64,000 bases of DNA, taken from assembly GCF_008729015.1 (NCBI RefSeq), contig NZ_RKSM01000001.1, forward strand, positions 1,364,001 through 1,428,000, written 5' to 3'. Source of the DNA: Haloarcula sp. CBA1129. Lineage in GTDB: Archaea > Halobacteriota > Halobacteria > Halobacteriales > Haloarculaceae. The number at the start of each line of letters is the position of its first letter. Position 1 is the stretch's first letter. Positions 1 to 64,000 of this stretch are shown piece by piece. Below the pieces are notes generated by a model. That model made no database searches. It was not told the DNA's origin and saw only the letters and a program-made list of their open reading frames with translations. A program made the translations under genes and the position numbers.

Positions 1-95
1 GCGACACCGGCTTCGAGGGTCTCGGACCCGCCACGCGGGACGCGCAGTGATACGTCGGCCGATACCTCGGTCGGGGGAGTCGCCTGCAGCGACAT
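1..95 (-). CDS. partial hypothetical protein (N terminus only)
   Basis: A leftward frame opens with ATG at 95 and stays open to the left edge of the window. It begins MSLQATPPTEVSADVSL and continues with RVPRGGSETLEAGV. Codon third positions are mostly G or C (about 24 of 30), as expected for a haloarchaeal gene, and this is the only frame at this edge that looks coding. No TATA box lies at leaderless distance. Transcription would have to start further upstream and pass through the GC-rich structured segment. The family is not recognised. Confidence 0.42.
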   Translation of the reverse strand, partial: MSLQATPPTEVSADVSLRVPRGGSETLEAGV

Positions 96-97
96 AA

Positions 98-480
98 CGC
101 CGACGGCCGGAGTCGAACCGGGCCCGGAGGGCACTCACCGGTCGAGTCGCGTCGGTCGGGGGCTGCGCGAGGTGTGGCGGGCGCGTACGTCCGGCCCGGA
201 AGGGCCGGTACAGGATTCCCACACCAGAAGGATGGAGAACCCGAGGGCTGGACAGCGAGATAGCAACACGAGACAGTACAGGCTCAGGGGCGAGTGACGG
301 CACACCGACAGGCCACACTGGGCGGTGCAGACCTATCAGACGGAGCCGCCGAGCGGGAGGGAAAGCCCCATCGCTCGACAGTGAGCCGTGCCGAATCGCC
401 GCCGCAGTGCGGCGTCCGTGAGTGGGACGCCGGTCCCACGGCGGCGAACCAGTCTATGGTGCCACGGGCGGAATCTTCAC
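98..480 (+). ncRNA. candidate large structured RNA (or structured leader on the other strand)
   Basis: This segment is very GC-rich but broken by stops in all frames, which is atypical both of haloarchaeal genes and of their AT-richer spacers. It contains exact hairpins: 191-208 (7-bp stem, GGAA tetraloop) nested inside a 7-bp pairing 171-177/219-225; 422-428/433-439 (7 bp); and 398-405/439-446 (8 bp) enclosing a multibranch region. There are also 105-110/118-124 (one bulge) and 100-105/150-155. The GNRA-type loop exists only on the plus strand, so plus is preferred. The invariant RNase P motifs (GAGGAAAGUCC, ACAGAA) and SRP helix 8 motifs are absent on both strands. An alternative is a long 5' leader of the leftward gene at 95. 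Confidence 0.4.
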
Positions 481-754
481 CGAGCGGGTGTCCGCGGCGG
501 CCCGTCCCCCGATAAGGGGTGCATACTCGACCGTAGCGTCGAGGCTACGTTCGATGGCCGACCGCCCGCTGTACAGCCAGCGAGCGAACGACGTTGGCGC
601 GGGAACGGGGATTGCGTAGGTCATGGGTCACCACGTCGGTGAAAGCGACGTATCTACGACCAGAACCGGTGATATATTAAATCTGTTTCAGACGTGGTAC
701 CAAATATCAAGCGATTCAGTAATCACTGGCGCGGTATCGAACGACAGCACGGTG
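481..754. other. intergenic region, no gene seen
   Basis: No credible reading frame is present. There is a hairpin at 532-537/544-549 (6 bp) and a small one at 507-510/516-519. The right part becomes AT-rich and carries a TATA-like sequence on the minus strand near 672-684. The copper ATPase gene ends at 755, facing this region with its 3' end, so any terminator for that gene would lie here; I see no clear one. Confidence 0.5.
672..684 (-). promoter_or_regulatory. TATA-like box reading leftward
   Basis: The minus strand reads TTTAATATATC, a good haloarchaeal TATA box in the only AT-rich stretch left of the ATPase gene. A start about 25 nt downstream would transcribe leftward through the hairpin-rich region toward the gene starting at 95, giving a leader of more than 500 nt. 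Confidence 0.35.
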
Positions 755-3142
755 TCAGTCGGCCGCCGTCGGTTGCTGTGGCGTCGCCGGTCCCTCAGCG
801 CTCGCCTCGCTGTGTGACGCGGTGCCCGCCAGCGCCCGCGTCGAGTTCCCGACGACGAGCAGGCTACTGGCCGTCATCGCTAGCGCCGCAAACAACGGGT
901 TCAGGACGCCGAACAGCGCCAGCGGGAGCGCCACGGCGTTGTAACAGAACGCCCATGCGAGGTTCTGGCGGACCCGGGTGCGGGTCGCGGCCGTCACCGC
1001 GAACACGTCTGGGACGGCCCGTAGGTCGTCCGACGTGACGACCGCGTCGGCCGCGTCGGCGGCCAGCGACGTGCCCGAGGCCATGGCGATGCCGAGGTCA
1101 GCGGCCGCGAGCGCGGGGGCGTCGTTGCTCCCGTCGCCGACCATCGCGACGGTCCCGCGGGACTGCAGTCGCTCGACGACTTCGGCTTTCGCCTCCGGTG
1201 GAACGCCGGCGAACACCTCGTCGACGCCGTCGTGGCGCTCGAACGGTGCGGCGGCCTCGGGACCGTCGCCGGTGATGACGACGACATCGCGGTCGCGGGC
1301 GAGCGTCGAGACGACCGACTCCCAGTTCGGGCGGAGCCTGTCGCCCGCGACGAGGGCGTCCCGCGCCGCGCCGTCCCAACCGACGAGCGCGGGGATGCAG
1401 CCGTTCGCGGTCGCGCGCTCACACCGACTCCGGAGGTCGGCCGGCACGTCGAGGCCGAGGTCGTCGAACAGTGCCGGTGACCCGACAGCGACGCGGTCCC
1501 CATCGACCGTGGCGCTGACGCCCCGCCCCGGGTGTTGTTCGAACCCGGAGACGGCGGCGTCGGGAACCGGGATGGCGTCGGTCACCGCCTCGGCGACGGG
1601 ATGGTCCGCGAACTGCTCGACCGCAGCCGCGCGAGCCATCGCCCGCTCGTCGGCCCGCTCCAGCAGTTCCATCTCGCCGGTCGTCAGCGTGCCCGTCTTG
1701 TCGAAGGCCACCACGTCTGCGTCGGTCGCCGTTTCGAACACCGCATCGCCGGTGACGACGGTCCCGCCGTCCAGCGCCCGACGGATGCCCGCCGCGGTCG
1801 CCAGTGGCGTCGCCAGTCCCAGCGCACAGGGACAGGAGACCACGAGCACTGCCAAGCCGGTCAGCATCGCATCCGTAGGTGTTGCCCCAGCGGCCAGATG
1901 CGCGCCGGTGGCAAGAACGGCCAGCACGACCACCAGCGGGACGAAGACGGCGGCAATGCGGTCGACGAGACGCTGAACGCCGCCGCGGGTGCTCTGGACC
2001 TCCCACAGCAGGTTCGTGAGGCGGTCGACGGTGCTCTCGGCGTCCGGCCCGACGCGAACGACGACGCCGCCCTGCGTAACCAGCGACCCGCCGATGACTT
2101 CGTCGTCGTCCGTTTTTCGGACGGCAAGCGATTCGCCAGTCACGAGCGATTCATCAACGGCAGCGGTCCCCTCGACGACGGTCCCGTCGACGGGGATTCG
2201 CTCGCCGGAGCGGACGACGACTTCGTCGCCGGCCGACAGCGCGCCAACGTCGACTTCCTCGTGGCCCCCGTCGGTTCGTCGGCGTGCGCTATCGGCCCGC
2301 TGGGTCGTGAACTCCGTGAGGCGGTCCAGCGCGGCCCGCCGGACCCGGTCCTGATAGTAGTCGCCGACTGAGACGGCCATGACGATGACCGTCGCCACGT
2401 CGAAGTACACCTCTGTCTGTCCCAAGATGACAGCGACGACGCTGTACAGGAAGGCAGTCACGGCGGCCATCGCCACCAGCAAATCCATGTTCGGCCGGCC
2501 GGCACGGAGGCTGACGTACGCCCCGCGAAGCAGCGGCCATCCGGTGTAGCCGACCACGACGCCAGTCATCACAGCCATGTTCCACAGCAGGTAATCCCCC
2601 GCTTGCCCGCTCGGGTCGAACAGCAACAGCGACGGGTCGACGCCGAGGTAGGCGGGATAGAGAAAGAGAATGTACCACAGCATCGTCATCATCCCGAAGA
2701 AACCGCCAACGATGAGACGCCCCTCCAGTTCGTACTCGTCGTCGGTCTCCGTGGCCTGCAGACTGGCGTCGTAGCCGGTGCCGGCCACCGCGTCCGCGAG
2801 GTCCGACTCAGAGAGCGCGTCGGCGTCGTAGGTGAGTTTCATCGTCCCCGTCGGGTAACTGGCGGCCGCGGCAGCGACGCCCTCGTGGTCCGTGGCCCGC
2901 GCTTCCAGAAACGTCTCGCAGGTCGCACAGTGCATTCCCTCAACGGAGAGAAAGGCCGTCTCGCCGTCGGCCTCGTCCGGGTCGGGTCCGGTGTCGGCCG
3001 CGTCGCGGGTCTCCGTCGCCGGGTCGTCGAGCGTCCGCGCGACTTCCAGACAGCCCCGACAGCAGAACGTCCCCTCGACGGCGTCGTCGCTGACGGGCGC
3101 GTCAACCGGCAGGTCACAGAGCGTGCAGGTGGTCACATCCAT
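755..3142 (-). CDS. copA: Cu+-translocating P-type ATPase
   Basis: P1B-type ATPase of 795 aa that moves Cu+ across the cytoplasmic membrane at the cost of ATP. The N terminus has a Cys-rich metal-binding segment (CTLCDLP, then FCCRGC). A heavy-metal domain follows with GMHCATC (Cys72, Cys75). The transmembrane metal site is CPC at 437-439, the phosphorylated Asp is D481 in DKTGTLT, and the HP and GDGSNDAPAL hinge motifs follow. The ATG at 3142 is chosen because it overlaps the end of the upstream membrane-protein gene and starts just before the first Cys cluster; the frame extends further upstream but only inside that gene. The Cys-rich N terminus and the position beside a haem-copper oxidase suggest the CcoI/FixI role of copper delivery to the oxidase rather than simple detoxification. 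Confidence 0.93.
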   Translation of the reverse strand: MDVTTCTLCDLPVDAPVSDDAVEGTFCCRGCLEVARTLDDPATETRDAADTGPDPDEADGETAFLSVEGMHCATCETFLEARATDHEGVAAAAASYPTGTMKLTYDADALSESDLADAVAGTGYDASLQATETDDEYELEGRLIVGGFFGMMTMLWYILFLYPAYLGVDPSLLLFDPSGQAGDYLLWNMAVMTGVVVGYTGWPLLRGAYVSLRAGRPNMDLLVAMAAVTAFLYSVVAVILGQTEVYFDVATVIVMAVSVGDYYQDRVRRAALDRLTEFTTQRADSARRRTDGGHEEVDVGALSAGDEVVVRSGERIPVDGTVVEGTAAVDESLVTGESLAVRKTDDDEVIGGSLVTQGGVVVRVGPDAESTVDRLTNLLWEVQSTRGGVQRLVDRIAAVFVPLVVVLAVLATGAHLAAGATPTDAMLTGLAVLVVSCPCALGLATPLATAAGIRRALDGGTVVTGDAVFETATDADVVAFDKTGTLTTGEMELLERADERAMARAAAVEQFADHPVAEAVTDAIPVPDAAVSGFEQHPGRGVSATVDGDRVAVGSPALFDDLGLDVPADLRSRCERATANGCIPALVGWDGAARDALVAGDRLRPNWESVVSTLARDRDVVVITGDGPEAAAPFERHDGVDEVFAGVPPEAKAEVVERLQSRGTVAMVGDGSNDAPALAAADLGIAMASGTSLAADAADAVVTSDDLRAVPDVFAVTAATRTRVRQNLAWAFCYNAVALPLALFGVLNPLFAALAMTASSLLVVGNSTRALAGTASHSEASAEGPATPQQPTAAD

Positions 3143-3906
3143 GGCATCGGCAGGGGTGGTTTCGGGATGGCGATACCGAACGCCGCTAGCCCGTTCGACA
3201 GCGGGACGAGCGCGAGCGCGATGAAAACGATACCAAGCACCCGGTGTAGCGTCGCGCGATGGCCCGGCGAGAGCGTCCCGAAGGCGGTCCCGTAGGCGAA
3301 CACCAGCGGAAACGTCCCGAGGCCGAGCGCGGCCAACGAGAGGCCGCCGGTGAACGCGGAGCCAGTCGCGAACGCGTACAGGAACGCCGGATAGAGCAGC
3401 GGGCAGGGGAGCAGGCCGTGCATCGCGCCCAGCGCGACCATTCCCGGACCGTCGACCCACCGGTCGACCCGCTCGACGAGCGACGCGGAGAGGCGCTGGA
3501 ACAGGTCACCGACCAGCGGCAGCGACCGAGCCACGTCAACGGCGCGACCACGCGAAAGATACCCGAGACCGACGGTGATGATCGCGAGACCGACGAAAAC
3601 CCCGACGGCTCCCCGGACGACGGTCCCGAGGCGTGCCAGACCGGCGACGTCGTACAGAACGCTGCCAGCAGCGCCAAGTACCGTCCCGACGACCGCATAG
3701 CTCAGCGTCCGGCCGGCGTTAAACAGCGCGTGCTGGCGTATCTCGTGGCCGGACACCGGCCCGCCGTCGTCAAGTCTGTCGGCGTAGGTGGTGACTAACG
3801 GTCCGCACATTCCGAGGCAGTGGACGCTGCCGACGAGGCCCAGTCCGACGAACGCCGCGAGGCCGGCCGTTTCACCGGAGCTCAGCCCCGCCGTCCCGAA
3901 CTGCAT
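3133..3906 (-). CDS. TauE/SafE (UreH-domain) family membrane protein
   Basis: Polytopic membrane protein of 257 aa with about six or seven hydrophobic segments. The N-terminal region carries GSVHCLGMCGP, the signature of the COG2836 branch of the TauE/SafE superfamily. In bacteria this branch is found beside ccoI/fixI copper ATPase genes and is implicated in cytochrome oxidase assembly. Here too it lies directly upstream of, and overlaps by 10 bp, the Cu+-ATPase gene, so the two are probably co-translated. The conserved Cys-x3-Cys and His are candidate metal ligands. The substrate cannot be told from sequence. Confidence 0.82.
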   Translation of the reverse strand: MQFGTAGLSSGETAGLAAFVGLGLVGSVHCLGMCGPLVTTYADRLDDGGPVSGHEIRQHALFNAGRTLSYAVVGTVLGAAGSVLYDVAGLARLGTVVRGAVGVFVGLAIITVGLGYLSRGRAVDVARSLPLVGDLFQRLSASLVERVDRWVDGPGMVALGAMHGLLPCPLLYPAFLYAFATGSAFTGGLSLAALGLGTFPLVFAYGTAFGTLSPGHRATLHRVLGIVFIALALVPLSNGLAAFGIAIPKPPLPMPWM

Positions 3907-3907
3907 A

Positions 3908-4084
3908 TCAGACGGTACGCGACTCTGTTGGTTGTGTCATCCAGAACAGACTGCCGGCAATGATGATGACGCTGACCAGCGAGAGTGCAACGATGGAGCG
4001 TCCGGTTCCCTGCATGTAGTACGCGACAGGTGCGAGTCCGAGCAGCGCCAGCAACGTTACGAGCCGAGGGCTTGACGCAGACAT
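3908..4084 (-). CDS. small membrane protein next to ba3 oxidase
   Basis: A 58-aa protein starting MSASSPRLVTLLALLG with two hydrophobic helices separated by YYMQGTGRSI. The ATG at 4084 is preferred over longer in-frame starts because a TATA box lies 27 nt upstream, giving a leaderless transcript. It ends two bases before the ATG (3906) of the TauE/SafE gene, so it heads the copper-ATPase operon. Its small size and its place between copper handling and oxidase genes suggest an oxidase accessory or assembly protein, but no family is recognised. Confidence 0.7.
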   Translation of the reverse strand: MSASSPRLVTLLALLGLAPVAYYMQGTGRSIVALSLVSVIIIAGSLFWMTQPTESRTV

Positions 4085-4106
4085 GTCTGGCCGTACGTTA
4101 GAGGGA

Positions 4107-4116
4107 TTATAAAAAG
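4107..4116 (-). promoter_or_regulatory. TATA box of the copper-delivery operon
   Basis: The minus strand reads CTTTTTATAA centred about 27 nt upstream of the ATG at 4084. This is the normal spacing for a leaderless haloarchaeal transcript starting at the 58-aa gene. The divergent oxidase operon starts at 4252, so 4085-4251 is a shared intergenic region. Confidence 0.6.
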
Positions 4117-4251
4117 AAACGGGTCGTTCCTGCCGGCTGAAAACACCATCAGGGGTTTTTTTAGGTAATCTGCTATTCTCCCAGATATGGTACGGCACGA
4201 AGCCAGAAGCAGTCAGCTGCCGGATTCGCACGACGCGGTGGGGGTGCGACG

Positions 4252-5478
4252 ATGGCGCTGAGTCGGCGACAGTTCGTCGGTGCCGCGGCCGGGACAGCGG
4301 CGCTGGCCGCGACCGGCACGGCGACAGCACAAGAGGAACCGGACTACGGCGGCTGGTTCGACGACGTCTCGAACTACGATGGAACCGTCGACAAGCGAGG
4401 TCAAGACTCTGTTACAATCACCGTCGGCGCGCAGGGCAACAACGGCGCGTTCGCCTTCGACCCGCCGGCAGTAATGGTCAACCCGGGCACAGAGGTTGTC
4501 TGGGAATGGAACGGCGAAGGCGGCGGCCACAACGTCGTTTCGGACGGCGACGGGCCGCTTGACTCAGGCAGCCCGGTCAGCGAGGCCGGAACGACCTACA
4601 GCCACACCTTCGAGTCAGAGGGGCTGTTCAAGTACGTCTGTACACCCCACAAAACGCTCGGCATGAAAGGCGCAATCGTCGTTCGGCCCGGCGGCGGTAG
4701 CTCCGGCGACGGGGGTTCCGGCGGCCAACAGCAACAGGGACCACCCGCAAACCCGGACTACGGCGGCTGGTTCGACGACGTTTCGAACTACAACGGAACG
4801 ACGGTCGACAGAACCGATGCCGACAGCGTCGAGATATCAGTCGGCGCACAGGGCAACAACGGCGCGTTCGCCTTCGACCCGCCGGCAGTCCGGGTAACAC
4901 CCGGGACCGAAGTGACGTGGACATGGACCGGTGAAGGCGGCGGCCACAACGTCGTTTCGGACGGCGACGGGCCGCTCGACTCGGGCGACCCCGTCAGCGA
5001 ATCCGGGACCACCTACAGCCATACCTTCGAAGAGATGGGCGTGTACAAGTACGTCTGTACACCCCACAAAACGCTCGGCATGAAAGGCGCCGTCGTTGTC
5101 GGCGGCCCGCTCGGTGGCAGCGGTGGCAGCGGCGGCGGACAGGAGGGCGGCGGTATCGAGCTCTCCGGCCCGCAGTGGCTCCTTTCAGGCTCGGTCCTGT
5201 TGGCGTTCTTCTCGCCGCTGTTGTTCGCAGTCGCGATGCGACGCCGCCAGAACGGGCGACCGCCACAGACGGGTGGGGGTGGCGAGCTACAGCGGGCGAC
5301 CGGCCCGGAGCCGGTTGAAGAGGCTGCGGAAACGGAACCGGCTGTCGAGCTGGGCCACGACGAGTACGACCCGAAGGGAACGGCGGCGCTGGTCGCCTTC
5401 TACTTCGTGTTGATCGGCCTGCTGTGGGTGTTCATGTACTTCGTCGAGTTCCTCGGCCGTGTCTCAATAATCGGGTGA
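4252..5478 (+). CDS. membrane-anchored tandem halocyanin (two blue-copper domains)
   Basis: Protein of 408 aa. A twin-arginine signal (SRRQFVG then an Ala-rich core) exports the folded protein. Two near-identical plastocyanin-like domains follow (about 28-145 and 165-280). Each begins DYGGWFDDVSNY and contains the type I copper ligands in GGGHNVV and YVCTPHKTLGMKG (His, Cys, His, Met). A Gly-rich linker leads to two C-terminal membrane helices (about 310-335 and 378-400). Halocyanins carry electrons in place of cytochrome c. The gene is first in the oxidase operon, 4 bases before subunit II, so it most likely feeds electrons to the CuA site. The duplication plus a two-helix anchor is unusual compared with the single-domain lipoprotein halocyanins common in the group. 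Confidence 0.93.
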   Translation: MALSRRQFVGAAAGTAALAATGTATAQEEPDYGGWFDDVSNYDGTVDKRGQDSVTITVGAQGNNGAFAFDPPAVMVNPGTEVVWEWNGEGGGHNVVSDGDGPLDSGSPVSEAGTTYSHTFESEGLFKYVCTPHKTLGMKGAIVVRPGGGSSGDGGSGGQQQQGPPANPDYGGWFDDVSNYNGTTVDRTDADSVEISVGAQGNNGAFAFDPPAVRVTPGTEVTWTWTGEGGGHNVVSDGDGPLDSGDPVSESGTTYSHTFEEMGVYKYVCTPHKTLGMKGAVVVGGPLGGSGGSGGGQEGGGIELSGPQWLLSGSVLLAFFSPLLFAVAMRRRQNGRPPQTGGGGELQRATGPEPVEEAAETEPAVELGHDEYDPKGTAALVAFYFVLIGLLWVFMYFVEFLGRVSIIG

Positions 5479-5482
5479 TACC

Positions 5483-6052
5483 ATGCAGGTTCATAGATTC
5501 GAAAAAGTCTGGCTCGGTGCAGCGATACTGCTCATCGTCGGATTCATCGCCACCATCGCCTACGGTTCGGTCGGCGTCGGTGTCGGAATGGTCGACGATT
5601 CGGGCGGACAGATCAGCGCACAGGCGGTACAGAACGGTAACACTGGAACCCCATTTGACGACCCCGGCGTCGTCAAAGAGGACGGTCAGTACGTCGTGTA
5701 CGTCGTCGCCCGGCAGTTCCAGTTCGTGCCCGGCAGCGGGGACACACCGGTCCGTGTGCCCGCGGGGGCGAACGTCACGTTCAGAGTAACCAGTGCCGAC
5801 GTGGTACACGGTTTCTCCGTTGTCGAGACCAACATCAACACGATGGTCATTCCGGGGCAGGTCTCGGAAGTCTCGGCCCGGTTCAACGAGCCCGGCACCT
5901 ACGGGCTTATCTGTCACGAATACTGCGGGGCGGCCCATCACACGATGGGCGGTTCCGTCGAAGTCGTCCCGCCGGAGGAGTACGATATGCAGCAAGAGAA
6001 TATCGAACAACCCGAAGATGATGCACAGGCCCAACAGGAGGCGGATCAGTAA
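5483..6052 (+). CDS. cbaB: ba3-type cytochrome oxidase subunit II
   Basis: Protein of 189 aa with one N-terminal membrane helix and an extracellular cupredoxin domain. The binuclear CuA ligands are visible: a His in DVVHGFSV, then CHEYCGAAHHTMGG (Cys-x3-Cys, His, Met). It receives electrons from the halocyanin and passes them to subunit I. The short length and single N-terminal helix match ba3 (type B) oxidases rather than two-helix aa3 subunits. Its stop TAA overlaps the ATG of subunit I by one base. Confidence 0.93.
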   Translation: MQVHRFEKVWLGAAILLIVGFIATIAYGSVGVGVGMVDDSGGQISAQAVQNGNTGTPFDDPGVVKEDGQYVVYVVARQFQFVPGSGDTPVRVPAGANVTFRVTSADVVHGFSVVETNINTMVIPGQVSEVSARFNEPGTYGLICHEYCGAAHHTMGGSVEVVPPEEYDMQQENIEQPEDDAQAQQEADQ

Positions 6053-7740
6053 TGGTGTTCGTCGACTCCTATCCGAAAACGTCGAAGCTCGTCCGTAGCG
6101 AGTTCCTCGTGTCGTTCGTCGCCCTCGGAATCGGTGCGTTGTTCGGCGTCATTCAGGCGCTCCATCGAACCGGCGTGTTCCGGGGCTTCGTCAGTTCGGC
6201 CGACTACTACACGATTCTGACGGGCCACGGCGTCCTGCTGGCGCTTGTGTTTACCACGTTCTTCATCGCGGGACTGTTCGCATGGGCTGTCGCCAACAGT
6301 CTCGAACGGGAGCTGCCACAGCGCATCTCTTGGTCGGCCTTCTGGATAATGCTCACGGGGACAGTGCTCGCGGCCGTGTCCATCATCGGCGGCATTGTCG
6401 GCTCCCCAACGATTCTGGGTCACGACCTCGAAGCCGACGTGCTGTTTACCTTCTACGCACCGATGAAGGCACATCCGGCGTTCTACATCGGCGCTGCGCT
6501 CATCATCGTCGGCTCGTGGGTCGCCGGCCTCGCGTACTTCAAGTCCCTGTGGGACTGGCGCTCGGAGAACCCAGACGAACGTATTCCGTTGCAGACGTTC
6601 ATGGTTCTGACGACGATGCTGATGTGGTACGTCTCCACCATCGGCGTCGCCGTTGAAGTCGTCGCCTTCCTCATCCCGTGGTCGCTCGGACTCATCCAGA
6701 ACGTCGACCCACTGCTGACGCGGACGCTGTTCTGGTACTTCGGCCACCCGGTCGTGTACTTCTGGCTCATGCCGGCGTACCTCGTCTGGTACACTATTCT
6801 GCCGAAGTTGGCCGGCGGACGACTGTTCAGTGACCCGCTGGCCCGCGTGGTCTTCGTCGCCTTCCTGCTGCTGTCGACTCCAGTCGGTTTCCACCACCAG
6901 TACACCGACCCCGGCATCCCATCGGGATATAAATTCATCGCGATGACGAACACGATGTTCTTGCTGTTGCCCTCGCTGTTGACCGCGTTCACCGTGGTCG
7001 CCTCAGTTGAACACGGCGCTCGCCAGCGGGGTGCAAAGGGCTACCTCTCTTGGCTTCGGAATCTGCCGTGGGGCAAGCCGGCCTTCGCCGGCTGTATGCT
7101 CGCCGGCCTGATGTTCGCCGCGGGAGGCTTCTCCGGCATGATCAACGCCGGGATGAACATCAACTACCTCATCCACAACACCATCTGGGTGCCCGGCCAC
7201 TTCCATCTCACCGTCGGGACTGCGTTCGCGCTGACGGCGATGGCTATCAGCTACTGGCTGGTCCCACAGATTACCGGGAAGAAACTCCGGCAGCGCAGTA
7301 TCGCTGTGCTCCAGCCATACGTCTGGTTCGTGGGCATGGCAGTGATGTCGAACGCAATGCACCGTGCGGGCCTCGCCGGCATTCCACGACGGACTGCCGA
7401 GCCGACGTACGACGAGTTCGCCTTCGAGGGCGTCGCCGGAACGGTCGGTGAAATGCGAATCCAGATAGCTATCGGCGGCTTCCTGCTGTTCGTCGGCGCG
7501 GCGATGTTCCTCATCGTCATGGCCGACACCCTGCTCGCTCGCCGTGGCGGGACGCTGTCGGTCAACGGCAACATCCCGGAGCCGCTGTCCGGCGCGGACC
7601 ACAGCCCACGGATTCTGGACAACTACAAGCTCTGGACGGCGATTGCCCTGCTGCTCATCGTCATCGCCTACGGGCCGCCACTTGCCAGCATGGTCGCTGA
7701 CGGCCTGTTCGCGCCCGGTAGCCCGCCGATCCCGGTCTAA
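6052..7740 (+). CDS. cbaA: ba3-type cytochrome oxidase subunit I
   Basis: Protein of 562 aa with about 13 membrane helices. It is the catalytic haem-copper subunit that reduces O2 to water and pumps protons. Ligand motifs in order are TGHGVLLAL (low-spin haem His), WYFGHPVVYFW (CuB His and the cross-linked Tyr), HHQYTDPG (two CuB His) and WVPGHFHLTVG (high- and low-spin haem His). The motif set and the lack of D-channel signatures fit the B-type family described as cbaA in Natronomonas pharaonis. It is translationally coupled to subunit II. Confidence 0.94.
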   Translation: MVFVDSYPKTSKLVRSEFLVSFVALGIGALFGVIQALHRTGVFRGFVSSADYYTILTGHGVLLALVFTTFFIAGLFAWAVANSLERELPQRISWSAFWIMLTGTVLAAVSIIGGIVGSPTILGHDLEADVLFTFYAPMKAHPAFYIGAALIIVGSWVAGLAYFKSLWDWRSENPDERIPLQTFMVLTTMLMWYVSTIGVAVEVVAFLIPWSLGLIQNVDPLLTRTLFWYFGHPVVYFWLMPAYLVWYTILPKLAGGRLFSDPLARVVFVAFLLLSTPVGFHHQYTDPGIPSGYKFIAMTNTMFLLLPSLLTAFTVVASVEHGARQRGAKGYLSWLRNLPWGKPAFAGCMLAGLMFAAGGFSGMINAGMNINYLIHNTIWVPGHFHLTVGTAFALTAMAISYWLVPQITGKKLRQRSIAVLQPYVWFVGMAVMSNAMHRAGLAGIPRRTAEPTYDEFAFEGVAGTVGEMRIQIAIGGFLLFVGAAMFLIVMADTLLARRGGTLSVNGNIPEPLSGADHSPRILDNYKLWTAIALLLIVIAYGPPLASMVADGLFAPGSPPIPV

Positions 7741-7763
7741 CACCACTTCACTACGCTTTCATC

Positions 7764-8312
7764 ATGTTCGACGACGTCGACGGTCCGGAGCAGAAAACGC
7801 TGCTACGACTCCTCATCATCGCCGGAATCGGCATCCCGATCCTCATCGAAGTCGTTACCTTCGGGAGTATGATGGGGCACCACTTGATCGGTGACGCCGG
7901 GGACGAGGCGGTCCCCGAAACGCCGACTGCGGAGTCGGCCGGTGTCGGCGTCGGCGACCCGATTCTCGACTCCTCCGCAGTCGCAGCCCGCATCGATTCG
8001 GCATCTGTCGTCACTGCGGACGAGGGGTGGCGATTCACGCTCGCGGTGAACGTGACGAACACCGGGTCAGATCCCGCGGCAGTTCGACTCGACAGCGTCA
8101 CGACCCGCAGCGGAGAGACGGTTGCGGAAGCCGCAAGCACTGGGAAGCTACCGGCGGGACAAGCTGACGACGTGACCAAGTCGTGGCTGCTTCCCCCCGG
8201 CGAACGTCCGGACACCGTTTCTGTAACGGTGTTCGTGTATCCGGATGAGTCGGAAACGCAATCGACACAATACACCGTTGCGCTCGGTGATATCCCCGTT
8301 TCGAACCGCTGA
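7764..8312 (+). CDS. oxidase-operon protein with one membrane helix and an extracellular beta domain
   Basis: Protein of 182 aa. Residues 14-36 form one hydrophobic helix (LLIIAGIGIPILIEVVTFG). The rest is polar and, from about 85, reads like an Ig-like or FxLYD-type beta domain with VNVTNTGSDPAAVRL. It starts 23 bases after subunit I on the same strand, so it belongs to the oxidase operon and may be a small auxiliary subunit or assembly factor. It has no metal-binding signature, and its homology to known oxidase subunits is not clear. Confidence 0.75.
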   Translation: MFDDVDGPEQKTLLRLLIIAGIGIPILIEVVTFGSMMGHHLIGDAGDEAVPETPTAESAGVGVGDPILDSSAVAARIDSASVVTADEGWRFTLAVNVTNTGSDPAAVRLDSVTTRSGETVAEAASTGKLPAGQADDVTKSWLLPPGERPDTVSVTVFVYPDESETQSTQYTVALGDIPVSNR

Positions 8313-8317
8313 CCGCC

Positions 8318-9580
8318 TCACCCGTCGACGGGGTCGCCACAAGACGGGCAGGTGTCAGCGTCGGGCGGGAGCGACTCGCCGCACTCGCTACAGTACGACT
8401 GTCCGCTGTTGCGGTCGCCCGGCGTGAAGACGGACGTATCGTCCATCCACGCTTCATCGGTCGCCGAGGCAGGCTCATTTGTATCGCCCGTCTCCGATTC
8501 CGTATCTGTACCACTGTCGGTGGCCGCCGTCTCCGGTTGTGCAGCATCGTCCGACAGCTGCGCGGTGTCCTGTACCGATTCGTGAGCGGGCGGTTCCGTC
8601 GTGGGGGCCTCGTCGGGCGAGAACACGCGTGTCCCGGTGTGCCCCGGTGGCTCTGCGTCGCTGTCAACATCTTCGGCGGCAGTCCCGTCCTCAGTCTGTT
8701 CACCGGAATCCGGTGTGGCGTCGACAGCCCGTTCGGTGGCTGAACTCTCGTCGCCGTTTTGCACTACCCCAACTGGTGGCATGATCGGGAACCGCTGGTC
8801 TGGACGGCGGTGCGGGTTCGAAAGCGGTGCGCGGATTCTGACGACGGTTCCAGCGAGCAATTGAACGAAGAGGTACGCGCTCGCCAGCACGCCGGGGACC
8901 GCGATGAAGAGAGCTGTGGCTTGGGACGGCCGGACGCCCAGCAACTGGAGCGCTGTCTCAGCTATGGGACCGACGCCGGCCCGCGCCAGCCACGGGGAGA
9001 GCGCCGACGAAACGCCGGATGCGGTGCCCATCTGGAGCACCCATCCAGTACTGAGAGAGACCGCACTCACACACACCAGCAGCGACAGAAGTGGAGGGAC
9101 TGAAAGTGTGTACACGCGGTGTCCGTAGGCGACGGTCCGGACAACCAGATGCACTGTTCCGAAGAATGCAACCACCGTGAGCAGGCGCTGCTGGCCGAGA
9201 ATGAGACTTCCCAGCAGGCAGCCGAGGAGGACAGTGCCGGGGAGAACGAGCAACAGGCTCGGATGGTCCAGCCGATACGCCTCAACAAGGTTGCCGTAGC
9301 TGTTCCGAAGCCGTCGGTTGACGAGCACGACGGTCGCCAGTGAGGGACTGAGGAGCCAGAGACCCGCGGCGAGCACAGTACGCAGCGAGACAGTTTGGCC
9401 AGCAAGTGTCACGGGAACAGTACGTTCGAGTCCCGGGACCTGCGTCAACAGCAGTCCCGTCGCGAGTACCCAGCCACTGTAGACGAGCCATGCTATGCCC
9501 ACACCGACAAACAGCCAAGATTCAGCTCGTAATAGTGCGGCGGATTCGCGGAGTTCCAACCCCAGTCGACCACGCTGCAT
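8318..9580 (-). CDS. six-helix membrane protein with C-terminal zinc ribbon
   Basis: Protein of 420 aa and last gene of a five-gene same-strand cassette. The first 240 residues carry about six hydrophobic helices. Then comes an acidic, Ser/Thr-rich disordered linker (about 270-385). The final 30 residues form a zinc ribbon, YCSECGESLP followed by DTCPSCGDP (CxxC..CxxC). The same ribbon style occurs in the neighbouring FHA protein. The long Ser/Thr-rich linker is a plausible phosphorylation target of the cassette kinase, which is an inference. No transporter or enzyme signature is seen. Confidence 0.78.
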   Translation of the reverse strand: MQRGRLGLELRESAALLRAESWLFVGVGIAWLVYSGWVLATGLLLTQVPGLERTVPVTLAGQTVSLRTVLAAGLWLLSPSLATVVLVNRRLRNSYGNLVEAYRLDHPSLLLVLPGTVLLGCLLGSLILGQQRLLTVVAFFGTVHLVVRTVAYGHRVYTLSVPPLLSLLVCVSAVSLSTGWVLQMGTASGVSSALSPWLARAGVGPIAETALQLLGVRPSQATALFIAVPGVLASAYLFVQLLAGTVVRIRAPLSNPHRRPDQRFPIMPPVGVVQNGDESSATERAVDATPDSGEQTEDGTAAEDVDSDAEPPGHTGTRVFSPDEAPTTEPPAHESVQDTAQLSDDAAQPETAATDSGTDTESETGDTNEPASATDEAWMDDTSVFTPGDRNSGQSYCSECGESLPPDADTCPSCGDPVDG

Positions 9581-9620
9581 CAGCCTGATGTTTCCCGACC
9601 GACCGCTTAACTGTGGGTGG

Positions 9621-10763
9621 TCACGCCGCCAGAATTGTCATCGTGATGACACCGGATAGTTCGAGTTCATCGCCCAGTTGGATCGGTTCCCGGTCGCCTT
9701 TCTTCAGTTGGGTCTCGTTCAGCCGCGTCGGGTTGTCCCCGAGGTCAACCAAATAGTACCCATCCGGTTGACGGTCGAACCGGACGTGTTCCCGGTGGAT
9801 CCGAACCGCCTCGTCTTCCGGTCGGCCGGCGTCCAGTAGCGCCGCCCGGATTTCCCGGCCGATGCGGTCCCCGTCTTCGACAGTGATGTCACGACCCTCG
9901 ACCGAAAGAACGAGTTTGTCCGGGACCGTCGCGTCGTCGGTGGACTGTGACGCGAGTGTGTCGACGGCGTTGCCCGTGGCTGCTGACTCACTCGCTGTCT
10001 CGTCAGTGGTCGACGACCCTGCCGAGTCAGCCGTCGACGTGTCGCTCTCGCCGCGATGCGCGTCCAAGTCCTCCCCACAGTTGACACAGAAACTGGCATC
10101 GTCATCGACAGCGGTGTCACAGGACGGGCACGCGTCAAGCGACCCGTCGTCTCCCGGTGTGATGTCCTGTACGTCGGCACCGCAGGAAACACAGAAATTT
10201 GCGTCGGCGTCGAGTTCCTGATCACAGTCCGGGCAGGTAATCGTCGCCGTATCGTCGTCTGCCTCGGGGGTTTCGTCGGATGTCTCGGTATCCCCATCGG
10301 AGTCACTACTGGCCTGATCCGGGACATCATCCGGTTCGTCGGGCTCCTCCCCAGCGTTCGGCTCAGTTCCGTTTTCGGCCTCGGTGTCAGCTGTAGTTTC
10401 GTGTTCCGCCGCCGTCTCTGCCGTCCCCATCCTCTCTTCTCCGGCCTCGACTGCCCCAGTGTCTGAGACCGCATCGACCGCTGCTTCGTCGTCGCTATCA
10501 TCGTCGACGGTGGACTCAGCTGGGGTCTCGGCTTCGTCGCTAGTCCCTCTCGGCTGACCATCCGCCGACCCCGGCTCGTCCGTTCCTTCCGGTATCAGGT
10601 CGGCGTCGTCCGGCACCCCATTGCCGGTGTCAAAATCAGCGGCGCTTTCGTCAGTGTGTTGCCACTCACCACAGTCCGGGTTTGTGCACCATCCGCCCGC
10701 GACTGTCGGATCGAAGTTCTCGTCGCATATGGGGCATTTTACCGTGCGGTCGGATTCAGGCAT
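9621..10763 (-). CDS. zinc-ribbon and FHA domain protein
   Basis: Protein of 380 aa. It has an N-terminal zinc ribbon (VKCPICDENF, CTNPDCGEW), a very acidic low-complexity stretch of about 130 residues, two more zinc ribbons (CPDCDQEL..CVSCGA and CPSCDTAV..CVNCGE), another acidic linker, and a C-terminal forkhead-associated domain (about 285-380). The FHA core is recognisable from RIGREIRAAL, IHREHVRF, YYLVDLGDNPTRLN and QLGDELELS. FHA domains bind phosphothreonine peptides, so this is a likely reader for the kinase two genes upstream. The gene lies 60 bp downstream of the phosphatase gene and 40 bp upstream of the membrane zinc-ribbon gene. Confidence 0.85.
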   Translation of the reverse strand: MPESDRTVKCPICDENFDPTVAGGWCTNPDCGEWQHTDESAADFDTGNGVPDDADLIPEGTDEPGSADGQPRGTSDEAETPAESTVDDDSDDEAAVDAVSDTGAVEAGEERMGTAETAAEHETTADTEAENGTEPNAGEEPDEPDDVPDQASSDSDGDTETSDETPEADDDTATITCPDCDQELDADANFCVSCGADVQDITPGDDGSLDACPSCDTAVDDDASFCVNCGEDLDAHRGESDTSTADSAGSSTTDETASESAATGNAVDTLASQSTDDATVPDKLVLSVEGRDITVEDGDRIGREIRAALLDAGRPEDEAVRIHREHVRFDRQPDGYYLVDLGDNPTRLNETQLKKGDREPIQLGDELELSGVITMTILAA

Positions 10764-10823
10764 GGGTTTCGTTAGGCTCTACAGAATCGAGAAATAAAAT
10801 ACTTGTCCCACGAAAATTTCCTT

Positions 10824-12032
10824 CTACTCATCTGTCATAATAACGGTATCTCGTTCGGAAATGTCGATGTCAGGGTCGATATCTCGAACTGGCATCCCGC
10901 CGTCTTCCGGCGTTTCCGGGAGCGCACTGTCAGCGAACAGTAGAACGGAGATATTGTCCTTCCCGCCCCGGTCGTTCGCCAAGGACACGAACTCCTGACT
11001 TGCCGCGTCGAGGGACGCTGCATCGAGGACCACGTCACGGATCTCGTCATCGGTGACCACCGCTTCGCGGATGCGCTCGGCTACCGAGTCGGCGTGGTCC
11101 GAATCGACGTATTCCTCGTACAGGTCCGGCGCGTCGGTCTGTGCGTCAATGAGACCGTCGCTGGTCGCCAACACCGTGTCTTCCGCGTACAGTCTGACCG
11201 TTCGCGTGTCCACCCCGACAGTCGCCTCGTCGGGGTCCTCGTAGCCGGACCCGCCCAGCGCGCGGGTGATTTCGTTCCCGTTGGGGTGGACGTGGGCCTC
11301 GACGGGGTCGATTTCGTCGCTGTCGACCCACTCCTGAACGACCGCGTGGTCTCTGGTCAGCGGCGAAATCGTCTCGCGGGCACTGTTGACGACGTAGGCC
11401 CGGCTATCACCGACCCAGCCGTAATGGAGTTTGCCGTCGGCGTATATCCCCGCGACGACCGTCGTATAGGATTGGGTCCCGGTCTCGTTTGCGTACCGGA
11501 TGATCTCGCGGTGAGCTGCTGTAATCGCCTCTGCCACGGCGGTTTCGAGCTCCCGCTCGCCGGGCGGATCCGGAAGCACGTCACGGGCTACATCGACATC
11601 GAAGCCGCCGGGATAGCTCCGGGCCGTTCGAATCGCCACGGGAGCAAGGTGTTCGGCCACGACAGTCGTCGTGATGTACGACGCGATGTCGCCGGCATCG
11701 TGTCCGCCAGCACCGTCGGCGACCACGAACACGCCGGCCGAACGGTTCATCGGCTGTCTGTTGCTGTCAGTGTCGGGCGTATCCGCGTCGTCAGCGTCAG
11801 AAGGGTCCCTGTCGTCACCGGCGTCAGCCGCCGGCCCGGTATCGGATGATTCGTCTGTCGCGTTCGCTGTCTCGTCACCGTCTGCCGTGGCCGGGTTCTG
11901 CGACTGCGGTCTATCCTGCCCCCGGTAACCATCGCGATGCCCCTCCTCGAACACCGTCAGAGAGACGCTGTCCTCGTTGATACCCTGTCCTCGCTTCCTG
12001 TCGCCGATGTCGTAGTTCGTGCTGTATCTCAT
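10824..12032 (-). CDS. PP2C-family protein phosphatase
   Basis: Protein of 402 aa of the PPM/PP2C fold, which removes phosphate from Ser/Thr using two metal ions. Visible motifs are the N-terminal KRGQGINEDS (RxGxxNED-type start), FVVADGAGGHDAGD (the DGxGG metal-binding motif), GDSRAYVV, ATSDGLIDA and RGGKDNISVLL (the GGxDNxS motif). A disordered acidic insert of about 60 residues (45-105) separates the first two motifs. The ATG overlaps the TGA of the kinase gene by 4 bases, so kinase and phosphatase are translated as a coupled pair. Confidence 0.92.
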   Translation of the reverse strand: MRYSTNYDIGDRKRGQGINEDSVSLTVFEEGHRDGYRGQDRPQSQNPATADGDETANATDESSDTGPAADAGDDRDPSDADDADTPDTDSNRQPMNRSAGVFVVADGAGGHDAGDIASYITTTVVAEHLAPVAIRTARSYPGGFDVDVARDVLPDPPGERELETAVAEAITAAHREIIRYANETGTQSYTTVVAGIYADGKLHYGWVGDSRAYVVNSARETISPLTRDHAVVQEWVDSDEIDPVEAHVHPNGNEITRALGGSGYEDPDEATVGVDTRTVRLYAEDTVLATSDGLIDAQTDAPDLYEEYVDSDHADSVAERIREAVVTDDEIRDVVLDAASLDAASQEFVSLANDRGGKDNISVLLFADSALPETPEDGGMPVRDIDPDIDISERDTVIMTDE

Positions 12033-13267
12033 GACTCCTCCGGATGGAACTCGAACGTGACCCCGTAGGTCGGGTGGACCAGCGACACCAGATCGCCGTC
12101 AGTGAGTGTGACCGACTCGGGGGGAACGTTGCCGTGCCTGTCGGTCGGGTCCTCGCCCTCGGAGCGCAGACGGTTACGTCCGGGCGCGGAGAGGACCCGC
12201 TGCCAGCCGGCCCCTTTCTGGACGAACGTCCCGTTGAGACTCCGGTCGTGGAGAGACCACTCGCCGTCCTCGATGTCGAACTGTACTTGCACCGACGAGA
12301 TGTACTCACCCTGTGGGTCTTCGATGGTTATCGATGCTGGGGGACCGCTCGCGCCCTGTCGCCCGATAGTATCGCCCGGTTCGACGGTGAACTGCCTGTC
12401 CGCCTGAATGTACGTCACTGACGCCGTCGCGGGCGGCGTTGGATCACGCCGCTCAAGTACCTCCTTGAGGACCGTCGCGTTCCGGTATCGGTCGCGGTAA
12501 TGCGACTGCGTGGCCCGTTCGACGATTTCAGCCAGATAATCGTCGCAATCGGCCCCGAACGCCTGTGGATTCACGCCGTCTTTCTTCGGGACGCTCCCCT
12601 TGAGCAGGAACAGGAGTATCTTCCCGATAGAGTACACGTCCGACCACGGTCCCTGCCGAACGTCGGTTCGGCTAGCTTCGGCGACTTCGCGGGGCTTGAA
12701 CGGCCCCAGAATCGTCGTCCCGGTGTTCCCGGAGGACGGATCCTCGGTGGCATCGAAGCCCGTTGCCGTGTTGAAATCGATGAGTGTGGGCGTGATATCG
12801 GGTGTGAGCATCACGTTCTCCGGTTTCAGGTCCCGGTAGACGATCTCGTTCTCGTGGAGGAAGCCCATCGCGTCACAGAGGTCGATGCCGATCTGGCGGA
12901 CCTGCTCACTGTCGTCGATTGGCCCGTGCTGGTCGATGACCTCGTCGAGCTCGATCCCGTCGACGATGAGCTGGACGACCAGAAACGGAACGTCACGTTC
13001 CGTGACCTGATCGTAGTAGTCCATCACGTTCTCGTGGCCACCAGCCCGGCGGATTCGCTCCAGCGAGCCGACCTCCTTTTTGAAGTACTCTTCGATGATA
13101 TCGGGGTCGTTCTGGGACTCAGTGTAGTTCGGGTATTTGACGGCGACCGCCTCACCCGTCTCGGTGTCCCGTGCGCGGAACGCCTTCGCGAATCCCCCCT
13201 TACCGAGGAACTCTTCGAGTTCGTACTGGCCGGCGATGACATCACCGCTCTCAGGTTCCCAGTTCAT
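12029..13267 (-). CDS. Ser/Thr protein kinase with C-terminal FHA domain
   Basis: Protein of 412 aa. A eukaryotic-type kinase domain spans about 12-270: glycine loop GKGGFAKAF, ATP-binding Lys in AVKYPN, catalytic loop VYRDLKPENV, metal-binding segment LIDFNTATG. Two substitutions are notable: the usual HRD is YRD and the usual DFG is DFN. The catalytic Asp, Asn and metal Asp are kept, so activity is likely. A C-terminal FHA domain (about 290-405) shows TIGRQG, SVQVQF and SLNGTFVQKG, so the kinase may read its own phosphosites. It lies 57 bp downstream of the VWA gene and overlaps the phosphatase gene. Confidence 0.92.
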   Translation of the reverse strand: MNWEPESGDVIAGQYELEEFLGKGGFAKAFRARDTETGEAVAVKYPNYTESQNDPDIIEEYFKKEVGSLERIRRAGGHENVMDYYDQVTERDVPFLVVQLIVDGIELDEVIDQHGPIDDSEQVRQIGIDLCDAMGFLHENEIVYRDLKPENVMLTPDITPTLIDFNTATGFDATEDPSSGNTGTTILGPFKPREVAEASRTDVRQGPWSDVYSIGKILLFLLKGSVPKKDGVNPQAFGADCDDYLAEIVERATQSHYRDRYRNATVLKEVLERRDPTPPATASVTYIQADRQFTVEPGDTIGRQGASGPPASITIEDPQGEYISSVQVQFDIEDGEWSLHDRSLNGTFVQKGAGWQRVLSAPGRNRLRSEGEDPTDRHGNVPPESVTLTDGDLVSLVHPTYGVTFEFHPEES

Positions 13268-13323
13268 GAATCACCCGTTTCTCCGGCCAGTAGCGGCCCT
13301 GCCGACACTGCAGGTTGGGACGG

Positions 13324-14508
13324 TCACTTCTGGATTCCCTCGTCAGTGACGATTTTCGTCGCCTTGTTCTGCTCCTTGCGCCCACCCTCCATCACGATAC
13401 GCGTCTCCCGCTCTGCTGTCTGGACAGCCTCGGTGTCCTCGCCGTGGATACGCGTCATTCGCTCCAGTTGCGTCTGTGCTTCGGCGACATTGCCCTTGCC
13501 GAGTTCCGTCTTGATAACGGTCTGCCGGTGGTCCACGTCGACCTGTTCGTTGTGTTCGGCCAGTTTCGCCTCATCGTCGGTGTAGTCGACGGTGATTGAT
13601 TCCCGCGTCGTCTCGCCGCCGGCAGACAGCGAGACATCCGCCAGAGACACAGCGTCTTGGGGGTCATTGGGCGGTGCGTGTATCTTCAGCACGACCCGCT
13701 GGGTCTCCCGGTCGAGCAGGTCGGGCAGCGGCACGACGGCCGTGTTGTCCTCCCAGTTGGGATCCACGGACTGCGTCTGTGGGAGCGAGCGGTACACTTC
13801 GCTCACCTCGACGCCGTCGGCCACGTCAAGTTCGAGACGGGCGTCGGGAGCGACAACGGTCCCGGCCTCCTCGACTGCGTCGCCGAAGAACGACTCGATG
13901 TCACCGGCGGCGTCCAGATGTGTCCACTCGCCGCGGGCAACGGTACCGAGCGTCCGGATCGTCTCCTCGCGGTAGTCGCTCCCGATGCCGGCTGCCTTGA
14001 TTCTGATCCCCTCGGTGTCGATTTCGCGTGCTAGCGTCCCGAACGCTTCCGGGTCGTGAGAGTTGTCCTTCCCGTCAGAGAGGAGCAGGACCCGCCGAGC
14101 AGTGTTGTCGTCGGTCGGTAAATCCTGCAGGGATGCCTTCGCTTCCAGCAGGCCACTGTACATGTCAGTGCCCCCACCGGCGGAGATGTCAGCGACCGCG
14201 TTCACTGCCGTTTCGCGTGAAATGGTTCCCCACCGCGTCGGCGCAAGTACCGTCGTGACCTCGTTGTCGAAGGCGATGATCGAGATGTAATCGTCCTCGT
14301 CGAGGAGTCCGAACACCCATTCAGCGCCAGCGCGGGCCTGCTCGATGTCGTCGCCGGCCATCGACCCACTGGCGTCGATGCAGAGGGCAATCTGTCGCGT
14401 GGGTGATTCCTCCAGCCGTCCGGGCTCGACTTCGATCTCAGCGGTCAGTTTCGCCCCGCCCGTCGGCACGTAGGGTCGGTTGACCTCGCTCACGACAGTA
14501 GCGGTCAT
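13324..14508 (-). CDS. von Willebrand factor A (TerY-like) protein
   Basis: Protein of 394 aa and first gene of the phospho-signalling cassette. The VWA domain (about 35-215) has the complete metal-ion site: DASGSMAGD (DxSxS), a Thr in GGGTDMYSGLL, and an Asp in LLLSDGKDNS. No signal peptide or membrane helix is seen, so it is cytoplasmic. A beta-rich region and a Lys/Arg/Glu-rich C-terminal tail follow. Cytoplasmic VWA proteins coded beside PP2C and kinase genes are known from bacterial TerY-type phosphorylation triads, and this cassette has the same logic. Confidence 0.88.
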   Translation of the reverse strand: MTATVVSEVNRPYVPTGGAKLTAEIEVEPGRLEESPTRQIALCIDASGSMAGDDIEQARAGAEWVFGLLDEDDYISIIAFDNEVTTVLAPTRWGTISRETAVNAVADISAGGGTDMYSGLLEAKASLQDLPTDDNTARRVLLLSDGKDNSHDPEAFGTLAREIDTEGIRIKAAGIGSDYREETIRTLGTVARGEWTHLDAAGDIESFFGDAVEEAGTVVAPDARLELDVADGVEVSEVYRSLPQTQSVDPNWEDNTAVVPLPDLLDRETQRVVLKIHAPPNDPQDAVSLADVSLSAGGETTRESITVDYTDDEAKLAEHNEQVDVDHRQTVIKTELGKGNVAEAQTQLERMTRIHGEDTEAVQTAERETRIVMEGGRKEQNKATKIVTDEGIQK

Positions 14509-14640
14509 ACTGGTAGATGGGTCGTACGGAGTAGTTATATGTTTCCCTCAGATCGAGGGAAAAAAGTTCCAGCCACTATCTGACCCGGTAGTCTCTAGCT
14601 ACTATCCGTCCCCAGTAGTAGGCACTATTTATGATGCCAG

Positions 14641-15243
14641 TCACGCTGGCTCGACTCGACTACCGACCCAGAGAAGGGTTCCGAGCAGTGCGACGACACT
14701 TAGAGGGAGGAGCCACTGGAACACCAAGAGCAGTCCAGCGCTTGCCTGAACGCCGACAACGAGTAGGATAGTGGGCCCACAGCAGGCGAACCCGGAGAGT
14801 AGTCCCGGCAGTCCCGACGCGACCCCGGCTCCCGGACCGAGGCGGCAGGCCGTCGGACCACGCCATGCGACGACAGAAACGGCAAGGTTGAGTCCGATCA
14901 ACAGCGCCAGAACACCACCGAGTAGCATGTTCAGCGGTGAGACGAGCAGTTCAACCGGGCCGACAACGACTAAGCCAATCGGTTCCCACTGAAACGGCCC
15001 GACCTGCCGGAACGCACGGGTAAACGGGTTACTGACAACAGAAACCTCGTAGGCCGATGGGCCGAGGCCGAGATGTCTGAGCCCAGCGAGATACAGCAGG
15101 AAGTACGCGAGTCCCGACAGAACCAAGATCGCCTGTCCGTCGCGGCGGGTGAGCGCCCCGCTGACCGCACCCACAGTGTTCCGAAACAAGCGGTGGATGC
15201 TGGCAGCCACGCCTGCCCTGCCGGTCGGACTGTCAGTTGACAT
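14641..15243 (-). CDS. polytopic membrane protein paired with DUF3179 lipoprotein
   Basis: Protein of 200 aa with about five or six hydrophobic helices and a conserved-looking GFACCGPTILL in the penultimate region. The start at 15243 (MSTDSPTGRAG) overlaps the end of the DUF3179 gene by 11 bp, so the two are co-translated. The paired Cys in the membrane, just before Gly-Pro, could bind metal or take part in thiol chemistry, but this is only a guess. Longer in-frame starts lie wholly inside the upstream gene and are rejected. Confidence 0.72.
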   Translation of the reverse strand: MSTDSPTGRAGVAASIHRLFRNTVGAVSGALTRRDGQAILVLSGLAYFLLYLAGLRHLGLGPSAYEVSVVSNPFTRAFRQVGPFQWEPIGLVVVGPVELLVSPLNMLLGGVLALLIGLNLAVSVVAWRGPTACRLGPGAGVASGLPGLLSGFACCGPTILLVVGVQASAGLLLVFQWLLPLSVVALLGTLLWVGSRVEPA

Positions 15244-16348
15244 ATCCTCCCTCCGGATAGAAGCCGGCCCAAGCGAACCACATCGCGTCGAAGGACAGCG
15301 AACGGTCCAGCGGGAGCAAATCGGCATCATATACCGTCCCGTCAACCGTATAGCCGTCGGCCGACGCCTCGACCGTCGTTGACTCCGGGTTCGCGTACAC
15401 GTAGCCGGTCGCTAAGTCGGTATCAGCGACGGCGACATACGGTGTATCGTCAATTCGACCGGTCAGCACGCGGTGGCTCAGCAGCGTTTCCTTATCGAAT
15501 GCAAGCGCCCCGCTTTCCGTCCGAGTTCCGACGACGACGGCCTTCGGGTGAGCGCGACCGTCGCCTTGCAGGGGTTCAAACAGCGTCCGCGTACTCGAAT
15601 AGTAGCCGCGCTTCTCGTTATACTGGCCGTAGGGATCAACGCCGTAGCGACGCGAGAAGCCCGTGTCTTCGGTGAGCACATTCGTCTCTGGGTAGGCACT
15701 GGACCAGCGGCTCCATGTCGTCCAAAAGACCCGAAATTCTCGCAACGATTCGCCAGTTAGTGGGCCCCTAATTGCCGTCGCCAACATCTGTGGCCACCAA
15801 CTATCGGTGCCCCGGTCGTACATCGTCAAGTTCGAATTCACCAGTCGACCGGAGACACCGAACTCCACCGATCCACGCTCGAACCCCTGAGCGGTGCCCG
15901 TCAGCGGACAGTATGTCACAGCGATAGAGTCGCCGGCGATGGTGTCGTTCACGATTTCATGATGGACGAGAATGTACTGTGGATAGGCTTTCGCCGCCCC
16001 GTCGCGGACCACGCCGAATACTGGGTCGTCCGGAGCCAGTATTTCTGGAGGTGTGTCAGCGAACGTCGGGTCGTCGATAGCCGGAATGCCGTCTTTGGGG
16101 ACGCCGCCGCTGACGACGTTCTCTTCGAGCATCCCGAGTTCGTAGTCCAGATGCAGACGGCTATCAGCTATCGGGGGCTTCGGTCCGTCGCTTTGGGCAG
16201 TGGCTGCCGGTGGCGTCTCAGTGCCGACATCGGACCCGGCTGCCGCAGTTGACCCAGAATGTGAACCGTCATCTCCCGCGCAGCCTGCACCGCCGAGTAT
16301 CACACCGGCACCAACCGTCGCGAGAAGCCGGCGGCGGGAAAGGTCCAT
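15233..16348 (-). CDS. DUF3179 family Tat lipoprotein
   Basis: Exported protein of 371 aa. The ATG at 16348 starts MDLSRRRLLATVG, a twin-arginine signal, followed by a lipobox-like GGAGCAG. This indicates a lipoprotein tethered outside the cell after export in folded form. The mature part matches DUF3179, with VTYCPLTGTAQGFER, a Cys-containing segment typical of the family, and GRLVNSNLTMYDR. The biochemical role of DUF3179 proteins is not established to my knowledge. The gene is followed immediately by a small polytopic membrane protein. Two earlier in-frame ATGs exist but would bury the signal peptide. Confidence 0.85.
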   Translation of the reverse strand: MDLSRRRLLATVGAGVILGGAGCAGDDGSHSGSTAAAGSDVGTETPPAATAQSDGPKPPIADSRLHLDYELGMLEENVVSGGVPKDGIPAIDDPTFADTPPEILAPDDPVFGVVRDGAAKAYPQYILVHHEIVNDTIAGDSIAVTYCPLTGTAQGFERGSVEFGVSGRLVNSNLTMYDRGTDSWWPQMLATAIRGPLTGESLREFRVFWTTWSRWSSAYPETNVLTEDTGFSRRYGVDPYGQYNEKRGYYSSTRTLFEPLQGDGRAHPKAVVVGTRTESGALAFDKETLLSHRVLTGRIDDTPYVAVADTDLATGYVYANPESTTVEASADGYTVDGTVYDADLLPLDRSLSFDAMWFAWAGFYPEGGYVN

Positions 16349-16457
16349 GCCATGTGTAACCATTCCAATTACTAAGTCTCGCGGTGAGGCGGCGGTAACT
16401 CCCTGTTCGGACACTCATCGAGGGGATTTCGGTGCACAGGCTACCCTGTCGAGTCGC

Positions 16458-17096
16458 CTAATTGACGAGGGTGGCGACCAGCGACGAGACGTACTCCAGT
16501 TCGTCCTCGTTCACGCCGTGCCCCATCCCCTCGTAGATTCGTTCCTCCACGTCCCCGTTCAGTTGCTCGAAGACCGAAGCCGTGACGTGTACGCGCTCTT
16601 CGGGGATATGCGGGTCGACATCGCTGCAGCCCAGAAACACCGGTGTTTCCTCGATGTCGCCCTCGTACTCGCTTTCGTCGATAGCCTCGCCGATGAGGCC
16701 GCCACTGAGGGCCACGAGACCGCCGTAGCGGTGTGGATTGCGGGCGACGAACTCACTCGCGAGACAGGCCCCTTGGGAGAAGCCCAGAACGAGCACGCGG
16801 TCGGTCGGAATCCCGGCTTCGTTGGCCTCGGTGACGGCGTCCTCGATAGCCTGCAGTCCCGATGTCCGGCCGGGTTCGTTCTGCTCGACCGGCGAGAGGA
16901 AGGAGTTGGGATACCATGTGTTGCGCGCGGCCTGCGGGGCAAGCAGTGCCAGCCCGTCCTGCTGGAACTCCGCCCCCATCTGGATGATGCTCCGGGCAGT
17001 CGCACCCCGGCCGTGGACCAGCACCGCCGCTGCACTCGCCTCCGAGAGCGCGGTTCCCGCGATCGCGCGCTGCTGGTCCTGATGGGGGCCGCTCAT
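16458..17096 (-). CDS. alpha/beta hydrolase, phospholipase/carboxylesterase family
   Basis: Protein of 212 aa. It has the compact alpha/beta-hydrolase fold of the carboxylesterase/phospholipase family. The oxyanion region is VLVHGRGATARS, the nucleophile elbow is LGFSQGACLA (GxSxG Ser), the acid is an Asp in GCSDVDPHIP, and the catalytic His is in GMGHGVNED. The start at 17096 (MSGPHQDQQR) gives the usual family length; the frame runs further upstream without homologous sequence. It is cytoplasmic, with no signal. The substrate is probably a small ester and is unknown. Confidence 0.85.
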   Translation of the reverse strand: MSGPHQDQQRAIAGTALSEASAAAVLVHGRGATARSIIQMGAEFQQDGLALLAPQAARNTWYPNSFLSPVEQNEPGRTSGLQAIEDAVTEANEAGIPTDRVLVLGFSQGACLASEFVARNPHRYGGLVALSGGLIGEAIDESEYEGDIEETPVFLGCSDVDPHIPEERVHVTASVFEQLNGDVEERIYEGMGHGVNEDELEYVSSLVATLVN

Positions 17097-17262
17097 CGTT
17101 CGCCTCCCGATTGGTGGCTGGGTCCTGTCGCGCCTGTGCAATCGGTTTCTGTTCCCGGTTGGCCGACTTCGGAAGCTACCCACCGTGTCGTGTACATAGT
17201 ACAGATAGCGCGCGAAGACACTTGACTGGGAACATCGGTCAATCGGTCGAAATATTCCGTGT

Positions 17263-18096
17263 TCAGGGCCGCAAGCGGAGTTCGATGTCGTCGCTGTCGC
17301 GCACTGTGAGACCGGTATCAGTTTCGGAGACAGCGTAGTCAGACCGACGGAGTCGCTTGCACACCGCATCGAGGGTTGCTTCGTCAGGGAGTCGAATCTC
17401 GAACCACGCCAGTCCTTGTCCGACGTGGGGCTTGGACCGCTGCTGCCAGACGTTGACTCCGATATGGTGGTGGTAGTCACCAGCCGCCAGAAACACGGCA
17501 CCGTCGTACGTAGCCCTGACCCGCAATCCGAGTGCGTCGGCGTAGAACGACTTGGCCCTCTCCACTGACGAGACTTCCAGATGGACGTGTCCTACGTCGG
17601 ACCCAGCGGGTAGCGACTGTTTACCAGCACCAGCAGCCGCGACTGCCTGCGTATCGAGAGGGTCCGTCACCATTTCGACGTGACCCGACGGCGTCTCCTC
17701 CCACGACGCCCGGGGGAAGTCACGATAAATTTCGACGCCGTTACCGGCCGGGTCCGACAGATACAGCGCCTCGCTGACGCCGTGATCCGAAGCGCCAGCG
17801 AGTGTCCACTTAGAGTTGATACGCTGGAGTGCGTCACCCAGCGCCGCTCGTGAGGGGACGCGAAACGCGACGTGATACAGCCCGGTCTCTGAAGCATCCC
17901 TCGCCGGTGCGTCTGGCTGATAGTTCAGAACCAGAAGCTCCTGACCACCCGTACCGAGGATCACTCGATCATCGCCTGAGTCCAGAACATGGAGACCGAC
18001 AACATCACGGTAGAAATCGACAGCCGGTGGTAAGTCAGCAACAGTCAGTGCCACCCGGCCGATCTCGGTTTCCGATGAGAGGGGCGCTTGGTCCAT
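17263..18096 (-). CDS. VOC-family (glyoxalase/dioxygenase fold) protein, CatE-like
   Basis: Protein of 277 aa built from two vicinal-oxygen-chelate modules. Module one begins IGRVALTVADLPPAVDFY and ends with LSDPAGNGVEIYRD. Module two begins VGHVHLEVSSVERAKSFY and includes DYHHHIGVNVW. The arrangement resembles COG2514 proteins (annotated as catechol-2,3-dioxygenase-like). The metal-ligand His/Glu positions are partly visible (HVAF, GVEIY, GHVHLE, HHHIG). The start at 18096 is chosen because the first module begins right after it. The substrate is unknown. Confidence 0.8.
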   Translation of the reverse strand: MDQAPLSSETEIGRVALTVADLPPAVDFYRDVVGLHVLDSGDDRVILGTGGQELLVLNYQPDAPARDASETGLYHVAFRVPSRAALGDALQRINSKWTLAGASDHGVSEALYLSDPAGNGVEIYRDFPRASWEETPSGHVEMVTDPLDTQAVAAAGAGKQSLPAGSDVGHVHLEVSSVERAKSFYADALGLRVRATYDGAVFLAAGDYHHHIGVNVWQQRSKPHVGQGLAWFEIRLPDEATLDAVCKRLRRSDYAVSETDTGLTVRDSDDIELRLRP

Positions 18097-18328
18097 ACCG
18101 AGAGTAGGGGTAGACAGTCCATAATTCTGGGTGACAGTCGCAGAAGCCGGCAATGAGTGTGCGTCGACCGTGTTTGACTCGGCGTAACCTAATATCGAGA
18201 GATAGATCCCTGCTAGCACTAGACGGGGGCTTTGGAGAAATAGTAAAATTTAGCGCAAAATATACACAATATACGCCGCGCGGGGAATTATACATAAACT
18301 ATTACGTATTACTAGTAGAGGCGTGTGT

Positions 18329-18354
18329 TAACCTTCATCAGAGTAGTACTATAA
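18329..18354 (+). promoter_or_regulatory. promoter of UPF0058 gene with TAACCTTCAT element
   Basis: A TATA box (TACTATAACC, 18345-18354) lies about 30 nt upstream of the ATG at 18382, consistent with a very short or absent leader. Just before it, at 18329-18338, is TAACCTTCAT. The same 10-mer occurs in the promoter of the UPF0212 gene (19254-19263, other strand). Confidence 0.5.
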
Positions 18355-18381
18355 CCTTCGAGTTGTTACCTTGGGTTGAAT

Positions 18382-18618
18382 ATGAAAAAGCAGGAGCTCA
18401 TCCACCTTCACGGCCTGCTTGCACAGGTACAGAACCACTACGAAGCCGAATCCGGGACAGAAGTGGACCACGACGAATACGAGGAACTTGGTGTCAAGCC
18501 GACATCGATTCACAAGTCGAAAACAGACCACAAGGCCGCTGTCTTTGCGATTGCTGACGGTATTGCTTCTGAGATGGCTGACGAAACCAAAGAGCCTGTT
18601 TCTGCCGCCGCGGACTAA
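18382..18618 (+). CDS. UPF0058 family protein
   Basis: Protein of 78 aa, highly polar and helical, starting MKKQELIHLHGLLAQVQNHY and containing KPTSIHKSKTDHKAAVF, the pattern of the euryarchaeal UPF0058 family. The ATG at 18382 is chosen over the TTG two codons upstream. No function is known for the family; its conservation suggests a core cellular role. It stands alone, with AT-rich spacers on both sides. Confidence 0.87.
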   Translation: MKKQELIHLHGLLAQVQNHYEAESGTEVDHDEYEELGVKPTSIHKSKTDHKAAVFAIADGIASEMADETKEPVSAAAD

Positions 18619-18754
18619 CGGTTCTCCGTAGCTTCTACGCAGTTCTCCCAACGAGTAATGCCATTAGTGGTGGTGTACTGCTCGTCAGACAGACGTGATT
18701 AACCTGACAGATAAGAGAGGTATACAGACAGACTTCCGCCGCTCGGGAGTGTGT

Positions 18755-19228
18755 TTACTCGTCGATTAACTCCTCGAACTCGGGTAACACGTCATCGGAT
18801 TCATCCGCAGACTGGTCCGACGACAAGTCGTCGGCCTCGGCTGCCGACTCCGTTGACGAGGACTCATCTTCTGTCGTCTCGTCGGACTCCTCCGGAATCT
18901 CCTCGATTTCGAGCACATCGAGCGGGATGTTCTCAAGGCGTTGCCCGATTTCCTTACGGGCGATCCGCGCGGCGTGTTCGTCCCGCTCGACGTTGAACAC
19001 TGTCATCTCTAGTTCGAGCGCGACGAGACTCTCGTCGGCTGCGAGAAAAGCCGGCTCTAGGGTCTCACCGCAGTGCGGACAGTGCCGATCTCCCATGTTA
19101 ATCTCGACGTAATTGAGGTCGGGGTTCAGCATTTCCCCCGTCTTCGAGATGGCAATGCGAACTGCCTCGTCTGCGGATGCTACGTCGTACACTGGGACTG
19201 CAGCCTCAACGACAACTCGGCAATTCAT
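18755..19228 (-). CDS. UPF0212 (DUF555) family protein
   Basis: Protein of 157 aa. The N-terminal 105 residues match the archaeal UPF0212/DUF555 family and carry one CxxC (RHCPHCGETLEPAF) that could bind zinc. The C-terminal 50 residues are almost entirely Asp, Glu and Ser, a haloarchaeal acidic tail. The start at 19228 (MNCRVVVEAAVP) is supported by a TATA box about 25 nt upstream on the minus strand (CATTATATTGG). The function is unknown. Its promoter shares TAACCTTCAT with the UPF0058 gene. Confidence 0.85.
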   Translation of the reverse strand: MNCRVVVEAAVPVYDVASADEAVRIAISKTGEMLNPDLNYVEINMGDRHCPHCGETLEPAFLAADESLVALELEMTVFNVERDEHAARIARKEIGQRLENIPLDVLEIEEIPEESDETTEDESSSTESAAEADDLSSDQSADESDDVLPEFEELIDE

Positions 19229-19253
19229 GCTAGTATGTTTGTTTTCCAATATA

Positions 19254-19263
19254 ATGAAGGTTA
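19254..19263 (-). promoter_or_regulatory. TAACCTTCAT element at UPF0212 promoter
   Basis: On the minus strand the 10-mer directly precedes and slightly overlaps the TATA box of the UPF0212 gene. It is identical to the element at 18329-18338 on the plus strand upstream of the UPF0058 gene. It could be a shared activator or BRE-type element. Confidence 0.4.
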
Positions 19264-19477
19264 GCCCTGAGAGAGTGCTTATCATCCTCCTCGTATATCG
19301 TGGTGCAGAGAGACGGAACATCCAATCGAGCAGGACACAGGTAAGCGCTACAAAGCATCACGACGACGAGACACAGTGCTCTGAGAGAGCGTCGGTTCCC
19401 GGATTACTGCTCGGCGTGCCAAGGCACTGCGAGCGGAACTCGTAACGTCATTACCTCCGGGTCCGTACACACAGACA

Positions 19478-20386
19478 ATGGAACAGGGCGTCATCGATGT
19501 CGAGTCGCTGGCCGGCGGTATCGACTTGCAGGCAACTGTCGAGAGCGGGCAGTCCTACCTCTGGGACCGAGAGGACGGCGAGATGTACCAGCGTGACGGG
19601 GCGACCGGCGGCGACGCGTGGTACTGGACCACAATCCGCCACGACGGGTCACCAGCGGTCATCCGCGTCCGGCAGCGAGATGCGGTGCTCGAATGGGAGT
19701 CGACAGTCGACGCCGAACGGGAACTCAGACGCTTGCTTCGCCTCGATGATGACCTCCCAGCCATCAGGACGACGGCACCGGACGACGACGTGGTCCAGTC
19801 TGCCTACGAGACGTTCTGGGGGATGCGACTGGTGCAAGATCCCCCGTTTGGGTCCCTCATTTCGTTCATCTGTTCGGCCCAGATGCGTGTGTCCCGGATT
19901 CACAGCATGCAGCAGGCGCTCCGTGACGCGTTCGGCGAGACGGTCGAGTTCGACGGACGGACCTACAACGCCTATCCGACGCCGACGGCGTTGGCCGACA
20001 CGACCGAAGAACGCCTCCGTGACCTCGGACTGGGCTATCGTGCCCCGTACGTCCAGCGCACCGCCGAGATGGTCGCGAACGGGGAGGCTGACCCAGAAGC
20101 GGCCGTCGGTCTCGACTACGAAGACGCCAGAGAGTCCCTCACCCGCTTCGTCGGCGTCGGCGACAAGGTCGCGGACTGCGTGTTGCTGTTCTCGCTTGAC
20201 TACCTCGAAGCGGTCCCGCTCGACACATGGATTCGAACGACAATCGAGGAGTACTACCCTGAGTGTGAGCGGGGGAACTACGCCGACACGTCGCGGGCCA
20301 TCCGGGCCGCGCTCGGTGGCGAATACGCTGGCTACACGCAGACGTATCTGTTCCATTACCTCCGAACGGGCAGCGACGAGACCTGA
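19478..20386 (+). CDS. ogg: 8-oxoguanine DNA glycosylase (OGG1-type, HhH-GPD)
   Basis: Protein of 302 aa that excises oxidised guanine from DNA. The N-terminal beta domain contains ESGQSYLWDRE, typical of OGG1-like enzymes. The helix-hairpin-helix is RFVGVGDKVADCVLLF, carrying the catalytic Lys of bifunctional glycosylase/lyases. The invariant Asp lies about 20 residues later in AVPLDTWIRT. The length is normal for the family. The gene is 53 bp upstream of the acylphosphatase gene on the same strand. Some annotations call this family DNA-3-methyladenine glycosylase; the Lys favours OGG. Confidence 0.88.
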   Translation: MEQGVIDVESLAGGIDLQATVESGQSYLWDREDGEMYQRDGATGGDAWYWTTIRHDGSPAVIRVRQRDAVLEWESTVDAERELRRLLRLDDDLPAIRTTAPDDDVVQSAYETFWGMRLVQDPPFGSLISFICSAQMRVSRIHSMQQALRDAFGETVEFDGRTYNAYPTPTALADTTEERLRDLGLGYRAPYVQRTAEMVANGEADPEAAVGLDYEDARESLTRFVGVGDKVADCVLLFSLDYLEAVPLDTWIRTTIEEYYPECERGNYADTSRAIRAALGGEYAGYTQTYLFHYLRTGSDET

Positions 20387-20439
20387 CTCGGATGACAGAA
20401 GGCGACAGTATAACGGAGTCCGCCGGCAAACCTTCGGCT

Positions 20440-20715
20440 ATGGCTCGCACGCGAGCACACGTGTTCGTCTCCGGTCGTGTTCAGGGCGTCTATTACAGAG
20501 CGACCACGCGGGAACGCGCACAGAAACAGGGCGTCGACGGGTGGGTCCGTAACCTCGACGACGGCCGCGTCGAAGCGGTGTTCGAGGGGCCCGAAGCCGA
20601 CGTTGACGCGATGATCGAGTTCTGTCACGAGGGGAGCGAGCGTGCAGACGTGACCGACGTCGAGGTCGAGTACGAGGACCCTGAAGACAACGAGGGGTTC
20701 GAGGTCCGCTGGTAG
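20440..20715 (+). CDS. acyP: acylphosphatase
   Basis: Protein of 91 aa that hydrolyses acyl phosphates. The active-site signature is intact: HVFVSGRVQGVYYRATT (Arg in GRVQGV binds phosphate) and GWVRNLDDGRVEAVFEG (catalytic Asn). The ATG at 20440 gives the standard family length. An in-frame start 16 codons upstream is less likely. Confidence 0.93.
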   Translation: MARTRAHVFVSGRVQGVYYRATTRERAQKQGVDGWVRNLDDGRVEAVFEGPEADVDAMIEFCHEGSERADVTDVEVEYEDPEDNEGFEVRW

Positions 20716-20761
20716 GCCGCTGTCCCGTAGAATTACTTCACTGGCGGGCGAACCCGCAGGT

Positions 20762-22204
20762 ATGCTCACCGGCTCCGAAATGGGTGTCGTCGACGAGAAC
20801 GCCGCCGCGCTCGGCGTCCCGCGCAAACAGTTGATGGAGTCGTCCGGCCACGCCGTCGCCCGGGCAGTCCGTTCCCTCTCGGAACCCGGCGATCAGGTCA
20901 CCATCGTTGCCGGACGGGGGAACAACGGCGGGGACGCGCTCGTCACCGCCCGCTTTCTGGACGACTTCGACCTCCGGGTCGTTTTGCTTGGCCGCCCGGA
21001 CGCCATCTCGACGACGATTGCCAGAGAGAACTGGGACGCGCTCCAGCATGCCGAGTATCCGACGGAGACGGTCACAGATTCCTCAGCGTTCGACCTCGGT
21101 ACTCCCGATGTCATCGTCGACGCGATGCTTGGCACAGGTATCGCCGGCGACTTGCGGGAACCGGAGGCGACGGCGGCAGCGACGATGAACGAGAGCGACG
21201 CGACCGTCCTCTCTGTGGACGTTCCATCGGGCCTCGACGCAGAGACCGGGGGGTTGGCCGACAGCGCAGTCGAGGCCGACCATGTGATTACGTTCCACGA
21301 TACCAAGCCCGGCCTGCCGGACCTCGGCGTACCGGTCACCGTAGCCGACATCGGCATCCCTGACGCAGCGGAACTGTTCGTCGAGCGGGGCGACCTCACC
21401 CGCCTCGAACGGGACCCCGCGAGCCACAAGGGCGACAACGGCGAGGTTCTGGTCGTCGGCGGCGGTCCTTACACCGGCGCACCGGCGCTGTCGGCCCAAG
21501 CTGCGCTCAGAGGTGGGGCCGACCTCGTCCGGGTCGCCTGCCCGGCCGTCGTGGCCCGTGAAATCCAATCCTACAGCGAGAACCTTATCCTGCGACCGTT
21601 CGACGGGGACCACCTCGCGCCGCCGCACATCGACCGCCTTGCCGAGCTGGCGGCCGACCACGACACGCTCGTGGTCGGACCGGGACTGGGCGACGCCGAC
21701 GCGACCTTGGAGGCGGTCGGGGACCTGCTGTCCGGCTTCGAGGGGACAGCGGTCGTCGACGCCGACGCGCTGTCGGTAGTCCCGGACATCGAGACGGACG
21801 CCGAACTCGTCTGTACGCCCCATCAGGGCGAACTCCGAGGGATGGGCGGCGAGACCGCCGAGGACTGGCGGAGACGAGCGGACCTCATCGAGTCCTTCGC
21901 AGCGGAGGTCGGCCAGACGCTGCTGGTCAAAGGCCCCTACGACATCGTCTCGGACGGCGAGCGGACCCGCGTCGGCCGGACGGGCAACCCGGGGATGACG
22001 GTCGGCGGAACCGGCGACGTGCTCGCAGGTGTGACTGGCGCGCTCGCCTGCGTGCAGGACCCACTCGACGCGGCCGCCATCGCCGCCTACACTGTCGGAA
22101 CAGTCGGCGACCGTGTCGTTGAGGACCGCGGCTACGGACTGGTCGCGACAGACTTGCTAGAAGAGATACCGAGCGTACTGTGGCAGCGAGAAACGGACAC
22201 GTAG
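20762..22204 (+). CDS. nnr: bifunctional NAD(P)H-hydrate epimerase/dehydratase
   Basis: Protein of 480 aa that repairs damaged NADH and NADPH. The N-terminal epimerase (YjeF_N, about 1-215) shows VAGRGNNGGDALV and SVDVPSGLDAETG. The C-terminal ADP-dependent dehydratase (YjeF_C, about 225-480) shows KGDNGEVLVVGGGPYTGAP, CTPHQGELRGM and NPGMTVGGTGDVLAG (nucleotide-binding GTGD). The fused two-domain layout is standard. It is followed by convergent hflX. Confidence 0.93.
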   Translation: MLTGSEMGVVDENAAALGVPRKQLMESSGHAVARAVRSLSEPGDQVTIVAGRGNNGGDALVTARFLDDFDLRVVLLGRPDAISTTIARENWDALQHAEYPTETVTDSSAFDLGTPDVIVDAMLGTGIAGDLREPEATAAATMNESDATVLSVDVPSGLDAETGGLADSAVEADHVITFHDTKPGLPDLGVPVTVADIGIPDAAELFVERGDLTRLERDPASHKGDNGEVLVVGGGPYTGAPALSAQAALRGGADLVRVACPAVVAREIQSYSENLILRPFDGDHLAPPHIDRLAELAADHDTLVVGPGLGDADATLEAVGDLLSGFEGTAVVDADALSVVPDIETDAELVCTPHQGELRGMGGETAEDWRRRADLIESFAAEVGQTLLVKGPYDIVSDGERTRVGRTGNPGMTVGGTGDVLAGVTGALACVQDPLDAAAIAAYTVGTVGDRVVEDRGYGLVATDLLEEIPSVLWQRETDT

Positions 22205-22213
22205 CGCCTGCAG

Positions 22214-23524
22214 TCAGGCTGACGCGCCGACCAGTTCCCCGGCTTTCGACCGGGACTGTTCAATGATGGCTGGCCGCGCCTCGAACTCGATGACGACTTG
22301 GTCGCCGTAATCGACCGTGTCGACGCTAGCGTGGTCGTGAATCCACGAGACGAGGCTCATCGTGTCGTCGGTCATCGGAAGCACGAGCCGTTCACGCTCG
22401 TAGTCCGGCAGTTCGTGGTCGATGCGGTCCGCCAGATCGTCGATGTTGAGCCCCTGTTTGGCGCTGACGGCAACGGGGTTCGGCGCCAGCGAGGAAAGGG
22501 CATCCTTCTTCCGGCGTATCTCCTCATCGTCCACCATGTCGGTCTTGTTAAGCACCGTGACGATGGGGGCCTCGTTGCGCTCGTACAGCGTGTCGTGGCT
22601 CGTCACCAGTTTCTCCCGGATCTCCTCGACCGATTCGGAGATGTCGACGACGAGCAAGACCAGATCGGCGTGATACACCGAGCCGAGCGTGGATTTGAAC
22701 GATTCGACGAGCCAGTGCGGAAGGTCCTGAATGAACCCGACAGTGTCGGTGACCAGCACCTCGCGTTTGCCGACCTCCGCGCGTCGGGTGGTCGTCCCGA
22801 GCGTCGTGAACAGACGGTCCTCGCTCTCGGCCGTCGTGTCCAAGTCGGGATGTAAATCGTCGTTCTCGTCGACGTCGAGGTCGTCGGCGAGGCGGCGCAA
22901 GAGCGTCGACTTCCCGGCGTTAGTGTAGCCGGCGAGAGCGACGAGATCGAACCCGGACTCCCGGCGCTGTTCCCGGCGGTGTCGCTCGGTCTCCTCGATG
23001 GATTCCAGTTCGTCCCGGATGTTGGCGATCTGCTTTTTGATGTCCTCTTCGCGGGACTCGTCGTACTCGCCGAGGCCCATGAACCCCGGGCGCTCGTCGC
23101 GTTTGGCCAGACTCGCCTTTGCCTCGGCGCGCGGGAGTTCGTAGCGAAGCTCCGCAAGTTCGACCTGTAGCTGGGCCTTCCGGGTCTGGGCCCGCTGGCC
23201 GAAGATTTCGAGAATGAGCCGGAATCGGTCGATGACGCGGACCCGCTCGGGGAGTTCGTTCCCGATGTTGTACGTCTGGTACGGGCCGAGCTGGTTGTCG
23301 AAGATGACGACAGCGGCCTCTTCGCGGGCAACCGCGTTGCTCAACCGTGTCACCTTCCCCTCGCCGAGGTGGTACGCCGGGTCCTCCGTTCTGGTCTGGG
23401 TTACCTCGCCGACGACATCGTAGCCGGCCGCCCGAGCGAGGTCCCGGATTTCCGCCGTGTCGGCGGTGCCACTGTCGACGCGCTTCGCGATGACCGCTCG
23501 TTCCGTGGTGTGTGTCGCCGTCAC
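22214..23524 (-). CDS. hflX: HflX-family ribosome-associated GTPase
   Basis: Protein of 436 aa. The N-terminal HflX domain (GEGKVTRLSNAV, VIFDNQLGPYQTYN) is followed by a coiled-coil linker rich in Arg/Glu. The G domain has G1 GYTNAGKSTLL, G2 TLGTTTRRAEV, G3 DTVGFIQDLPHWLVESF and G4 NKTDM. HflX proteins bind the large ribosomal subunit and rescue or split stalled ribosomes. The start at 23524 gives the usual length. Confidence 0.93.
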   Translation of the reverse strand: MTATHTTERAVIAKRVDSGTADTAEIRDLARAAGYDVVGEVTQTRTEDPAYHLGEGKVTRLSNAVAREEAAVVIFDNQLGPYQTYNIGNELPERVRVIDRFRLILEIFGQRAQTRKAQLQVELAELRYELPRAEAKASLAKRDERPGFMGLGEYDESREEDIKKQIANIRDELESIEETERHRREQRRESGFDLVALAGYTNAGKSTLLRRLADDLDVDENDDLHPDLDTTAESEDRLFTTLGTTTRRAEVGKREVLVTDTVGFIQDLPHWLVESFKSTLGSVYHADLVLLVVDISESVEEIREKLVTSHDTLYERNEAPIVTVLNKTDMVDDEEIRRKKDALSSLAPNPVAVSAKQGLNIDDLADRIDHELPDYERERLVLPMTDDTMSLVSWIHDHASVDTVDYGDQVVIEFEARPAIIEQSRSKAGELVGASA

Positions 23525-23706
23525 TCGTTACGGAGATACGGTGTCCGATTATTTAACCCCCCGGGCGGCTCTTACCGTCATCCGGTGCGCCGGCGGTGGG
23601 GCGGGAAAATGGCAGAGACTGCGAGGTGGCGACGGTCGCCTGCTGACGTGGAAGCGTTCGCGCGATACTTGAGATACAGCCACCGAAGCGGTGGCGTGCA
23701 ATCCGC

Positions 23707-26079
<2,373 letters not shown>

Positions 26080-26106
26080 TTAAAAGCAGGCGGTCAGGTA
26101 CGCGGT

Positions 26107-26454
26107 ATGGGTGATTTCGTACTCCAACTAAATGGGTTGGGCCTCCAGCAGATGGGCCTCGAATTCGGTGGCGGCGGCCTTATCGGCGGAATCATCGGGT
26201 TCGCCGCGAAGAAGGTCGCAAAGCTCATTGCCGTCATCGTCGGCATCGAGTTGGCACTGTTCAAATTCCTTGAGACACGCGGCATCCTGCAGGTGAACTG
26301 GGACGCAATAGGCGGGGCCGCGCAGAACGCGACTGGCACCGCCGGGAACGCGGCGGCGACGCAACCGCCGTCGTGGGTTATGTCGCTGCTTTCGGCGCTA
26401 CCGGTCAGTGCTGGCTTCACTGCCGGCTTCCTAGTCGGGTTCAAGAAGGGGTAA
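26107..26454 (+). CDS. FUN14 domain membrane protein
   Basis: Protein of 115 aa with a Gly-rich hydrophobic hairpin (GGGGLIGGIIGFAAKKVAKL) and a C-terminal segment PVSAGFTAGFLVGFKKG, the pattern of the FUN14 family. Two or three membrane helices are expected. The ATG at 26107 follows a TATA box (GATTTAAAAGC) by about 23 nt, a leaderless arrangement; the longer in-frame start is rejected. The function in archaea is unknown. Confidence 0.82.
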   Translation: MGDFVLQLNGLGLQQMGLEFGGGGLIGGIIGFAAKKVAKLIAVIVGIELALFKFLETRGILQVNWDAIGGAAQNATGTAGNAAATQPPSWVMSLLSALPVSAGFTAGFLVGFKKG

Positions 26455-26469
26455 CGCGACGCCGCGGCG

Positions 26470-27198
26470 TCAGCCGCGTGTACTGATGTCGTCTTCGTCT
26501 TTGATTATCTGGGTTTCCGCGTGGCCGCTGGTGTGTTCGTTTACAACGTCATAAAAGTCGTTCTGGAGGCCGGCCGGGAACGTCATAACGCCGACCCACG
26601 AGCCGTCGGACTGCCACTCCTCGCGTTCGAGGTCGCCGAACTGTCGTATCTGTGCCTGCGCGCTCCCGGCGTAGTCCGCGGGGACCTGCACCGCGACGGT
26701 GACCTCGTCGAACCGGATGGGGATAACCGGCCGGAGCGCATCAAGCGCGTCGTCGACTTGCGCCTCGACAGGCTCCATCGGATCGACCCTGAAATCCGTC
26801 TCTTCGAGGGCCGATTCGATGCGTTCGGGCGGATGTGGCGCGTCATCCATCTGTGGGTTGACCGCGTTGCGCGTGATCCGCTGGATGAGCTGTTTGTGCT
26901 TTTGCTCCTGCATCTCGCGGCGCTGGTCGGCCGTGATCTGAATCTCCCCTTGCTTGATGACTTCGGGGATGATGGTCATCGGATCAGTCGTGTCAAACAC
27001 CTCTGTGAGCATATTCTCGGGTGGTCGGTCCCCCCGCGAGGCGTCCTCAAACACGTCCTCCGCAGCGATAACGTCCTCGAGGTCGCCATCGAAGTCATCA
27101 CGTTTTATCGCTAGCGCAGCGTCCGGATCCACCAGTACCTCGAACCGTTGGCCGTGAGATTCGAGGCGCGCCGTCACCGCCTCGTCAAGCGATATCAT
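26470..27198 (-). CDS. ribosome maturation protein SBDS/Sdo1
   Basis: Protein of 242 aa with the three-domain SBDS layout: an N-terminal FYSH domain (1-90, MISLDEAVTARLESHGQRF), a helical middle (INVIAD-type TTDPMTIIPEVIKQGEIQIT, RITRNAVNPQ) and a C-terminal ferredoxin-like domain (VTVAVQVPADYAGSAQAQ). It releases the anti-association factor aIF6 from the 50S subunit. It sits downstream of psmA on the same strand, the usual euryarchaeal grouping with exosome and proteasome genes. Confidence 0.92.
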   Translation of the reverse strand: MISLDEAVTARLESHGQRFEVLVDPDAALAIKRDDFDGDLEDVIAAEDVFEDASRGDRPPENMLTEVFDTTDPMTIIPEVIKQGEIQITADQRREMQEQKHKQLIQRITRNAVNPQMDDAPHPPERIESALEETDFRVDPMEPVEAQVDDALDALRPVIPIRFDEVTVAVQVPADYAGSAQAQIRQFGDLEREEWQSDGSWVGVMTFPAGLQNDFYDVVNEHTSGHAETQIIKDEDDISTRG

Positions 27199-27286
27199 AC
27201 CCGTCGGTAGCAGTGGACCAGTTAAAGGCCTTACTGCGTGGTCGAATCGAAAAGAGTCGAGTCGCCCGCGAGGGTCGTCGGAAGGG

Positions 27287-28072
27287 TTACTCTTCTTCGG
27301 TGTCTTCGTCGTCCTCGTCTTCCTCGACCTCGTCTTCGCCGGTGTCGAGCAAGTCGGCCTCCGCGAGGTGGGCTTCCTTCTCCTCGTCGGTCAGCTGGCC
27401 AAAGGTCTCGGTTTCGACGTCGACCGTGGCGACGCCGATGCCTTCCGGCGTCAGTCCGTCCTCGTTGACCGACGCGAGGGCGGCCAGTGCGAGGTCGACG
27501 CCCTCGTCGAGGTCCATCCCCTCGTCGTAGTGCTCTTCGAGGTAGTCCCGGATATCGCCGCGGTCGGCCCCGACAGCGAGGGCCTTCCACTCGTAGGGCG
27601 TCCCGGAGGGGTCGGTCTCGAACAGGCGCGGCTCGCCGTTGACGATGCCGCCGATGATGAGCGCGACGCCGAACGGGCGTGCGCCGCCGACCTGCGTGTA
27701 CTGCTGGATGTAGTCGGTGATTTCCTTGGTGAGGGTCTCGACGCCGACCGGCTCGCCGTAGCGCAGTTGGTTCACCTGCGCCTGTCGGCGGGCGAAGTCG
27801 ATGAGCTGTCGGGCGTCGGCGACGTGGCCGGCCGAGGCGATACCGATGTGGTCGTCGGCCTTGTGAATTTTCTCGACTGAGGAGCGCTCCATCAGCGGCG
27901 ACCGGATGCGCTTGTCCACGGCGAGAACGACGCCGTCGCTCGTTCTGACGCCGATGCTTGCTGTGCCGCGTTTGACCGCTTCGCGGGCGTACTCGACCTG
28001 GTAAAGGCGTCCGTCCGGCGAGAAGATAGTGATCCCGCGGTCGTAGGCCTGCTGTTGGTTTTGTCCCTGCAT
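27287..28072 (-). CDS. psmA: 20S proteasome alpha subunit
   Basis: Protein of 261 aa. The N-terminal gate helix and signature are DRGITIFSPDGRLYQVEYA. Outer-ring alpha subunits gate entry of substrates delivered by PAN/Cdc48-type ATPases. There is no propeptide or N-terminal Thr, so it is not a catalytic beta subunit. The last 20 residues are nearly all Asp/Glu, longer than in non-halophiles. The ATG lies 2 bases after the stop of pop5, so the two are co-transcribed. Confidence 0.95.
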   Translation of the reverse strand: MQGQNQQQAYDRGITIFSPDGRLYQVEYAREAVKRGTASIGVRTSDGVVLAVDKRIRSPLMERSSVEKIHKADDHIGIASAGHVADARQLIDFARRQAQVNQLRYGEPVGVETLTKEITDYIQQYTQVGGARPFGVALIIGGIVNGEPRLFETDPSGTPYEWKALAVGADRGDIRDYLEEHYDEGMDLDEGVDLALAALASVNEDGLTPEGIGVATVDVETETFGQLTDEEKEAHLAEADLLDTGEDEVEEDEDDEDTEEE

Positions 28073-28074
28073 AG

Positions 28075-28560
28075 TTATCGGAAATCGAGTGCTGTCGCGC
28101 CGACGAACGCACCGTCGGAGGCCGCTTCGACATCGTAGCGCGGAGGCCGAACAGTAGCGCTCCGGTCTGCGTTCTCGAACACGACGTGTCTCTGTTCAGT
28201 GGCTTCCGGCGGCCCGCGTATATACTTTTCTTCACAGGCGCGCACCGTGCCGCTAATCCCCCGGACACGGACCCGAACCTCGTCGTCGTCAATGCTGTCA
28301 ACGCAGGCCAGCGCGGCCCGCGCCGCGTCCGTCTTGCCGCGTCTGGTCCGGACGATAGCCTCGGCCGTGCCGTCGCCGTCGTGGAACTGGAGGACGGTCA
28401 TATCCGTTTCGGCGCTGCCGGTGTCGCCCAGTAGATTCTGGGCGGCGTACCACACCGCCCGCTGGAACGCCCGACGGTCGAGTGACGCGGTTGGCCACGT
28501 CTCGATACCGACGGCGAGATAGCGCCACCGAGGCCGGAGATGCTTCGGGAGGTGTTTCAT
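28075..28560 (-). CDS. rnp2: RNase P protein component 2 (Pop5)
   Basis: Protein of 161 aa. The N terminus MKHLPKHLRPRWRYLAVGIE is characteristic of archaeal Pop5/Rpp14 proteins. Later motifs are FQRAVWYAAQNLLGD and AIVRTRRGKTDAARAAL. With Rpp30 it binds the catalytic domain of RNase P RNA in tRNA 5' maturation. The C terminus carries about 25 residues beyond the core fold. In many euryarchaea it directly follows rpp30; here the two are separated by about 420 bases holding a small membrane-protein gene. Confidence 0.92.
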   Translation of the reverse strand: MKHLPKHLRPRWRYLAVGIETWPTASLDRRAFQRAVWYAAQNLLGDTGSAETDMTVLQFHDGDGTAEAIVRTRRGKTDAARAALACVDSIDDDEVRVRVRGISGTVRACEEKYIRGPPEATEQRHVVFENADRSATVRPPRYDVEAASDGAFVGATALDFR

Positions 28561-28685
28561 GCATGGTCGTTGGCGCGAAGGACAATGAGCGGTGTGGTGT
28601 GACTACTGGCAGTTTCTGGTATCACTGATAAGTACAGAGGTGGAATCTATCAACCCACCTTTACCAGATGTCAATAATATTCAAA

Positions 28686-28817
28686 TCAAACAAGGGAATT
28701 AACTAACTTGCCGAGAATGAGGACGACGACGAAAACACCGACCCAGATTACCACGGCCAGAAGGAAGTCGACCGGGCTTCCAGACCCTTCAAACCCAATT
28801 TGTAGAATGGGGTACAT
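28686..28817 (-). CDS. 43-aa single-helix membrane protein
   Basis: A short gene in the spacer between rpp30 and pop5. The 43-aa product starts MYPILQIGFEGSGSPVDF and has one strong hydrophobic helix ending VLILGKLVNSLV. A TATA box (TATTTATAT on the minus strand, about 28848-28856) lies some 33 nt upstream of the ATG, giving an almost leaderless transcript. Hydrophobic residue spacing and positive-inside residues (Lys after the helix) look like a real small membrane protein. It is not recognised. Confidence 0.62.
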   Translation of the reverse strand: MYPILQIGFEGSGSPVDFLLAVVIWVGVFVVVLILGKLVNSLV

Positions 28818-28984
28818 GCTGCTGAAAGGCACGTATGGGCTATCCAGATATAAATACTGGGGGGTGATGAATACGCAGGTCTATCGACCAGTCAGTTCAC
28901 TACAGAACAAACTAAATCGTTGCACACACTTTGTCAAGCCACACGCTAATGTCGGTTCTGTGTGCTGTAACAGCCCTGTTCTCG

Positions 28985-29692
28985 CTACTCAGGGTCTTCG
29001 TCGTCATCTTCCAACCGAACGCCCGGCTCGATGACGGCGTCGCTCTGGCGTTCGCGGTTGCGCTCTACGACTCGTCCCCACTCTGCCAGCCCCTCGCGGA
29101 CGGTGTCGGCGTCGAAGCCGATAGTCTCCCCGACAGCGACGAGCTCCCGTGGCGTGCGAATCTGGAGATGGTTGCTCGGCGAGGCCGAGACGACAAAGGG
29201 GGCTCCAGCGTTCTCGACCAGTTCCCGTAGCTTCCGGAGTTCCTTGATGGCCCGGACGCGGCTCCCGCCGGACTCGCGAAGCACCGGGCCGAAATCGAAC
29301 TCGACGCGGACGCCGTTGTCGGCCGCCGCATTCGCCAGCACGTGGTTGAAATCGCCGTCATCACGCATCGGGTGGGCGAGCACGTCGACCGTCGGTTGCT
29401 CGACAGCGAACCGGTTGATGCGGCGGTCACCGCCGTGGACGACGATGACCGTTCGGTCGCTGCGGTAGTTCCCGACGAAGCCGCTGGCCCGTGAGGGGTC
29501 GTTCGCCCGGACCTCGATGCCGGCCGCGACATCAACCTCGTAGGCGTCGCTGATGGCGTCGGCGTCGTAGTCCGCCTGTTCGTCGCCGTGGTTCCTGACG
29601 ACGATGCCGTCGTAGCCAGCGTCGGCGGCCGTCAGCGCGTGCCGGGCGACGGTGCTGTCGCCGTCGGGGTGGGCGTAGACGGCCTCGTACAT
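28985..29692 (-). CDS. rnp3: RNase P protein component 3 (Rpp30)
   Basis: Protein of 235 aa with a TIM-barrel PHP-like fold: MYEAVYAHPDGDSTVARHAL at the N terminus, VVRNHGDE, then DVLAHPMRDDGDFNHVLA, VEFDFGPVLR and VVSASPSNHLQIRTPREL. It pairs with Pop5 on RNase P RNA. The ATG at 29692 overlaps the TGA of the upstream COG1325 gene by one base (TGATG), so the two are co-translated; the GTG one codon earlier is less likely. Confidence 0.92.
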   Translation of the reverse strand: MYEAVYAHPDGDSTVARHALTAADAGYDGIVVRNHGDEQADYDADAISDAYEVDVAAGIEVRANDPSRASGFVGNYRSDRTVIVVHGGDRRINRFAVEQPTVDVLAHPMRDDGDFNHVLANAAADNGVRVEFDFGPVLRESGGSRVRAIKELRKLRELVENAGAPFVVSASPSNHLQIRTPRELVAVGETIGFDADTVREGLAEWGRVVERNRERQSDAVIEPGVRLEDDDEDPE

Positions 29693-30117
29693 CACAACTC
29701 CTCTAAGAGTTCGCGGGCGTTCTCGACAGCCTTCTCCCGCTTTGCGGGATAGGCTTCGACTTTCGCCCGGAGCGTGATGCCGTCGCCGCGTTCCACGCTC
29801 CCGCCGAACGCGGTCTGTTTGTCGAAGGTGAGGAAAAACGAACAGTTGTCGTCGACCCGGTCGTCCAGTTCCGCACGCACCGCGTCGATATCCGGCGCTG
29901 ACGCGACCTGCGTGAGCACATGGCGGACGTCGTCCGCGTTCTCGACACGGGCCGAGAAGACAATGATCCGGTCGCCGTAGTGCCCCTCACTCTGTGCGCG
30001 CTCGATAGGGTAGTCCTCGGGAAGGAACGTCCGGAGCGCTTGCTCGACACGCTTGTCGTCCTCTGTCGCGTAGCAGAATGTCCGGAGGTCGACGTAGTGG
30101 AACGGAACCGACGACAT
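29692..30117 (-). CDS. COG1325 RNA-binding protein (exosome-associated)
   Basis: Protein of 141 aa starting MSSVPFHYVDLRTFCYATED, with LPEDYPIERAQSEGHYGDRI and LTFDKQTAFGGSVERGDGI. These are the pattern of archaeal COG1325 proteins, predicted RNA-binding proteins often coded in the exosome/RNase P superoperon. It is coupled to rpp30 through TGATG. The function has not been shown directly to my knowledge. Confidence 0.83.
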   Translation of the reverse strand: MSSVPFHYVDLRTFCYATEDDKRVEQALRTFLPEDYPIERAQSEGHYGDRIIVFSARVENADDVRHVLTQVASAPDIDAVRAELDDRVDDNCSFFLTFDKQTAFGGSVERGDGITLRAKVEAYPAKREKAVENARELLEEL

Positions 30118-30124
30118 CGAGGCC

Positions 30125-30310
30125 CTACTCGTCCTCGGCGGCTTCGAGGTTGTCCTCGGGGACGCCCTGTTCCTGTCCGTCCTCGAAGGAAACCGTGTAG
30201 TTGGCGTCGCCGAACATCGTTTCGACGACCTGTGTGATTGTGCCTTCCTCGCCGTCGTAGTCGCTGTGCTCGTCGTGGAGAATAACGCTGTCGTCCTCTT
30301 CGAATGCCAT
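30125..30310 (-). CDS. DUF1918-type small acidic protein
   Basis: Protein of 61 aa, very acidic, starting MAFEEDDSVILHDEHSDYDG and containing GTITQVVETMFGDANYTVSF. This is a small SH3-like beta fold seen in DUF1918 and related haloarchaeal proteins. It lies 7 bases upstream of the COG1325 gene and so may open that operon. The longer upstream frame overlaps the divergent Nudix gene and is rejected. The assignment to DUF1918 is tentative. Confidence 0.65.
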   Translation of the reverse strand: MAFEEDDSVILHDEHSDYDGEEGTITQVVETMFGDANYTVSFEDGQEQGVPEDNLEAAEDE

Positions 30311-30392
30311 ACCGAGCGGTACTCGGTGGCTCGTCAAAAAGGGACTGATTCGGTGTCGAAGGCTTATAGGCACCTCGCGCCAACGGCTTGCC

Positions 30393-30467
30393 ATGAGCAG
30401 CACGGCAGGGGTCCCCGGATACTCGTCGCCCTCACGGCGGGCGCTCACACAGCGTTCGAACAGATGA
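30393..30467 (+). CDS. 24-aa leader ORF coupled to Nudix gene
   Basis: An ATG at 30393 lies about 27 nt after a TATA box (CTTATAGG, 30363-30370), so the transcript probably starts on or next to it. The 24-aa frame, rich in Ser and Arg, ends at TGA 30465-30467 exactly over the ATG (30464) of the Nudix gene (ATGA). This arrangement would let terminating ribosomes reinitiate on the main gene. The peptide itself shows no conserved features. Confidence 0.4.
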   Translation: MSSTAGVPGYSSPSRRALTQRSNR

Positions 30468-31033
30468 CGAGCGTCGACGACCTGTGGTTTCTCGCCGACG
30501 GCGCGTGCCAGACCGCCGAGCAGACGTATCACGACCTCCGGGAGCAACACAGCGGCTACGTCGAGTTCACGCGCCATCGAAATGTCCCGCGAAATCGGTT
30601 TCGGGACGTGGCGACTGTCGCCCGGGACCACGGCGCGCCATACGGCGCGCACACACTCGCCTACCGACCCACCGGTGAACTCCTGCTCGTCCGCCACGAA
30701 GGCGTCGATATGTGGGTGCTCCCCGGCGGCGAGCTCGACGCCAGCGAATCGTTTCAGGAGGCCGCACTCCGAGAACTTGGGGAGGAGAGTGGCATCGAAG
30801 CGACCATCGATGGGCTGGGGATGCTCGGACGGGTCGAGTTCTACTGCGACGGCAACATGGCATGGGGAGTGCTGCCGGTGTACGAGGCCCGAGCGGAGAC
30901 GACCGACATCGCCGTCAACGACCCGGACCACGAAATCAGCGAAGCCCGGTGGTTCGACGAGCTACCGACCGATACGCGCGACCGCGAGGAGATTCTGCAG
31001 TGGCGCGGACAGCGGTTCGGCAGCGGGGCGTGA
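30464..31033 (+). CDS. Nudix hydrolase
   Basis: Protein of 189 aa. The N-terminal helical extension begins MTSVDDLWFLADGACQTAEQ and is followed by PYGAHTLAYRPTGELLLVRH. The Nudix box is complete (GGELDASESFQEAALRELGE followed by ESGI), with the metal-binding REx2EE Glu residues present. It hydrolyses a nucleoside diphosphate linked to some moiety; the exact substrate is unknown. The start is placed at 30464, where the conserved N-terminal extension begins, and it overlaps the stop of a leader ORF. Confidence 0.87.
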   Translation: MTSVDDLWFLADGACQTAEQTYHDLREQHSGYVEFTRHRNVPRNRFRDVATVARDHGAPYGAHTLAYRPTGELLLVRHEGVDMWVLPGGELDASESFQEAALRELGEESGIEATIDGLGMLGRVEFYCDGNMAWGVLPVYEARAETTDIAVNDPDHEISEARWFDELPTDTRDREEILQWRGQRFGSGA

Positions 31034-31052
31034 TCCGCCGGACTTGAGTGCG

Positions 31053-31877
31053 TTACTCCGGCCCGAACGACTGCCCCTCGCGAGCGTCGGCGTTCATCCG
31101 CCGGATGGTCGCACGGGCGTTGCTCGCGTCGTAACCGAACAGCACGGTCTCGGCGTACTCATCGGCTACCTCGACGGCCTTCGAGAGGTCGTCGACGTCC
31201 ACGTCGACGGCGTACAGTTCGATGCTGAACGGGGTCGAGAGTCGATCTTGCCAGCCTTTCGCCAGAATCTCTAGCCAGTACGTCGTCGAGTAGGCCATGT
31301 CGTAGATGGGGACGACGAACTCGTCGACGTACTCGGAAATTTCGTCGACGGCGACGCCCGAGCGGGCTTCGAGGTGGCCGGGGTAGGGGTCTGGATACAG
31401 CGTGAGGTACATCTCACCGGGCACGCGCTCGCGTGCTTCAGCGACGAACTCCGTGATGACGTTCGTGCGCCAAGCCGACCAGTCCTCGAACTCGCTGTCG
31501 GCGAAGCGCTGCTCGCACCGGTCGCAGTGGCAGTACTCGTCCCGGGGGAACCCGATATCGTCGAGGCGAACGTCCTCGTTGACCGCGGCCGCCTCCTCGA
31601 TGATGTCGAGCAGGCCCTCGCGGTAGCGGTCGTGAGTCGGGCAGACGTACGTCCAGTCGAAGTACGGCTGGTTTCGTGTCGCCGGCGTCCCCTCGTCGTC
31701 GAACGCGAGCAGTTCTTCCTCGCTCTCGACCGCGTTGTCGCCGAAACAGGACACCATGTTCACCGCGCCGGCAATCGGTTCGACAGCGCGGCCGGTCACG
31801 TCCTTGACCTCGTAGAACGCCCGGTCGAACTCGGACCACTCCGTCTCCTCCTCGTTACGGGTGACGACGCCGTACAT
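31053..31877 (-). CDS. predicted TIM-barrel (glycosidase-like) protein
   Basis: Protein of 274 aa without signal peptide. It carries DIGFPRDEYCHCDRCEQRF, a Cys/His cluster (CHCDRC) of the kind found in putative glycoside-hydrolase-like proteins, preceded by TYVCPTHDRYREGLLDII and followed by MYLTLYPDPYPGHLEARSGV, in keeping with a TIM barrel. Acidic residues at strand ends could be catalytic, but the substrate and even enzymatic activity are unproven. It is convergent with the Nudix gene (20 bp gap). Confidence 0.6.
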   Translation of the reverse strand: MYGVVTRNEEETEWSEFDRAFYEVKDVTGRAVEPIAGAVNMVSCFGDNAVESEEELLAFDDEGTPATRNQPYFDWTYVCPTHDRYREGLLDIIEEAAAVNEDVRLDDIGFPRDEYCHCDRCEQRFADSEFEDWSAWRTNVITEFVAEARERVPGEMYLTLYPDPYPGHLEARSGVAVDEISEYVDEFVVPIYDMAYSTTYWLEILAKGWQDRLSTPFSIELYAVDVDVDDLSKAVEVADEYAETVLFGYDASNARATIRRMNADAREGQSFGPE

Positions 31878-32062
31878 ACACGCTGGTACGGCGGTTCGCC
31901 GGGTAAGGGTTCGGAAAGCGACGGCGCTGCCGCTGACAGTGCAGAAGCCGAGAGAATACTACCGGCTATCATGAGACCCAACCCAATACAATGTCGTTGA
32001 GGACCAGTGGGAAGGGCGGCCGGTAGTAGATTCAGCGGGCGATACAGCCGATTCACGCAGCT

Positions 32063-32131
32063 TTACCGCTTGACGACGTACACGAGGGCAAGCGCCATGA
32101 CCGCAACGAGGGCGATGACTTTCTTTGACAT
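32063..32131 (-). CDS. 22-aa membrane peptide
   Basis: A tiny gene coding MSKKVIALVAVMALALVYVV followed by KR: two Lys, one uninterrupted hydrophobic helix, then Lys-Arg. A strong TATA box (TTTATAA on the minus strand, 32154-32160) lies about 26 nt upstream of the ATG, the standard leaderless spacing. The gene is 43 bp downstream of thiC but has its own promoter. No known family is recognised. Confidence 0.55.
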   Translation of the reverse strand: MSKKVIALVAVMALALVYVVKR

Positions 32132-32174
32132 CGTTTCAATAGACGAACACCGATTATAAAGAACTATCGCCGTG

Positions 32175-33617
32175 CTAATCGTCGGCACGCCCTCCTGTTC
32201 CAGATTCGGTATCGGCGTCAGGGCCGGGGATATCAGCCTCGTCGTGAGTTCCGACGGGCGGCCGGTTTACTTCCGCCGCCGACGAGTCTTCGAGGGCAGT
32301 CCGGTCGTCAGCGTCGGCCTCGATTGTGTCCATGTCACCATCTTCGCGTGCGTCCTGATCGATGCGCATCGAACAGAACTCAGCGCCACACATCGAGCAA
32401 AAGCGTGCCTCCTTGTAGTTGTCGCCGGGGAGCGTCTGATCGTGGTACTCGCGGGCGCGGTCGGGGTCCAGCGCCAGATCGAACTGCTCGCGCCAGTCGA
32501 AGGCATACCGGGCTTCCGAGAGGGCGTCGTCCCAGTCCCGTGCGCCCTCACGCCCGTTTGCCACGTCGGCAGCGTGGGCCGCGATTCGGTAGGCTGCGAG
32601 TCCGTCCCGCACGTCGGATTTCTCCGGGAGGCCCAGATGTTCCTTCGGAGTCACGTAGCAGAGCATCGCCGCACCGGCACGCCCTGCCTCCGTCGCACCG
32701 ATGGCGCTCGTGATATGGTCATAGCCCGGCGCAACGTCGGTCACGAGCGGGCCGAGGACGTAGAACGGCGCGCCGTCACAGACCGCTTGCTGGCGTTCGA
32801 CTTGCTCGGCGACCTGATCCATCGGAACATGGCCCGGTCCTTCGACCATCACCTGTACGTCGTGGTCCTGAGCGGTTCGCGTGAGTTCTCCGAGCGTGTC
32901 CAGTTCGGCGAACTGCGCGTCGTCGCCGGCATCAGCGAGACAGCCCGGACGGAGGCCGTCGCCGAGGCTAAAGGTCACGTCGTACTCGCGGAATATCTCA
33001 CAAATGGCCTCGAATTTCGTGTACAGTGGGTTTTCCATCCCGTTTTCCTCCATCCACTGGGCGAGGATAGAACCGCCGCGGGAGACGATACCCGTCTTCC
33101 GGCCGTCAGTCAGCGGCAGGTGTTCCATCCGGACGCCGGCGTGAATTGTCATGTAGTCGACGCCCTGTTTCGCCTGCTTCTCGATGACGTCCAGCAGCAG
33201 TTCGTGGGTGATCTCGCTCGCGTCACCGGCGCGCTTGACCGCCTCGTAGATGGGAACTGTTCCAATGGGGACCGGCGAATGCTCGACGTTGGCTGACCGG
33301 ATCTCGTCGAGATTACTCCCCGTCGAGAGGTCCATCACCGTGTCCGCGCCGTAGTGGACGGCGGTGTGGAGCTTCTCCAGTTCGCCCTCGATATCGCTTG
33401 TCTCCTCGCTGTTGCCGATGTTTGCGTTGACCTTTGTCGCAAACTCCCGGCCGATAATCATCGGGTCGAGTGAGTCGTGGCCGACGTTTGCAGGAATCAC
33501 CGCCTGTCCGTCGCCGACTTGCTGCCGGACGAATTCGGGGTCGACGCTCTCGCGCTCGGCGATTCGCTCCATCTCGTCGGTGATAGTCCCGTTCCGGGCC
33601 GCTGCTAGCTGCGTCAT
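32175..33617 (-). CDS. thiC: phosphomethylpyrimidine synthase
   Basis: Protein of 480 aa, a radical-SAM enzyme converting AIR to the pyrimidine phosphate of thiamine. The C-terminal cluster-binding motif is [12 protein letters not shown] (CxxCx4C), unusually followed by a further 55 acidic residues. Other signatures are [28 protein letters not shown] and [13 protein letters not shown]. The ATG at 33617 is chosen because a TATA box (TTTATAATCC, near 33641-33648) lies 27 nt upstream, giving a leaderless mRNA. With no leader there is no room for a TPP riboswitch, so control is probably at the promoter. Confidence 0.95.
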
Positions 33618-33735
33618 AATCACTAGGTTATACTACTGGATTATAAATCTGCGGTGAGCGGTCGCGGTAAAGAGACCCTGTCAATACTGGGACCGACCCC
33701 AACACCGATGTACGCGAACGGGGAATAGACGAACA

Positions 33736-34617
33736 ATGGCCTGCCGGACCCGCCGCGCAGTACTCACAGCGCTGGGGAGTGGTATCGCTGTGACGGCAGG
33801 CTGTGGGGCGTTCGGTCAGGACCGGGTTGACATCCTAGTCGCGGGGAGTTTGCAGAACGCCGCCAGTGAGACGCTCCAGACTCAGACAGACGTCGAAATC
33901 GCTGTCGAGGCCCGCGGCTCTGTTCAGGCCGCACGTCTGGTCGCCGACGGGAAGCGCGACCCAGCCATCGTCGCGCTGGCGGATCCGACGCTGTTCGACC
34001 GAGTCATGGACACCGTTTGGCACGCTGTGGTCGCCAGTAACGAGATGGTGCTGGCGTACAACCCGGAGACTGACGGCGGGGCACGCGTCGCCGACGCGGA
34101 ACCGTGGTACGGTCCACTCCGGACTGGCAGTGTTTCCATGGGCCGAACCGACCCGACGCTCGACCCGCTCGGCTACCGGACACTGTTCGTGCTCGAACTG
34201 GCTGCCGGCTACTACGACGAACCGGGCCTGAGCGACGCGGTCCTCTCGCCGGACCAGACCTATCCGGAGACGCAACTGCTCGCGCAGTTCGAGACGGGTG
34301 CTGTCGATGCCGCGTTCGTCTACCGGAGCATGGCTATCGAGCGGGACTACCCCTTCCGAGAGTTTCCGCCAGAGATACACCTTGGGGACCCCGCGCACGC
34401 GGAACAGTACCAGTCCACCAGCTATGCACTGCCAAACGGCGCGGCAATCACTGGCAGCCCAATCGAGTACGGAGCCGTCCGCCGTGATGAGCAAGAAGCA
34501 ACACGTACAGCCTTCGAGGCAGTCCTGTCCGGTGACTGGCTCGCACCACACGGATTTACCGTCCGCCAGACGTATCCTCGACTAGTGGGAGATGTCCCGA
34601 GTACTGTCACGCGGTGA
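33736..34617 (+). CDS. wtpA: tungstate/molybdate-binding lipoprotein
   Basis: Protein of 293 aa. The N terminus has twin Arg (CRTRRAVLTAL) and a lipobox-like VTAGCGAFG, giving a Tat lipoprotein. The mature domain resembles WtpA/ModA: VDILVAGSLQNAASE, VEARGSVQAARLVADGKRDP, and SMGRTDPTLDPLGYRTL, the last being the oxyanion-binding segment typical of the WtpA branch. It captures tungstate or molybdate for the cofactor of NarG and DmsA in this window. It overlaps wtpB by 26 bp. Confidence 0.9.
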   Translation: MACRTRRAVLTALGSGIAVTAGCGAFGQDRVDILVAGSLQNAASETLQTQTDVEIAVEARGSVQAARLVADGKRDPAIVALADPTLFDRVMDTVWHAVVASNEMVLAYNPETDGGARVADAEPWYGPLRTGSVSMGRTDPTLDPLGYRTLFVLELAAGYYDEPGLSDAVLSPDQTYPETQLLAQFETGAVDAAFVYRSMAIERDYPFREFPPEIHLGDPAHAEQYQSTSYALPNGAAITGSPIEYGAVRRDEQEATRTAFEAVLSGDWLAPHGFTVRQTYPRLVGDVPSTVTR

Positions 34618-35392
34618 AACCAGAGCCGGCCACACGGTCGGCGTTCGCGAGCTCGTCCCTGTACTGGGAGCGGTGTTGCTCCTGTATTTCGTCGTTCCGG
34701 TAGCGGTGCTCGTGCTCACGTACTCCCCAGCGGCGCTGCTGACCAGCCTGACGGAGCCGTACATCATCAACGCCGCGATCACCTCCCTCGTCGCCGCGTT
34801 CGGCAGTACGACCCTCGCCGTCGTGTTTGGCCTCCCACTGGCCTACTGGCTCTCGAAGAACACCGGGGCGCTGGCGACCGCCGCGATGGGTGCCGTCGTG
34901 CTGCCGCTCGTCCTCCCGCCAGTCGTCAGCGGGATGTTGCTGTTGACCGTCGTCGGCCCGAACGGGCTCGGCGGCCTCACCGATCTGGCGCTGACGCGGT
35001 CGCTGCTTGGCGTCGTCGCCGCCCAGACGTTCGTCGCGTCGCCGTTCTTCGTCGTCACCGCCAAGGCCGCCTTCGATGGCATCGACGACCACCTCGAAGA
35101 GGCGTCACGGTCGCTCGGACGTGACTGGGTCGGAACGATGCGCACAGTGACGGTTCCACTCGCGAAGCCCGGCCTGCTCGCCGGCCTCGTGCTGACGTTC
35201 GCCCGTGCGATGGGCGAGTTCGGCGCGACGATGATGCTGGCGTACTACCCGCGGACGCTGCCCGTCCAGATCTGGGCCTCGTTCATCTCGGACGGGCTGG
35301 ACGCGGCACTCCCCGTGGCAGTGGTCCTGCTCAGCGTCGCGCTCGGGACGCTACTGATAGTCCACGCGCTCCGGGCGACGCCGTGGCGATAG
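34592..35392 (+). CDS. wtpB: tungstate/molybdate ABC transporter permease
   Basis: Protein of 266 aa with about six membrane helices and the BPD_transp_1 EAA loop (EEASRSLGRDWVGTMRTVTVP then AKPGLLAGLV), which contacts the ATPase. It has the length and layout of ModB/WtpB. The start at 34592 lies inside wtpA. No ATPase gene (wtpC/modC) follows: the next gene is convergent mobB-moaE, so the ATPase must be coded elsewhere or shared. Confidence 0.91.
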   Translation: MSRVLSRGETRAGHTVGVRELVPVLGAVLLLYFVVPVAVLVLTYSPAALLTSLTEPYIINAAITSLVAAFGSTTLAVVFGLPLAYWLSKNTGALATAAMGAVVLPLVLPPVVSGMLLLTVVGPNGLGGLTDLALTRSLLGVVAAQTFVASPFFVVTAKAAFDGIDDHLEEASRSLGRDWVGTMRTVTVPLAKPGLLAGLVLTFARAMGEFGATMMLAYYPRTLPVQIWASFISDGLDAALPVAVVLLSVALGTLLIVHALRATPWR

Positions 35393-35414
35393 CGGCCGGT
35401 GTCGGAAACGAGTA

Positions 35415-36245
35415 CTAGGACCGCTCGTGGGCCCAGAACTCCTCGTCGACAGTGACCTCTTTCTTGAACAGCGGGACCTCCTCTTTCAGACGGTTGATTC
35501 CGTCTTCGACTGCACGGAACGCCTCGCCCCGGTGACCGGCCAGAATAACGACGAAAACGATGTCCTCGCCGGCCTCGACCACGCCGGTCTTGTGGTGCAA
35601 GCGGACCGCGTAGACGCCATCGCGGGCTTCGAGGTCCCGCCGGAGCGCAGCCATTTTTTCCGCGGCGACCTCGTCGTAGCGCTCGAACTCCAGCAGTTCC
35701 GTCGGCGGGTCCTCCGGCCCCTCCTGTGCGCGGACGCGCCCGGTGAAAGTCGCGATTGCGCCGGAGTAGACCTCGTCCGGGTCCCGCTTTACCTCCGCCA
35801 CGAGCGTTTCCAGCGTGATGTACGGGTCCCGCTCCTCCATCGCGGTGATGATTTCATCGAGGGCAGCGTCCGCGCCGTGGGGCGCGCGATGGACGACGGG
35901 GTCGGCGACCTCGCGGTCGCCGAGGACGACCTTCGGGATGCTCGCGTCCGAGTACCCCTCGACGAGCGCGTAGTCGTAGTCGGGCGCAAGGGCGTCCAGC
36001 GTCTCCTCCAGCGTCCGCGACTGGCCCGTCGCGTACCACTCGCCATCGTCGGTGAGCGCAACCGTCTCGGCCGCCCCAGCGTCGCGGTGGCGGGCCGTGT
36101 CCTTCCCGGCGGTGTCGACGTCCGGCGCGTGCGTGCAGTGTTTGACCGTCGCGACACGTCCGCTCTCGGAGAGCCGCTGGGTCAGCCGCTCGACCAGCGT
36201 GGTCTTCCCCGACTCGGAGTGGCCGACGATACCGAGGACTTGCAT
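35415..36245 (-). CDS. moaE: MobB-MoaE fusion protein
   Basis: Protein of 276 aa with two modules. Residues 1-135 are MobB-like: Walker A GIVGHSESGKTTLV, then ATVKHCTHAPDVDTAGKDT and YALVEGYSDASIPKVVL. It is a GTP-binding factor in late molybdopterin cofactor processing. Residues 140-276 are MoaE, the large subunit of molybdopterin synthase: FTGRVRAQ, then LHHKTGVVEAGEDIVFVVI, GHRGEAFRAVEDGINRLKEE and VPLFKKEV with its catalytic Lys. The fusion is seen in other haloarchaea. No moaD-like sulfur carrier gene is nearby. Confidence 0.92.
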   Translation of the reverse strand: MQVLGIVGHSESGKTTLVERLTQRLSESGRVATVKHCTHAPDVDTAGKDTARHRDAGAAETVALTDDGEWYATGQSRTLEETLDALAPDYDYALVEGYSDASIPKVVLGDREVADPVVHRAPHGADAALDEIITAMEERDPYITLETLVAEVKRDPDEVYSGAIATFTGRVRAQEGPEDPPTELLEFERYDEVAAEKMAALRRDLEARDGVYAVRLHHKTGVVEAGEDIVFVVILAGHRGEAFRAVEDGINRLKEEVPLFKKEVTVDEEFWAHERS

Positions 36246-36318
36246 GCACGCCAGTAGCAGGGCAACGTAGATAGACCTTTTTCATAGCAGCGGCACAGAC
36301 ACTGTCAACAGCCCTTCC

Positions 36319-36792
36319 TCAGCGGTCGACCGTCTTCTCGACCACGCGGATATCCTCGATAGCCGTCGCGGGGTACTCGCCGTTTTCGTCTTTCTCGTTT
36401 GCCTTCACCATGTCCCAGACGACGTTAAGGCCGGTCGTTACACCCTCCAGCGCCTCCATCTCGCACCCGGTCTTGCCGACCGTCTCGACTGCAACTGTGA
36501 TTTCGACGGCCTCCTCGCCGACGGTGAACTCGACTTCGACGTTCGTGATGGGGATCTGATGGCACATCGGCACCGTTTCCCACGTGTGTTTCACCGCCTG
36601 AATCGCGCCGATGCGGGCCGTCGTCAGCACATCGCCTTTCTCCACCTCGTCGGCGTCGATGGCCGCCAGCGTGGATTCAGTGAGACGAATCTGACCACGT
36701 GCGACTGCACGGCGCTGGCTCTCGGCCTTGTCGCCGACATCGACCATCTGTGCATCCCCCGCCTCGTCGACGTGCGTGAACTCCTCGGGCAT
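36319..36792 (-). CDS. moaC: cyclic pyranopterin monophosphate synthase
   Basis: Protein of 157 aa acting in the first pathway of molybdopterin synthesis together with MoaA. Signatures are THVDEAGDAQMVDVGDK at the N terminus, KHTWETVPMCHQIPI (His and Cys of the active site) and TVGKTGCEMEALEGVTTGL. It is on the same strand as moaB and mobB-moaE, with gaps of 44 and 73 bp. Confidence 0.95.
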   Translation of the reverse strand: MPEEFTHVDEAGDAQMVDVGDKAESQRRAVARGQIRLTESTLAAIDADEVEKGDVLTTARIGAIQAVKHTWETVPMCHQIPITNVEVEFTVGEEAVEITVAVETVGKTGCEMEALEGVTTGLNVVWDMVKANEKDENGEYPATAIEDIRVVEKTVDR

Positions 36793-36836
36793 GGTCTAGC
36801 GTAGCTGACGCTGGCCCAAAACCGTGCGGGTCCGGA

Positions 36837-37427
36837 TTATCGGCGAACGAGCCCCAGCAGGTGGCCCACTGCCGGCGCGACCAGTTCCTCCACACCGGTA
36901 CGGGCAGCGTTCTCGCTCCCGGGTAGACAGAACACCAGACGGTCGTCGACGACGCCGGCGGTCGCGCGCGAGGCCATCGCCATCGGCCCGACCTCCTCGT
37001 AGGAGCGCCAGCGGAACAGTTCGCCGAACCCGGGAATCGGGCGGTCGAACAGCGGTTCGATGGCGTCGACGGTCACATCGTCGGGTGTGAGACCAGTCCC
37101 GCCGGTCGTCAGAACCACATCGACACCGTCGTCCAGCAGGGCGGCGACGGCATCCTCGATAGCGTCCATCTCGTCGGCGACGAGGCGACGCTCAGCGATT
37201 CTGTGTCCCGCGTCTTCGCAGGCCGCGGTGATGATGTCGCCCGCCGGGTCGTCCGCCAGCGTTCGCGAGGTCGAGACAGTGAGGACCCCTATGTCGACCA
37301 CTTCAGCGTCGTGGGCGTGATGGTCGTCCTCGCCGTGACCGTGGCCGTGGTCACTGTCATGTCCATGCTCTCCATGGCTGTGATCCGCCTCGTCATGGCT
37401 GGTCGAGTCGTCGTGTTCGTGTCCCAT
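36837..37427 (-). CDS. moaB: MoaB-type molybdopterin adenylyltransferase with His-rich N terminus
   Basis: Protein of 196 aa. Residues 45-196 are a MoaB/Mog domain: VLTVSTSRTLADDPAGD, VLTTGGTGLTPDDVTVDAI (pterin/nucleotide-binding TGGTG), PGFGELFR and VFCLPGSENA. The first 43 residues are about one-third His (14 of the first 40) mixed with Asp, Glu and Gly (HGHDSDHGHGHGEDDHHAHD), like the metal-storage tails of HypB, SlyD or zinc transporters. That extension is unusual for MoaB and suggests metal binding or buffering near cofactor assembly; this is an inference. Confidence 0.92.
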   Translation of the reverse strand: MGHEHDDSTSHDEADHSHGEHGHDSDHGHGHGEDDHHAHDAEVVDIGVLTVSTSRTLADDPAGDIITAACEDAGHRIAERRLVADEMDAIEDAVAALLDDGVDVVLTTGGTGLTPDDVTVDAIEPLFDRPIPGFGELFRWRSYEEVGPMAMASRATAGVVDDRLVFCLPGSENAARTGVEELVAPAVGHLLGLVRR

Positions 37428-37534
37428 ACCGGGAATGACTGGCGGCGACGAAATATAGCCTCGGCTGCGAGGCCGGCGGTTAGACCAATTCCGGCAGAGT
37501 GCGAAGGCAGGAGCGAGTCGACAGAACCGGCGGC

Positions 37535-38023
37535 TTACTCGTAGTACGGGAGACGTTCGACGACCTCCGCGAAGGCGACGTTCTCGCGGACCTGATCCAT
37601 CTCGACGCGGAGGCGCTCGCCGACATCCGCGTCGGAGACGATGACGACGTACCCGCCGTCGATACGCGCGACACCGTCACCCTTGTCGCCGATATTGTCG
37701 ATTTCGACCACGCGCGTCTCGCCCTCGGTAACGGGCGGGGATGACGGTGCGAACTCCGGTTCCCTGCGCGACTCGTCGGAGCGGGAGTCGGACTGCGGCT
37801 CTGGCCCGGATTCGGAACTGGACTGAGACTCAGGCCCGGATTGGGACTGTGACCGGGGTGTGGGTGCTTCAGCCGCCGACTGGAACAGTGCGATCCGGTA
37901 CAGTGTCTCGGGGGCTAGCGTTCCCAGTTCGACCTCTTGTTTCGGAATCTCGATCACGTATGAGTCGTTCTGCTCCTCGACGGGTGCGGTAAAGAGACAG
38001 TGAAGATCTGAGTCGGTCGCCAT
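37535..38023 (-). CDS. TRAM domain protein
   Basis: Protein of 162 aa. The N-terminal part (about 1-50) is a short beta region with YVIEIPKQEVELGTLAPETLY. A Ser/Gln/Pro-rich disordered linker of about 45 residues contains repeated QSQSGPES-like units. A C-terminal TRAM domain (about 102-158) follows, with VEIDNIGDKGDGVARIDGGY. TRAM domains bind RNA; small TRAM proteins act as RNA chaperones in archaea. The ATG at 38023 is preferred to the one eight codons earlier. Confidence 0.83.
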   Translation of the reverse strand: MATDSDLHCLFTAPVEEQNDSYVIEIPKQEVELGTLAPETLYRIALFQSAAEAPTPRSQSQSGPESQSSSESGPEPQSDSRSDESRREPEFAPSSPPVTEGETRVVEIDNIGDKGDGVARIDGGYVVIVSDADVGERLRVEMDQVRENVAFAEVVERLPYYE

Positions 38024-38162
38024 GCGTATAATTGGTTTAGCTAGCACCGGAACTGCATTGATTCTGGTGTTTTTGATTCGCCGGTCCGACCGCTACTGAT
38101 AGGGGTGGCAAACAGGCGGTGCCCCTCCACTACTGAGTGCGCCATCGAGCAGAAAGCGGCGA

Positions 38163-38480
38163 CTACTCGAACTCGAACAGCCGACGGAGTTCGCGCTCGA
38201 TGGCGTCAGTGAACGCCGACAGCACTGTGTCGAACGTCTCTTGATCGCCCGGCAAGGACTGCGCACGCGCCGCAGTGTCGTCGGGTAACCGGATGCTGAA
38301 CGTCCCGTCACCCTCGTACACCGGCTCGCTCTCGCTGAGAATCTGTCTGTCAATTCCGCGAAGGACCTCAGAATCGTACTGGCCGTGCAGTTCCTGATAG
38401 GCGTTCGAGTACGCCGTTTCGAGTTCCTCGAAGTAGTGGACGTATTTCTCGTCGAACTTCTCGGCGTCGAACTCGGTCAT
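38163..38480 (-). CDS. DUF5783-type haloarchaeal protein
   Basis: Protein of 105 aa, helical and acidic, starting MTEFDAEKFDEKYVHYFEEL, with QILSESEPVYEGDGTFSI in the middle and ELRRLFEFE at the end. This matches my recollection of the haloarchaea-specific DUF5783 family. No function is known. It lies alone between the TRAM gene and the nar regulator gene, all three on the minus strand. Confidence 0.75.
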   Translation of the reverse strand: MTEFDAEKFDEKYVHYFEELETAYSNAYQELHGQYDSEVLRGIDRQILSESEPVYEGDGTFSIRLPDDTAARAQSLPGDQETFDTVLSAFTDAIERELRRLFEFE

Positions 38481-38578
38481 AGATGCAGTGTCGCCGGGGC
38501 GAGAGTAAAGGGTTCTGTGACTGGCGGACGGCCAGCCCGGCGGTCATCGACCCGGTCTCAGTCGTAATCAGGTCCGTC

Positions 38579-39238
38579 TCACCGGGCGTCAAGCAGGTCG
38601 TCGAGGAGTTTCCGCTGGGCGGCGGCGAGGTGCTCGGTAAACGTCGAGGTGGAGATGTCAAGCGCATCGGCCACGTCGCCAGCAGTCGCGTCGCGCGGGT
38701 GCTCGAAGTACCCCATCTCGTGGGCACGGGTCAGCACCTCGCGCTGGCGGCCGGTCAGTTTCGCGCGGTCGAGCACGACCGGCCGGTCTGTCTCTGTAGA
38801 CGTATCTTCGAGCAGTCGCCGAAGTTTGACCGTCTCGCCTTCCGACTGGAGGTCGGCAACAATCTCCCGCAGGGTCGGCATATCCTCGACGAGAAACGTG
38901 ACGACGACGGATTCGGTATCCGCCGTGAACTTCTGGACAACACAGCCGGCCGCTTCGATACGTTCACAGACACAGCCCTGTTCGGCCGCCCGAGACAGTT
39001 GGAAGACGTGTCGCTGGTCGTACGCGAAGACACGGTCCACATTCGAGGAGTCGGTCTGTAGCGCTCTCGGCGGCTCATCACCGCCTTTGAGAGTGAATTC
39101 TTCGACGACACGGTCGGCACCGCCACTCGTTGCGCTCCGAGAGACCGACGCCACTGACCAGTCCTCGTCAGCGTGTGGCTGTACCTGACAGGACCGAGGA
39201 CCGAACACTTCGATCTCGGCGAGCATTCGGCCCGACAT
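38579..39238 (-). CDS. narO: NarO-like Bat-type HTH transcriptional regulator
   Basis: Protein of 219 aa. The C-terminal HTH (about 160-215, LTGRQREVLTRAHEMGYFEH then ATAGDVADALDIS) is the bacterio-opsin-activator type. The N-terminal sensor region holds Cys in PRSCQVQ and the cluster GCVCERIEAAGC, which is CxCx7C. A C..CxCx7C motif is what I recall for NarO, the redox/anaerobic activator of nitrate respiration in Haloferax. The gene is divergent from narA and separated from it by 180 bp containing a palindromic operator candidate. Confidence 0.82.
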   Translation of the reverse strand: MSGRMLAEIEVFGPRSCQVQPHADEDWSVASVSRSATSGGADRVVEEFTLKGGDEPPRALQTDSSNVDRVFAYDQRHVFQLSRAAEQGCVCERIEAAGCVVQKFTADTESVVVTFLVEDMPTLREIVADLQSEGETVKLRRLLEDTSTETDRPVVLDRAKLTGRQREVLTRAHEMGYFEHPRDATAGDVADALDISTSTFTEHLAAAQRKLLDDLLDAR

Positions 39239-39276
39239 GTCTCACGGATGACTTGGCTTACATAAAAAAGGGATTG

Positions 39277-39288
39277 CGAACATGTTCG
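39277..39288. promoter_or_regulatory. palindromic operator candidate of nar promoter
   Basis: CGAACATGTTCG is a perfect 12-bp palindrome directly upstream of the nar TATA box and about 40 bp from the narO start. Its position is right for an activator binding next to TBP/TFB, and NarO is the obvious candidate. I see no exact second copy at the dms promoter. Confidence 0.6.
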
Positions 39289-39298
39289 TATAAAAAAC
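39288..39298 (+). promoter_or_regulatory. TATA box of the nar operon
   Basis: GTATAAAAAAC directly follows the palindrome. A transcription start about 25 nt downstream (near 39318) would give a leader of roughly 100 nt before narA, long for a haloarchaeon. A second AT-rich box (CATATAATGG, 39302-39311) is nearby. Confidence 0.55.
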
Positions 39299-39338
39299 CG
39301 CCATATAATGGGCCTAAGATGTCGGGCTACCAGTTCAT

Positions 39339-39360
39339 CGGGGTTCTGGGTCAAACCCCG
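39339..39360 (+). promoter_or_regulatory. stem-loop in nar 5' leader
   Basis: A perfect 7-bp stem CGGGGTT/AACCCCG (39339-39345 and 39354-39360) encloses an 8-nt loop CTGGGTCA. It lies between the predicted transcription start and the narA ATG (39419). It could be an mRNA element affecting stability or translation, or a second protein-binding inverted repeat. Confidence 0.45.
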
Positions 39361-39418
39361 AACACAGCGACGTGGCGCGGCCGCTTGAATCGCCCGCGAA
39401 CCGAGATATTACAAGATT

Positions 39419-39994
39419 ATGAGACGCAACACGATACTCATCGGTCTGTTGATAACAGCGGTGTTGCTGCCGATGTGGTACGTCGCCTTGCACGGCGAGC
39501 CACCGTCGGAAGAAATCGCTATCGACGAAAGCGTCAGCGACATCCGCCCGCTCGATAGCATAGTAGAGACGCCGAACAAGCTGTCACCGAGCCAAGTCGG
39601 TGTCGTCGTCTGGGTCGCCCTGTTCGGTCTCGTGGGTGTGCTGACGGCCGCCCACCAGTTCATGAACAGGGCGGTCCGGCCGCCCGACGAGGCCGAACCG
39701 GTCACTGACGGCGGCAGCGTCTCGCTACCGTGGCTCGACACGGAGCACCGCTGGGTCGTCGAGTACCACGACGCCTCAGACGCCATCGAAGGACTCGTCG
39801 CCATGAGCGGGCTGACGGTCCTCTCTATCGTCTTCGCGGCGCTGTTCACCGGCGAGTACCTCACGCTTGCCCGCACCCAGTACTTCGGGCTGTACGCGAC
39901 CGGGATGTTCCTCTCGCTCGCGCTCTCGACGGTCGCGTACTACGCTTGGTTCATGCCACACGTCGAAGTCGCGGAACTCAGGGGGCACAAATGA
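39419..39994 (+). CDS. narA: nitrate reductase operon membrane protein NarA
   Basis: Protein of 191 aa with an N-terminal helix (NTILIGLLITAVLLPMWYVA) and about three more helices near 60-80, 125-145 and 155-178. It holds the first position in the operon, as in the narABCGHJ clusters described for Haloarcula marismortui and Haloferax mediterranei. Its exact role is unknown; it probably belongs to the membrane module with the Rieske protein and cytochrome b that hands electrons to NarGH on the outer face. The TGA overlaps the narB ATG by 4 bases. Confidence 0.82.
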   Translation: MRRNTILIGLLITAVLLPMWYVALHGEPPSEEIAIDESVSDIRPLDSIVETPNKLSPSQVGVVVWVALFGLVGVLTAAHQFMNRAVRPPDEAEPVTDGGSVSLPWLDTEHRWVVEYHDASDAIEGLVAMSGLTVLSIVFAALFTGEYLTLARTQYFGLYATGMFLSLALSTVAYYAWFMPHVEVAELRGHK

Positions 39995-40644
39995 TAGAGT
40001 ATCCGAAACCCGATGACGACGAGGAACAGGGCGACGACTGCTCGTGTGACGGGGACACCGGAAAGTCCCCGACGCTGTATGGGGACGCTCGCGCGGAACT
40101 CCGCCGCCGTGACTTCGCGAAGTTCCTCGCGACCGTCGGCGGCCTGACTGCCGTTGCCAGCCTCACCGCACCGCTTGCCAGCACCACACAGGTCTTCGAG
40201 CGAGGATACGAGGGGCCGGTGTACTCCGACGGGATCCACCTCGTCGACAGCGAGGGCGAGCGCATCACGGAGGGACGGCTCTCCGAGGGCGAGCATATGA
40301 CCGTGTTCCCGGAGCCCCGGCCCGGCATCGAGGACGCCCCGACGCTGCTGGTGCGCTACGCCGAGTCCGACTACGGCAGCGACATCGCGGAGGGGTTCAC
40401 TGTCAGCGGCTACGCTGCCTTCTCGAAGGTGTGTACCCACGCCGGCTGTATGGTCTCGGACCGGGAGGAAGACCTCGTCGTCTGTCCGTGTCACTTCGGG
40501 AAATTCAACGTTCTGGAAGGGGCGGCGGTCAGCGGCGGCCCGCCGGGACGGGCGCTACCGCAACTCCCGATTACGATGACTAGCGACGGCCAGCTCGTCG
40601 CCACCGGTGACTTCGAGGGGCCAGTCGGCCCCGGAGGTGAATGA
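39991..40644 (+). CDS. narB: Rieske iron-sulfur protein NarB
   Basis: Protein of 217 aa. A twin-arginine-like segment ([16 protein letters not shown]) and a hydrophobic helix anchor or export it. The Rieske [2Fe-2S] motifs are [12 protein letters not shown] and [12 protein letters not shown] (CxH..CxxH). With NarC it forms a bc1-like module that takes electrons from quinol and transfers them to NarGH outside the cytoplasmic membrane. The ATG at 39991 lies in narA's stop (ATGA), and narC starts in the same way at its end. Confidence 0.92.
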
Positions 40645-42029
40645 TGTCCCGCTCGAAAGCCGTCTACGACTGGTTCGACACCCGGCTGGATCTGGAGAAC
40701 GGCCAGAAGTTCCTCGGCAAGGCGTTCCCGGCCGAGGACTCGTTCCTGCTGGGCGAGGTGGCGCTGTTCTGTTTCCTCCTCCTGATTCTATCGGGAATCT
40801 TCCTCGGGTTCTTCTTCGAGCCCTCGACCTCTGACGTGGAGTACGAGGGCAGTGTCCAGAAGTTCCAAGGCGAGGAGATGCCCGAAGCGTTCGTCTCGGT
40901 ACTGCACATCACCTACGACGTGCCCTTCGGGATGTTCATCCGCCGGCTCCACCACTGGGCGGCTCACCTCTTTGTCGCCTCAATCGGGTTGCACATGTTA
41001 CGGGTGTTTTTCACCGGTGCGTACCGGAACCCGCGGGAGCCAAACTGGATAGTGGGAACCGGGCTCGCGGCGCTGGCGATGGGCGCGGCCTACACCGGCT
41101 ACGCTTTGCCATTCGACGAGTTCGCCGCCACGGCCACGAGCATCGGGTACAACCTCACAATATCAATCCCGCTGGCAGGTGATTTCCTCGGCCAAGTGGT
41201 GTTCGGGGGTGAGTTCCCCTCAAGCGCCACCATCCCGCGGCTGTACTTCCTGCACGTCCTCGTGATACCGGCGGCCATCGCCGTGGGGTTGGCCGTCCAC
41301 ATGGCGATACTCATCCGGCAGAAACACACTGAGGCCCCGCGAGATGGGGACGTGACCGCCGGCCGCCAGTCCGTCGACGAGGACGACGACAGCGTCATCA
41401 TCGGCCTGCCTGCGTTCCCGAACCAGACCGCGGTTTCGGCCGTCGTGTTCTTCGTCACGGCAGCGACGCTGTCGGCGCTTTCGGGCCTGCTCCCGGTCCA
41501 CAACGTCGCCGAGTACGGCCCGAACGACCCCGCGGCCACGCCGGAACTCATCATGCCGGACTGGTTCCTGATGTGGGTGTACGGCTTCCTGAAGCTCCTG
41601 CCACAGATCAGCTTCAACATCGGCCCGGCCCACATCAACGGCGAGTTCGTCGGCGGCATCGTCCTCCCGGGACTGGTGTTTGCCGCCGTCGCCGTCTGGC
41701 CGTTCATCGACCGGACAGACCCGATCCACTTCACCGCAGACCCGCTGGATAGGCCCTGGCAGACCGGCGTCGGCGTGGCCGCCGTCGCGTTCATCATGAT
41801 CGCCTCGATTGCGGGGATGAACAACATCCTCGCCGATCAGGTGCTGGGAACGACGACGGGCGTCGTCAATCCCATCCTGACGGCCGCGCTGCTCGTCGTC
41901 CCGCCAATCTTCGGCGGTATCACGTACCTGCTGTTGCGCGACGGTGAGCCGACGCCGGCGCAGGAGGGAGACGTAGCTGCGGACGGCGGAACAGACACGA
42001 CCGACGGGGAACAGGAGGCCGGAGAATGA
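40641..42029 (+). CDS. narC: cytochrome b subunit NarC
   Basis: Protein of 462 aa resembling a full-length bc1/b6f cytochrome b. Two pairs of haem His are visible: [20 protein letters not shown] in the second helix and [20 protein letters not shown] in the fourth. About eight or nine helices are expected. It oxidises menaquinol for the Rieske protein. Two adjacent ATGs (40641, 40644) are possible starts. The TGA overlaps the next gene by 4 bases. Confidence 0.93.
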
Positions 42030-42208
42030 CTACGAGCGTCGAACTGACCGAGCGACAGTATCGCCTGTTGGATACGACGAGCAAGCTGGTCGGCCTCGTG
42101 CTAGTCGCCGCCGGCCTCGACGTCGGCGGCAGCACGCTGGCCGGCATCGCACTAGCCGTGGTCGGCACTGCCTGTGCGACTGCGACAGTGTTCATCACCA
42201 ATGAGTAG
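42026..42208 (+). CDS. small two-helix membrane protein in nar operon
   Basis: Protein of 60 aa with a short polar N terminus ([20 protein letters not shown]) and two hydrophobic segments ([11 protein letters not shown] and [20 protein letters not shown]). It sits between narC and narG, where haloarchaeal nar operons carry an unnamed ORF. It overlaps narC by 4 bases and narG by 8, so it is translated as part of the chain. It may be a small subunit stabilising the membrane module. Confidence 0.78.
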
Positions 42209-45059
42209 AAACGACCTGACCGACGACGAGGCGGACAGTGCTGGAATCAGTCGCCGCGACTTCGTGCGCGGCCTCGGAGCGGCGTCACTGCTGGGCGCGA
42301 CGGGGCTGTCATTCGCCGACAACGGCATGGACGGCCTCGAAGCGGTCGACGACCCCATCGGGTCGTATCCGTATCGGGACTGGGAGGACCTCTACCGCGA
42401 CGAGTGGGACTGGGACTCCGTCGCCCGCTCGACCCACAGCGTCAACTGCACCGGCTCCTGCTCGTGGAACGTCTACGTCAAGGACGGCCAAGTCTGGCGC
42501 GAGGAACAGGCCGGCGACTACCCGACCTTCGACGAGAGCCTTCCGGACCCCAATCCACGGGGCTGTCAGAAGGGGGCCTGCTACACGGACTACGTCAACG
42601 CCGACCAGCGCGTTCTCCACCCGCTTCGGCGCACCGGCGAGCGCGGCGAGGGCCAGTGGGAGCGGATCAGTTGGGACGAGGCGCTCACCGAAATCGCCGA
42701 CCACGTCATCGACGAGGTGCAGGCGGGCCGCTACGACGCTATCTCGGGATTCACGCCGATTCCGGCGATGAGCCCGGTGAGCTTCGCCAGCGGCTCTCGA
42801 CTCGTCAATCTGCTCGGCGGCGTCTCCCATAGCTTCTATGACTGGTACTCGGACCTGCCGCCGGGCCAGCCGATTACGTGGGGTACCCAGACGGACAACG
42901 CCGAATCCGCCGACTGGCACAACTCGGATTACATCATCGCTTGGGGGTCGAACATCAACGTCACGCGCATCCCGGACGCGAAGTACTTCCTCGACGCCGG
43001 CTACGAGGGCGCGAAACGGGTCGGTATCTTCACGGATTACTCCCAGACGGCGATTCACACCGACGAGTGGCTCTCACCCCACGGCGGCAGCGACACCGCG
43101 CTCGCGCTGGGCATGGCCCAGACCATCGTCGACGAGGGGCTGCACGACGAGGAACACCTCAAAGAGCAGACCGATATGCCGCTTCTCGTCCGGGAAGACA
43201 CCGGGAAGTTCCTCCGGGCGAGCGAGGTCGGCCTCGCCGAGGACGCCGACGACCCCGAGAAAGTGTTCGTCATGGTCGACGCCGACGGCAATCTCCGTCG
43301 CGCGCCCGGTTCGCTGGGCGAGCGTGACGGGCAGCACGACCACTCGGTGAGCATCGAACTCGACTTCGACCCGCAGTTGAGCGTCGACCGGAGTGTCGAC
43401 ACCGACGAAGGCAGCGTCGCGGTCCGGTCGGTCTGGGAGAACCTGACCGACGAGCTCAGTCAGTACACGCCGGCGGTCGTCCACGAGGAGACCGGCGTCG
43501 GCGAGAACACCTACCAGCGTGTCGCCCGCGAGTTCGCCGAGGCTGACGCCGCCAAAATCATCCATGGCAAGGGCGTCAACGACTGGTACCACAACGACCT
43601 GGGCAACCGCGCCATCCAGTTGCTCGTGACGCTGACGGGCAATCTCGGCGACCCCGGAACCGGACTGGACCACTACGTCGGCCAAGAGAAGATCTGGTCG
43701 TTCCACGGCTGGAAGGTCCTGTCGTTCCCGACCGGGAACGTCCGCGGCGTGCCGACGACGCTGTGGACCTACTTCCACGCGGGCATCCTCGACAACACCG
43801 ACCCGGACACCGCCGAGAAGATACGCGAGTCCATCGACGAGGGCTGGATGCCGGTCTACCCCAGTGAGCGCGAGGACGGGAGCCGGCCGGACCCGTCTAC
43901 GATGTTCGTCTGGCGTGGCAACTACTTCAACCAAGCAAAGGGCAACGTCGCCGTCGAGGAGCAACTGTGGCCCAAGCTCGACCTCGTGGTCGACATCAAC
44001 TTCCGGATGGACTCGACCGCGATGTACTCAGACATCGTCCTGCCGGCGGCCAGCCATTACGAGAAACACGACCTCTCGGAGACGGACATGCACACCTACG
44101 TGCACCCGTTCACGCCGGCCGTCGAACCACTCGGCGAGGCCAAGACCGACTGGGAGATATTCCGCCTGCTCGCCGAGAAGATACAGGAGCGCGCCCGGGA
44201 ACGCGGCGTCGAGCCGGTCGAGGACCGGAAATTCGACCGGACCATCGACCTCACCACCATCTACGACGACTACGTCCGTGACTGGGAAACCGGCGAAGAG
44301 GAAGGCCTCGTCGAAGACAAAGCCGCGGCGGAGTTCATCCTCGAACACTCCGAGGAGACCAACCCCGAGGGCAGCGACGAGCAGATAACCTTCGACGACA
44401 TCGACGAGCAGCCACAGCGGTTCCTCGAAGCTGGCGACCACTGGAGTTCGGATATCAAGGACGGCGAGGCCTACGTCCCGTGGCAGGACTACGTCCACGA
44501 CAAGAACCCTTGGCCGACGTTCACCGGTCGCCAGCAGTACTACATCGACCACGACTGGTATCTCGAACTCGGCGAGGAACTGCCAACCCACAAGGAGGGC
44601 CCCGAGAACACCGGCGGTGACTACCCACTGTCGTACAATACGCCTCACGGCCGGTGGTCCATCCACTCGACGTGGCGTGATGACACCAAGATGCTCAGGC
44701 TCCAACGCGGCGAGCCGGTGGTGTACATCAATCCCGAGGACGCCGAAGAGCGCGGCATCGAGGACGGTGACACCGTCGAGGTGTACAACGACCTCGGGGC
44801 CGTCGAGGTGCAGGCCAAAATCTACCCCTCGGGCGAACCGGGGACTGTCCGGCATTTCTTCTCTTGGGAGAAGTTCCAGTACCCCGACCGGGACAACTTC
44901 AACACGCTCGTCCCGATGTACATGAAGCCGACGCAGTTGGTGCAGTACCCCGAGGACACCGGGGAGCACCTGCACTTCTTCCCGAACTACTGGGGGCCGA
45001 CGGGGGTCAACAGCGACGTGCGCGTCGACGTTCGACCGAGCGGAGGTGACAGCGAATGA
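42201..45059 (+). CDS. narG: respiratory nitrate reductase catalytic subunit NarG
   Basis: Protein of 952 aa, a molybdo-bis-MGD enzyme reducing nitrate to nitrite. The N terminus has a twin-arginine signal (SRRDFVRGLGAASLLGATG), so the enzyme faces outward, unlike bacterial cytoplasmic NarG. The FS0 [4Fe-4S] ligands are in THSVNCTGSCSWNVYV and later RGCQKGACY. The molybdenum ligand is Asp218 in YDWYSDLPPG, as in the NarG family. GRWSIHSTWRDD near the C terminus is a nitrate-reductase-type segment. The ATG at 42201 is chosen because the signal peptide follows it. Confidence 0.95.
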   Translation: MSRNDLTDDEADSAGISRRDFVRGLGAASLLGATGLSFADNGMDGLEAVDDPIGSYPYRDWEDLYRDEWDWDSVARSTHSVNCTGSCSWNVYVKDGQVWREEQAGDYPTFDESLPDPNPRGCQKGACYTDYVNADQRVLHPLRRTGERGEGQWERISWDEALTEIADHVIDEVQAGRYDAISGFTPIPAMSPVSFASGSRLVNLLGGVSHSFYDWYSDLPPGQPITWGTQTDNAESADWHNSDYIIAWGSNINVTRIPDAKYFLDAGYEGAKRVGIFTDYSQTAIHTDEWLSPHGGSDTALALGMAQTIVDEGLHDEEHLKEQTDMPLLVREDTGKFLRASEVGLAEDADDPEKVFVMVDADGNLRRAPGSLGERDGQHDHSVSIELDFDPQLSVDRSVDTDEGSVAVRSVWENLTDELSQYTPAVVHEETGVGENTYQRVAREFAEADAAKIIHGKGVNDWYHNDLGNRAIQLLVTLTGNLGDPGTGLDHYVGQEKIWSFHGWKVLSFPTGNVRGVPTTLWTYFHAGILDNTDPDTAEKIRESIDEGWMPVYPSEREDGSRPDPSTMFVWRGNYFNQAKGNVAVEEQLWPKLDLVVDINFRMDSTAMYSDIVLPAASHYEKHDLSETDMHTYVHPFTPAVEPLGEAKTDWEIFRLLAEKIQERARERGVEPVEDRKFDRTIDLTTIYDDYVRDWETGEEEGLVEDKAAAEFILEHSEETNPEGSDEQITFDDIDEQPQRFLEAGDHWSSDIKDGEAYVPWQDYVHDKNPWPTFTGRQQYYIDHDWYLELGEELPTHKEGPENTGGDYPLSYNTPHGRWSIHSTWRDDTKMLRLQRGEPVVYINPEDAEERGIEDGDTVEVYNDLGAVEVQAKIYPSGEPGTVRHFFSWEKFQYPDRDNFNTLVPMYMKPTQLVQYPEDTGEHLHFFPNYWGPTGVNSDVRVDVRPSGGDSE

Positions 45060-46129
45060 GTACTGACCAACAGGACGAGCAAGACGAGGACACGCTGGTC
45101 AACGTCGCGGACGGCGTTGACCATCAGGTCGCGATGGTGATGGACCTGAACAAATGCATCGGCTGCCAGACGTGTACGATCGCCTGCAAGAACCTCTGGA
45201 CGGAGGACGGCGGGTCGGAGTATATGTACTGGAACAACGTCGAGACCAAGCCCGGCGAGGGCTATCCCCGCGGCTGGGAGGACTCCGGCGGCGGCTGGGA
45301 GTCGGGCGAACACAAAGAGCGCTCGCCCGGCGAAATTCCCGACGAGGAGGACTACGGCCGCGCTTGGGAGTTCAACCACGAGGAAATCATGTACGAGGGC
45401 AGTGACGAACCGTTGCGTCCCCGCGACGGCGCGGAGTGGGGCCCCAACTGGGACGAGGACCAAGGTGCCGGAGAGTACCCCAACAGCTACTACTTCTACC
45501 TCCCGCGCATCTGCAACCACTGCACCCACCCCTCCTGTGTGGAGGCCTGTCCGCGCTCGGCGCTGTACAAGCGCGAGGAGGACGGCATCGTCCTCGTCGA
45601 CCAAGACCGCTGTCGAGGCTACCGCTACTGCGTCGAGGGGTGTCCGTACAAGAAGGTGTACTACAACACCGTCTCGAAGAAATCCGAGAAGTGCATCTTC
45701 TGCTACCCCCGCATCGAGGGCGAAGGCCCGGACGGGGAGACGTTCGCCCCGGCCTGTGCCGAGGAGTGTCCGCCCCAGCTCCGGATGGTCGGCTTCCTCG
45801 ACGACGAGGAAGGGCCGATCCACAAGCTCGTCAACGAATACGAGGTGGCGCTGCCGCTTCACCCGGAGTTCCAGACCCAGCCCAACGTCTACTACATTCC
45901 GCCCTTCGCGCCCGGCCAGCATACGGAGGACGGGGAGACGGTCGACATCGACCGGATTCCCCGACAGTACCTCCGGAACCTGTTCGGTGACGGCGTCGAT
46001 CAGGCGCTCGACACCATCGCCGCCCACCGACAGCGCGTTCGTCAGGGTGGTGACAGCGAGCTGATGGAACTGCTGCAGGACAAAAACCCGGCCAAACAGT
46101 ACCGATTGGAGGTCTTTGACGATGAGTAG
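45056..46129 (+). CDS. narH: nitrate reductase iron-sulfur subunit NarH
   Basis: Protein of 357 aa carrying four Fe-S clusters that wire NarG to the membrane electron donor. The Cys groups are CIGCQTCTIACKNLW, CNHCTHPSCVEACPRSAL, CRGYRYCVEGCPYKK and CIFCYPRIEG with CAEECPPQL. In the third group the second Cys is replaced (CxGYRYC), as expected for the [3Fe-4S] cluster of NarH (Trp in bacteria, Tyr here). It has no signal and is probably exported with NarG. It overlaps narG by 4 bases. Confidence 0.95.
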   Translation: MSTDQQDEQDEDTLVNVADGVDHQVAMVMDLNKCIGCQTCTIACKNLWTEDGGSEYMYWNNVETKPGEGYPRGWEDSGGGWESGEHKERSPGEIPDEEDYGRAWEFNHEEIMYEGSDEPLRPRDGAEWGPNWDEDQGAGEYPNSYYFYLPRICNHCTHPSCVEACPRSALYKREEDGIVLVDQDRCRGYRYCVEGCPYKKVYYNTVSKKSEKCIFCYPRIEGEGPDGETFAPACAEECPPQLRMVGFLDDEEGPIHKLVNEYEVALPLHPEFQTQPNVYYIPPFAPGQHTEDGETVDIDRIPRQYLRNLFGDGVDQALDTIAAHRQRVRQGGDSELMELLQDKNPAKQYRLEVFDDE

Positions 46130-46274
46130 CGTTGCGAGCCGTAAAGCGGCTCGAATTTACGAGCGGGCCGCGCCCGCGAGTAGCGCGAGCGGCTCGGAAA
46201 CGCGAGCGGGGATGCCCGCGAGCGGCCCCAGTTGGCCACGCCGGAGCGCGCAGGGGGTGGTCAACGATGACTGA
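46122..46274 (+). CDS. possible 50-aa coupling ORF between narH and the haem subunit gene
   Basis: An ATG at 46122 overlaps the end of narH by 8 bases. The 50-aa frame is rich in Ala, Ser, Arg and Gly (MSSVASRKAARIYERAAPAS), and its TGA (46272-46274) overlaps the next gene's start by 8 bases, so ribosomes could pass straight through the spacer. The underlying DNA contains several imperfect GCGAGCGG units, so the frame may simply cross a repeat-rich spacer. The peptide has no recognised domain. Confidence 0.35.
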   Translation: MSSVASRKAARIYERAAPASSASGSETRAGMPASGPSWPRRSAQGVVNDD

Positions 46275-47100
46275 CCACCGACGCACACTCGCACTCACGG
46301 CGGTACTTGCGGCGCTCGTCCTCGTCTCGACGGTGGCCGCACCGATGGCGACTGCTCGGCCAGCCCACGAGATCCCGGTTTCGGACGTCTCGGACGCCAA
46401 CCTCGCCGAACCGGACGCTGACGGCTGGGAGGAAGTCCCAGCCTCTGACGTGCCGCTTTCGAGCGCCCCGAGTAGCGTCCCCAACGCCGATGACACGTCC
46501 GTCGAGACGGTCGACGTGCAGGCGGCCCGGACCGGCGAACGCCTGTACGTCCGCCTGCAGTGGCAGGACGCGACCCGAGACGTGGATGCGAATACCACGC
46601 GGGCGTTCGCCGACGCGGTCGCGGTCCAGTTCCCGGCCAACACGAGTTCCCGGCCGCCGATAGCGATGGGCGGCCCAGACAACCGAGTCAACGTCTGGTA
46701 CTGGAGCGGGGCGACCGGGACGCAGGAACTGCTCGCCGGGGGCGCTGGCTCGACCACAGCATTCGAGAACCCGACCGTACAGGCGACCGCGAGCCACGCT
46801 GGCACGGGCGAGAACGCTACTTGGACGGTCGTCTACTCGCGTCCGCTCGACGTGTCGGGGGAGAACCGGACCGACCTGCGGACCGACGGCGACCTCGACG
46901 TGGCCTTCGCGGTCTGGAACGGCTCCAACGGCGAGCGGTCCGGACAGAAGGCCGTCAGTGAGTGGCACTACTACCCGTTCAGTGGCGGCCCGGAAGGCCC
47001 GCCCTACGAGACGCTGCTGTGGACCCTCGCCGGCATCGCCATCGTCGCCGTCGTCGGCGTCACCAGCTTCGGTATCTACCGCACACGGGGGGCCGAGTAA
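46267..47100 (+). CDS. haem b-binding (EB_dh type) subunit of outward nitrate reductase
   Basis: Protein of 277 aa with a signal peptide (TLALTAVLAALVLVSTVAAP), an ethylbenzene-dehydrogenase-like haem-binding domain (RLYVRLQWQDATRD, AVAVQFPAN, VNVWYWSGA, DVAFAVWNGSNGER), and a C-terminal membrane anchor (TLLWTLAGIAIVAVVGVTSF). Such domains are the gamma subunits of chlorate, selenate and ethylbenzene enzymes, binding one haem b by Met/Lys. In haloarchaeal nar operons this is the ORF between narH and narJ. It probably passes electrons from the bc-like module to NarH. Confidence 0.85.
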   Translation: MTDHRRTLALTAVLAALVLVSTVAAPMATARPAHEIPVSDVSDANLAEPDADGWEEVPASDVPLSSAPSSVPNADDTSVETVDVQAARTGERLYVRLQWQDATRDVDANTTRAFADAVAVQFPANTSSRPPIAMGGPDNRVNVWYWSGATGTQELLAGGAGSTTAFENPTVQATASHAGTGENATWTVVYSRPLDVSGENRTDLRTDGDLDVAFAVWNGSNGERSGQKAVSEWHYYPFSGGPEGPPYETLLWTLAGIAIVAVVGVTSFGIYRTRGAE

Positions 47101-47780
47101 TGGCGACCACGCCCACTGACCCCATGGATGACCTCGACGAGGACGCGGCCGCACGGGGTACGGTGTACGCCACGCTGGCGAAGGCGTTCGAGTATCCCGA
47201 GGAGTCGTTCCACGAGGCCGCCGCGAACGGCTCGCTCGAAGCCGACCTCCGGGCCTGTCTCGACCGCACCGCGCTGGATGTGTCCGTCCCGTCGCTGACC
47301 ACCGACGACGACTACGAGACGCTCGCGGCCCGCTACAACGACATCTTCGAACTCGGCTACAGCGAGTACACGGACCGCACCGACGGCTCGCTGGAGGCGG
47401 AGGGACCGCCGGTCCCGCTGTACGAGTCAAAGTACCGGCCGGACCACTCTTGGAACGACGTGAACCTCGACCTCTCGCGGGCCTACAGCCACTACGGCCT
47501 CGAAATCGATCAGGACGAGCGTGACAACCACGACGCCCTGACCTACGAACTGGAGTTCGCCGGCTACCTCGCCCGCCGGGAGGCCGCCGTCGGGGACGAC
47601 GCCGCAATCGCTCGGCTGGACTTCCACGACCGCCACCTCGGCCACGCGGCGGCTGGCGTCGCGGACCGACTGGCCGACGAACCGGGAACCGACATCTACG
47701 GCGGCTTCGGCGAACTACTCGACGCGTTCGTCCGGGCCGACCGCAACGGTCTCGCGGCACGTCTGGAGGGGCAGCGATGA
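47100..47780 (+). CDS. narJ: NarJ/TorD-type chaperone
   Basis: Protein of 226 aa, all-helical, cytoplasmic, without a signal. ARGTVYATLAKAFEYPEESF at the N terminus and VPLYESKYRPDHSWNDV with AYSHYGLEI in the middle are TorD/DmsD-family features. It binds the NarG signal region and assists insertion of the molybdopterin cofactor before Tat export. The ATG sits in the preceding stop (TAATG). Confidence 0.9.
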   Translation: MATTPTDPMDDLDEDAAARGTVYATLAKAFEYPEESFHEAAANGSLEADLRACLDRTALDVSVPSLTTDDDYETLAARYNDIFELGYSEYTDRTDGSLEAEGPPVPLYESKYRPDHSWNDVNLDLSRAYSHYGLEIDQDERDNHDALTYELEFAGYLARREAAVGDDAAIARLDFHDRHLGHAAAGVADRLADEPGTDIYGGFGELLDAFVRADRNGLAARLEGQR

Positions 47781-48628
47781 CCGCCACGTTCCAGCAGCGG
47801 GTCAGACCGTTGCTTTCCGACGGACGCCACTCGCTCGCAGATCTGGCTGTGGGCGTTGCGGCCGTCGCAGTCGCCGCCCGCTACTTCGCTGTCATGTTCG
47901 TCAACGCGCCGGGATACGGCGGCGTCCCGGTCGCGCCCGACCTGACGACGGCCGCGTCTACGGCCGTCGTCGCCGCTGCAGCGATTGCCGTCGCCGTCAC
48001 CGACGCCGACCCGCTCACCGGCATCGGGCTGCTGTTCGTCGGCGTGTTCGGCCTGCTGTCGCTTTTCAGTAGCGCGGCAGCGCTCCCGGCGGCCGTCGCA
48101 ATCGTTCTCGGGACGGCGACCGTCGCGGCCGTCGCAGGACGCCGACTGGACCTCGTCTCGGCCAGCGCAACCGCGCTGCTCGTCGCAGCGCTGAGTATCG
48201 GCCTCGCGAGTGGCGTCGGGGACTGGACCAGCCTCCGACCGGTGGCCTCGACCGTCGCACTGCTCGCCATCGCATCGACGCCGGCCTTTGCGGCGACGGA
48301 CTGGCGGTCGCTGTCGATGGCGGACTGGGGCGCGATCATCGGCGGTGTTGCCGCGTTTTCGGTCGTCGTCGCCGTCGGTCGCACCGTCCCGTTCGTCACC
48401 GGCGCGGTCACGCTCACCGGCACCGGCGTCGTCGGGACGAGCGTGCCGGTCGTTGCACTGGCCGCCGCCGGCGCGGTGACGACGGCCAGCGCGGCCAGTC
48501 GGACCCGGCGGTGGCCGCTGCTCGCCGGCGTCGCGCTGGTCGCGTTCGCGGGCGTCCCGGCGTCGCTCCCGCGGGCGCTCCCGTTCGCGCTCGGTATCGC
48601 TGCGTTCGCTCAGGAGGGCCGACGATGA
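47777..48628 (+). CDS. polytopic membrane protein downstream of narJ
   Basis: Protein of 283 aa, mostly Ala/Val/Gly-rich hydrophobic helices (about nine), with no charged motif or transporter signature that I recognise. The ATG overlaps narJ's TGA by 4 bases and its own stop overlaps the HEAT-repeat gene, so it is part of the nar transcription unit. It is not a nitrate/nitrite antiporter of the NarK type, which would be longer and carry MFS motifs. It could be a membrane anchor or a small solute channel; this is unproven. Confidence 0.7.
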   Translation: MTATFQQRVRPLLSDGRHSLADLAVGVAAVAVAARYFAVMFVNAPGYGGVPVAPDLTTAASTAVVAAAAIAVAVTDADPLTGIGLLFVGVFGLLSLFSSAAALPAAVAIVLGTATVAAVAGRRLDLVSASATALLVAALSIGLASGVGDWTSLRPVASTVALLAIASTPAFAATDWRSLSMADWGAIIGGVAAFSVVVAVGRTVPFVTGAVTLTGTGVVGTSVPVVALAAAGAVTTASAASRTRRWPLLAGVALVAFAGVPASLPRALPFALGIAAFAQEGRR

Positions 48629-49476
48629 CCGGCTGTCACGACGACGACGAGTTCGAGAAGCACCTCGAAGAGGACCCGGACCCGCAACTCGACCCGGAGC
48701 GCAGCCCGGGCCTGCACACCGATATCGAAGCGCTCGAAGACATCGAGGTATCCCGCGAGGACGTGACCATCGGCGAGGCCACACCGGAAGAACTGGCCGC
48801 CAGCGACACCGAGCCCGTCGAGGACGACGCGGTGGCGTCGCTGCTGTCGGACATCGAGCACGGCGCGAAGACCGACCGCCGGCGCGCCGCCCTCGAACTC
48901 AAGGACCGCGCGTCCACCGACGAAATCGTGGCGGGCCTTGCACGCGCCGCAACGACCGACGACGACAGCGACGTGCGCCAGTTCGCCGTCGAAGCGCTGA
49001 CGGCACACGGGGGCGAGAGGGCCGCAGCGGTCGCGGTGGAACTGCTGGACGACCCCGACCCGTGGGTCCGGGCCGAGGCCGTCGTCACGCTCGACAACGT
49101 CGATCGCGAGGCCCACGAGGACGACATCGAGAGCGTCATCCGCGACGACCACCACGCCGTGCGGCGCAACGCGGCCATCTCGCTGTTCAAGCTCCGCGGC
49201 GAGTCGATGGCCGACCTGCTGCTGGAACAGAGCCGTGACGACAGCGAGCGGGTCCGCGAGTGGGCCGCCCACATGCTCGGCGGTGTCGACGAGGACCGTG
49301 CCCGCGAGCGGCTGCAAGCACTCACCGATGACCCGGCGACCGTTGTTCGCCAGACTGCTGAGCGGTCCCTCGAAGCGGACCCCGGGCGGTTCCGCCGACA
49401 GTTCGGCGGCGCGCTGGAGAACGACGCCCGACTGTTGCCCGGCGAAGACAGACTCAATCGGATGCCCGACCTCTGA
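48625..49476 (+). CDS. HEAT-repeat protein
   Basis: Protein of 283 aa. After an acidic N-terminal region of about 90 residues there are about five HEAT/PBS-lyase-type repeats: DVRQFAVEALTAHGG, DPWVRAEAVVTLDNV, HHAVRRNAAISLFKL, ERVREWAAHMLGGV, ATVVRQTAERSLEAD. These form a helical solenoid for protein binding. It is translationally linked to the membrane protein before it and lies 2 bases before the Mrp gene. In this context it may be a scaffold for enzyme maturation, an inference from position only. Confidence 0.83.
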   Translation: MTGCHDDDEFEKHLEEDPDPQLDPERSPGLHTDIEALEDIEVSREDVTIGEATPEELAASDTEPVEDDAVASLLSDIEHGAKTDRRRAALELKDRASTDEIVAGLARAATTDDDSDVRQFAVEALTAHGGERAAAVAVELLDDPDPWVRAEAVVTLDNVDREAHEDDIESVIRDDHHAVRRNAAISLFKLRGESMADLLLEQSRDDSERVREWAAHMLGGVDEDRARERLQALTDDPATVVRQTAERSLEADPGRFRRQFGGALENDARLLPGEDRLNRMPDL

Positions 49477-49478
49477 CG

Positions 49479-50717
49479 ATGACTGATGGAACGCCCACCA
49501 CACTGACCGACCGCATCGAAGCCGCACTGCGAGACGTGCGCGACCCGAACGCCGACCTCTCCGTGTTCGACGCGGGCTTCGTCGAAAACATCGACGTGGC
49601 CGACGGCGAGGTGACAATCGAGGCCGACCTGACCGCGCTGGACGGACAGACAAGCACGCAGGTCGTTCAGGCGATGCTCCACGCGGTCGACGACGTGGAC
49701 GGCGTCGACAGCGTCCACGTCGAACGGACGACACCCACGAGCGAGGGCGACACCGGCGTCGCGTCGTTCGACCACGTCGTAGCTGTCGCCAGCGCGAAAG
49801 GCGGCGTCGGCAAGTCGACAGTCGCCACGCATCTGGCCTGCGCGCTGGCGGCCGAGAACGACGTGGCGCTGTTCGACGCCGACATCCACGGGCCGAACGT
49901 TCCCGAACTTCTTGACGTGAGCGGGCCGGTCCACTCCAGCGAGGAGGGGAACCCGCTCCCGGTCCGAGTGGGTGGGATGGACGTGATGAGCGTTGGCCTG
50001 ATGGAGTCCGGCGCGCCGCTGGCTTGGCGCGGCGCGATGGCCCACGACGCGCTCGAAGACCTGTTCGAGAACACTGCTTGGCGAAACGACGAGATTCTGG
50101 TGCTTGACCTACCGCCGGGGACCGGTGACGTAGTGCTGACGACGCTGCAGGAGGTCCCGGTCGACGGCGTGGTCGTCGTGACGACGCCGTTTCACGCGAG
50201 CGTCAGCGACACCAGCAGGACAGTCGAACTGTTCCGAGACAACGACGTGCCGGTACTTGGAACCGTCGTCAACATGGCAGAGTACGTCTGTGACTGCTGT
50301 GGCGAACCGAACGACCTGTTTACCGGGGACGCGCTGGCGGACCTCGACGCCGAGGCCCTCGCTGAGCTGCCGTTCTCACACGATCTGCAGGGGACGCCAG
50401 CGCCCGGCGACGTGCCCGATCCGGTCCGCGACCTCGGAGCCGCCGTTTCAGATGCCCTTGACACCGCCGGCGAGGTCGGCGTCGACCCGACCGCCGATAT
50501 CCGGGAGCTGCCGCCACAGGAGCGCAAAGATGTGGTTCGCGAACGGTTCACCGCACTGGACAGCGGCGAGTCGTTCGTCCTCGTCAGCGACCGCGACCCG
50601 ACCCCGGTCGGGCAGTTCCTTGGCCGGCTTGCGGAGGCCCCGCGGGAAGCCTTCGACCCGTTCGAGGTCCGGCGGGAAACACCCGAAGCGTGGGTGCTGG
50701 AGACAGTCAAGCCGTGA
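49479..50717 (+). CDS. Mrp/NBP35-type Fe-S carrier ATPase fused to DUF2249
   Basis: Protein of 412 aa with three modules. Residues 1-90 are a MIP18/DUF59 domain. Residues 100-330 are the Mrp P-loop ATPase: SAKGGVGKSTVATHLA, DADIHGPNVPELL, DLPPGTGDVVLT, and the Fe-S CxxC in VCDCCGEPND. Residues 335-412 match DUF2249 (IRELPPQERKDVVRERF, LDSGESFVLVSDRDPTPV), a small TusA-like domain found in many respiratory gene clusters. Mrp proteins carry and insert Fe-S clusters. Being last in the nar unit suggests a role in loading clusters on NarGH. Confidence 0.9.
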   Translation: MTDGTPTTLTDRIEAALRDVRDPNADLSVFDAGFVENIDVADGEVTIEADLTALDGQTSTQVVQAMLHAVDDVDGVDSVHVERTTPTSEGDTGVASFDHVVAVASAKGGVGKSTVATHLACALAAENDVALFDADIHGPNVPELLDVSGPVHSSEEGNPLPVRVGGMDVMSVGLMESGAPLAWRGAMAHDALEDLFENTAWRNDEILVLDLPPGTGDVVLTTLQEVPVDGVVVVTTPFHASVSDTSRTVELFRDNDVPVLGTVVNMAEYVCDCCGEPNDLFTGDALADLDAEALAELPFSHDLQGTPAPGDVPDPVRDLGAAVSDALDTAGEVGVDPTADIRELPPQERKDVVRERFTALDSGESFVLVSDRDPTPVGQFLGRLAEAPREAFDPFEVRRETPEAWVLETVKP

Positions 50718-50809
50718 GTACGGTCGCCTGCAGCCGACAGTGACAGCCAGCCACATGGCTCGCAGGCAGGACTAAAGGCATAATTGTCCGCACCCGTAGT
50801 AGTACGATA

Positions 50810-50893
50810 ATGACCGCTATACTCGTGACAGCGGGTCGGTTCGCTCGCGGTCGCTTACGTGTCAGGCCTCGGCGGGCCGGAGGGGAAGCGTGA
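50810..50893 (+). CDS. 27-aa leader ORF coupled to TRIC gene
   Basis: The ATG at 50810 lies about 26 nt after a TATA-like CATAATTG (50780-50787), so it would be used on a leaderless mRNA. The 27-codon frame (MTAILVTAGRFARGRLRVRP then RRAGGEA) ends at TGA 50891-50893, overlapping the GTG start (50890) of the TRIC gene (GTGA). The peptide is basic and unlike haloarchaeal proteins, so the act of translation rather than the product may matter. Confidence 0.4.
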   Translation: MTAILVTAGRFARGRLRVRPRRAGGEA

Positions 50894-51522
50894 CCGACGC
50901 GTTTGCGGTGATGAACGCTATCGGGCTGGTCGGGTTCGCGTTCGTCGGCGCGGCGAAAGCCATCGAAGAACGCTACGACGTGTTCGGCGTCACGGTCGTC
51001 GGCGTGATGACGGCGCTGGGTGGCGGGACGACGCGGGACCTACTGTTGAACAGGGTTCCGAACTCCCTGCAGTCGCCCGGCGAAGTCGCGCTGTCGCTCC
51101 TCGGCGTCGCCGCCGCCGTTTTGCTCGTGCATTTCCTCGACGACGGCCATCAGCACCCAGTCGTCCTGACGGCCGACGCAATCGGGCTGGCGGCGTTTAC
51201 GACCACCGGCGCACTGCTGGGTCAGCAGGCCGGGCTTCCGGTGTTTGCCGTCGTCGCGCTTGCGACGGTCAACGCGGCCGGCGGCGGCGCGATATCGGAC
51301 CTGCTGCTGGGCCGAACACCGTTTATCCTCCGCGAGGACTTCTATGCGTCCTGTGCCGTTATCGGCGGCCTCGCCTTCTGGGCGCTGGCACAGATGGGCG
51401 TGGCGCTCACCGTAGCATCGGCCGGGTGCGCGCTTGCAGTACTGTTGGCTCGGGGACTCGGCATCGGCCGTGGGTGGTCGCTCCCGACGGTACAGGCGTG
51501 GGAACGACGCGACGCGCAGTAA
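50890..51522 (+). CDS. UPF0126/TRIC-type cation channel family protein
   Basis: Protein of 210 aa with seven hydrophobic helices arranged as two repeats: NAIGLVGFAFVGAAKAIEER and GVMTALGGGTTRDLLL in the first, ADAIGLAAFTTTGALLG and ATVNAAGGGAISDLLLG in the second. The GGG-x-xRD/SDLLL pattern is the family hallmark. Prokaryotic TRIC proteins form trimeric monovalent cation channels. A GTG start is used, overlapping the stop of a leader ORF. Confidence 0.88.
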   Translation: MTDAFAVMNAIGLVGFAFVGAAKAIEERYDVFGVTVVGVMTALGGGTTRDLLLNRVPNSLQSPGEVALSLLGVAAAVLLVHFLDDGHQHPVVLTADAIGLAAFTTTGALLGQQAGLPVFAVVALATVNAAGGGAISDLLLGRTPFILREDFYASCAVIGGLAFWALAQMGVALTVASAGCALAVLLARGLGIGRGWSLPTVQAWERRDAQ

Positions 51523-51718
51523 GCGGTGCCCATCTCTGGGTGCTCGTCTATCGCACCCTGCGCTTTTGCAGCCGCTACGCTTCGTTGCTGTGCAGCCGTC
51601 TGCAAGAGCTGTATCTCATGTTTGTCTCGATACTGCTCACTGATATCGCACGCGGCGTCGGACACGTCCCGGCGGCGAAAACGGGTGAAGAGACAGTCGG
51701 TCGCCGCGACGAACTCGG

Positions 51719-52324
51719 TCAGTGCCCTGCGGTCTGCGACTGAGATAGTACCTCCCGGGTCGTCGCTGCCAGCGACGCGTAGAACGCTTCGCGTGTCTCT
51801 GCCTCGACTTGCCTGAGAAACGCGTCAGCCCACGCAGCGAGGTGCTCCGAGAGGAACTGGTCAAGCTGTTCGTTGAGACCCGCTTCTGCCAGATAGGCGG
51901 CGAACTCCAGTTCCGTGGCAATGTGGTCTGGGAGGTCCGGATGGTCAGCCGCGGGCTGGACGCCGAACTCGCTGTACCAGCGCACGACAGCCATCGTGGC
52001 TGGCCCATTAACCGGACCGAGTTCGTCCGGGTCGTCACCGTCGCGGTGGACGCTTTCGTAGGGTGGACACGGTGGGCCCGCTGGACCGATAAACAGGCGG
52101 GTGTACTCGGCGCGAAGACGGCGCAAGTCGACCGAGTCGATGTCGCCGACCACCGGGACCAGTTCGCCGGTCTCAATGGCGTCGATCAGCTGTTCGGTCG
52201 GTTCCCGCCAGCATTCGGCGAGGACGGCGTAGGTCGCCGCGGCATCCGACCGAAATCCGTCACTGCCAGTATCGTGTTCGGCTGCTTGCTCGCGCTTGGC
52301 GGGGGCATCAGTCTGTCTGGTCAT
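51719..52324 (-). CDS. dmsD: TorD/DmsD-type chaperone of the DMSO reductase operon
   Basis: Protein of 201 aa, helical. It shows AATYAVLAECWREPTEQLID, then LRAEYTRLFIGPAGPPCPPYESVHRD (long Pro-rich linker) and ELEFAAYLAEAGLNEQLDQF, the layout of TorD-family redox-enzyme maturation proteins. As last gene of the dms operon it probably guards the Tat signal of DmsA and helps cofactor insertion. The ATG overlaps dmsC by 4 bases. Confidence 0.87.
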   Translation of the reverse strand: MTRQTDAPAKREQAAEHDTGSDGFRSDAAATYAVLAECWREPTEQLIDAIETGELVPVVGDIDSVDLRRLRAEYTRLFIGPAGPPCPPYESVHRDGDDPDELGPVNGPATMAVVRWYSEFGVQPAADHPDLPDHIATELEFAAYLAEAGLNEQLDQFLSEHLAAWADAFLRQVEAETREAFYASLAATTREVLSQSQTAGH

Positions 52325-53622
52325 TGTCGCTCCTGTCTCCCACCGTCAGTCGCGTACGATTCCTGTCTACCGACTCGCTGAATCGGCACGTATTTCAGGC
52401 CGAGCGTGACGATGAATGCGCCGAAGGCGACGATACCGAGGGTGACAGCCACTTCGACCAGCGTCGGGGTGTAGGCTCCCGCAGTCGCCCAGATGTCTGT
52501 CGTGATGCCAGCGTATTCGCCGCCAATCGAGATGCCCGGCGGGAGGTCGATGTTGGCAACCTCGTACCCCGTAAACACCAGCCGGATCCCTTCGAACATC
52601 GTGCCGAAGACCGCAAGCAGGCTCGCAGTGAAGATGACCGACACGCGCTTCCGGAGCGATGGAATCATCAGCATGACGAGCGGGACCGCCCCACCGAGGA
52701 CCGTCCAGAGCCAGAAGTAGACGGACTCGCCAATGAGGAAGCTACTGGTGATGGCCCAGAACTCGAAGTGGTTCGCCCAAGCGTGTGGGAGTCGTTCGGC
52801 CGCGAGCAGGTACACCACGTGGAGCGCGAGGAAGATACCGAGTATCTTGCCGAGACTCGTGAGTTCCTCCCGGTCGACCTCGTAGTTCGTGAGCCGGTCC
52901 GCGAGTACCGACACGACGAGCAACAGCCCGAGTCCGGAGACGAGCGCCTTGGCGATGAACACCGGTGCGACGAGGGGGCTGAACCAGTCGCCCCGCCCGA
53001 TCTGCGTCGCGAAAATCCACCCGGTCACCGAGTGGAGCGCGACTGCGGTCGGGAGTGCGACTGCTGCGGTCCAGAACATGAGCGTGCGGTCACGCTCGCG
53101 TCCAGCATCGGTGTCGGGGACACCCAGTGCGAGTCGCGACCCGCGTGCGGCCAAATCGCGGCGGGTCAGAAGCCACAGATACCAGAGGTTTAACACGCCA
53201 TAGAGGATGACGATGCCGAAGTCCCACACCATCGGCGAGCGGAAGTCCGGCGAGGTGAAGAACTGGTAGAGTCGCTCGGGCCGCCCGATATCCGGCAGGA
53301 TGAGAAGTCCGGCGACGGTGATACACGCGAGGCTGACCAGCACGCCGAGCCGTGCGAACCCTTCGTAGCGGTGTGAGTGGAAGAACTTCGGTGCACTGGA
53401 GATGATGAGCCCCCCGGCAGACAGCCCAACGAACAGGACGAACATCATGATGTACAGCCCCCACGAGAAGACGTTTCGCATCCCCGTGGCGACAAGGCCC
53501 GTGGTAAGTTGGTAGCCCCAAGCTCCCAGTCCAGCGACCATGAGGGTCGCAAGTAGACCCAGCCACAGCTTGCCTTTCGTCCCGAAGGCAGGGATTGCGA
53601 TCCGGGATGAGTCAGCGGCCAT
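52321..53622 (-). CDS. dmsC: NrfD/PsrC-type membrane subunit (DmsC role)
   Basis: Protein of 433 aa with about ten helices. It belongs to the NrfD/PsrC family: GLYIMMFVLFVGLSAGGLII in the second helix, then FHSHRYEGFARLG and DIGRPERLYQFF. Such subunits anchor the DmsAB-type catalytic dimer and oxidise menaquinol. It replaces the shorter DmsC of E. coli. It starts one base inside the dmsB stop. Confidence 0.88.
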   Translation of the reverse strand: MAADSSRIAIPAFGTKGKLWLGLLATLMVAGLGAWGYQLTTGLVATGMRNVFSWGLYIMMFVLFVGLSAGGLIISSAPKFFHSHRYEGFARLGVLVSLACITVAGLLILPDIGRPERLYQFFTSPDFRSPMVWDFGIVILYGVLNLWYLWLLTRRDLAARGSRLALGVPDTDAGRERDRTLMFWTAAVALPTAVALHSVTGWIFATQIGRGDWFSPLVAPVFIAKALVSGLGLLLVVSVLADRLTNYEVDREELTSLGKILGIFLALHVVYLLAAERLPHAWANHFEFWAITSSFLIGESVYFWLWTVLGGAVPLVMLMIPSLRKRVSVIFTASLLAVFGTMFEGIRLVFTGYEVANIDLPPGISIGGEYAGITTDIWATAGAYTPTLVEVAVTLGIVAFGAFIVTLGLKYVPIQRVGRQESYATDGGRQERQ

Positions 53623-54452
53623 CAGTCGTCACCTCCGGACCCCACTGCTGGGACGTGTGGAACGGCATCACCCTCGATAGAGTGATGGCTTCCACCCGAT
53701 TCGCTGCTGTCGCTTCCTCCGTCGTCAGATGGCACGTCCTCGGCCCCGTCGGACCACGGAGAAACATCGTCGAGTTCGCTCTCCAGTTTATCTGACGTTT
53801 GCGGCCGACCGGGACTCATCTCGCCGCTGATGTAGTGCGTCTTCGGGTCCGTCCCGCGGTCTTCGAGGAGCTGGTTCGTCTCGTACTCGTTGATGTATTT
53901 CGAGACGGTGCTGCCCTCGTCGTCGAGGTCGCCGAAGATGCGTGCGTCGGCCGGGCAGTTGACGACACAGGCCGGGTCGAGTCCTTCGTCGACGCGGTGG
54001 CTACAGAACGTACACTTCTCGACGACGCCCTGTGGCCGGGCGGCAACGTCGCCTGTTCCTTCCTCGGGCATGTGTTCGGGGTCGTCCCAGTTGAACACCC
54101 GTGCGTTGTACGGACAGGCGGCCATACAGTAGCGACAGCCGATGCACTTGTCGTAGTCGATCTCGACGATGCCGTCTTCCCGGGTGTACGTCGCGTTGAC
54201 CGGGCAGACCTTCACACAGGGGGCGTTTTCGCAGTGTTGGCACGCCGTCGGCTGATACTGCATATCCAGCGACCCGCTACCGCCGTCGTCGGGGTAGCCA
54301 CCGGATGGGGTGTCAATCTTGTCGCCGCCCTCCGTCAGGACGCGGTTCCAGAACTGCCCCATCGGGACGTTGTTCTCCTGTTTACACGACACTGCGCATG
54401 CCTGACAGCCGATACACCGCTCCTGATCGATTACTAGACCATAGTTCGTCAT
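53622..54452 (-). CDS. dmsB: 4Fe-4S ferredoxin-type subunit DmsB
   Basis: Protein of 276 aa binding four [4Fe-4S] clusters: CIGCQACAVSCKQENN, CQHCENAPCVKVCPVNAT, CIGCRYCMAACPYNARV, and CTFCSHRVDEG with ACVVNCPADARIFGDL. All four groups have complete Cys sets. The C-terminal 70 residues are Ser/Asp/Gly-rich and disordered. It transfers electrons between the NrfD-like subunit and DmsA. The gene is 2 bases after dmsA. Confidence 0.92.
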   Translation of the reverse strand: MTNYGLVIDQERCIGCQACAVSCKQENNVPMGQFWNRVLTEGGDKIDTPSGGYPDDGGSGSLDMQYQPTACQHCENAPCVKVCPVNATYTREDGIVEIDYDKCIGCRYCMAACPYNARVFNWDDPEHMPEEGTGDVAARPQGVVEKCTFCSHRVDEGLDPACVVNCPADARIFGDLDDEGSTVSKYINEYETNQLLEDRGTDPKTHYISGEMSPGRPQTSDKLESELDDVSPWSDGAEDVPSDDGGSDSSESGGSHHSIEGDAVPHVPAVGSGGDD

Positions 54453-54454
54453 TG

Positions 54455-56947
54455 TCAGTCACCTCCTGCGCGTGCGTCGGCGCCAGCCCCGCGCGGGGTA
54501 TCGGCTTCGTACCTGTCCGTGTCGACGTCATCTGGGGCCGGTTCGACCGCGACACGGACGTCGTAGAACGCCATCGTCTGGCCGACCTCACTGACCTCGT
54601 TGTGCGTGAGGTCTTGGAGGTGACCCTTGACGAAGTCGCGGCTCCACCACCCCTGATCGGTGTTGACCAGACCGGGCTGGAACGCGTCGTTGTACTTCGC
54701 CTTCACCACCATCTCGCCCCGGTCGTTGTACACCCGGACGTACTCGCCGTCCTCGATGCCGCGAGCCTTCGCATCCGACGGATGGATGTCGAGCTGCGGT
54801 TCGGGGTTGATTTCGCGCACCCAGTTCAGCATCTCGTACTGCGAGTGGATGCGGAACCGACTGTGCTTCTGCATGAACATCAGCGGGTACTCGTCGGCCT
54901 TCTCGTAGTCGTCGGCAGTCCGGTCTTCGAGCGGTCGCGGAACGTCGAACGTGACGCCCTCTTCACTCGGGGCGTCGTCGTCGTACATCTTGATGCGTCC
55001 CGTTTCGGTGGGGAACGCATCGGTGTACTTGACGATCGGGACGCTCTCTTTCTTCTGGGTCCCCTGTTCGAACAGCGTCTCGAAGTCGATATCGTCGTCT
55101 CGCCCGGCGAGTTTCCGGAGCATATCGCGTTTCGTCTCCGGGAAGCGATCGCCGTACCCGAATCGCTCCGCGAGTCCGCGGATGGCGTGGTAGTCGTCTT
55201 TGGTCTCCCACAGCGGTTCCTGCACCTTGTGGCGGTAACCGAGATGCGGATGGGACCCCCAGCCGGAAGTGATATCCTCCTGTTCGAACCAGTGGGGAAC
55301 CGGGAGGATGATGTCGGCGTGCTGGACCGTGTCTGTGTGGTGCATGTCCGCGACCACGTACATATCGAGGCTTCTGATAGCCTCTCTGAACCGCTGTCGG
55401 TCCGGGAACTGGTTCCCCATCATGTTCGACTCGATGGAGTAGACGGCTCTGATTTTGTGCGGGTCGCCCTCGATCATCGCGTCGGGGTACTCGGGGAAGG
55501 TCAGCGACGGGCCGGGGTCGGCGTCGCTCGGGTTGGCCCAGTCGCCGGCGGCGAGCGTTGCCCCGCCCGAGTGGTGGGCGTGGATGTTCCCGTGCCGACC
55601 GTAGTCGCCGGTCAGCCCCATCAACATGGCGTAGGCCTGTCCGAAGACGTGCCCGTGTTTGTATCGGCCGATTGCGTAACTCGGGGCGATACCGCCGGGA
55701 CCACGGGTTGCCAGCCACCGGATCGCAGTCCGGATGTTCGCAGCGTCGACACCGGTCGTCTCTGCGACATCCTCGGGCGCGTAGTCCGCCACGTGGTCTC
55801 GAAGCCGCGTCAGTGCCGTCTCGCACGCGACGCCGTCGATGGTGAACTCTCCAAAGAGCGCGTACGCACCGCCGGTTTCGGGTTCCAATGGGACCGGGCT
55901 ACCGCTACCGCGTTCCACGGCGACGACCTGTTTCTCGCCGCCGTCTTCGAAGACATCGCTCGCCTTGAGCAACTCCCCGGTGTCCTTCCGGATCAGCGCC
56001 GGTGCGGTCGTCCGTTTCCGGAGGAAATCCTCGTCGTACGTCTCCTCCTCGAAGACGGTGTGCATCATCGCGAGCGCGAGGTGCACGTCTTTGCCGGGCT
56101 CGACAGGGAGCCACAGGTCCGCCTTCGACGCCGTCGTCGTGTACACCGGGTCGACCACGACGAGTTTCGCCCCGCTCTCGACGGCGTCGAGAATCTTCGA
56201 GGCGTCCATCTGGAACTGACTGGAGAAGATATCCGACCCCCACACGATGATGGTGTTCGCGTTCTCCCAGTCTTCGGCCTCGTTCGTCGGTGGAAGGAAG
56301 GCACCGACGCCAGTGACGCGGTTGAAGCCGCGGCCGACGTTGGTATCGATACCCCAAGCGGACTGGGTCGCGCCGAAGAGAGAGGCGAGGCGCTTGAACG
56401 ACTTACCCGACTGCCCGTAGTTCCCCGACCCTTCGTGGAAGAGCACGCTCTCTGCGCCGTGGGCCGCTTTCAGCGACTGCATTTTGTCGGCGACTAAATC
56501 GAGTGCCTCGTCCCAAGAGACCCGCTCGAACTCGGCGTCCGGACCGCGTCCGTCGGGGTTAGGCTCGTCGGGCGACCAGTCTGTGCGCTTCATCGGATAC
56601 TTCAGTCTGGTCGGGTCGTACACGCGCTGAGTGTGCGAGAGGCCGAGGACGCAGGCCCGCTTGTACTGCTCGTCTTCGGGCGGGTGTGGCTCGACCTTCT
56701 TCACCTGTCCGTCACGGACGTGAACGTCGATGGGGCACTTCCCGCGACAGTTCGGCGAACAGACGGTCTGGATGACATCGTTTTGCCCGACATAGCTCTC
56801 GATGCCGGCGTTTCGCTTGGCTGTCCCAGTTCCGTCTTCGCTTTCGACCAGCGTCTGGAAGAACTCGCCCCCGCCAAGACCGAGGGCAGCGGCTGCTCCG
56901 CTGGCTTTCAGTACGTCACGTCGGTAAACGCCATCGTCGTCAGTCAT
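54455..56947 (-). CDS. dmsA: DMSO/TMAO-type molybdopterin reductase catalytic subunit
   Basis: Protein of 830 aa of the bis-MGD oxidoreductase superfamily. Features in order: twin-arginine signal YRRDVLKASGAAAALGLGG; FS0 cluster VCSPNCRGKCPIDVHV with a later KRACVLGLSH Cys; cofactor-binding IIVWGSDIFSSQFQMD; and a C-terminal molydopterin-dinucleotide domain (MFMQKHSRFRIHSQY). The molybdenum ligand should lie near GIDTNVGRGF; I do not see the usual Ser unambiguously. The likely substrates are DMSO and TMAO, as for the haloarchaeal dms operon, but a thiosulfate or polysulfide role is possible. The start at 56947 is chosen from the signal peptide; it overlaps the upstream small gene by 8 bp. Confidence 0.9.
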   Translation of the reverse strand: MTDDDGVYRRDVLKASGAAAALGLGGGEFFQTLVESEDGTGTAKRNAGIESYVGQNDVIQTVCSPNCRGKCPIDVHVRDGQVKKVEPHPPEDEQYKRACVLGLSHTQRVYDPTRLKYPMKRTDWSPDEPNPDGRGPDAEFERVSWDEALDLVADKMQSLKAAHGAESVLFHEGSGNYGQSGKSFKRLASLFGATQSAWGIDTNVGRGFNRVTGVGAFLPPTNEAEDWENANTIIVWGSDIFSSQFQMDASKILDAVESGAKLVVVDPVYTTTASKADLWLPVEPGKDVHLALAMMHTVFEEETYDEDFLRKRTTAPALIRKDTGELLKASDVFEDGGEKQVVAVERGSGSPVPLEPETGGAYALFGEFTIDGVACETALTRLRDHVADYAPEDVAETTGVDAANIRTAIRWLATRGPGGIAPSYAIGRYKHGHVFGQAYAMLMGLTGDYGRHGNIHAHHSGGATLAAGDWANPSDADPGPSLTFPEYPDAMIEGDPHKIRAVYSIESNMMGNQFPDRQRFREAIRSLDMYVVADMHHTDTVQHADIILPVPHWFEQEDITSGWGSHPHLGYRHKVQEPLWETKDDYHAIRGLAERFGYGDRFPETKRDMLRKLAGRDDDIDFETLFEQGTQKKESVPIVKYTDAFPTETGRIKMYDDDAPSEEGVTFDVPRPLEDRTADDYEKADEYPLMFMQKHSRFRIHSQYEMLNWVREINPEPQLDIHPSDAKARGIEDGEYVRVYNDRGEMVVKAKYNDAFQPGLVNTDQGWWSRDFVKGHLQDLTHNEVSEVGQTMAFYDVRVAVEPAPDDVDTDRYEADTPRGAGADARAGGD

Positions 56948-57182
56948 CGTCGAATCCCTCAGGTTTGGTCGGCCGCTCGTCTTCACCGAACTCTGCCAGT
57001 ATCTCCTCGTGGTACTTTTCGTGGAATTCGGCGTCGCTCAGTTCCCCGTTCGAGACACGAATCGCGTCACGAGCCATCCGTAGTCCCAAATCAGTGTCGT
57101 ACTCGACGCCGTCAAGCATCGCTGCTGCTTCGTCTTCCCACTCATCAATCGGCGTCAATCTCGGCTGCTGTGGGTCATTCAT
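56940..57182 (-). CDS. small ferredoxin-N-terminal-like protein before dmsA
   Basis: Protein of 80 aa, acidic, with LTPIDEWEDEAAAMLDGVEY and GELSDAEFHEKYHEEILAEF. It has no Cys, so it cannot bind a cluster itself. Similar sequences occur in haloarchaea annotated as 4Fe-4S ferredoxin N-terminal domain, next to or fused with ferredoxin and DMSO-reductase-like proteins (recollection). It is the first gene of the dms operon and its stop overlaps the dmsA start by 8 bp. It may be a small maturation or docking subunit. Confidence 0.7.
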   Translation of the reverse strand: MNDPQQPRLTPIDEWEDEAAAMLDGVEYDTDLGLRMARDAIRVSNGELSDAEFHEKYHEEILAEFGEDERPTKPEGFDDD

Positions 57183-57228
57183 GGCTCTAGTTATCGGTTC
57201 CTCTCGGAGTTCGGTAGGAAGCGCGCTG

Positions 57229-57249
57229 TATTATGAAGTGGTTTAAATG
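57229..57249 (-). promoter_or_regulatory. dms operon promoter region
   Basis: The minus strand reads CATTTAAACC and then TTCATAATAC in the spacer between dmsR and the dms operon. Either could be a TATA box for a start 20-40 nt upstream of the ATG at 57182. The perfect palindrome found at the nar promoter is not present here, although half-site-like GAAC sequences occur downstream. Confidence 0.4.
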
Positions 57250-57454
57250 GGGGTAGAACATCAGCAGGCCACTCAGAGGAACCGAAAAGTGGCGCAGGTG
57301 GGCCATTCAGACGCCAATAGCGGCGAAGAGCATGAGACATATAGGATCATCGTCACGACCCTATCCCACCAAGGAACACCTGTGCACGCTCAAGTCGGTC
57401 AGCAACCGAAGGCAGTCACTACCGCTATCAGTACACCTCGGTCAAAAGGAAAGT

Positions 57455-58093
57455 CTACGGGTCAAAAGCAGCCGTCGTGAGTTTCGATTCGACGGCGTTC
57501 AGGCGTTGAGAGAGTGCGGACTTCGAGATGCCAAGCGTAGCTGCGAGTTCATCAAGGGTCGTCTGTCGTGGCGTCTGATAGTAGCCTTCGTCGACCGCAA
57601 GTATCGCTGCTTCCCGTTGTTTTGCCGTGAGACAAGAGAGGTCAACTGTAGCAGGGTCCGATTCGGTCGCGTCGTCCTGTCGGGATGTCAGCCGTCGCAG
57701 ACGCACTCGGTCAGCGGCCGATTGCAACTGGTCGACTAGCTCACTGATGACGCTCCGGTCTGAGACGTACGTCTCGATAAAAAGCGAGTCACCGTCTACG
57801 CGCCGGGTTCGTGGAACACACCCGACCTCGCTAAACGCGAGACAGAGGCAGGCGTCCCCGACCTGATTTGTCGAATGGAGAACCCGTTCAGAACCGGCCT
57901 CGTCAGTGACAGTCATCTCCGCGTGACAGACCCCGTCGTTGATCTGGTTCTGCGCGTTTTCGATGGCTGAATCCGGCTCCGAAAGCGGACACGAACAGTC
58001 ATCGGGCAGTTCAATTTCGAACAGCACTTTGAGGGTTCGTTCTTTCGCAGTCCCCGATGCCCCCCCTGTGAGCCCGCTTTCGGATTGGTCCAT
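57455..58093 (-). CDS. dmsR: DmsR-like Bat-type HTH transcriptional regulator
   Basis: Protein of 212 aa with the same layout as the nar regulator in this window. The Cys pattern in the N-terminal region is DDCSCPLSEP, GVCHAEM and then ACLCLAFSEVGC, which again is CxCx7C, a likely redox or metal-sensing site. The C-terminal Bat-type HTH is LTAKQREAAILAVDEGYYQT then TTLDELAATLGISKSALSQR. It lies upstream of the dms operon on the same strand, like dmsR of Halobacterium, and presumably activates it without oxygen. The 272-base spacer to the operon holds the dms promoter. Confidence 0.82.
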   Translation of the reverse strand: MDQSESGLTGGASGTAKERTLKVLFEIELPDDCSCPLSEPDSAIENAQNQINDGVCHAEMTVTDEAGSERVLHSTNQVGDACLCLAFSEVGCVPRTRRVDGDSLFIETYVSDRSVISELVDQLQSAADRVRLRRLTSRQDDATESDPATVDLSCLTAKQREAAILAVDEGYYQTPRQTTLDELAATLGISKSALSQRLNAVESKLTTAAFDP

Positions 58094-58390
58094 CCTGCCT
58101 GCTCGTCATCCATCGTCAGTTAAATGCATTTTGTCATTCTCGTTGAAATCCGCAGATTACGGCCAGATTGTGCCTGTTTTTCTATGTTTAGAATATCTCT
58201 CCTCGGAGTCACAGCGGCGGTCCTCACGTCTCGGTGACAGCGTTCGTTCTGCTGTCGGAGAACCGACTGCACGACTCCGTTTGGCCGTAACCGGCGGAGG
58301 CTGCCCGAGAGAGAGAGCGTTGTCAGAGGCCCGCGCAGTGGTGTCACCACATTCACAAGATAAATGCCGCCTCCGCCTGATACACAGATA

Positions 58391-60184
58391 ATGGTCCTCT
58401 CGGACGTTTTGCTCGCCCCCCTAGGACTGGTGGCCCTCCTCCTTGCGGTGCCGATAGTGGTGCTGTATCTCATCCGGCCGGACCCGCAGGAACTCACGCT
58501 GCCGACGTTCCAGTTTCTCGTCGCCGGAGAACGCCAGCAATCAGCGACACCGTTTCTCGAACGGATTTCCCGCAGCCTTCTCCTGCTGTTGCAGGTGCTG
58601 GTCGTGCTGGTACTCGCGGTCGGACTTGCGACACCGTACATCACCGTCTCCGAACGAGCGACGGTCGAGGAGACGGTCATCGTCGTCGACACGAGCGCGT
58701 CCATGCAGACCGACGCAGATGGTCAGACACGCTTCCAGCAGGCCGTCGCAACCGCTCGGGAGGAGGTGACGGGGACGACGTCCGTCGTTACGACGACTAA
58801 CGGCGGTGAAGTGGTGCTCCAGCGTGGCACACCGACATCGGCTCAGGGAACGCTAGACGGGCTCAGCCCGACGGACGCGCCGGGTGACCTCAGCGGCGCT
58901 ATCTCGCAGGCGGCCTCACTCGCCGGAGAGAACGCCAGAGTCGTCGTGCTGAGTGACTTCGCGGGCGAGGAGTGGGCCACCGCGGTCACGACAGCTCGCG
59001 GGCGCGGGCTCTCCGTCGACCTCCGACAGCTCAACGGCGGCGGGGACGCGAACGTCGGCTTCATCGACCGCCGGTTCTCCGGTTCGGCGGTGACGCTCTC
59101 GGTGAAAAACTACGGCGACTCGGCCGTCACTCGGACCGTTCAGCTCGGCACTACCCAGCAGGAGATTCGGCTCGGTCCCGATGACGTGGGGTCGGTGACG
59201 CTGCCGGTCCCAGCCGGCGGGAGCGAAGCCCGGCTCAGCCCGGGCGATAGTTTCGCGGCCGACGACAGCGTCTACATTGCCGCGCCGGAGGACGCGGCCG
59301 TCGACGTACTGGTGCTGACAAACGACCGGAACCGGTATCTGACCACCGCGCTGTCGGTCGTCGACCGGGTGAACGTGACGGTCAGGCAACCGCCGACGAC
59401 GATTCAGGGCGGCTACGACGTGATTCTGTACAGCAACATCGACAAGCGGTCACTGCTCCCCGGGAACGTCGAAAGCGGGCGCGAGCTGGTCGAGGACGGC
59501 GGTGGTGTAGCGGTACTCGCACAGGACGACCTGCCACAGCGGTATCAAAACATCCTGCTCATCGAGCCCGGCGAGATTCGAACGGGCGCGACAGTTGGCC
59601 AGACGGCACAGACACAGCTCACTCGCGGCATCGACTTTCAGCCCCCGGACGAGTACATTGTCGGCTCGCTTCGTTCCGGGTCGGCACAGGTGCAACTGGG
59701 CGACGGGACGCCACTCATCGCGACCGAATCTCGAAACGGCGGACGAATCATGTACTACGGTTACATCGAGGACCGATCCAGCTTCAAATTCAACTACCAG
59801 TACCCCGTGTTCTGGAAGCGGGCAGTGTACTACCTCGCGGACAGGGAACAGCTCTCGGCTCTGAACCACGAGACCGGTGAGGCCGTCCGGTTCGGGAACA
59901 CCACCGTCGAAGGGCCGGCCGGCTCCGTCTCCGGGAACTCGGTCCCGCTCCAGCGGGCCGGCTTCTATCGCAGCGAGAGCCGGCAGGTGAGCGCCTCGCT
60001 GCTGGACGAAGGCGAGTCAAACACCGACGCCGAAGCGCTCGATGACCGCTCCGGAACGGCCGGGAATCTGACCCGAACCGAGCAGCGGTCGGTGCCACAG
60101 CCGCTGACCGAGTACTTCGCACTGGGCGGGCTGGTGCTTGCACTGGCCGAGGTCGGCTATCTGCGCCGACGGGGTGACCTCTGA
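58391..60184 (+). CDS. BatA/VWA-type membrane protein
   Basis: Protein of 597 aa. The N-terminal BatA region has two membrane helices (LLAPLGLVALLLAVPIVVLY and SRSLLLLLQVLVVLVLAVGL) around LPTFQFL. A VWA domain follows with VIVVDTSASMQTD (DxSxS metal site), then Ig-like and ThuA/GATase-like segments (GGYDVILYSNID). A final helix and RRRGDL end the protein. BatA-type proteins sit beside MoxR ATPases and DUF58 proteins in stress or assembly systems. A TATA box (AGATAAATG) about 27 nt upstream supports the ATG at 58391. Confidence 0.83.
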   Translation: MVLSDVLLAPLGLVALLLAVPIVVLYLIRPDPQELTLPTFQFLVAGERQQSATPFLERISRSLLLLLQVLVVLVLAVGLATPYITVSERATVEETVIVVDTSASMQTDADGQTRFQQAVATAREEVTGTTSVVTTTNGGEVVLQRGTPTSAQGTLDGLSPTDAPGDLSGAISQAASLAGENARVVVLSDFAGEEWATAVTTARGRGLSVDLRQLNGGGDANVGFIDRRFSGSAVTLSVKNYGDSAVTRTVQLGTTQQEIRLGPDDVGSVTLPVPAGGSEARLSPGDSFAADDSVYIAAPEDAAVDVLVLTNDRNRYLTTALSVVDRVNVTVRQPPTTIQGGYDVILYSNIDKRSLLPGNVESGRELVEDGGGVAVLAQDDLPQRYQNILLIEPGEIRTGATVGQTAQTQLTRGIDFQPPDEYIVGSLRSGSAQVQLGDGTPLIATESRNGGRIMYYGYIEDRSSFKFNYQYPVFWKRAVYYLADREQLSALNHETGEAVRFGNTTVEGPAGSVSGNSVPLQRAGFYRSESRQVSASLLDEGESNTDAEALDDRSGTAGNLTRTEQRSVPQPLTEYFALGGLVLALAEVGYLRRRGDL

Positions 60185-62550
60185 TGGCGGTGTCCTACAC
60201 TCTCGCGGAGGGGCTCACCGTCGGCGTCGAACACCTCTGGCCGCTGTTGGTCCTTCCGGTCGCCGTCGTCGTCCTCACGTATCTCATCCGGCGTGGCGAC
60301 GGCGGACCGCGGTCGGCCTCGAACCGGAGCCGCCGGCTCCTGCTTGCCAGCCGCGTGCTCATCGTCTGCCTGCTCGTGCTGGGCGCGATGGAACCGTACA
60401 CCGTCCAGACCCGCGAGACACCGGGTGAGCCGGGCGTGACACTGCTGACAGATGACTCCGCGAGCATGGGTGTCTATCCGAACACGACCGACGCGCTGGT
60501 ACAGGACATCGAAAGCGAGGGCGTGCCAGTGACGAGGGCGACAATCGGCAGCGGGTCGAACTCGCGTATCGGCGACGGCGTGGCGGCGAACCTGCAGGAG
60601 AACGGCACGGTCGTCGTCATCTCTGACGGCCGCGTCACGGAAGGACGGAGTCTGTCGATGGCAGCGGAGCAAGCCACCTCGCTCAACGCGACGGTCCACA
60701 GCGTCACGCCCCAGTCGCCACGCACCGAGCGCGCTGTGGCGATAACGGGACCATCGACGGTGAGCCGCGGCGTCCAGTCACAGTACACCGTCTCGATGGA
60801 CGGCGTGAACGTCCTCGAACCCGTGCCCGTGGAGGTGACCATCGACGGCGAGACGGTCACCGAGGGTGAACTCCGGCCGGACGGCACGCTCACCGTCGAC
60901 CACACGTTCGAGGAAATCGGGTCACACCGCATGACCGCGACGCTGTCCGGCGACGACGAGTACGCCCGAAACGACGTGTTCTACAAGAGCGTCCGCGTCG
61001 TCGAACAGCCCGACGTACTGTACGTCTCACAGGGCGAGTACCCGCTCCGGAACTACCTCGACTCGCTGTACAACGTCTCGACAGCCTCCTCGGTGCCGGC
61101 GGACCTCGATGAGTACGCCGCTGTCGTCATGCAAGACACGCCGTCGGGAAACATCGGGAACGCAACCGCGCTGCAGGACTTCGTCATCAACGGCGGCGGA
61201 CTGGTCGTTGCGGGCGGTGACAACGCCTACGAGAACGGCGGCTACGAAACGTCGCAAGTGGCCTCGATGCTCCCGGTCCGCGTCGGGAACGCCACCGGCG
61301 GCGAGTCGAACATCGTCATCCTCGTCGACGTGTCCGGCAGCGCTGAGAGCGGCCTTTCGATACAGAAGGCCGTCGCCTTAGACGTGCTCGACCAGCTCGG
61401 CGACGAGAATCAGGTCGGCGTCGTCGCGTTCAACCACAACGCGTACCGCGTCTCGGAGATGCAACCGCTCGGACAGAACCGAGCGGAGACCGCCGACAAG
61501 ATACGCCGGCTGGAAAGCGGTGGTGCAACCGATATCGCTGTCGGCCTTCAGGGGGCCGACGAACTGCTTGGTGACCGCGAAGGGACAATAATCCTGCTCA
61601 GCGACGGTCAGGACCAGCTCGGCCCCCCGGCGGCCGTCGCCAACCAACTGGGCCGTGAGGGGACGCGCGTCGTCTCCGTCGGCGTCGGCAAGCGGGTCGG
61701 CGTCGCGACGATGCGCCAGATAGCCAGCGAGTCCGGTGGCTCGTACTTCGCCGCCGACGAGACCGAGCGGCTGCGGCTGCTCTTTGGCGGCTCGTCACGG
61801 CGCTATCAAGGGGAGAACCTCACCATCGTCACGGAGGACACGTTCATCACCTCCGGTGTCGAGCTGACGGCGAACCTCGGTCAGGCCAACAACGTCCGGG
61901 TCAAGCCCGGAGCCGACTATCAGGTCGCCACGGCTGACGGGAAGCCGGCCATCGCCTCTTGGCGGTTCGGGTTGGGTCGCGTGGTCTCTATTACCGCCTA
62001 CGATTCTGACAACACGCTGGGCGGCCTGCTCGGCCGGCCGGACTCGCTGGTCGTCACGAAATCGGTCAACTATGCCGTAGGTGACCCGATGCGAACACAG
62101 ACCGGTGTTACGGCGGTCAGCGACGCCCGAGTGGGGAGTCCGACGACGCTGACCTACCAAGGAGACTCCCGACCGGACGCCGAAAACGTGTCCGTCCGGC
62201 AGGTCGGCGACGGTCGATATCGCGGTGAGTTCACGCCCCGGGAGGCGGGGTTCCAGACTGTTCTCAACACGGAATACGCGGCGAACTATCCCGTCGAGTA
62301 CGGTGCTTTCGGCCCGAGTGAGGGCCTCGATGCGCTCGTCGAAACAACGGAGGGACAGACCTTCAGTCCGGACCAAGGCGAGCAGATAGCCAGTGAGGCA
62401 CGCCAGAAATCCACCCGGGTCCGCACCGTTCGAGACACTTGGGACTGGGTCGCCCTGCTCGGCGCGCTCCTGCTTTTCACCGGCGAGGTGGTCGCCCGGC
62501 GTGTTCAAGTGTACCGCGGCCGCACCTCTCTGGAGAGTGGTCTCCCGTGA
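60184..62550 (+). CDS. large VWA membrane protein
   Basis: Protein of 788 aa. It has two N-terminal helices (EHLWPLLVLPVAVVVLTYLI; LASRVLIVCLLVLGAME). A first, degenerate VWA-like domain has TLLTDDSASMGVYP. A beta-rich middle is followed by a class I GATase-like segment (YAAVVMQDTPSG, GGGLVVAGGDNAYENGGYE) and a second complete VWA domain (IVILVDVSGSAESG, GATDIAVGL, ILLSDGQDQLG). A C-terminal helix anchors it again. The VWA/GATase combination recalls bacterial BatB/YegL-like surface-signalling proteins. It starts at the TGATG junction with the preceding gene. Confidence 0.83.
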   Translation: MAVSYTLAEGLTVGVEHLWPLLVLPVAVVVLTYLIRRGDGGPRSASNRSRRLLLASRVLIVCLLVLGAMEPYTVQTRETPGEPGVTLLTDDSASMGVYPNTTDALVQDIESEGVPVTRATIGSGSNSRIGDGVAANLQENGTVVVISDGRVTEGRSLSMAAEQATSLNATVHSVTPQSPRTERAVAITGPSTVSRGVQSQYTVSMDGVNVLEPVPVEVTIDGETVTEGELRPDGTLTVDHTFEEIGSHRMTATLSGDDEYARNDVFYKSVRVVEQPDVLYVSQGEYPLRNYLDSLYNVSTASSVPADLDEYAAVVMQDTPSGNIGNATALQDFVINGGGLVVAGGDNAYENGGYETSQVASMLPVRVGNATGGESNIVILVDVSGSAESGLSIQKAVALDVLDQLGDENQVGVVAFNHNAYRVSEMQPLGQNRAETADKIRRLESGGATDIAVGLQGADELLGDREGTIILLSDGQDQLGPPAAVANQLGREGTRVVSVGVGKRVGVATMRQIASESGGSYFAADETERLRLLFGGSSRRYQGENLTIVTEDTFITSGVELTANLGQANNVRVKPGADYQVATADGKPAIASWRFGLGRVVSITAYDSDNTLGGLLGRPDSLVVTKSVNYAVGDPMRTQTGVTAVSDARVGSPTTLTYQGDSRPDAENVSVRQVGDGRYRGEFTPREAGFQTVLNTEYAANYPVEYGAFGPSEGLDALVETTEGQTFSPDQGEQIASEARQKSTRVRTVRDTWDWVALLGALLLFTGEVVARRVQVYRGRTSLESGLP

Positions 62551-63194
62551 GCGCAATCGGCCGCCGGATCAACCTCGGACTCGTGGTGTTCGTCGTTCTC
62601 TCTATGGTCGGCACTGGCGGCACGACAGTACTGTATCAGGACTCCGCGAGCGAACTGCGTTCGCAGAACCAAGAGCTCCGCCAGCAAAACGCCGACCTCC
62701 GAGGAAACCTCGACGAGACCCGGAGTAAGCTCGACTCCACCCAGACCCGTGTCGACGATCTCGAAGACCAGTTGGAGACCCGGTCAGAAGACGTCGATCA
62801 GGTCGCGACCAATCTGAACCAGACGGAAGAACAGCTGAATGCCACAGAGGGCCAACTTGCGGAGACCCGGCAGTCGCTCCGCGAGAGCGAGGACCGCGTC
62901 GAAGAACTGGAGGGGACAGTCGATGACCTGCAAGACGAGCGCGACACGCTCGAAAATGAGGTCGATGACCTCGAGTCGACAATCGACGACCTCGAAGGCG
63001 AGAATGAAGACCTTGAAGAACAGGTGTCGGACCTCAACGATGAGATTGGTGACCTAGAGAACGAGATCGATACCCTCAACGAAAAGATAGAGACTCTCGA
63101 ATCGGAGAATCAGGAGCTCAGGAACCGCCTCAACCGGGCCTGTGGCGCGCTTGACAGCACAAACGAGACCACAAGCGCTTGTGAGGGGGTCTGA
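62547..63194 (+). CDS. membrane-anchored coiled-coil protein
   Basis: Protein of 215 aa starting with GTG inside the stop of the previous gene (GTGA). One helix near the N terminus (LGLVVFVVLSMVGTGG) is followed by about 150 residues of uninterrupted heptad coiled coil (LRSQNQELRQQNADLRGNLD, then many D/E-L repeats). It ends in a short tail with two Cys (RACGALDS, TSACEGV). The likely topology is a helix anchor with an extracellular or cytoplasmic rod. It probably acts structurally with the VWA proteins. No family is recognised. Confidence 0.78.
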   Translation: MSAIGRRINLGLVVFVVLSMVGTGGTTVLYQDSASELRSQNQELRQQNADLRGNLDETRSKLDSTQTRVDDLEDQLETRSEDVDQVATNLNQTEEQLNATEGQLAETRQSLRESEDRVEELEGTVDDLQDERDTLENEVDDLESTIDDLEGENEDLEEQVSDLNDEIGDLENEIDTLNEKIETLESENQELRNRLNRACGALDSTNETTSACEGV

Positions 63195-63196
63195 CA

Positions 63197-64000
63197 GTGA
63201 GAGACGAAACCACATCTGACACGTCTGGCTCAGCTAGCAGCGGGAGTGAGACAGCGTCTATGGAGGAAGCCGACAGGTCGGACTCGCGCCGTCAGATGGC
63301 AAGCGCGCTCAACGAAATCAGACGCGAGGGCAAGAAGGCGGCGTTCGTCTACGCCATCGTCGATTCGGTACTGATCTTTCTCCTAGTGAACATCTGTCTG
63401 ACTGTCCTCTCGCCGGCCGAACTGCCGACACAGGTGTCGGTTCCCGCAGCAGTGACGGACCCGGTCGGCACGACCGTCGGCCGCTCGATATCGGGGCTGT
63501 CCTTCCCCACGGGCGCAGTCGTCGGCATCGTCGTCGGAGCGGTCTGGTTCGTCGGCGAGTATCTGTACCGGGTCCGCCAGCCGCTCGTCGAGCAGTTCGA
63601 GGCGGCGAACGCGGGCGTCACCGACGCGCTCCGAACGGCGCGGGACGCGGTCGAGGACGGGGCCGAGACGCGGATGGCGGCCCGGCTCTACGAGGACGTG
63701 CTCGACGGCCTGAAGCAGAGTTCGAGCGTCGCACTCGTCGACAGCCGGCGGCTTATCGGAACGCTCGTCGTCGTCATCCTGCTGAGTCTGGCGACAGTGC
63801 AGGTGGCCGTCGTCGATATCGCTCTCCTCGACCGCGACCCAGTCGAGACAGAATCGCCGAACGACCGGCCCAGCGAGTACGAGGGGCTCGAAGACGGCGA
63901 CGCGATACTCGGCGACAGCGAGGACGTGCAGGCCGGCGACGAGAACCTTACCGCCGAGATCGATTCGACAGGCGGCGACGAGGAGATCGACCGGAGCCAG
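63197..64000 (+). CDS. membrane protein, C terminus beyond window
   Basis: The frame opens with GTG at 63197, 2 bases after the coiled-coil gene, and is still open at the window end (268 codons visible). A Ser/Thr/acidic N terminus of about 40 residues leads to helices near VYAIVDSVLIFLLVNICLTV, GAVVGIVVGAVWFVGEYLY and LIGTLVVVILLSLATVQVAV. A helical region between the last two follows RVRQPLVEQFEAANAGVTDA. An acidic C-terminal part follows. It belongs with the BatA/VWA cluster; a MoxR ATPase and DUF58 gene may follow outside the window. Confidence 0.7.
   Translation, partial: MRDETTSDTSGSASSGSETASMEEADRSDSRRQMASALNEIRREGKKAAFVYAIVDSVLIFLLVNICLTVLSPAELPTQVSVPAAVTDPVGTTVGRSISGLSFPTGAVVGIVVGAVWFVGEYLYRVRQPLVEQFEAANAGVTDALRTARDAVEDGAETRMAARLYEDVLDGLKQSSSVALVDSRRLIGTLVVVILLSLATVQVAVVDIALLDRDPVETESPNDRPSEYEGLEDGDAILGDSEDVQAGDENLTAEIDSTGGDEEIDRSQ

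Follow-up and report, generated by a model that had tools for sequence, protein, structure and literature searches.

What does a single operon encoding a protein kinase, a protein phosphatase and FHA-domain readers control in a haloarchaeon, and which known signalling system is its closest relative? To our knowledge, almost no Ser/Thr signalling circuits have been defined in Euryarchaeota. The window analysed here, a 64,000-nucleotide stretch of the Haloarcula sp. CBA1129 genome, contains five genes on one strand that the first-pass annotation had read as a VWA, a kinase-FHA, a PP2C, a Zn-ribbon/FHA and a membrane Zn-ribbon gene. ORF calls and Pfam matches bear out that set (Table 1), as well as three of the four gaps given for it (-4, 60 and 40 bp), whereas the first, between the VWA and kinase genes, measures 56 bp instead of 57. 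The PP2C start overlaps the kinase stop via ATGA, and one promoter, its sequence kept across Haloarcula species, precedes the five co-directional genes.

Table 1. Genes, promoter and threonine tags of the five-gene operon (positions within the window).
Feature	Position	Strand	Evidence or remark
VWA gene	13324..14508	-	ORF call; Pfam VWA 1e-15
Kinase-FHA gene	12029..13267	-	ORF call; Pfam Pkinase 1e-28, FHA 6e-6
PP2C gene	10824..12032	-	ORF call; Pfam PP2C_2 2e-10
Zn-ribbon/FHA gene	9621..10763	-	ORF call; Pfam Zn ribbons 1e-11, FHA 5e-6
Membrane Zn-ribbon gene	8318..9580	-	ORF call; Pfam C-terminal Zn_Ribbon_1 5e-6
Operon promoter, BRE/TATA-like, GAGGGAAACATATAA	14535..14549	-	About 27-41 nt upstream of the VWA ATG
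VWA tail tag T384-K-I-V-T-D-E (predicted phospho-acceptor)	13339..13359	-	Alignment of 41 VWA sequences
PP2C extreme C-terminal tag T396-V-I-M-T-D-E	10827..10847	-	Alignment of 41 PP2C sequences
Tag 1, T317-R-V-F-S-P, membrane protein linker	8615..8632	-	T317 and V319 invariant
Tag 2, T382-S-V-F-T-P, just ahead of the Zn ribbon	8420..8437	-	Alignments A3 and A5

Conservation was counted in 41 kinase, 41 PP2C, 41 VWA and 35 Zn-ribbon/FHA sequences. The kinase, besides which no Hanks-type kinase of the 4.05 Mb genome passes the Pfam cut-off, combines a Ser/Thr kinase domain (residues 15-249) with a C-terminal FHA domain (residues 300-357; Pfam); K44, E65, R145-D146, N151 and D164 are invariant in 41/41 sequences, the DFG position reads DFN or DFT, and the pThr-site residues of the FHA domain (R303, S324, N345 and T347) are invariant in 41/41. 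The phosphatase is Stp1/PstP-like (NCBIfam Stp1, 5e-42; PDB relatives Stp1, PstP and a PppA), with invariant metal-site Asp residues; this match and that of the kinase to NCBIfam PknB (1e-34) both fall below the equivalog cut-off. As far as sequence can tell, the catalytic residues of both enzymes are present, and the two make up a PknB/Stp1-like pair. The earlier description of a writer, an eraser and readers accompanied by a metal-site VWA protein is upheld; catalytic and metal residues are invariant, or nearly so, in 41 sequences each.

The other two soluble proteins point to the system's relatives. In its AF2 model (pLDDT 90.5), the VWA protein consists of a beta-sandwich split by the VWA domain and followed by a C-terminal helical bundle; profile searches of the PDB matched ArnB (8S05, 2e-22) and ArnE (5A8J, 5e-16), and Foldseek aligned the model with 8S05_A over its full length (TM 0.72/0.75) and with 5A8J (TM 0.67/0.72). 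As modelled, the protein has the full ArnB architecture, and its MIDAS is intact (D45, S47, S49, T114 and D145 invariant in 41/41). The Zn-ribbon/FHA protein consists of an N-terminal C4 ribbon (residues 10-31), an acidic linker, a double ribbon (174-233) and an FHA domain (about 283-375), with profile matches to GarA, Rad53 FHA1 and the ArnA zinc finger (8S05_C/5A8I). This is the ArnA layout, an N-terminal C4 zinc finger plus a C-terminal FHA domain, encoded by a gene linked to an arnB-like gene. Within its FHA site, R303 is kept in 32/35 sequences and both N344 and T346 in 35/35, while the canonical Ser is retained in 8 and replaced by His in 27, the window protein included; the Arg/Ser/Thr triad with which the ArnA FHA domain meets pThr is thus incomplete in the window protein, which may change how the site binds pThr.

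Among characterised systems, it is Sulfolobus ArnA/ArnB that comes closest, not TerY. The first-pass annotation knew of no characterised archaeal counterpart, but ArnA and ArnB, together with kinases and a phosphatase, have been characterised in Sulfolobus (PMC6509490, PMC12852372, PMC7472852, PMC5300886). The Sulfolobus acidocaldarius pair (PDB 8S05, 5A8I; ArnE 5A8J) shares with the cassette the ArnB fold with MIDAS and helical bundle, and a partner with an N-terminal C4 zinc finger and a C-terminal FHA domain, for which pThr reading is predicted here; kinases ArnC and ArnD and phosphatase PP2A act on that pair, and the cassette is predicted to be coupled likewise to its kinase and phosphatase. 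It differs in that the kinase bears its own FHA domain and shares the operon, the eraser is a PP2C rather than PP2A, there is an additional six-TM protein with tags (and tagged clients in other haloarchaea), and the conserved Thr of the VWA protein belongs to a short tail that follows the bundle, whereas the ArnA-bound phosphothreonines of ArnB lie within it.

Across Halobacteria, the kinase is carried by 38 of 292 genomes, and the VWA, kinase and PP2C genes adjoin in all 38; because the flanking genes differ outside Haloarcula, this synteny is not attributable to chance. The Zn-ribbon/FHA gene stands beside the trio in nearly all carriers (it was not found in loci L040, L099, L104, L105 and L107), adjoining the VWA gene in Natrialbaceae-like loci and lying two genes away in Haloarcula, where the operon occurs in 15/15 sampled genomes. 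The five-gene neighbourhood proposed for Halobacteria therefore survives for the trio and, nearly always, its Zn-ribbon/FHA companion but not for the membrane gene, which is lineage-specific, confined to part of one family and missing from Halomicrobium-type loci L039, L065 and L066. A literature search largely confined to papers free of subscription, for TerY systems too, returned nothing on the haloarchaeal cassette or on the tag described below.

Since ArnA and ArnB control archaella in Sulfolobus (PMC6509490, PMC12852372), and since an ArnB fold is accompanied here by an ArnA-like partner whose gene sits directly ahead of the ArnB-like gene in several lineages, the cassette might be the haloarchaeal archaellum regulatory network, with ArnA/ArnB-like proteins repressing motility genes according to nutrient state. 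We consider this unlikely because two cassette carriers (G228 and G223) gave no match to archaellin (PF01917) but 13 of 15 non-carrier genomes tested did, which argues that motility is not the defining role of the cassette, and because the cassette occurs in 38 genomes only and no recognisable motility proteins were found among its clients. A motility-only role was rejected, as the distribution of archaellin does not track that of the cassette.

The membrane protein comprises six TM helices (residues 3-250; AF2 model and hydropathy), a long, low-complexity linker (254-393), the Ser/Thr-rich one reported earlier, that is disordered in the AF2 model, and a Zn ribbon (397-414; AF2, Pfam); a fold assignment was dropped (pLDDT 63, no significant PDB match). 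The only conserved block of this linker is a threonine tag, T-[RQ]-V-[FY], present in 14/14 representative linkers and in 0.03-0.3% of shuffled versions of each. A common consensus, T-x-[VI]-hydrophobic, extends to the VWA and PP2C tails and is the new motif of this study; neither the conserved Thr tag nor the tagged clients featured in the first-pass annotation. The tag peptides of the cassette are GHTGTRVFSPDE, WMDDTSVFTPGD and SERDTVIMTDE. Position 384 of the VWA tail, which follows the helical bundle and has low pLDDT from residue 387 on, is T in 38/41 and S in 3/41 sequences, with I or V at +2 in 39/41; the PP2C tail has T in 41/41 and I, V or L at +2 in most. The spacing resembles that of the self-binding tails of GarA, OdhI and DgcB, with hydrophobic residues at +2 and +3 (PMC6733907), and the tagged membrane protein is probably a phosphorylation target of the cassette. 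An alternative interpretation is that T-x-V-F is a structural or docking motif, such as a VWA MIDAS ligand or a Zn-ribbon contact; VWA MIDAS sites do bind extended peptides, and the membrane protein conserves the residues that follow Thr as strongly as Thr itself, but we regard this as improbable because Thr is the most conserved position of the PP2C and VWA tails, where later residues vary and only Ser replaces it in the VWA tail, and because FHA domains and kinase are always linked.

In this genome, the strict motif has 14 matches at the DNA level; with [ST]P (T-x-V-F-[ST]-P) and inside a called gene there are only two, tags 1 and 2 of the membrane protein, which is also the only tagged protein among about 28 Zn-ribbon matches; an 85-aa ORF with a loose tag match looks spurious. 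Other haloarchaea have the tag at the end of proteins that are encoded near the cassette and whose domains are unrelated (cold-shock, winged-helix, HEAT, beta-propeller, pentapeptide and membrane proteins); a Zn ribbon often comes after it. Of the genes with a C-terminal Zn ribbon, 49/59 were tagged near cassettes versus 0/5 in control regions, and of island genes 36/146 versus 4/352 in controls. These counts were obtained by matching a simple regular expression to heuristically called genes, in related lineages and in island regions partly picked after tag matches had been seen. Strong tagged-tail matches occurred in 13/38 carrier genomes versus 3/254 others (p=2e-10), and in 6/31 versus 3/254 with profile-building genomes left out (p=7e-5); tagged proteins also occur in one Halorubrum-type genome (G072) in which no cassette kinase was detectable. 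Other lineages have a six-TM tagged protein of like architecture whose homology to the Haloarcula protein is not demonstrable; against the one of Natrialbaceae-like loci, profile comparison gave a probability of 9% (E 0.004).

Islands of diverse tag-sharing genes surround the core in some haloarchaea, and kinase models of PADLOC defence systems match the kinase domain, as might be expected of an anti-phage or conflict system whose variable clients act as effectors round a conserved signalling core. We doubt this strongly, however, because the PADLOC matches reflect generic kinase similarity and the other four proteins have none, no toxin or nuclease was found among the scanned clients, and every sampled genome of the genus has the operon. 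Membership in PD-T4-6, MADS or BREX PglW was rejected, the kinase domain alone matching and the accessory genes not. First suggested was a resemblance to bacterial TerY-type VWA/PP2C/kinase triads; that the cassette is itself such a triad, bacterial in origin, serving in metal or stress response and enlarged by lineage-specific additions, is the least probable reading of all. These three activities and Zn ribbons are linked alike in actinobacterial neighbourhoods (PP2C, a stand-alone vWA and a kinase that is often a Zn-ribbon fusion; PMC7159879), and in distant bacterial loci (L141, L118 and L122) a VWA gene likewise stands with PP2C or kinase genes. However, membership was rejected, none of 19 VWA members having matched a TerY domain; the VWA here is not stand-alone but ArnB-like, the kinase carries FHA instead of a Zn ribbon, the ribbons sit on other proteins, a membrane tag protein is present, and no ter genes were noticed in an undirected look at neighbouring genes.

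GarA/OdhI and DgcB share with the cassette a short Thr tag with hydrophobic +2/+3 residues, an FHA domain (here the predicted reader of the tag) and related kinase and phosphatase families, but carry the tag in cis on the FHA protein, whereas the cassette tag lies mostly on other proteins, often with a Zn ribbon after it; the threonine-phosphorylation pathway of type VI secretion (PpkA/PppA/Fha) shares the kinase, PP2C and FHA logic, but the cassette VWA is separate and ArnB-like, and no secretion genes were noticed nearby. We favour, as rather probable, a self-contained pThr switch built on an ArnA/ArnB-like core, with tags that are predicted to be phosphorylated and FHA-read. The cassette kinase, we infer, would phosphorylate T317 and T382 in the cytosolic linker of the membrane protein, T384 of the VWA protein and T396 of PP2C, and the FHA domains of the kinase and the Zn-ribbon/FHA protein would bind the phosphorylated tags and so gather the VWA scaffold and both enzymes at the membrane. 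A second, phosphorylation-independent contact, like that of the ArnA zinc finger with ArnB, may come from the Zn ribbons, and PP2C would strip the phosphate so that the complex falls apart. Many clients in several other haloarchaea would have acquired the tag, often together with a C-terminal Zn ribbon, so that one kinase/phosphatase pair could recruit or release many. At about even chances we place the wider proposal that this is an undescribed archaeal phospho-tag system, in which a single kinase/PP2C pair, together with an ArnAB-like FHA/VWA scaffold, controls unrelated proteins sharing a portable C-terminal T-x-[VI]-[FY] module, often with a Zn ribbon. Such a system would be at its smallest in Haloarcula, with one membrane client, and would take in many clients where Halorubrum-type and other haloarchaea have islands.

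Writer, eraser, readers and predicted acceptor threonines come together in this one transcription unit, and Haloarcula is a genus open to cultivation and manipulation. The cassette ties haloarchaea to the ArnAB module, with its Sec23/24-like fold, and a handful of mutants could test the portable phospho-tag that it predicts.

The first-pass annotation had read this locus as a five-gene phospho-signalling cassette with a logic like that of the bacterial TerY vWA/PP2C/kinase triads. The observation stands, as the five ORFs are present on the minus strand with domains that agree with Pfam and NCBIfam, but the interpretation was right only in part, and TerY membership fails. Transcription runs VWA, kinase-FHA, PP2C, Zn-ribbon/FHA, membrane Zn-ribbon (inter-ORF spacing 56, -4, 60 and 40 bp), and a BRE/TATA-like element (GAGGGAAACATATAA), with its 3' edge ~27 nt upstream of the VWA ATG, is kept across Haloarcula species. 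Apart from the cassette kinase, no Hanks-type kinase scores above the family cut-off in this genome of 4.05 Mb.

Coordinates of the cassette and of associated features in the window and in compared loci.
Feature	Sequence	Coordinates	Remark
Five-gene cassette	Window	8318-14508	Minus strand
Membrane Zn-ribbon gene	Window	8318-9580	Operon end, 5 bp from convergent gene
Convergent gene	Window	7764-8312	Comes after cytochrome-oxidase-like genes
Cytochrome-oxidase-like genes	Window	5483-7740	
Membrane Zn-ribbon gene, Haloarcula rara	Locus L096	13127-14313	Two overlapping frames; possible frameshift
Related VWA gene adjoining PP2C and/or kinase genes	Locus L141, Cloacimonetes	7758-15687	Also in bacterial loci L118 and L122

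The kinase was found (E<1e-20) in 38 of 292 Halobacteria genomes from 14 of 77 genera, including all 15 Haloarcula genomes, and VWA, kinase and PP2C genes adjoin in 38/38 of these carriers. Haloarculaceae-like genomes keep the order VWA-KIN-PP2C-ZnR/FHA-membrane. Natrialbaceae-like and Halorubrum-type genomes mostly place the ZnR/FHA gene upstream of VWA and often have a second kinase; a divergent second kinase (~30% identical over its length) adjoins the cassette in L043-L048, L067-L069, L111 and L112. Among the cassette loci compared, the membrane gene is missing from L039, L065 and L066, and no ZnR/FHA gene was detected in L040, L099, L104, L105 and L107. Because flanking genes vary outside Haloarcula, the block is either mobile or retained as one unit. 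All frames are open in close Haloarcula species, with identity declining along the operon (VWA 96-98%, kinase 97-100%, PP2C 90-92%, ZnR/FHA 77-84%, membrane 73-81%). The bacterial VWA loci in the table suggest that the module has a broader relative in bacteria.

Kinase residues Lys44, Glu65, Arg145-Asp146, Asn151 and Asp164 are unchanged in 41/41 sequences, in which Asn or Thr replaces the DFG glycine, and the metal-site residues of PP2C do not vary. In the kinase FHA, Arg303, Ser324, Asn345 and Thr347 are retained in 41/41; the FHA of the ZnR/FHA protein keeps Arg303 in 32/35 and Asn344 and Thr346 in 35/35, with His at the Ser position in 27/35, a real caveat on its predicted binding mode.

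The best match of the VWA profile (19 members) is Sulfolobus acidocaldarius ArnB (8S05, 2e-22), followed by ArnE (5A8J, 5e-16) and a Catenulispora VWA protein (4FX5, 8e-15). Its AF2 model (pLDDT 90.5, pTM 0.87) matches the same proteins over full length (4FX5, TM 0.77; ArnB, 0.72/0.75; ArnE, 0.67/0.72) and has a beta-sandwich interrupted by the VWA domain, then a helical bundle. This is exactly the published architecture of ArnB, a Sec23/24-like layout, and Euryarchaeota such as Halorubrum encode structurally related products (PMC12852372); the VWA protein is thus an ArnB-fold protein. The ZnR/FHA profile matches GarA, Rad53 FHA1 and the ArnA zinc finger; the protein resembles ArnA in its layout, but its FHA mostly lacks the canonical Ser and it is therefore not classed as ArnA. 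Together, the ArnB and ArnA zinc-finger matches indicate a cassette core built like ArnA/ArnB, the Sulfolobus pair controlling archaella, and probably working like it. However, the cassette brings its own FHA-bearing kinase and PP2C, whereas in Sulfolobus the kinases ArnC/ArnD and the phosphatase PP2A serve ArnA/ArnB (PMC5300886, PMC7472852).

The novel element of the cassette is a portable Thr tag, T-x-[VI]-hydrophobic, a predicted phospho-acceptor. Residues 254-393 of the membrane protein, predicted to be disordered, form a linker that we infer to be cytosolic from six TM helices, an Arg-rich stretch past the last and the positive-inside rule. The only conserved block in this otherwise unalignable linker is T317-R-V-F-S-P, with T317 and V319 invariant. 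T-[RQ]-V-[FY] occurs in 14/14 linkers vs 0.03-0.3% of composition-preserving shuffles, although the lineages are related and multiplied frequencies are no probability. Many membrane proteins carry a second copy ahead of the Zn ribbon (T382-S-V-F-T-P), and among called genes of the CBA1129 genome the strict motif T-x-V-F-[ST]-P occurs in the membrane protein only. Similar Thr residues end PP2C (R-D-T396-V-I-M-T-D-E; Thr in 41/41) and lie in the VWA tail (A-T384-K-I-V; Thr in 38 sequences, Ser in 3). These tags share the hydrophobic +2/+3 pattern of the FHA-bound tails of GarA, OdhI and DgcB (PMC6733907). Six-TM proteins beside Natrialbaceae-like cassettes (L042-L045, L067-L071, L112) have in common a further conserved linker motif, V-P-S-S-P or P-P-S-S-P, besides the T-R-I-F tag.

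Near the cassettes of other genomes, T-x-[VI]-[FY] lies <=60 residues upstream of the ribbon in 49 of 59 distinct genes ending in a Zn ribbon vs 0/5 in control regions; many of the 49 are membrane-protein orthologues, which leaves the non-orthologous genes of L041, L046, L047 and L048 as independent evidence. The N-terminal parts of these clients are unrelated (cold-shock domain, PQQ beta-propeller, HEAT repeats, pentapeptide repeats, winged helix, six-TM membrane proteins). One beta-propeller family with a recurring MYNPTHRF-like N terminus supplies several clients within and between islands (L246-L253, in genomes G228, G284 and G173). In four extended islands, 36/146 genes carry a tag close to their C-terminal end, in low-complexity sequence, vs 4/352 in controls (p=7e-17, optimistic because the regions were extended once tag hits had been seen). 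A less biased test is the count of strong tag-plus-ribbon profile matches, found in 13/38 carriers vs 3/254 non-carriers (p=2e-10) and, with the seven profile-source genomes removed, in 6/31 vs 3/254 (p=7e-5). In two of the three matching non-carriers the Zn ribbon alone matched; in the third, the Halorubrum-type G072, the tagged proteins are genuine and no kinase was detected. Its tag-plus-Zn-ribbon proteins (cold-shock, beta-propeller-like and others) lie on several contigs (L261, L268-L271).

Motility is unlikely to be the only output of the cassette, since archaellin was not found in two carriers and is present in 13 of the 15 non-carriers tested. We propose that the kinase would phosphorylate Thr tags, to which two FHA domains, one in the kinase itself and one in the ZnR/FHA protein, would bind, with the VWA protein as scaffold and PP2C as eraser. 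In Haloarcula the membrane protein would be the main client and tether the complex to the membrane, and in haloarchaea beyond Haloarcula the cassette may serve many clients with a common tag.
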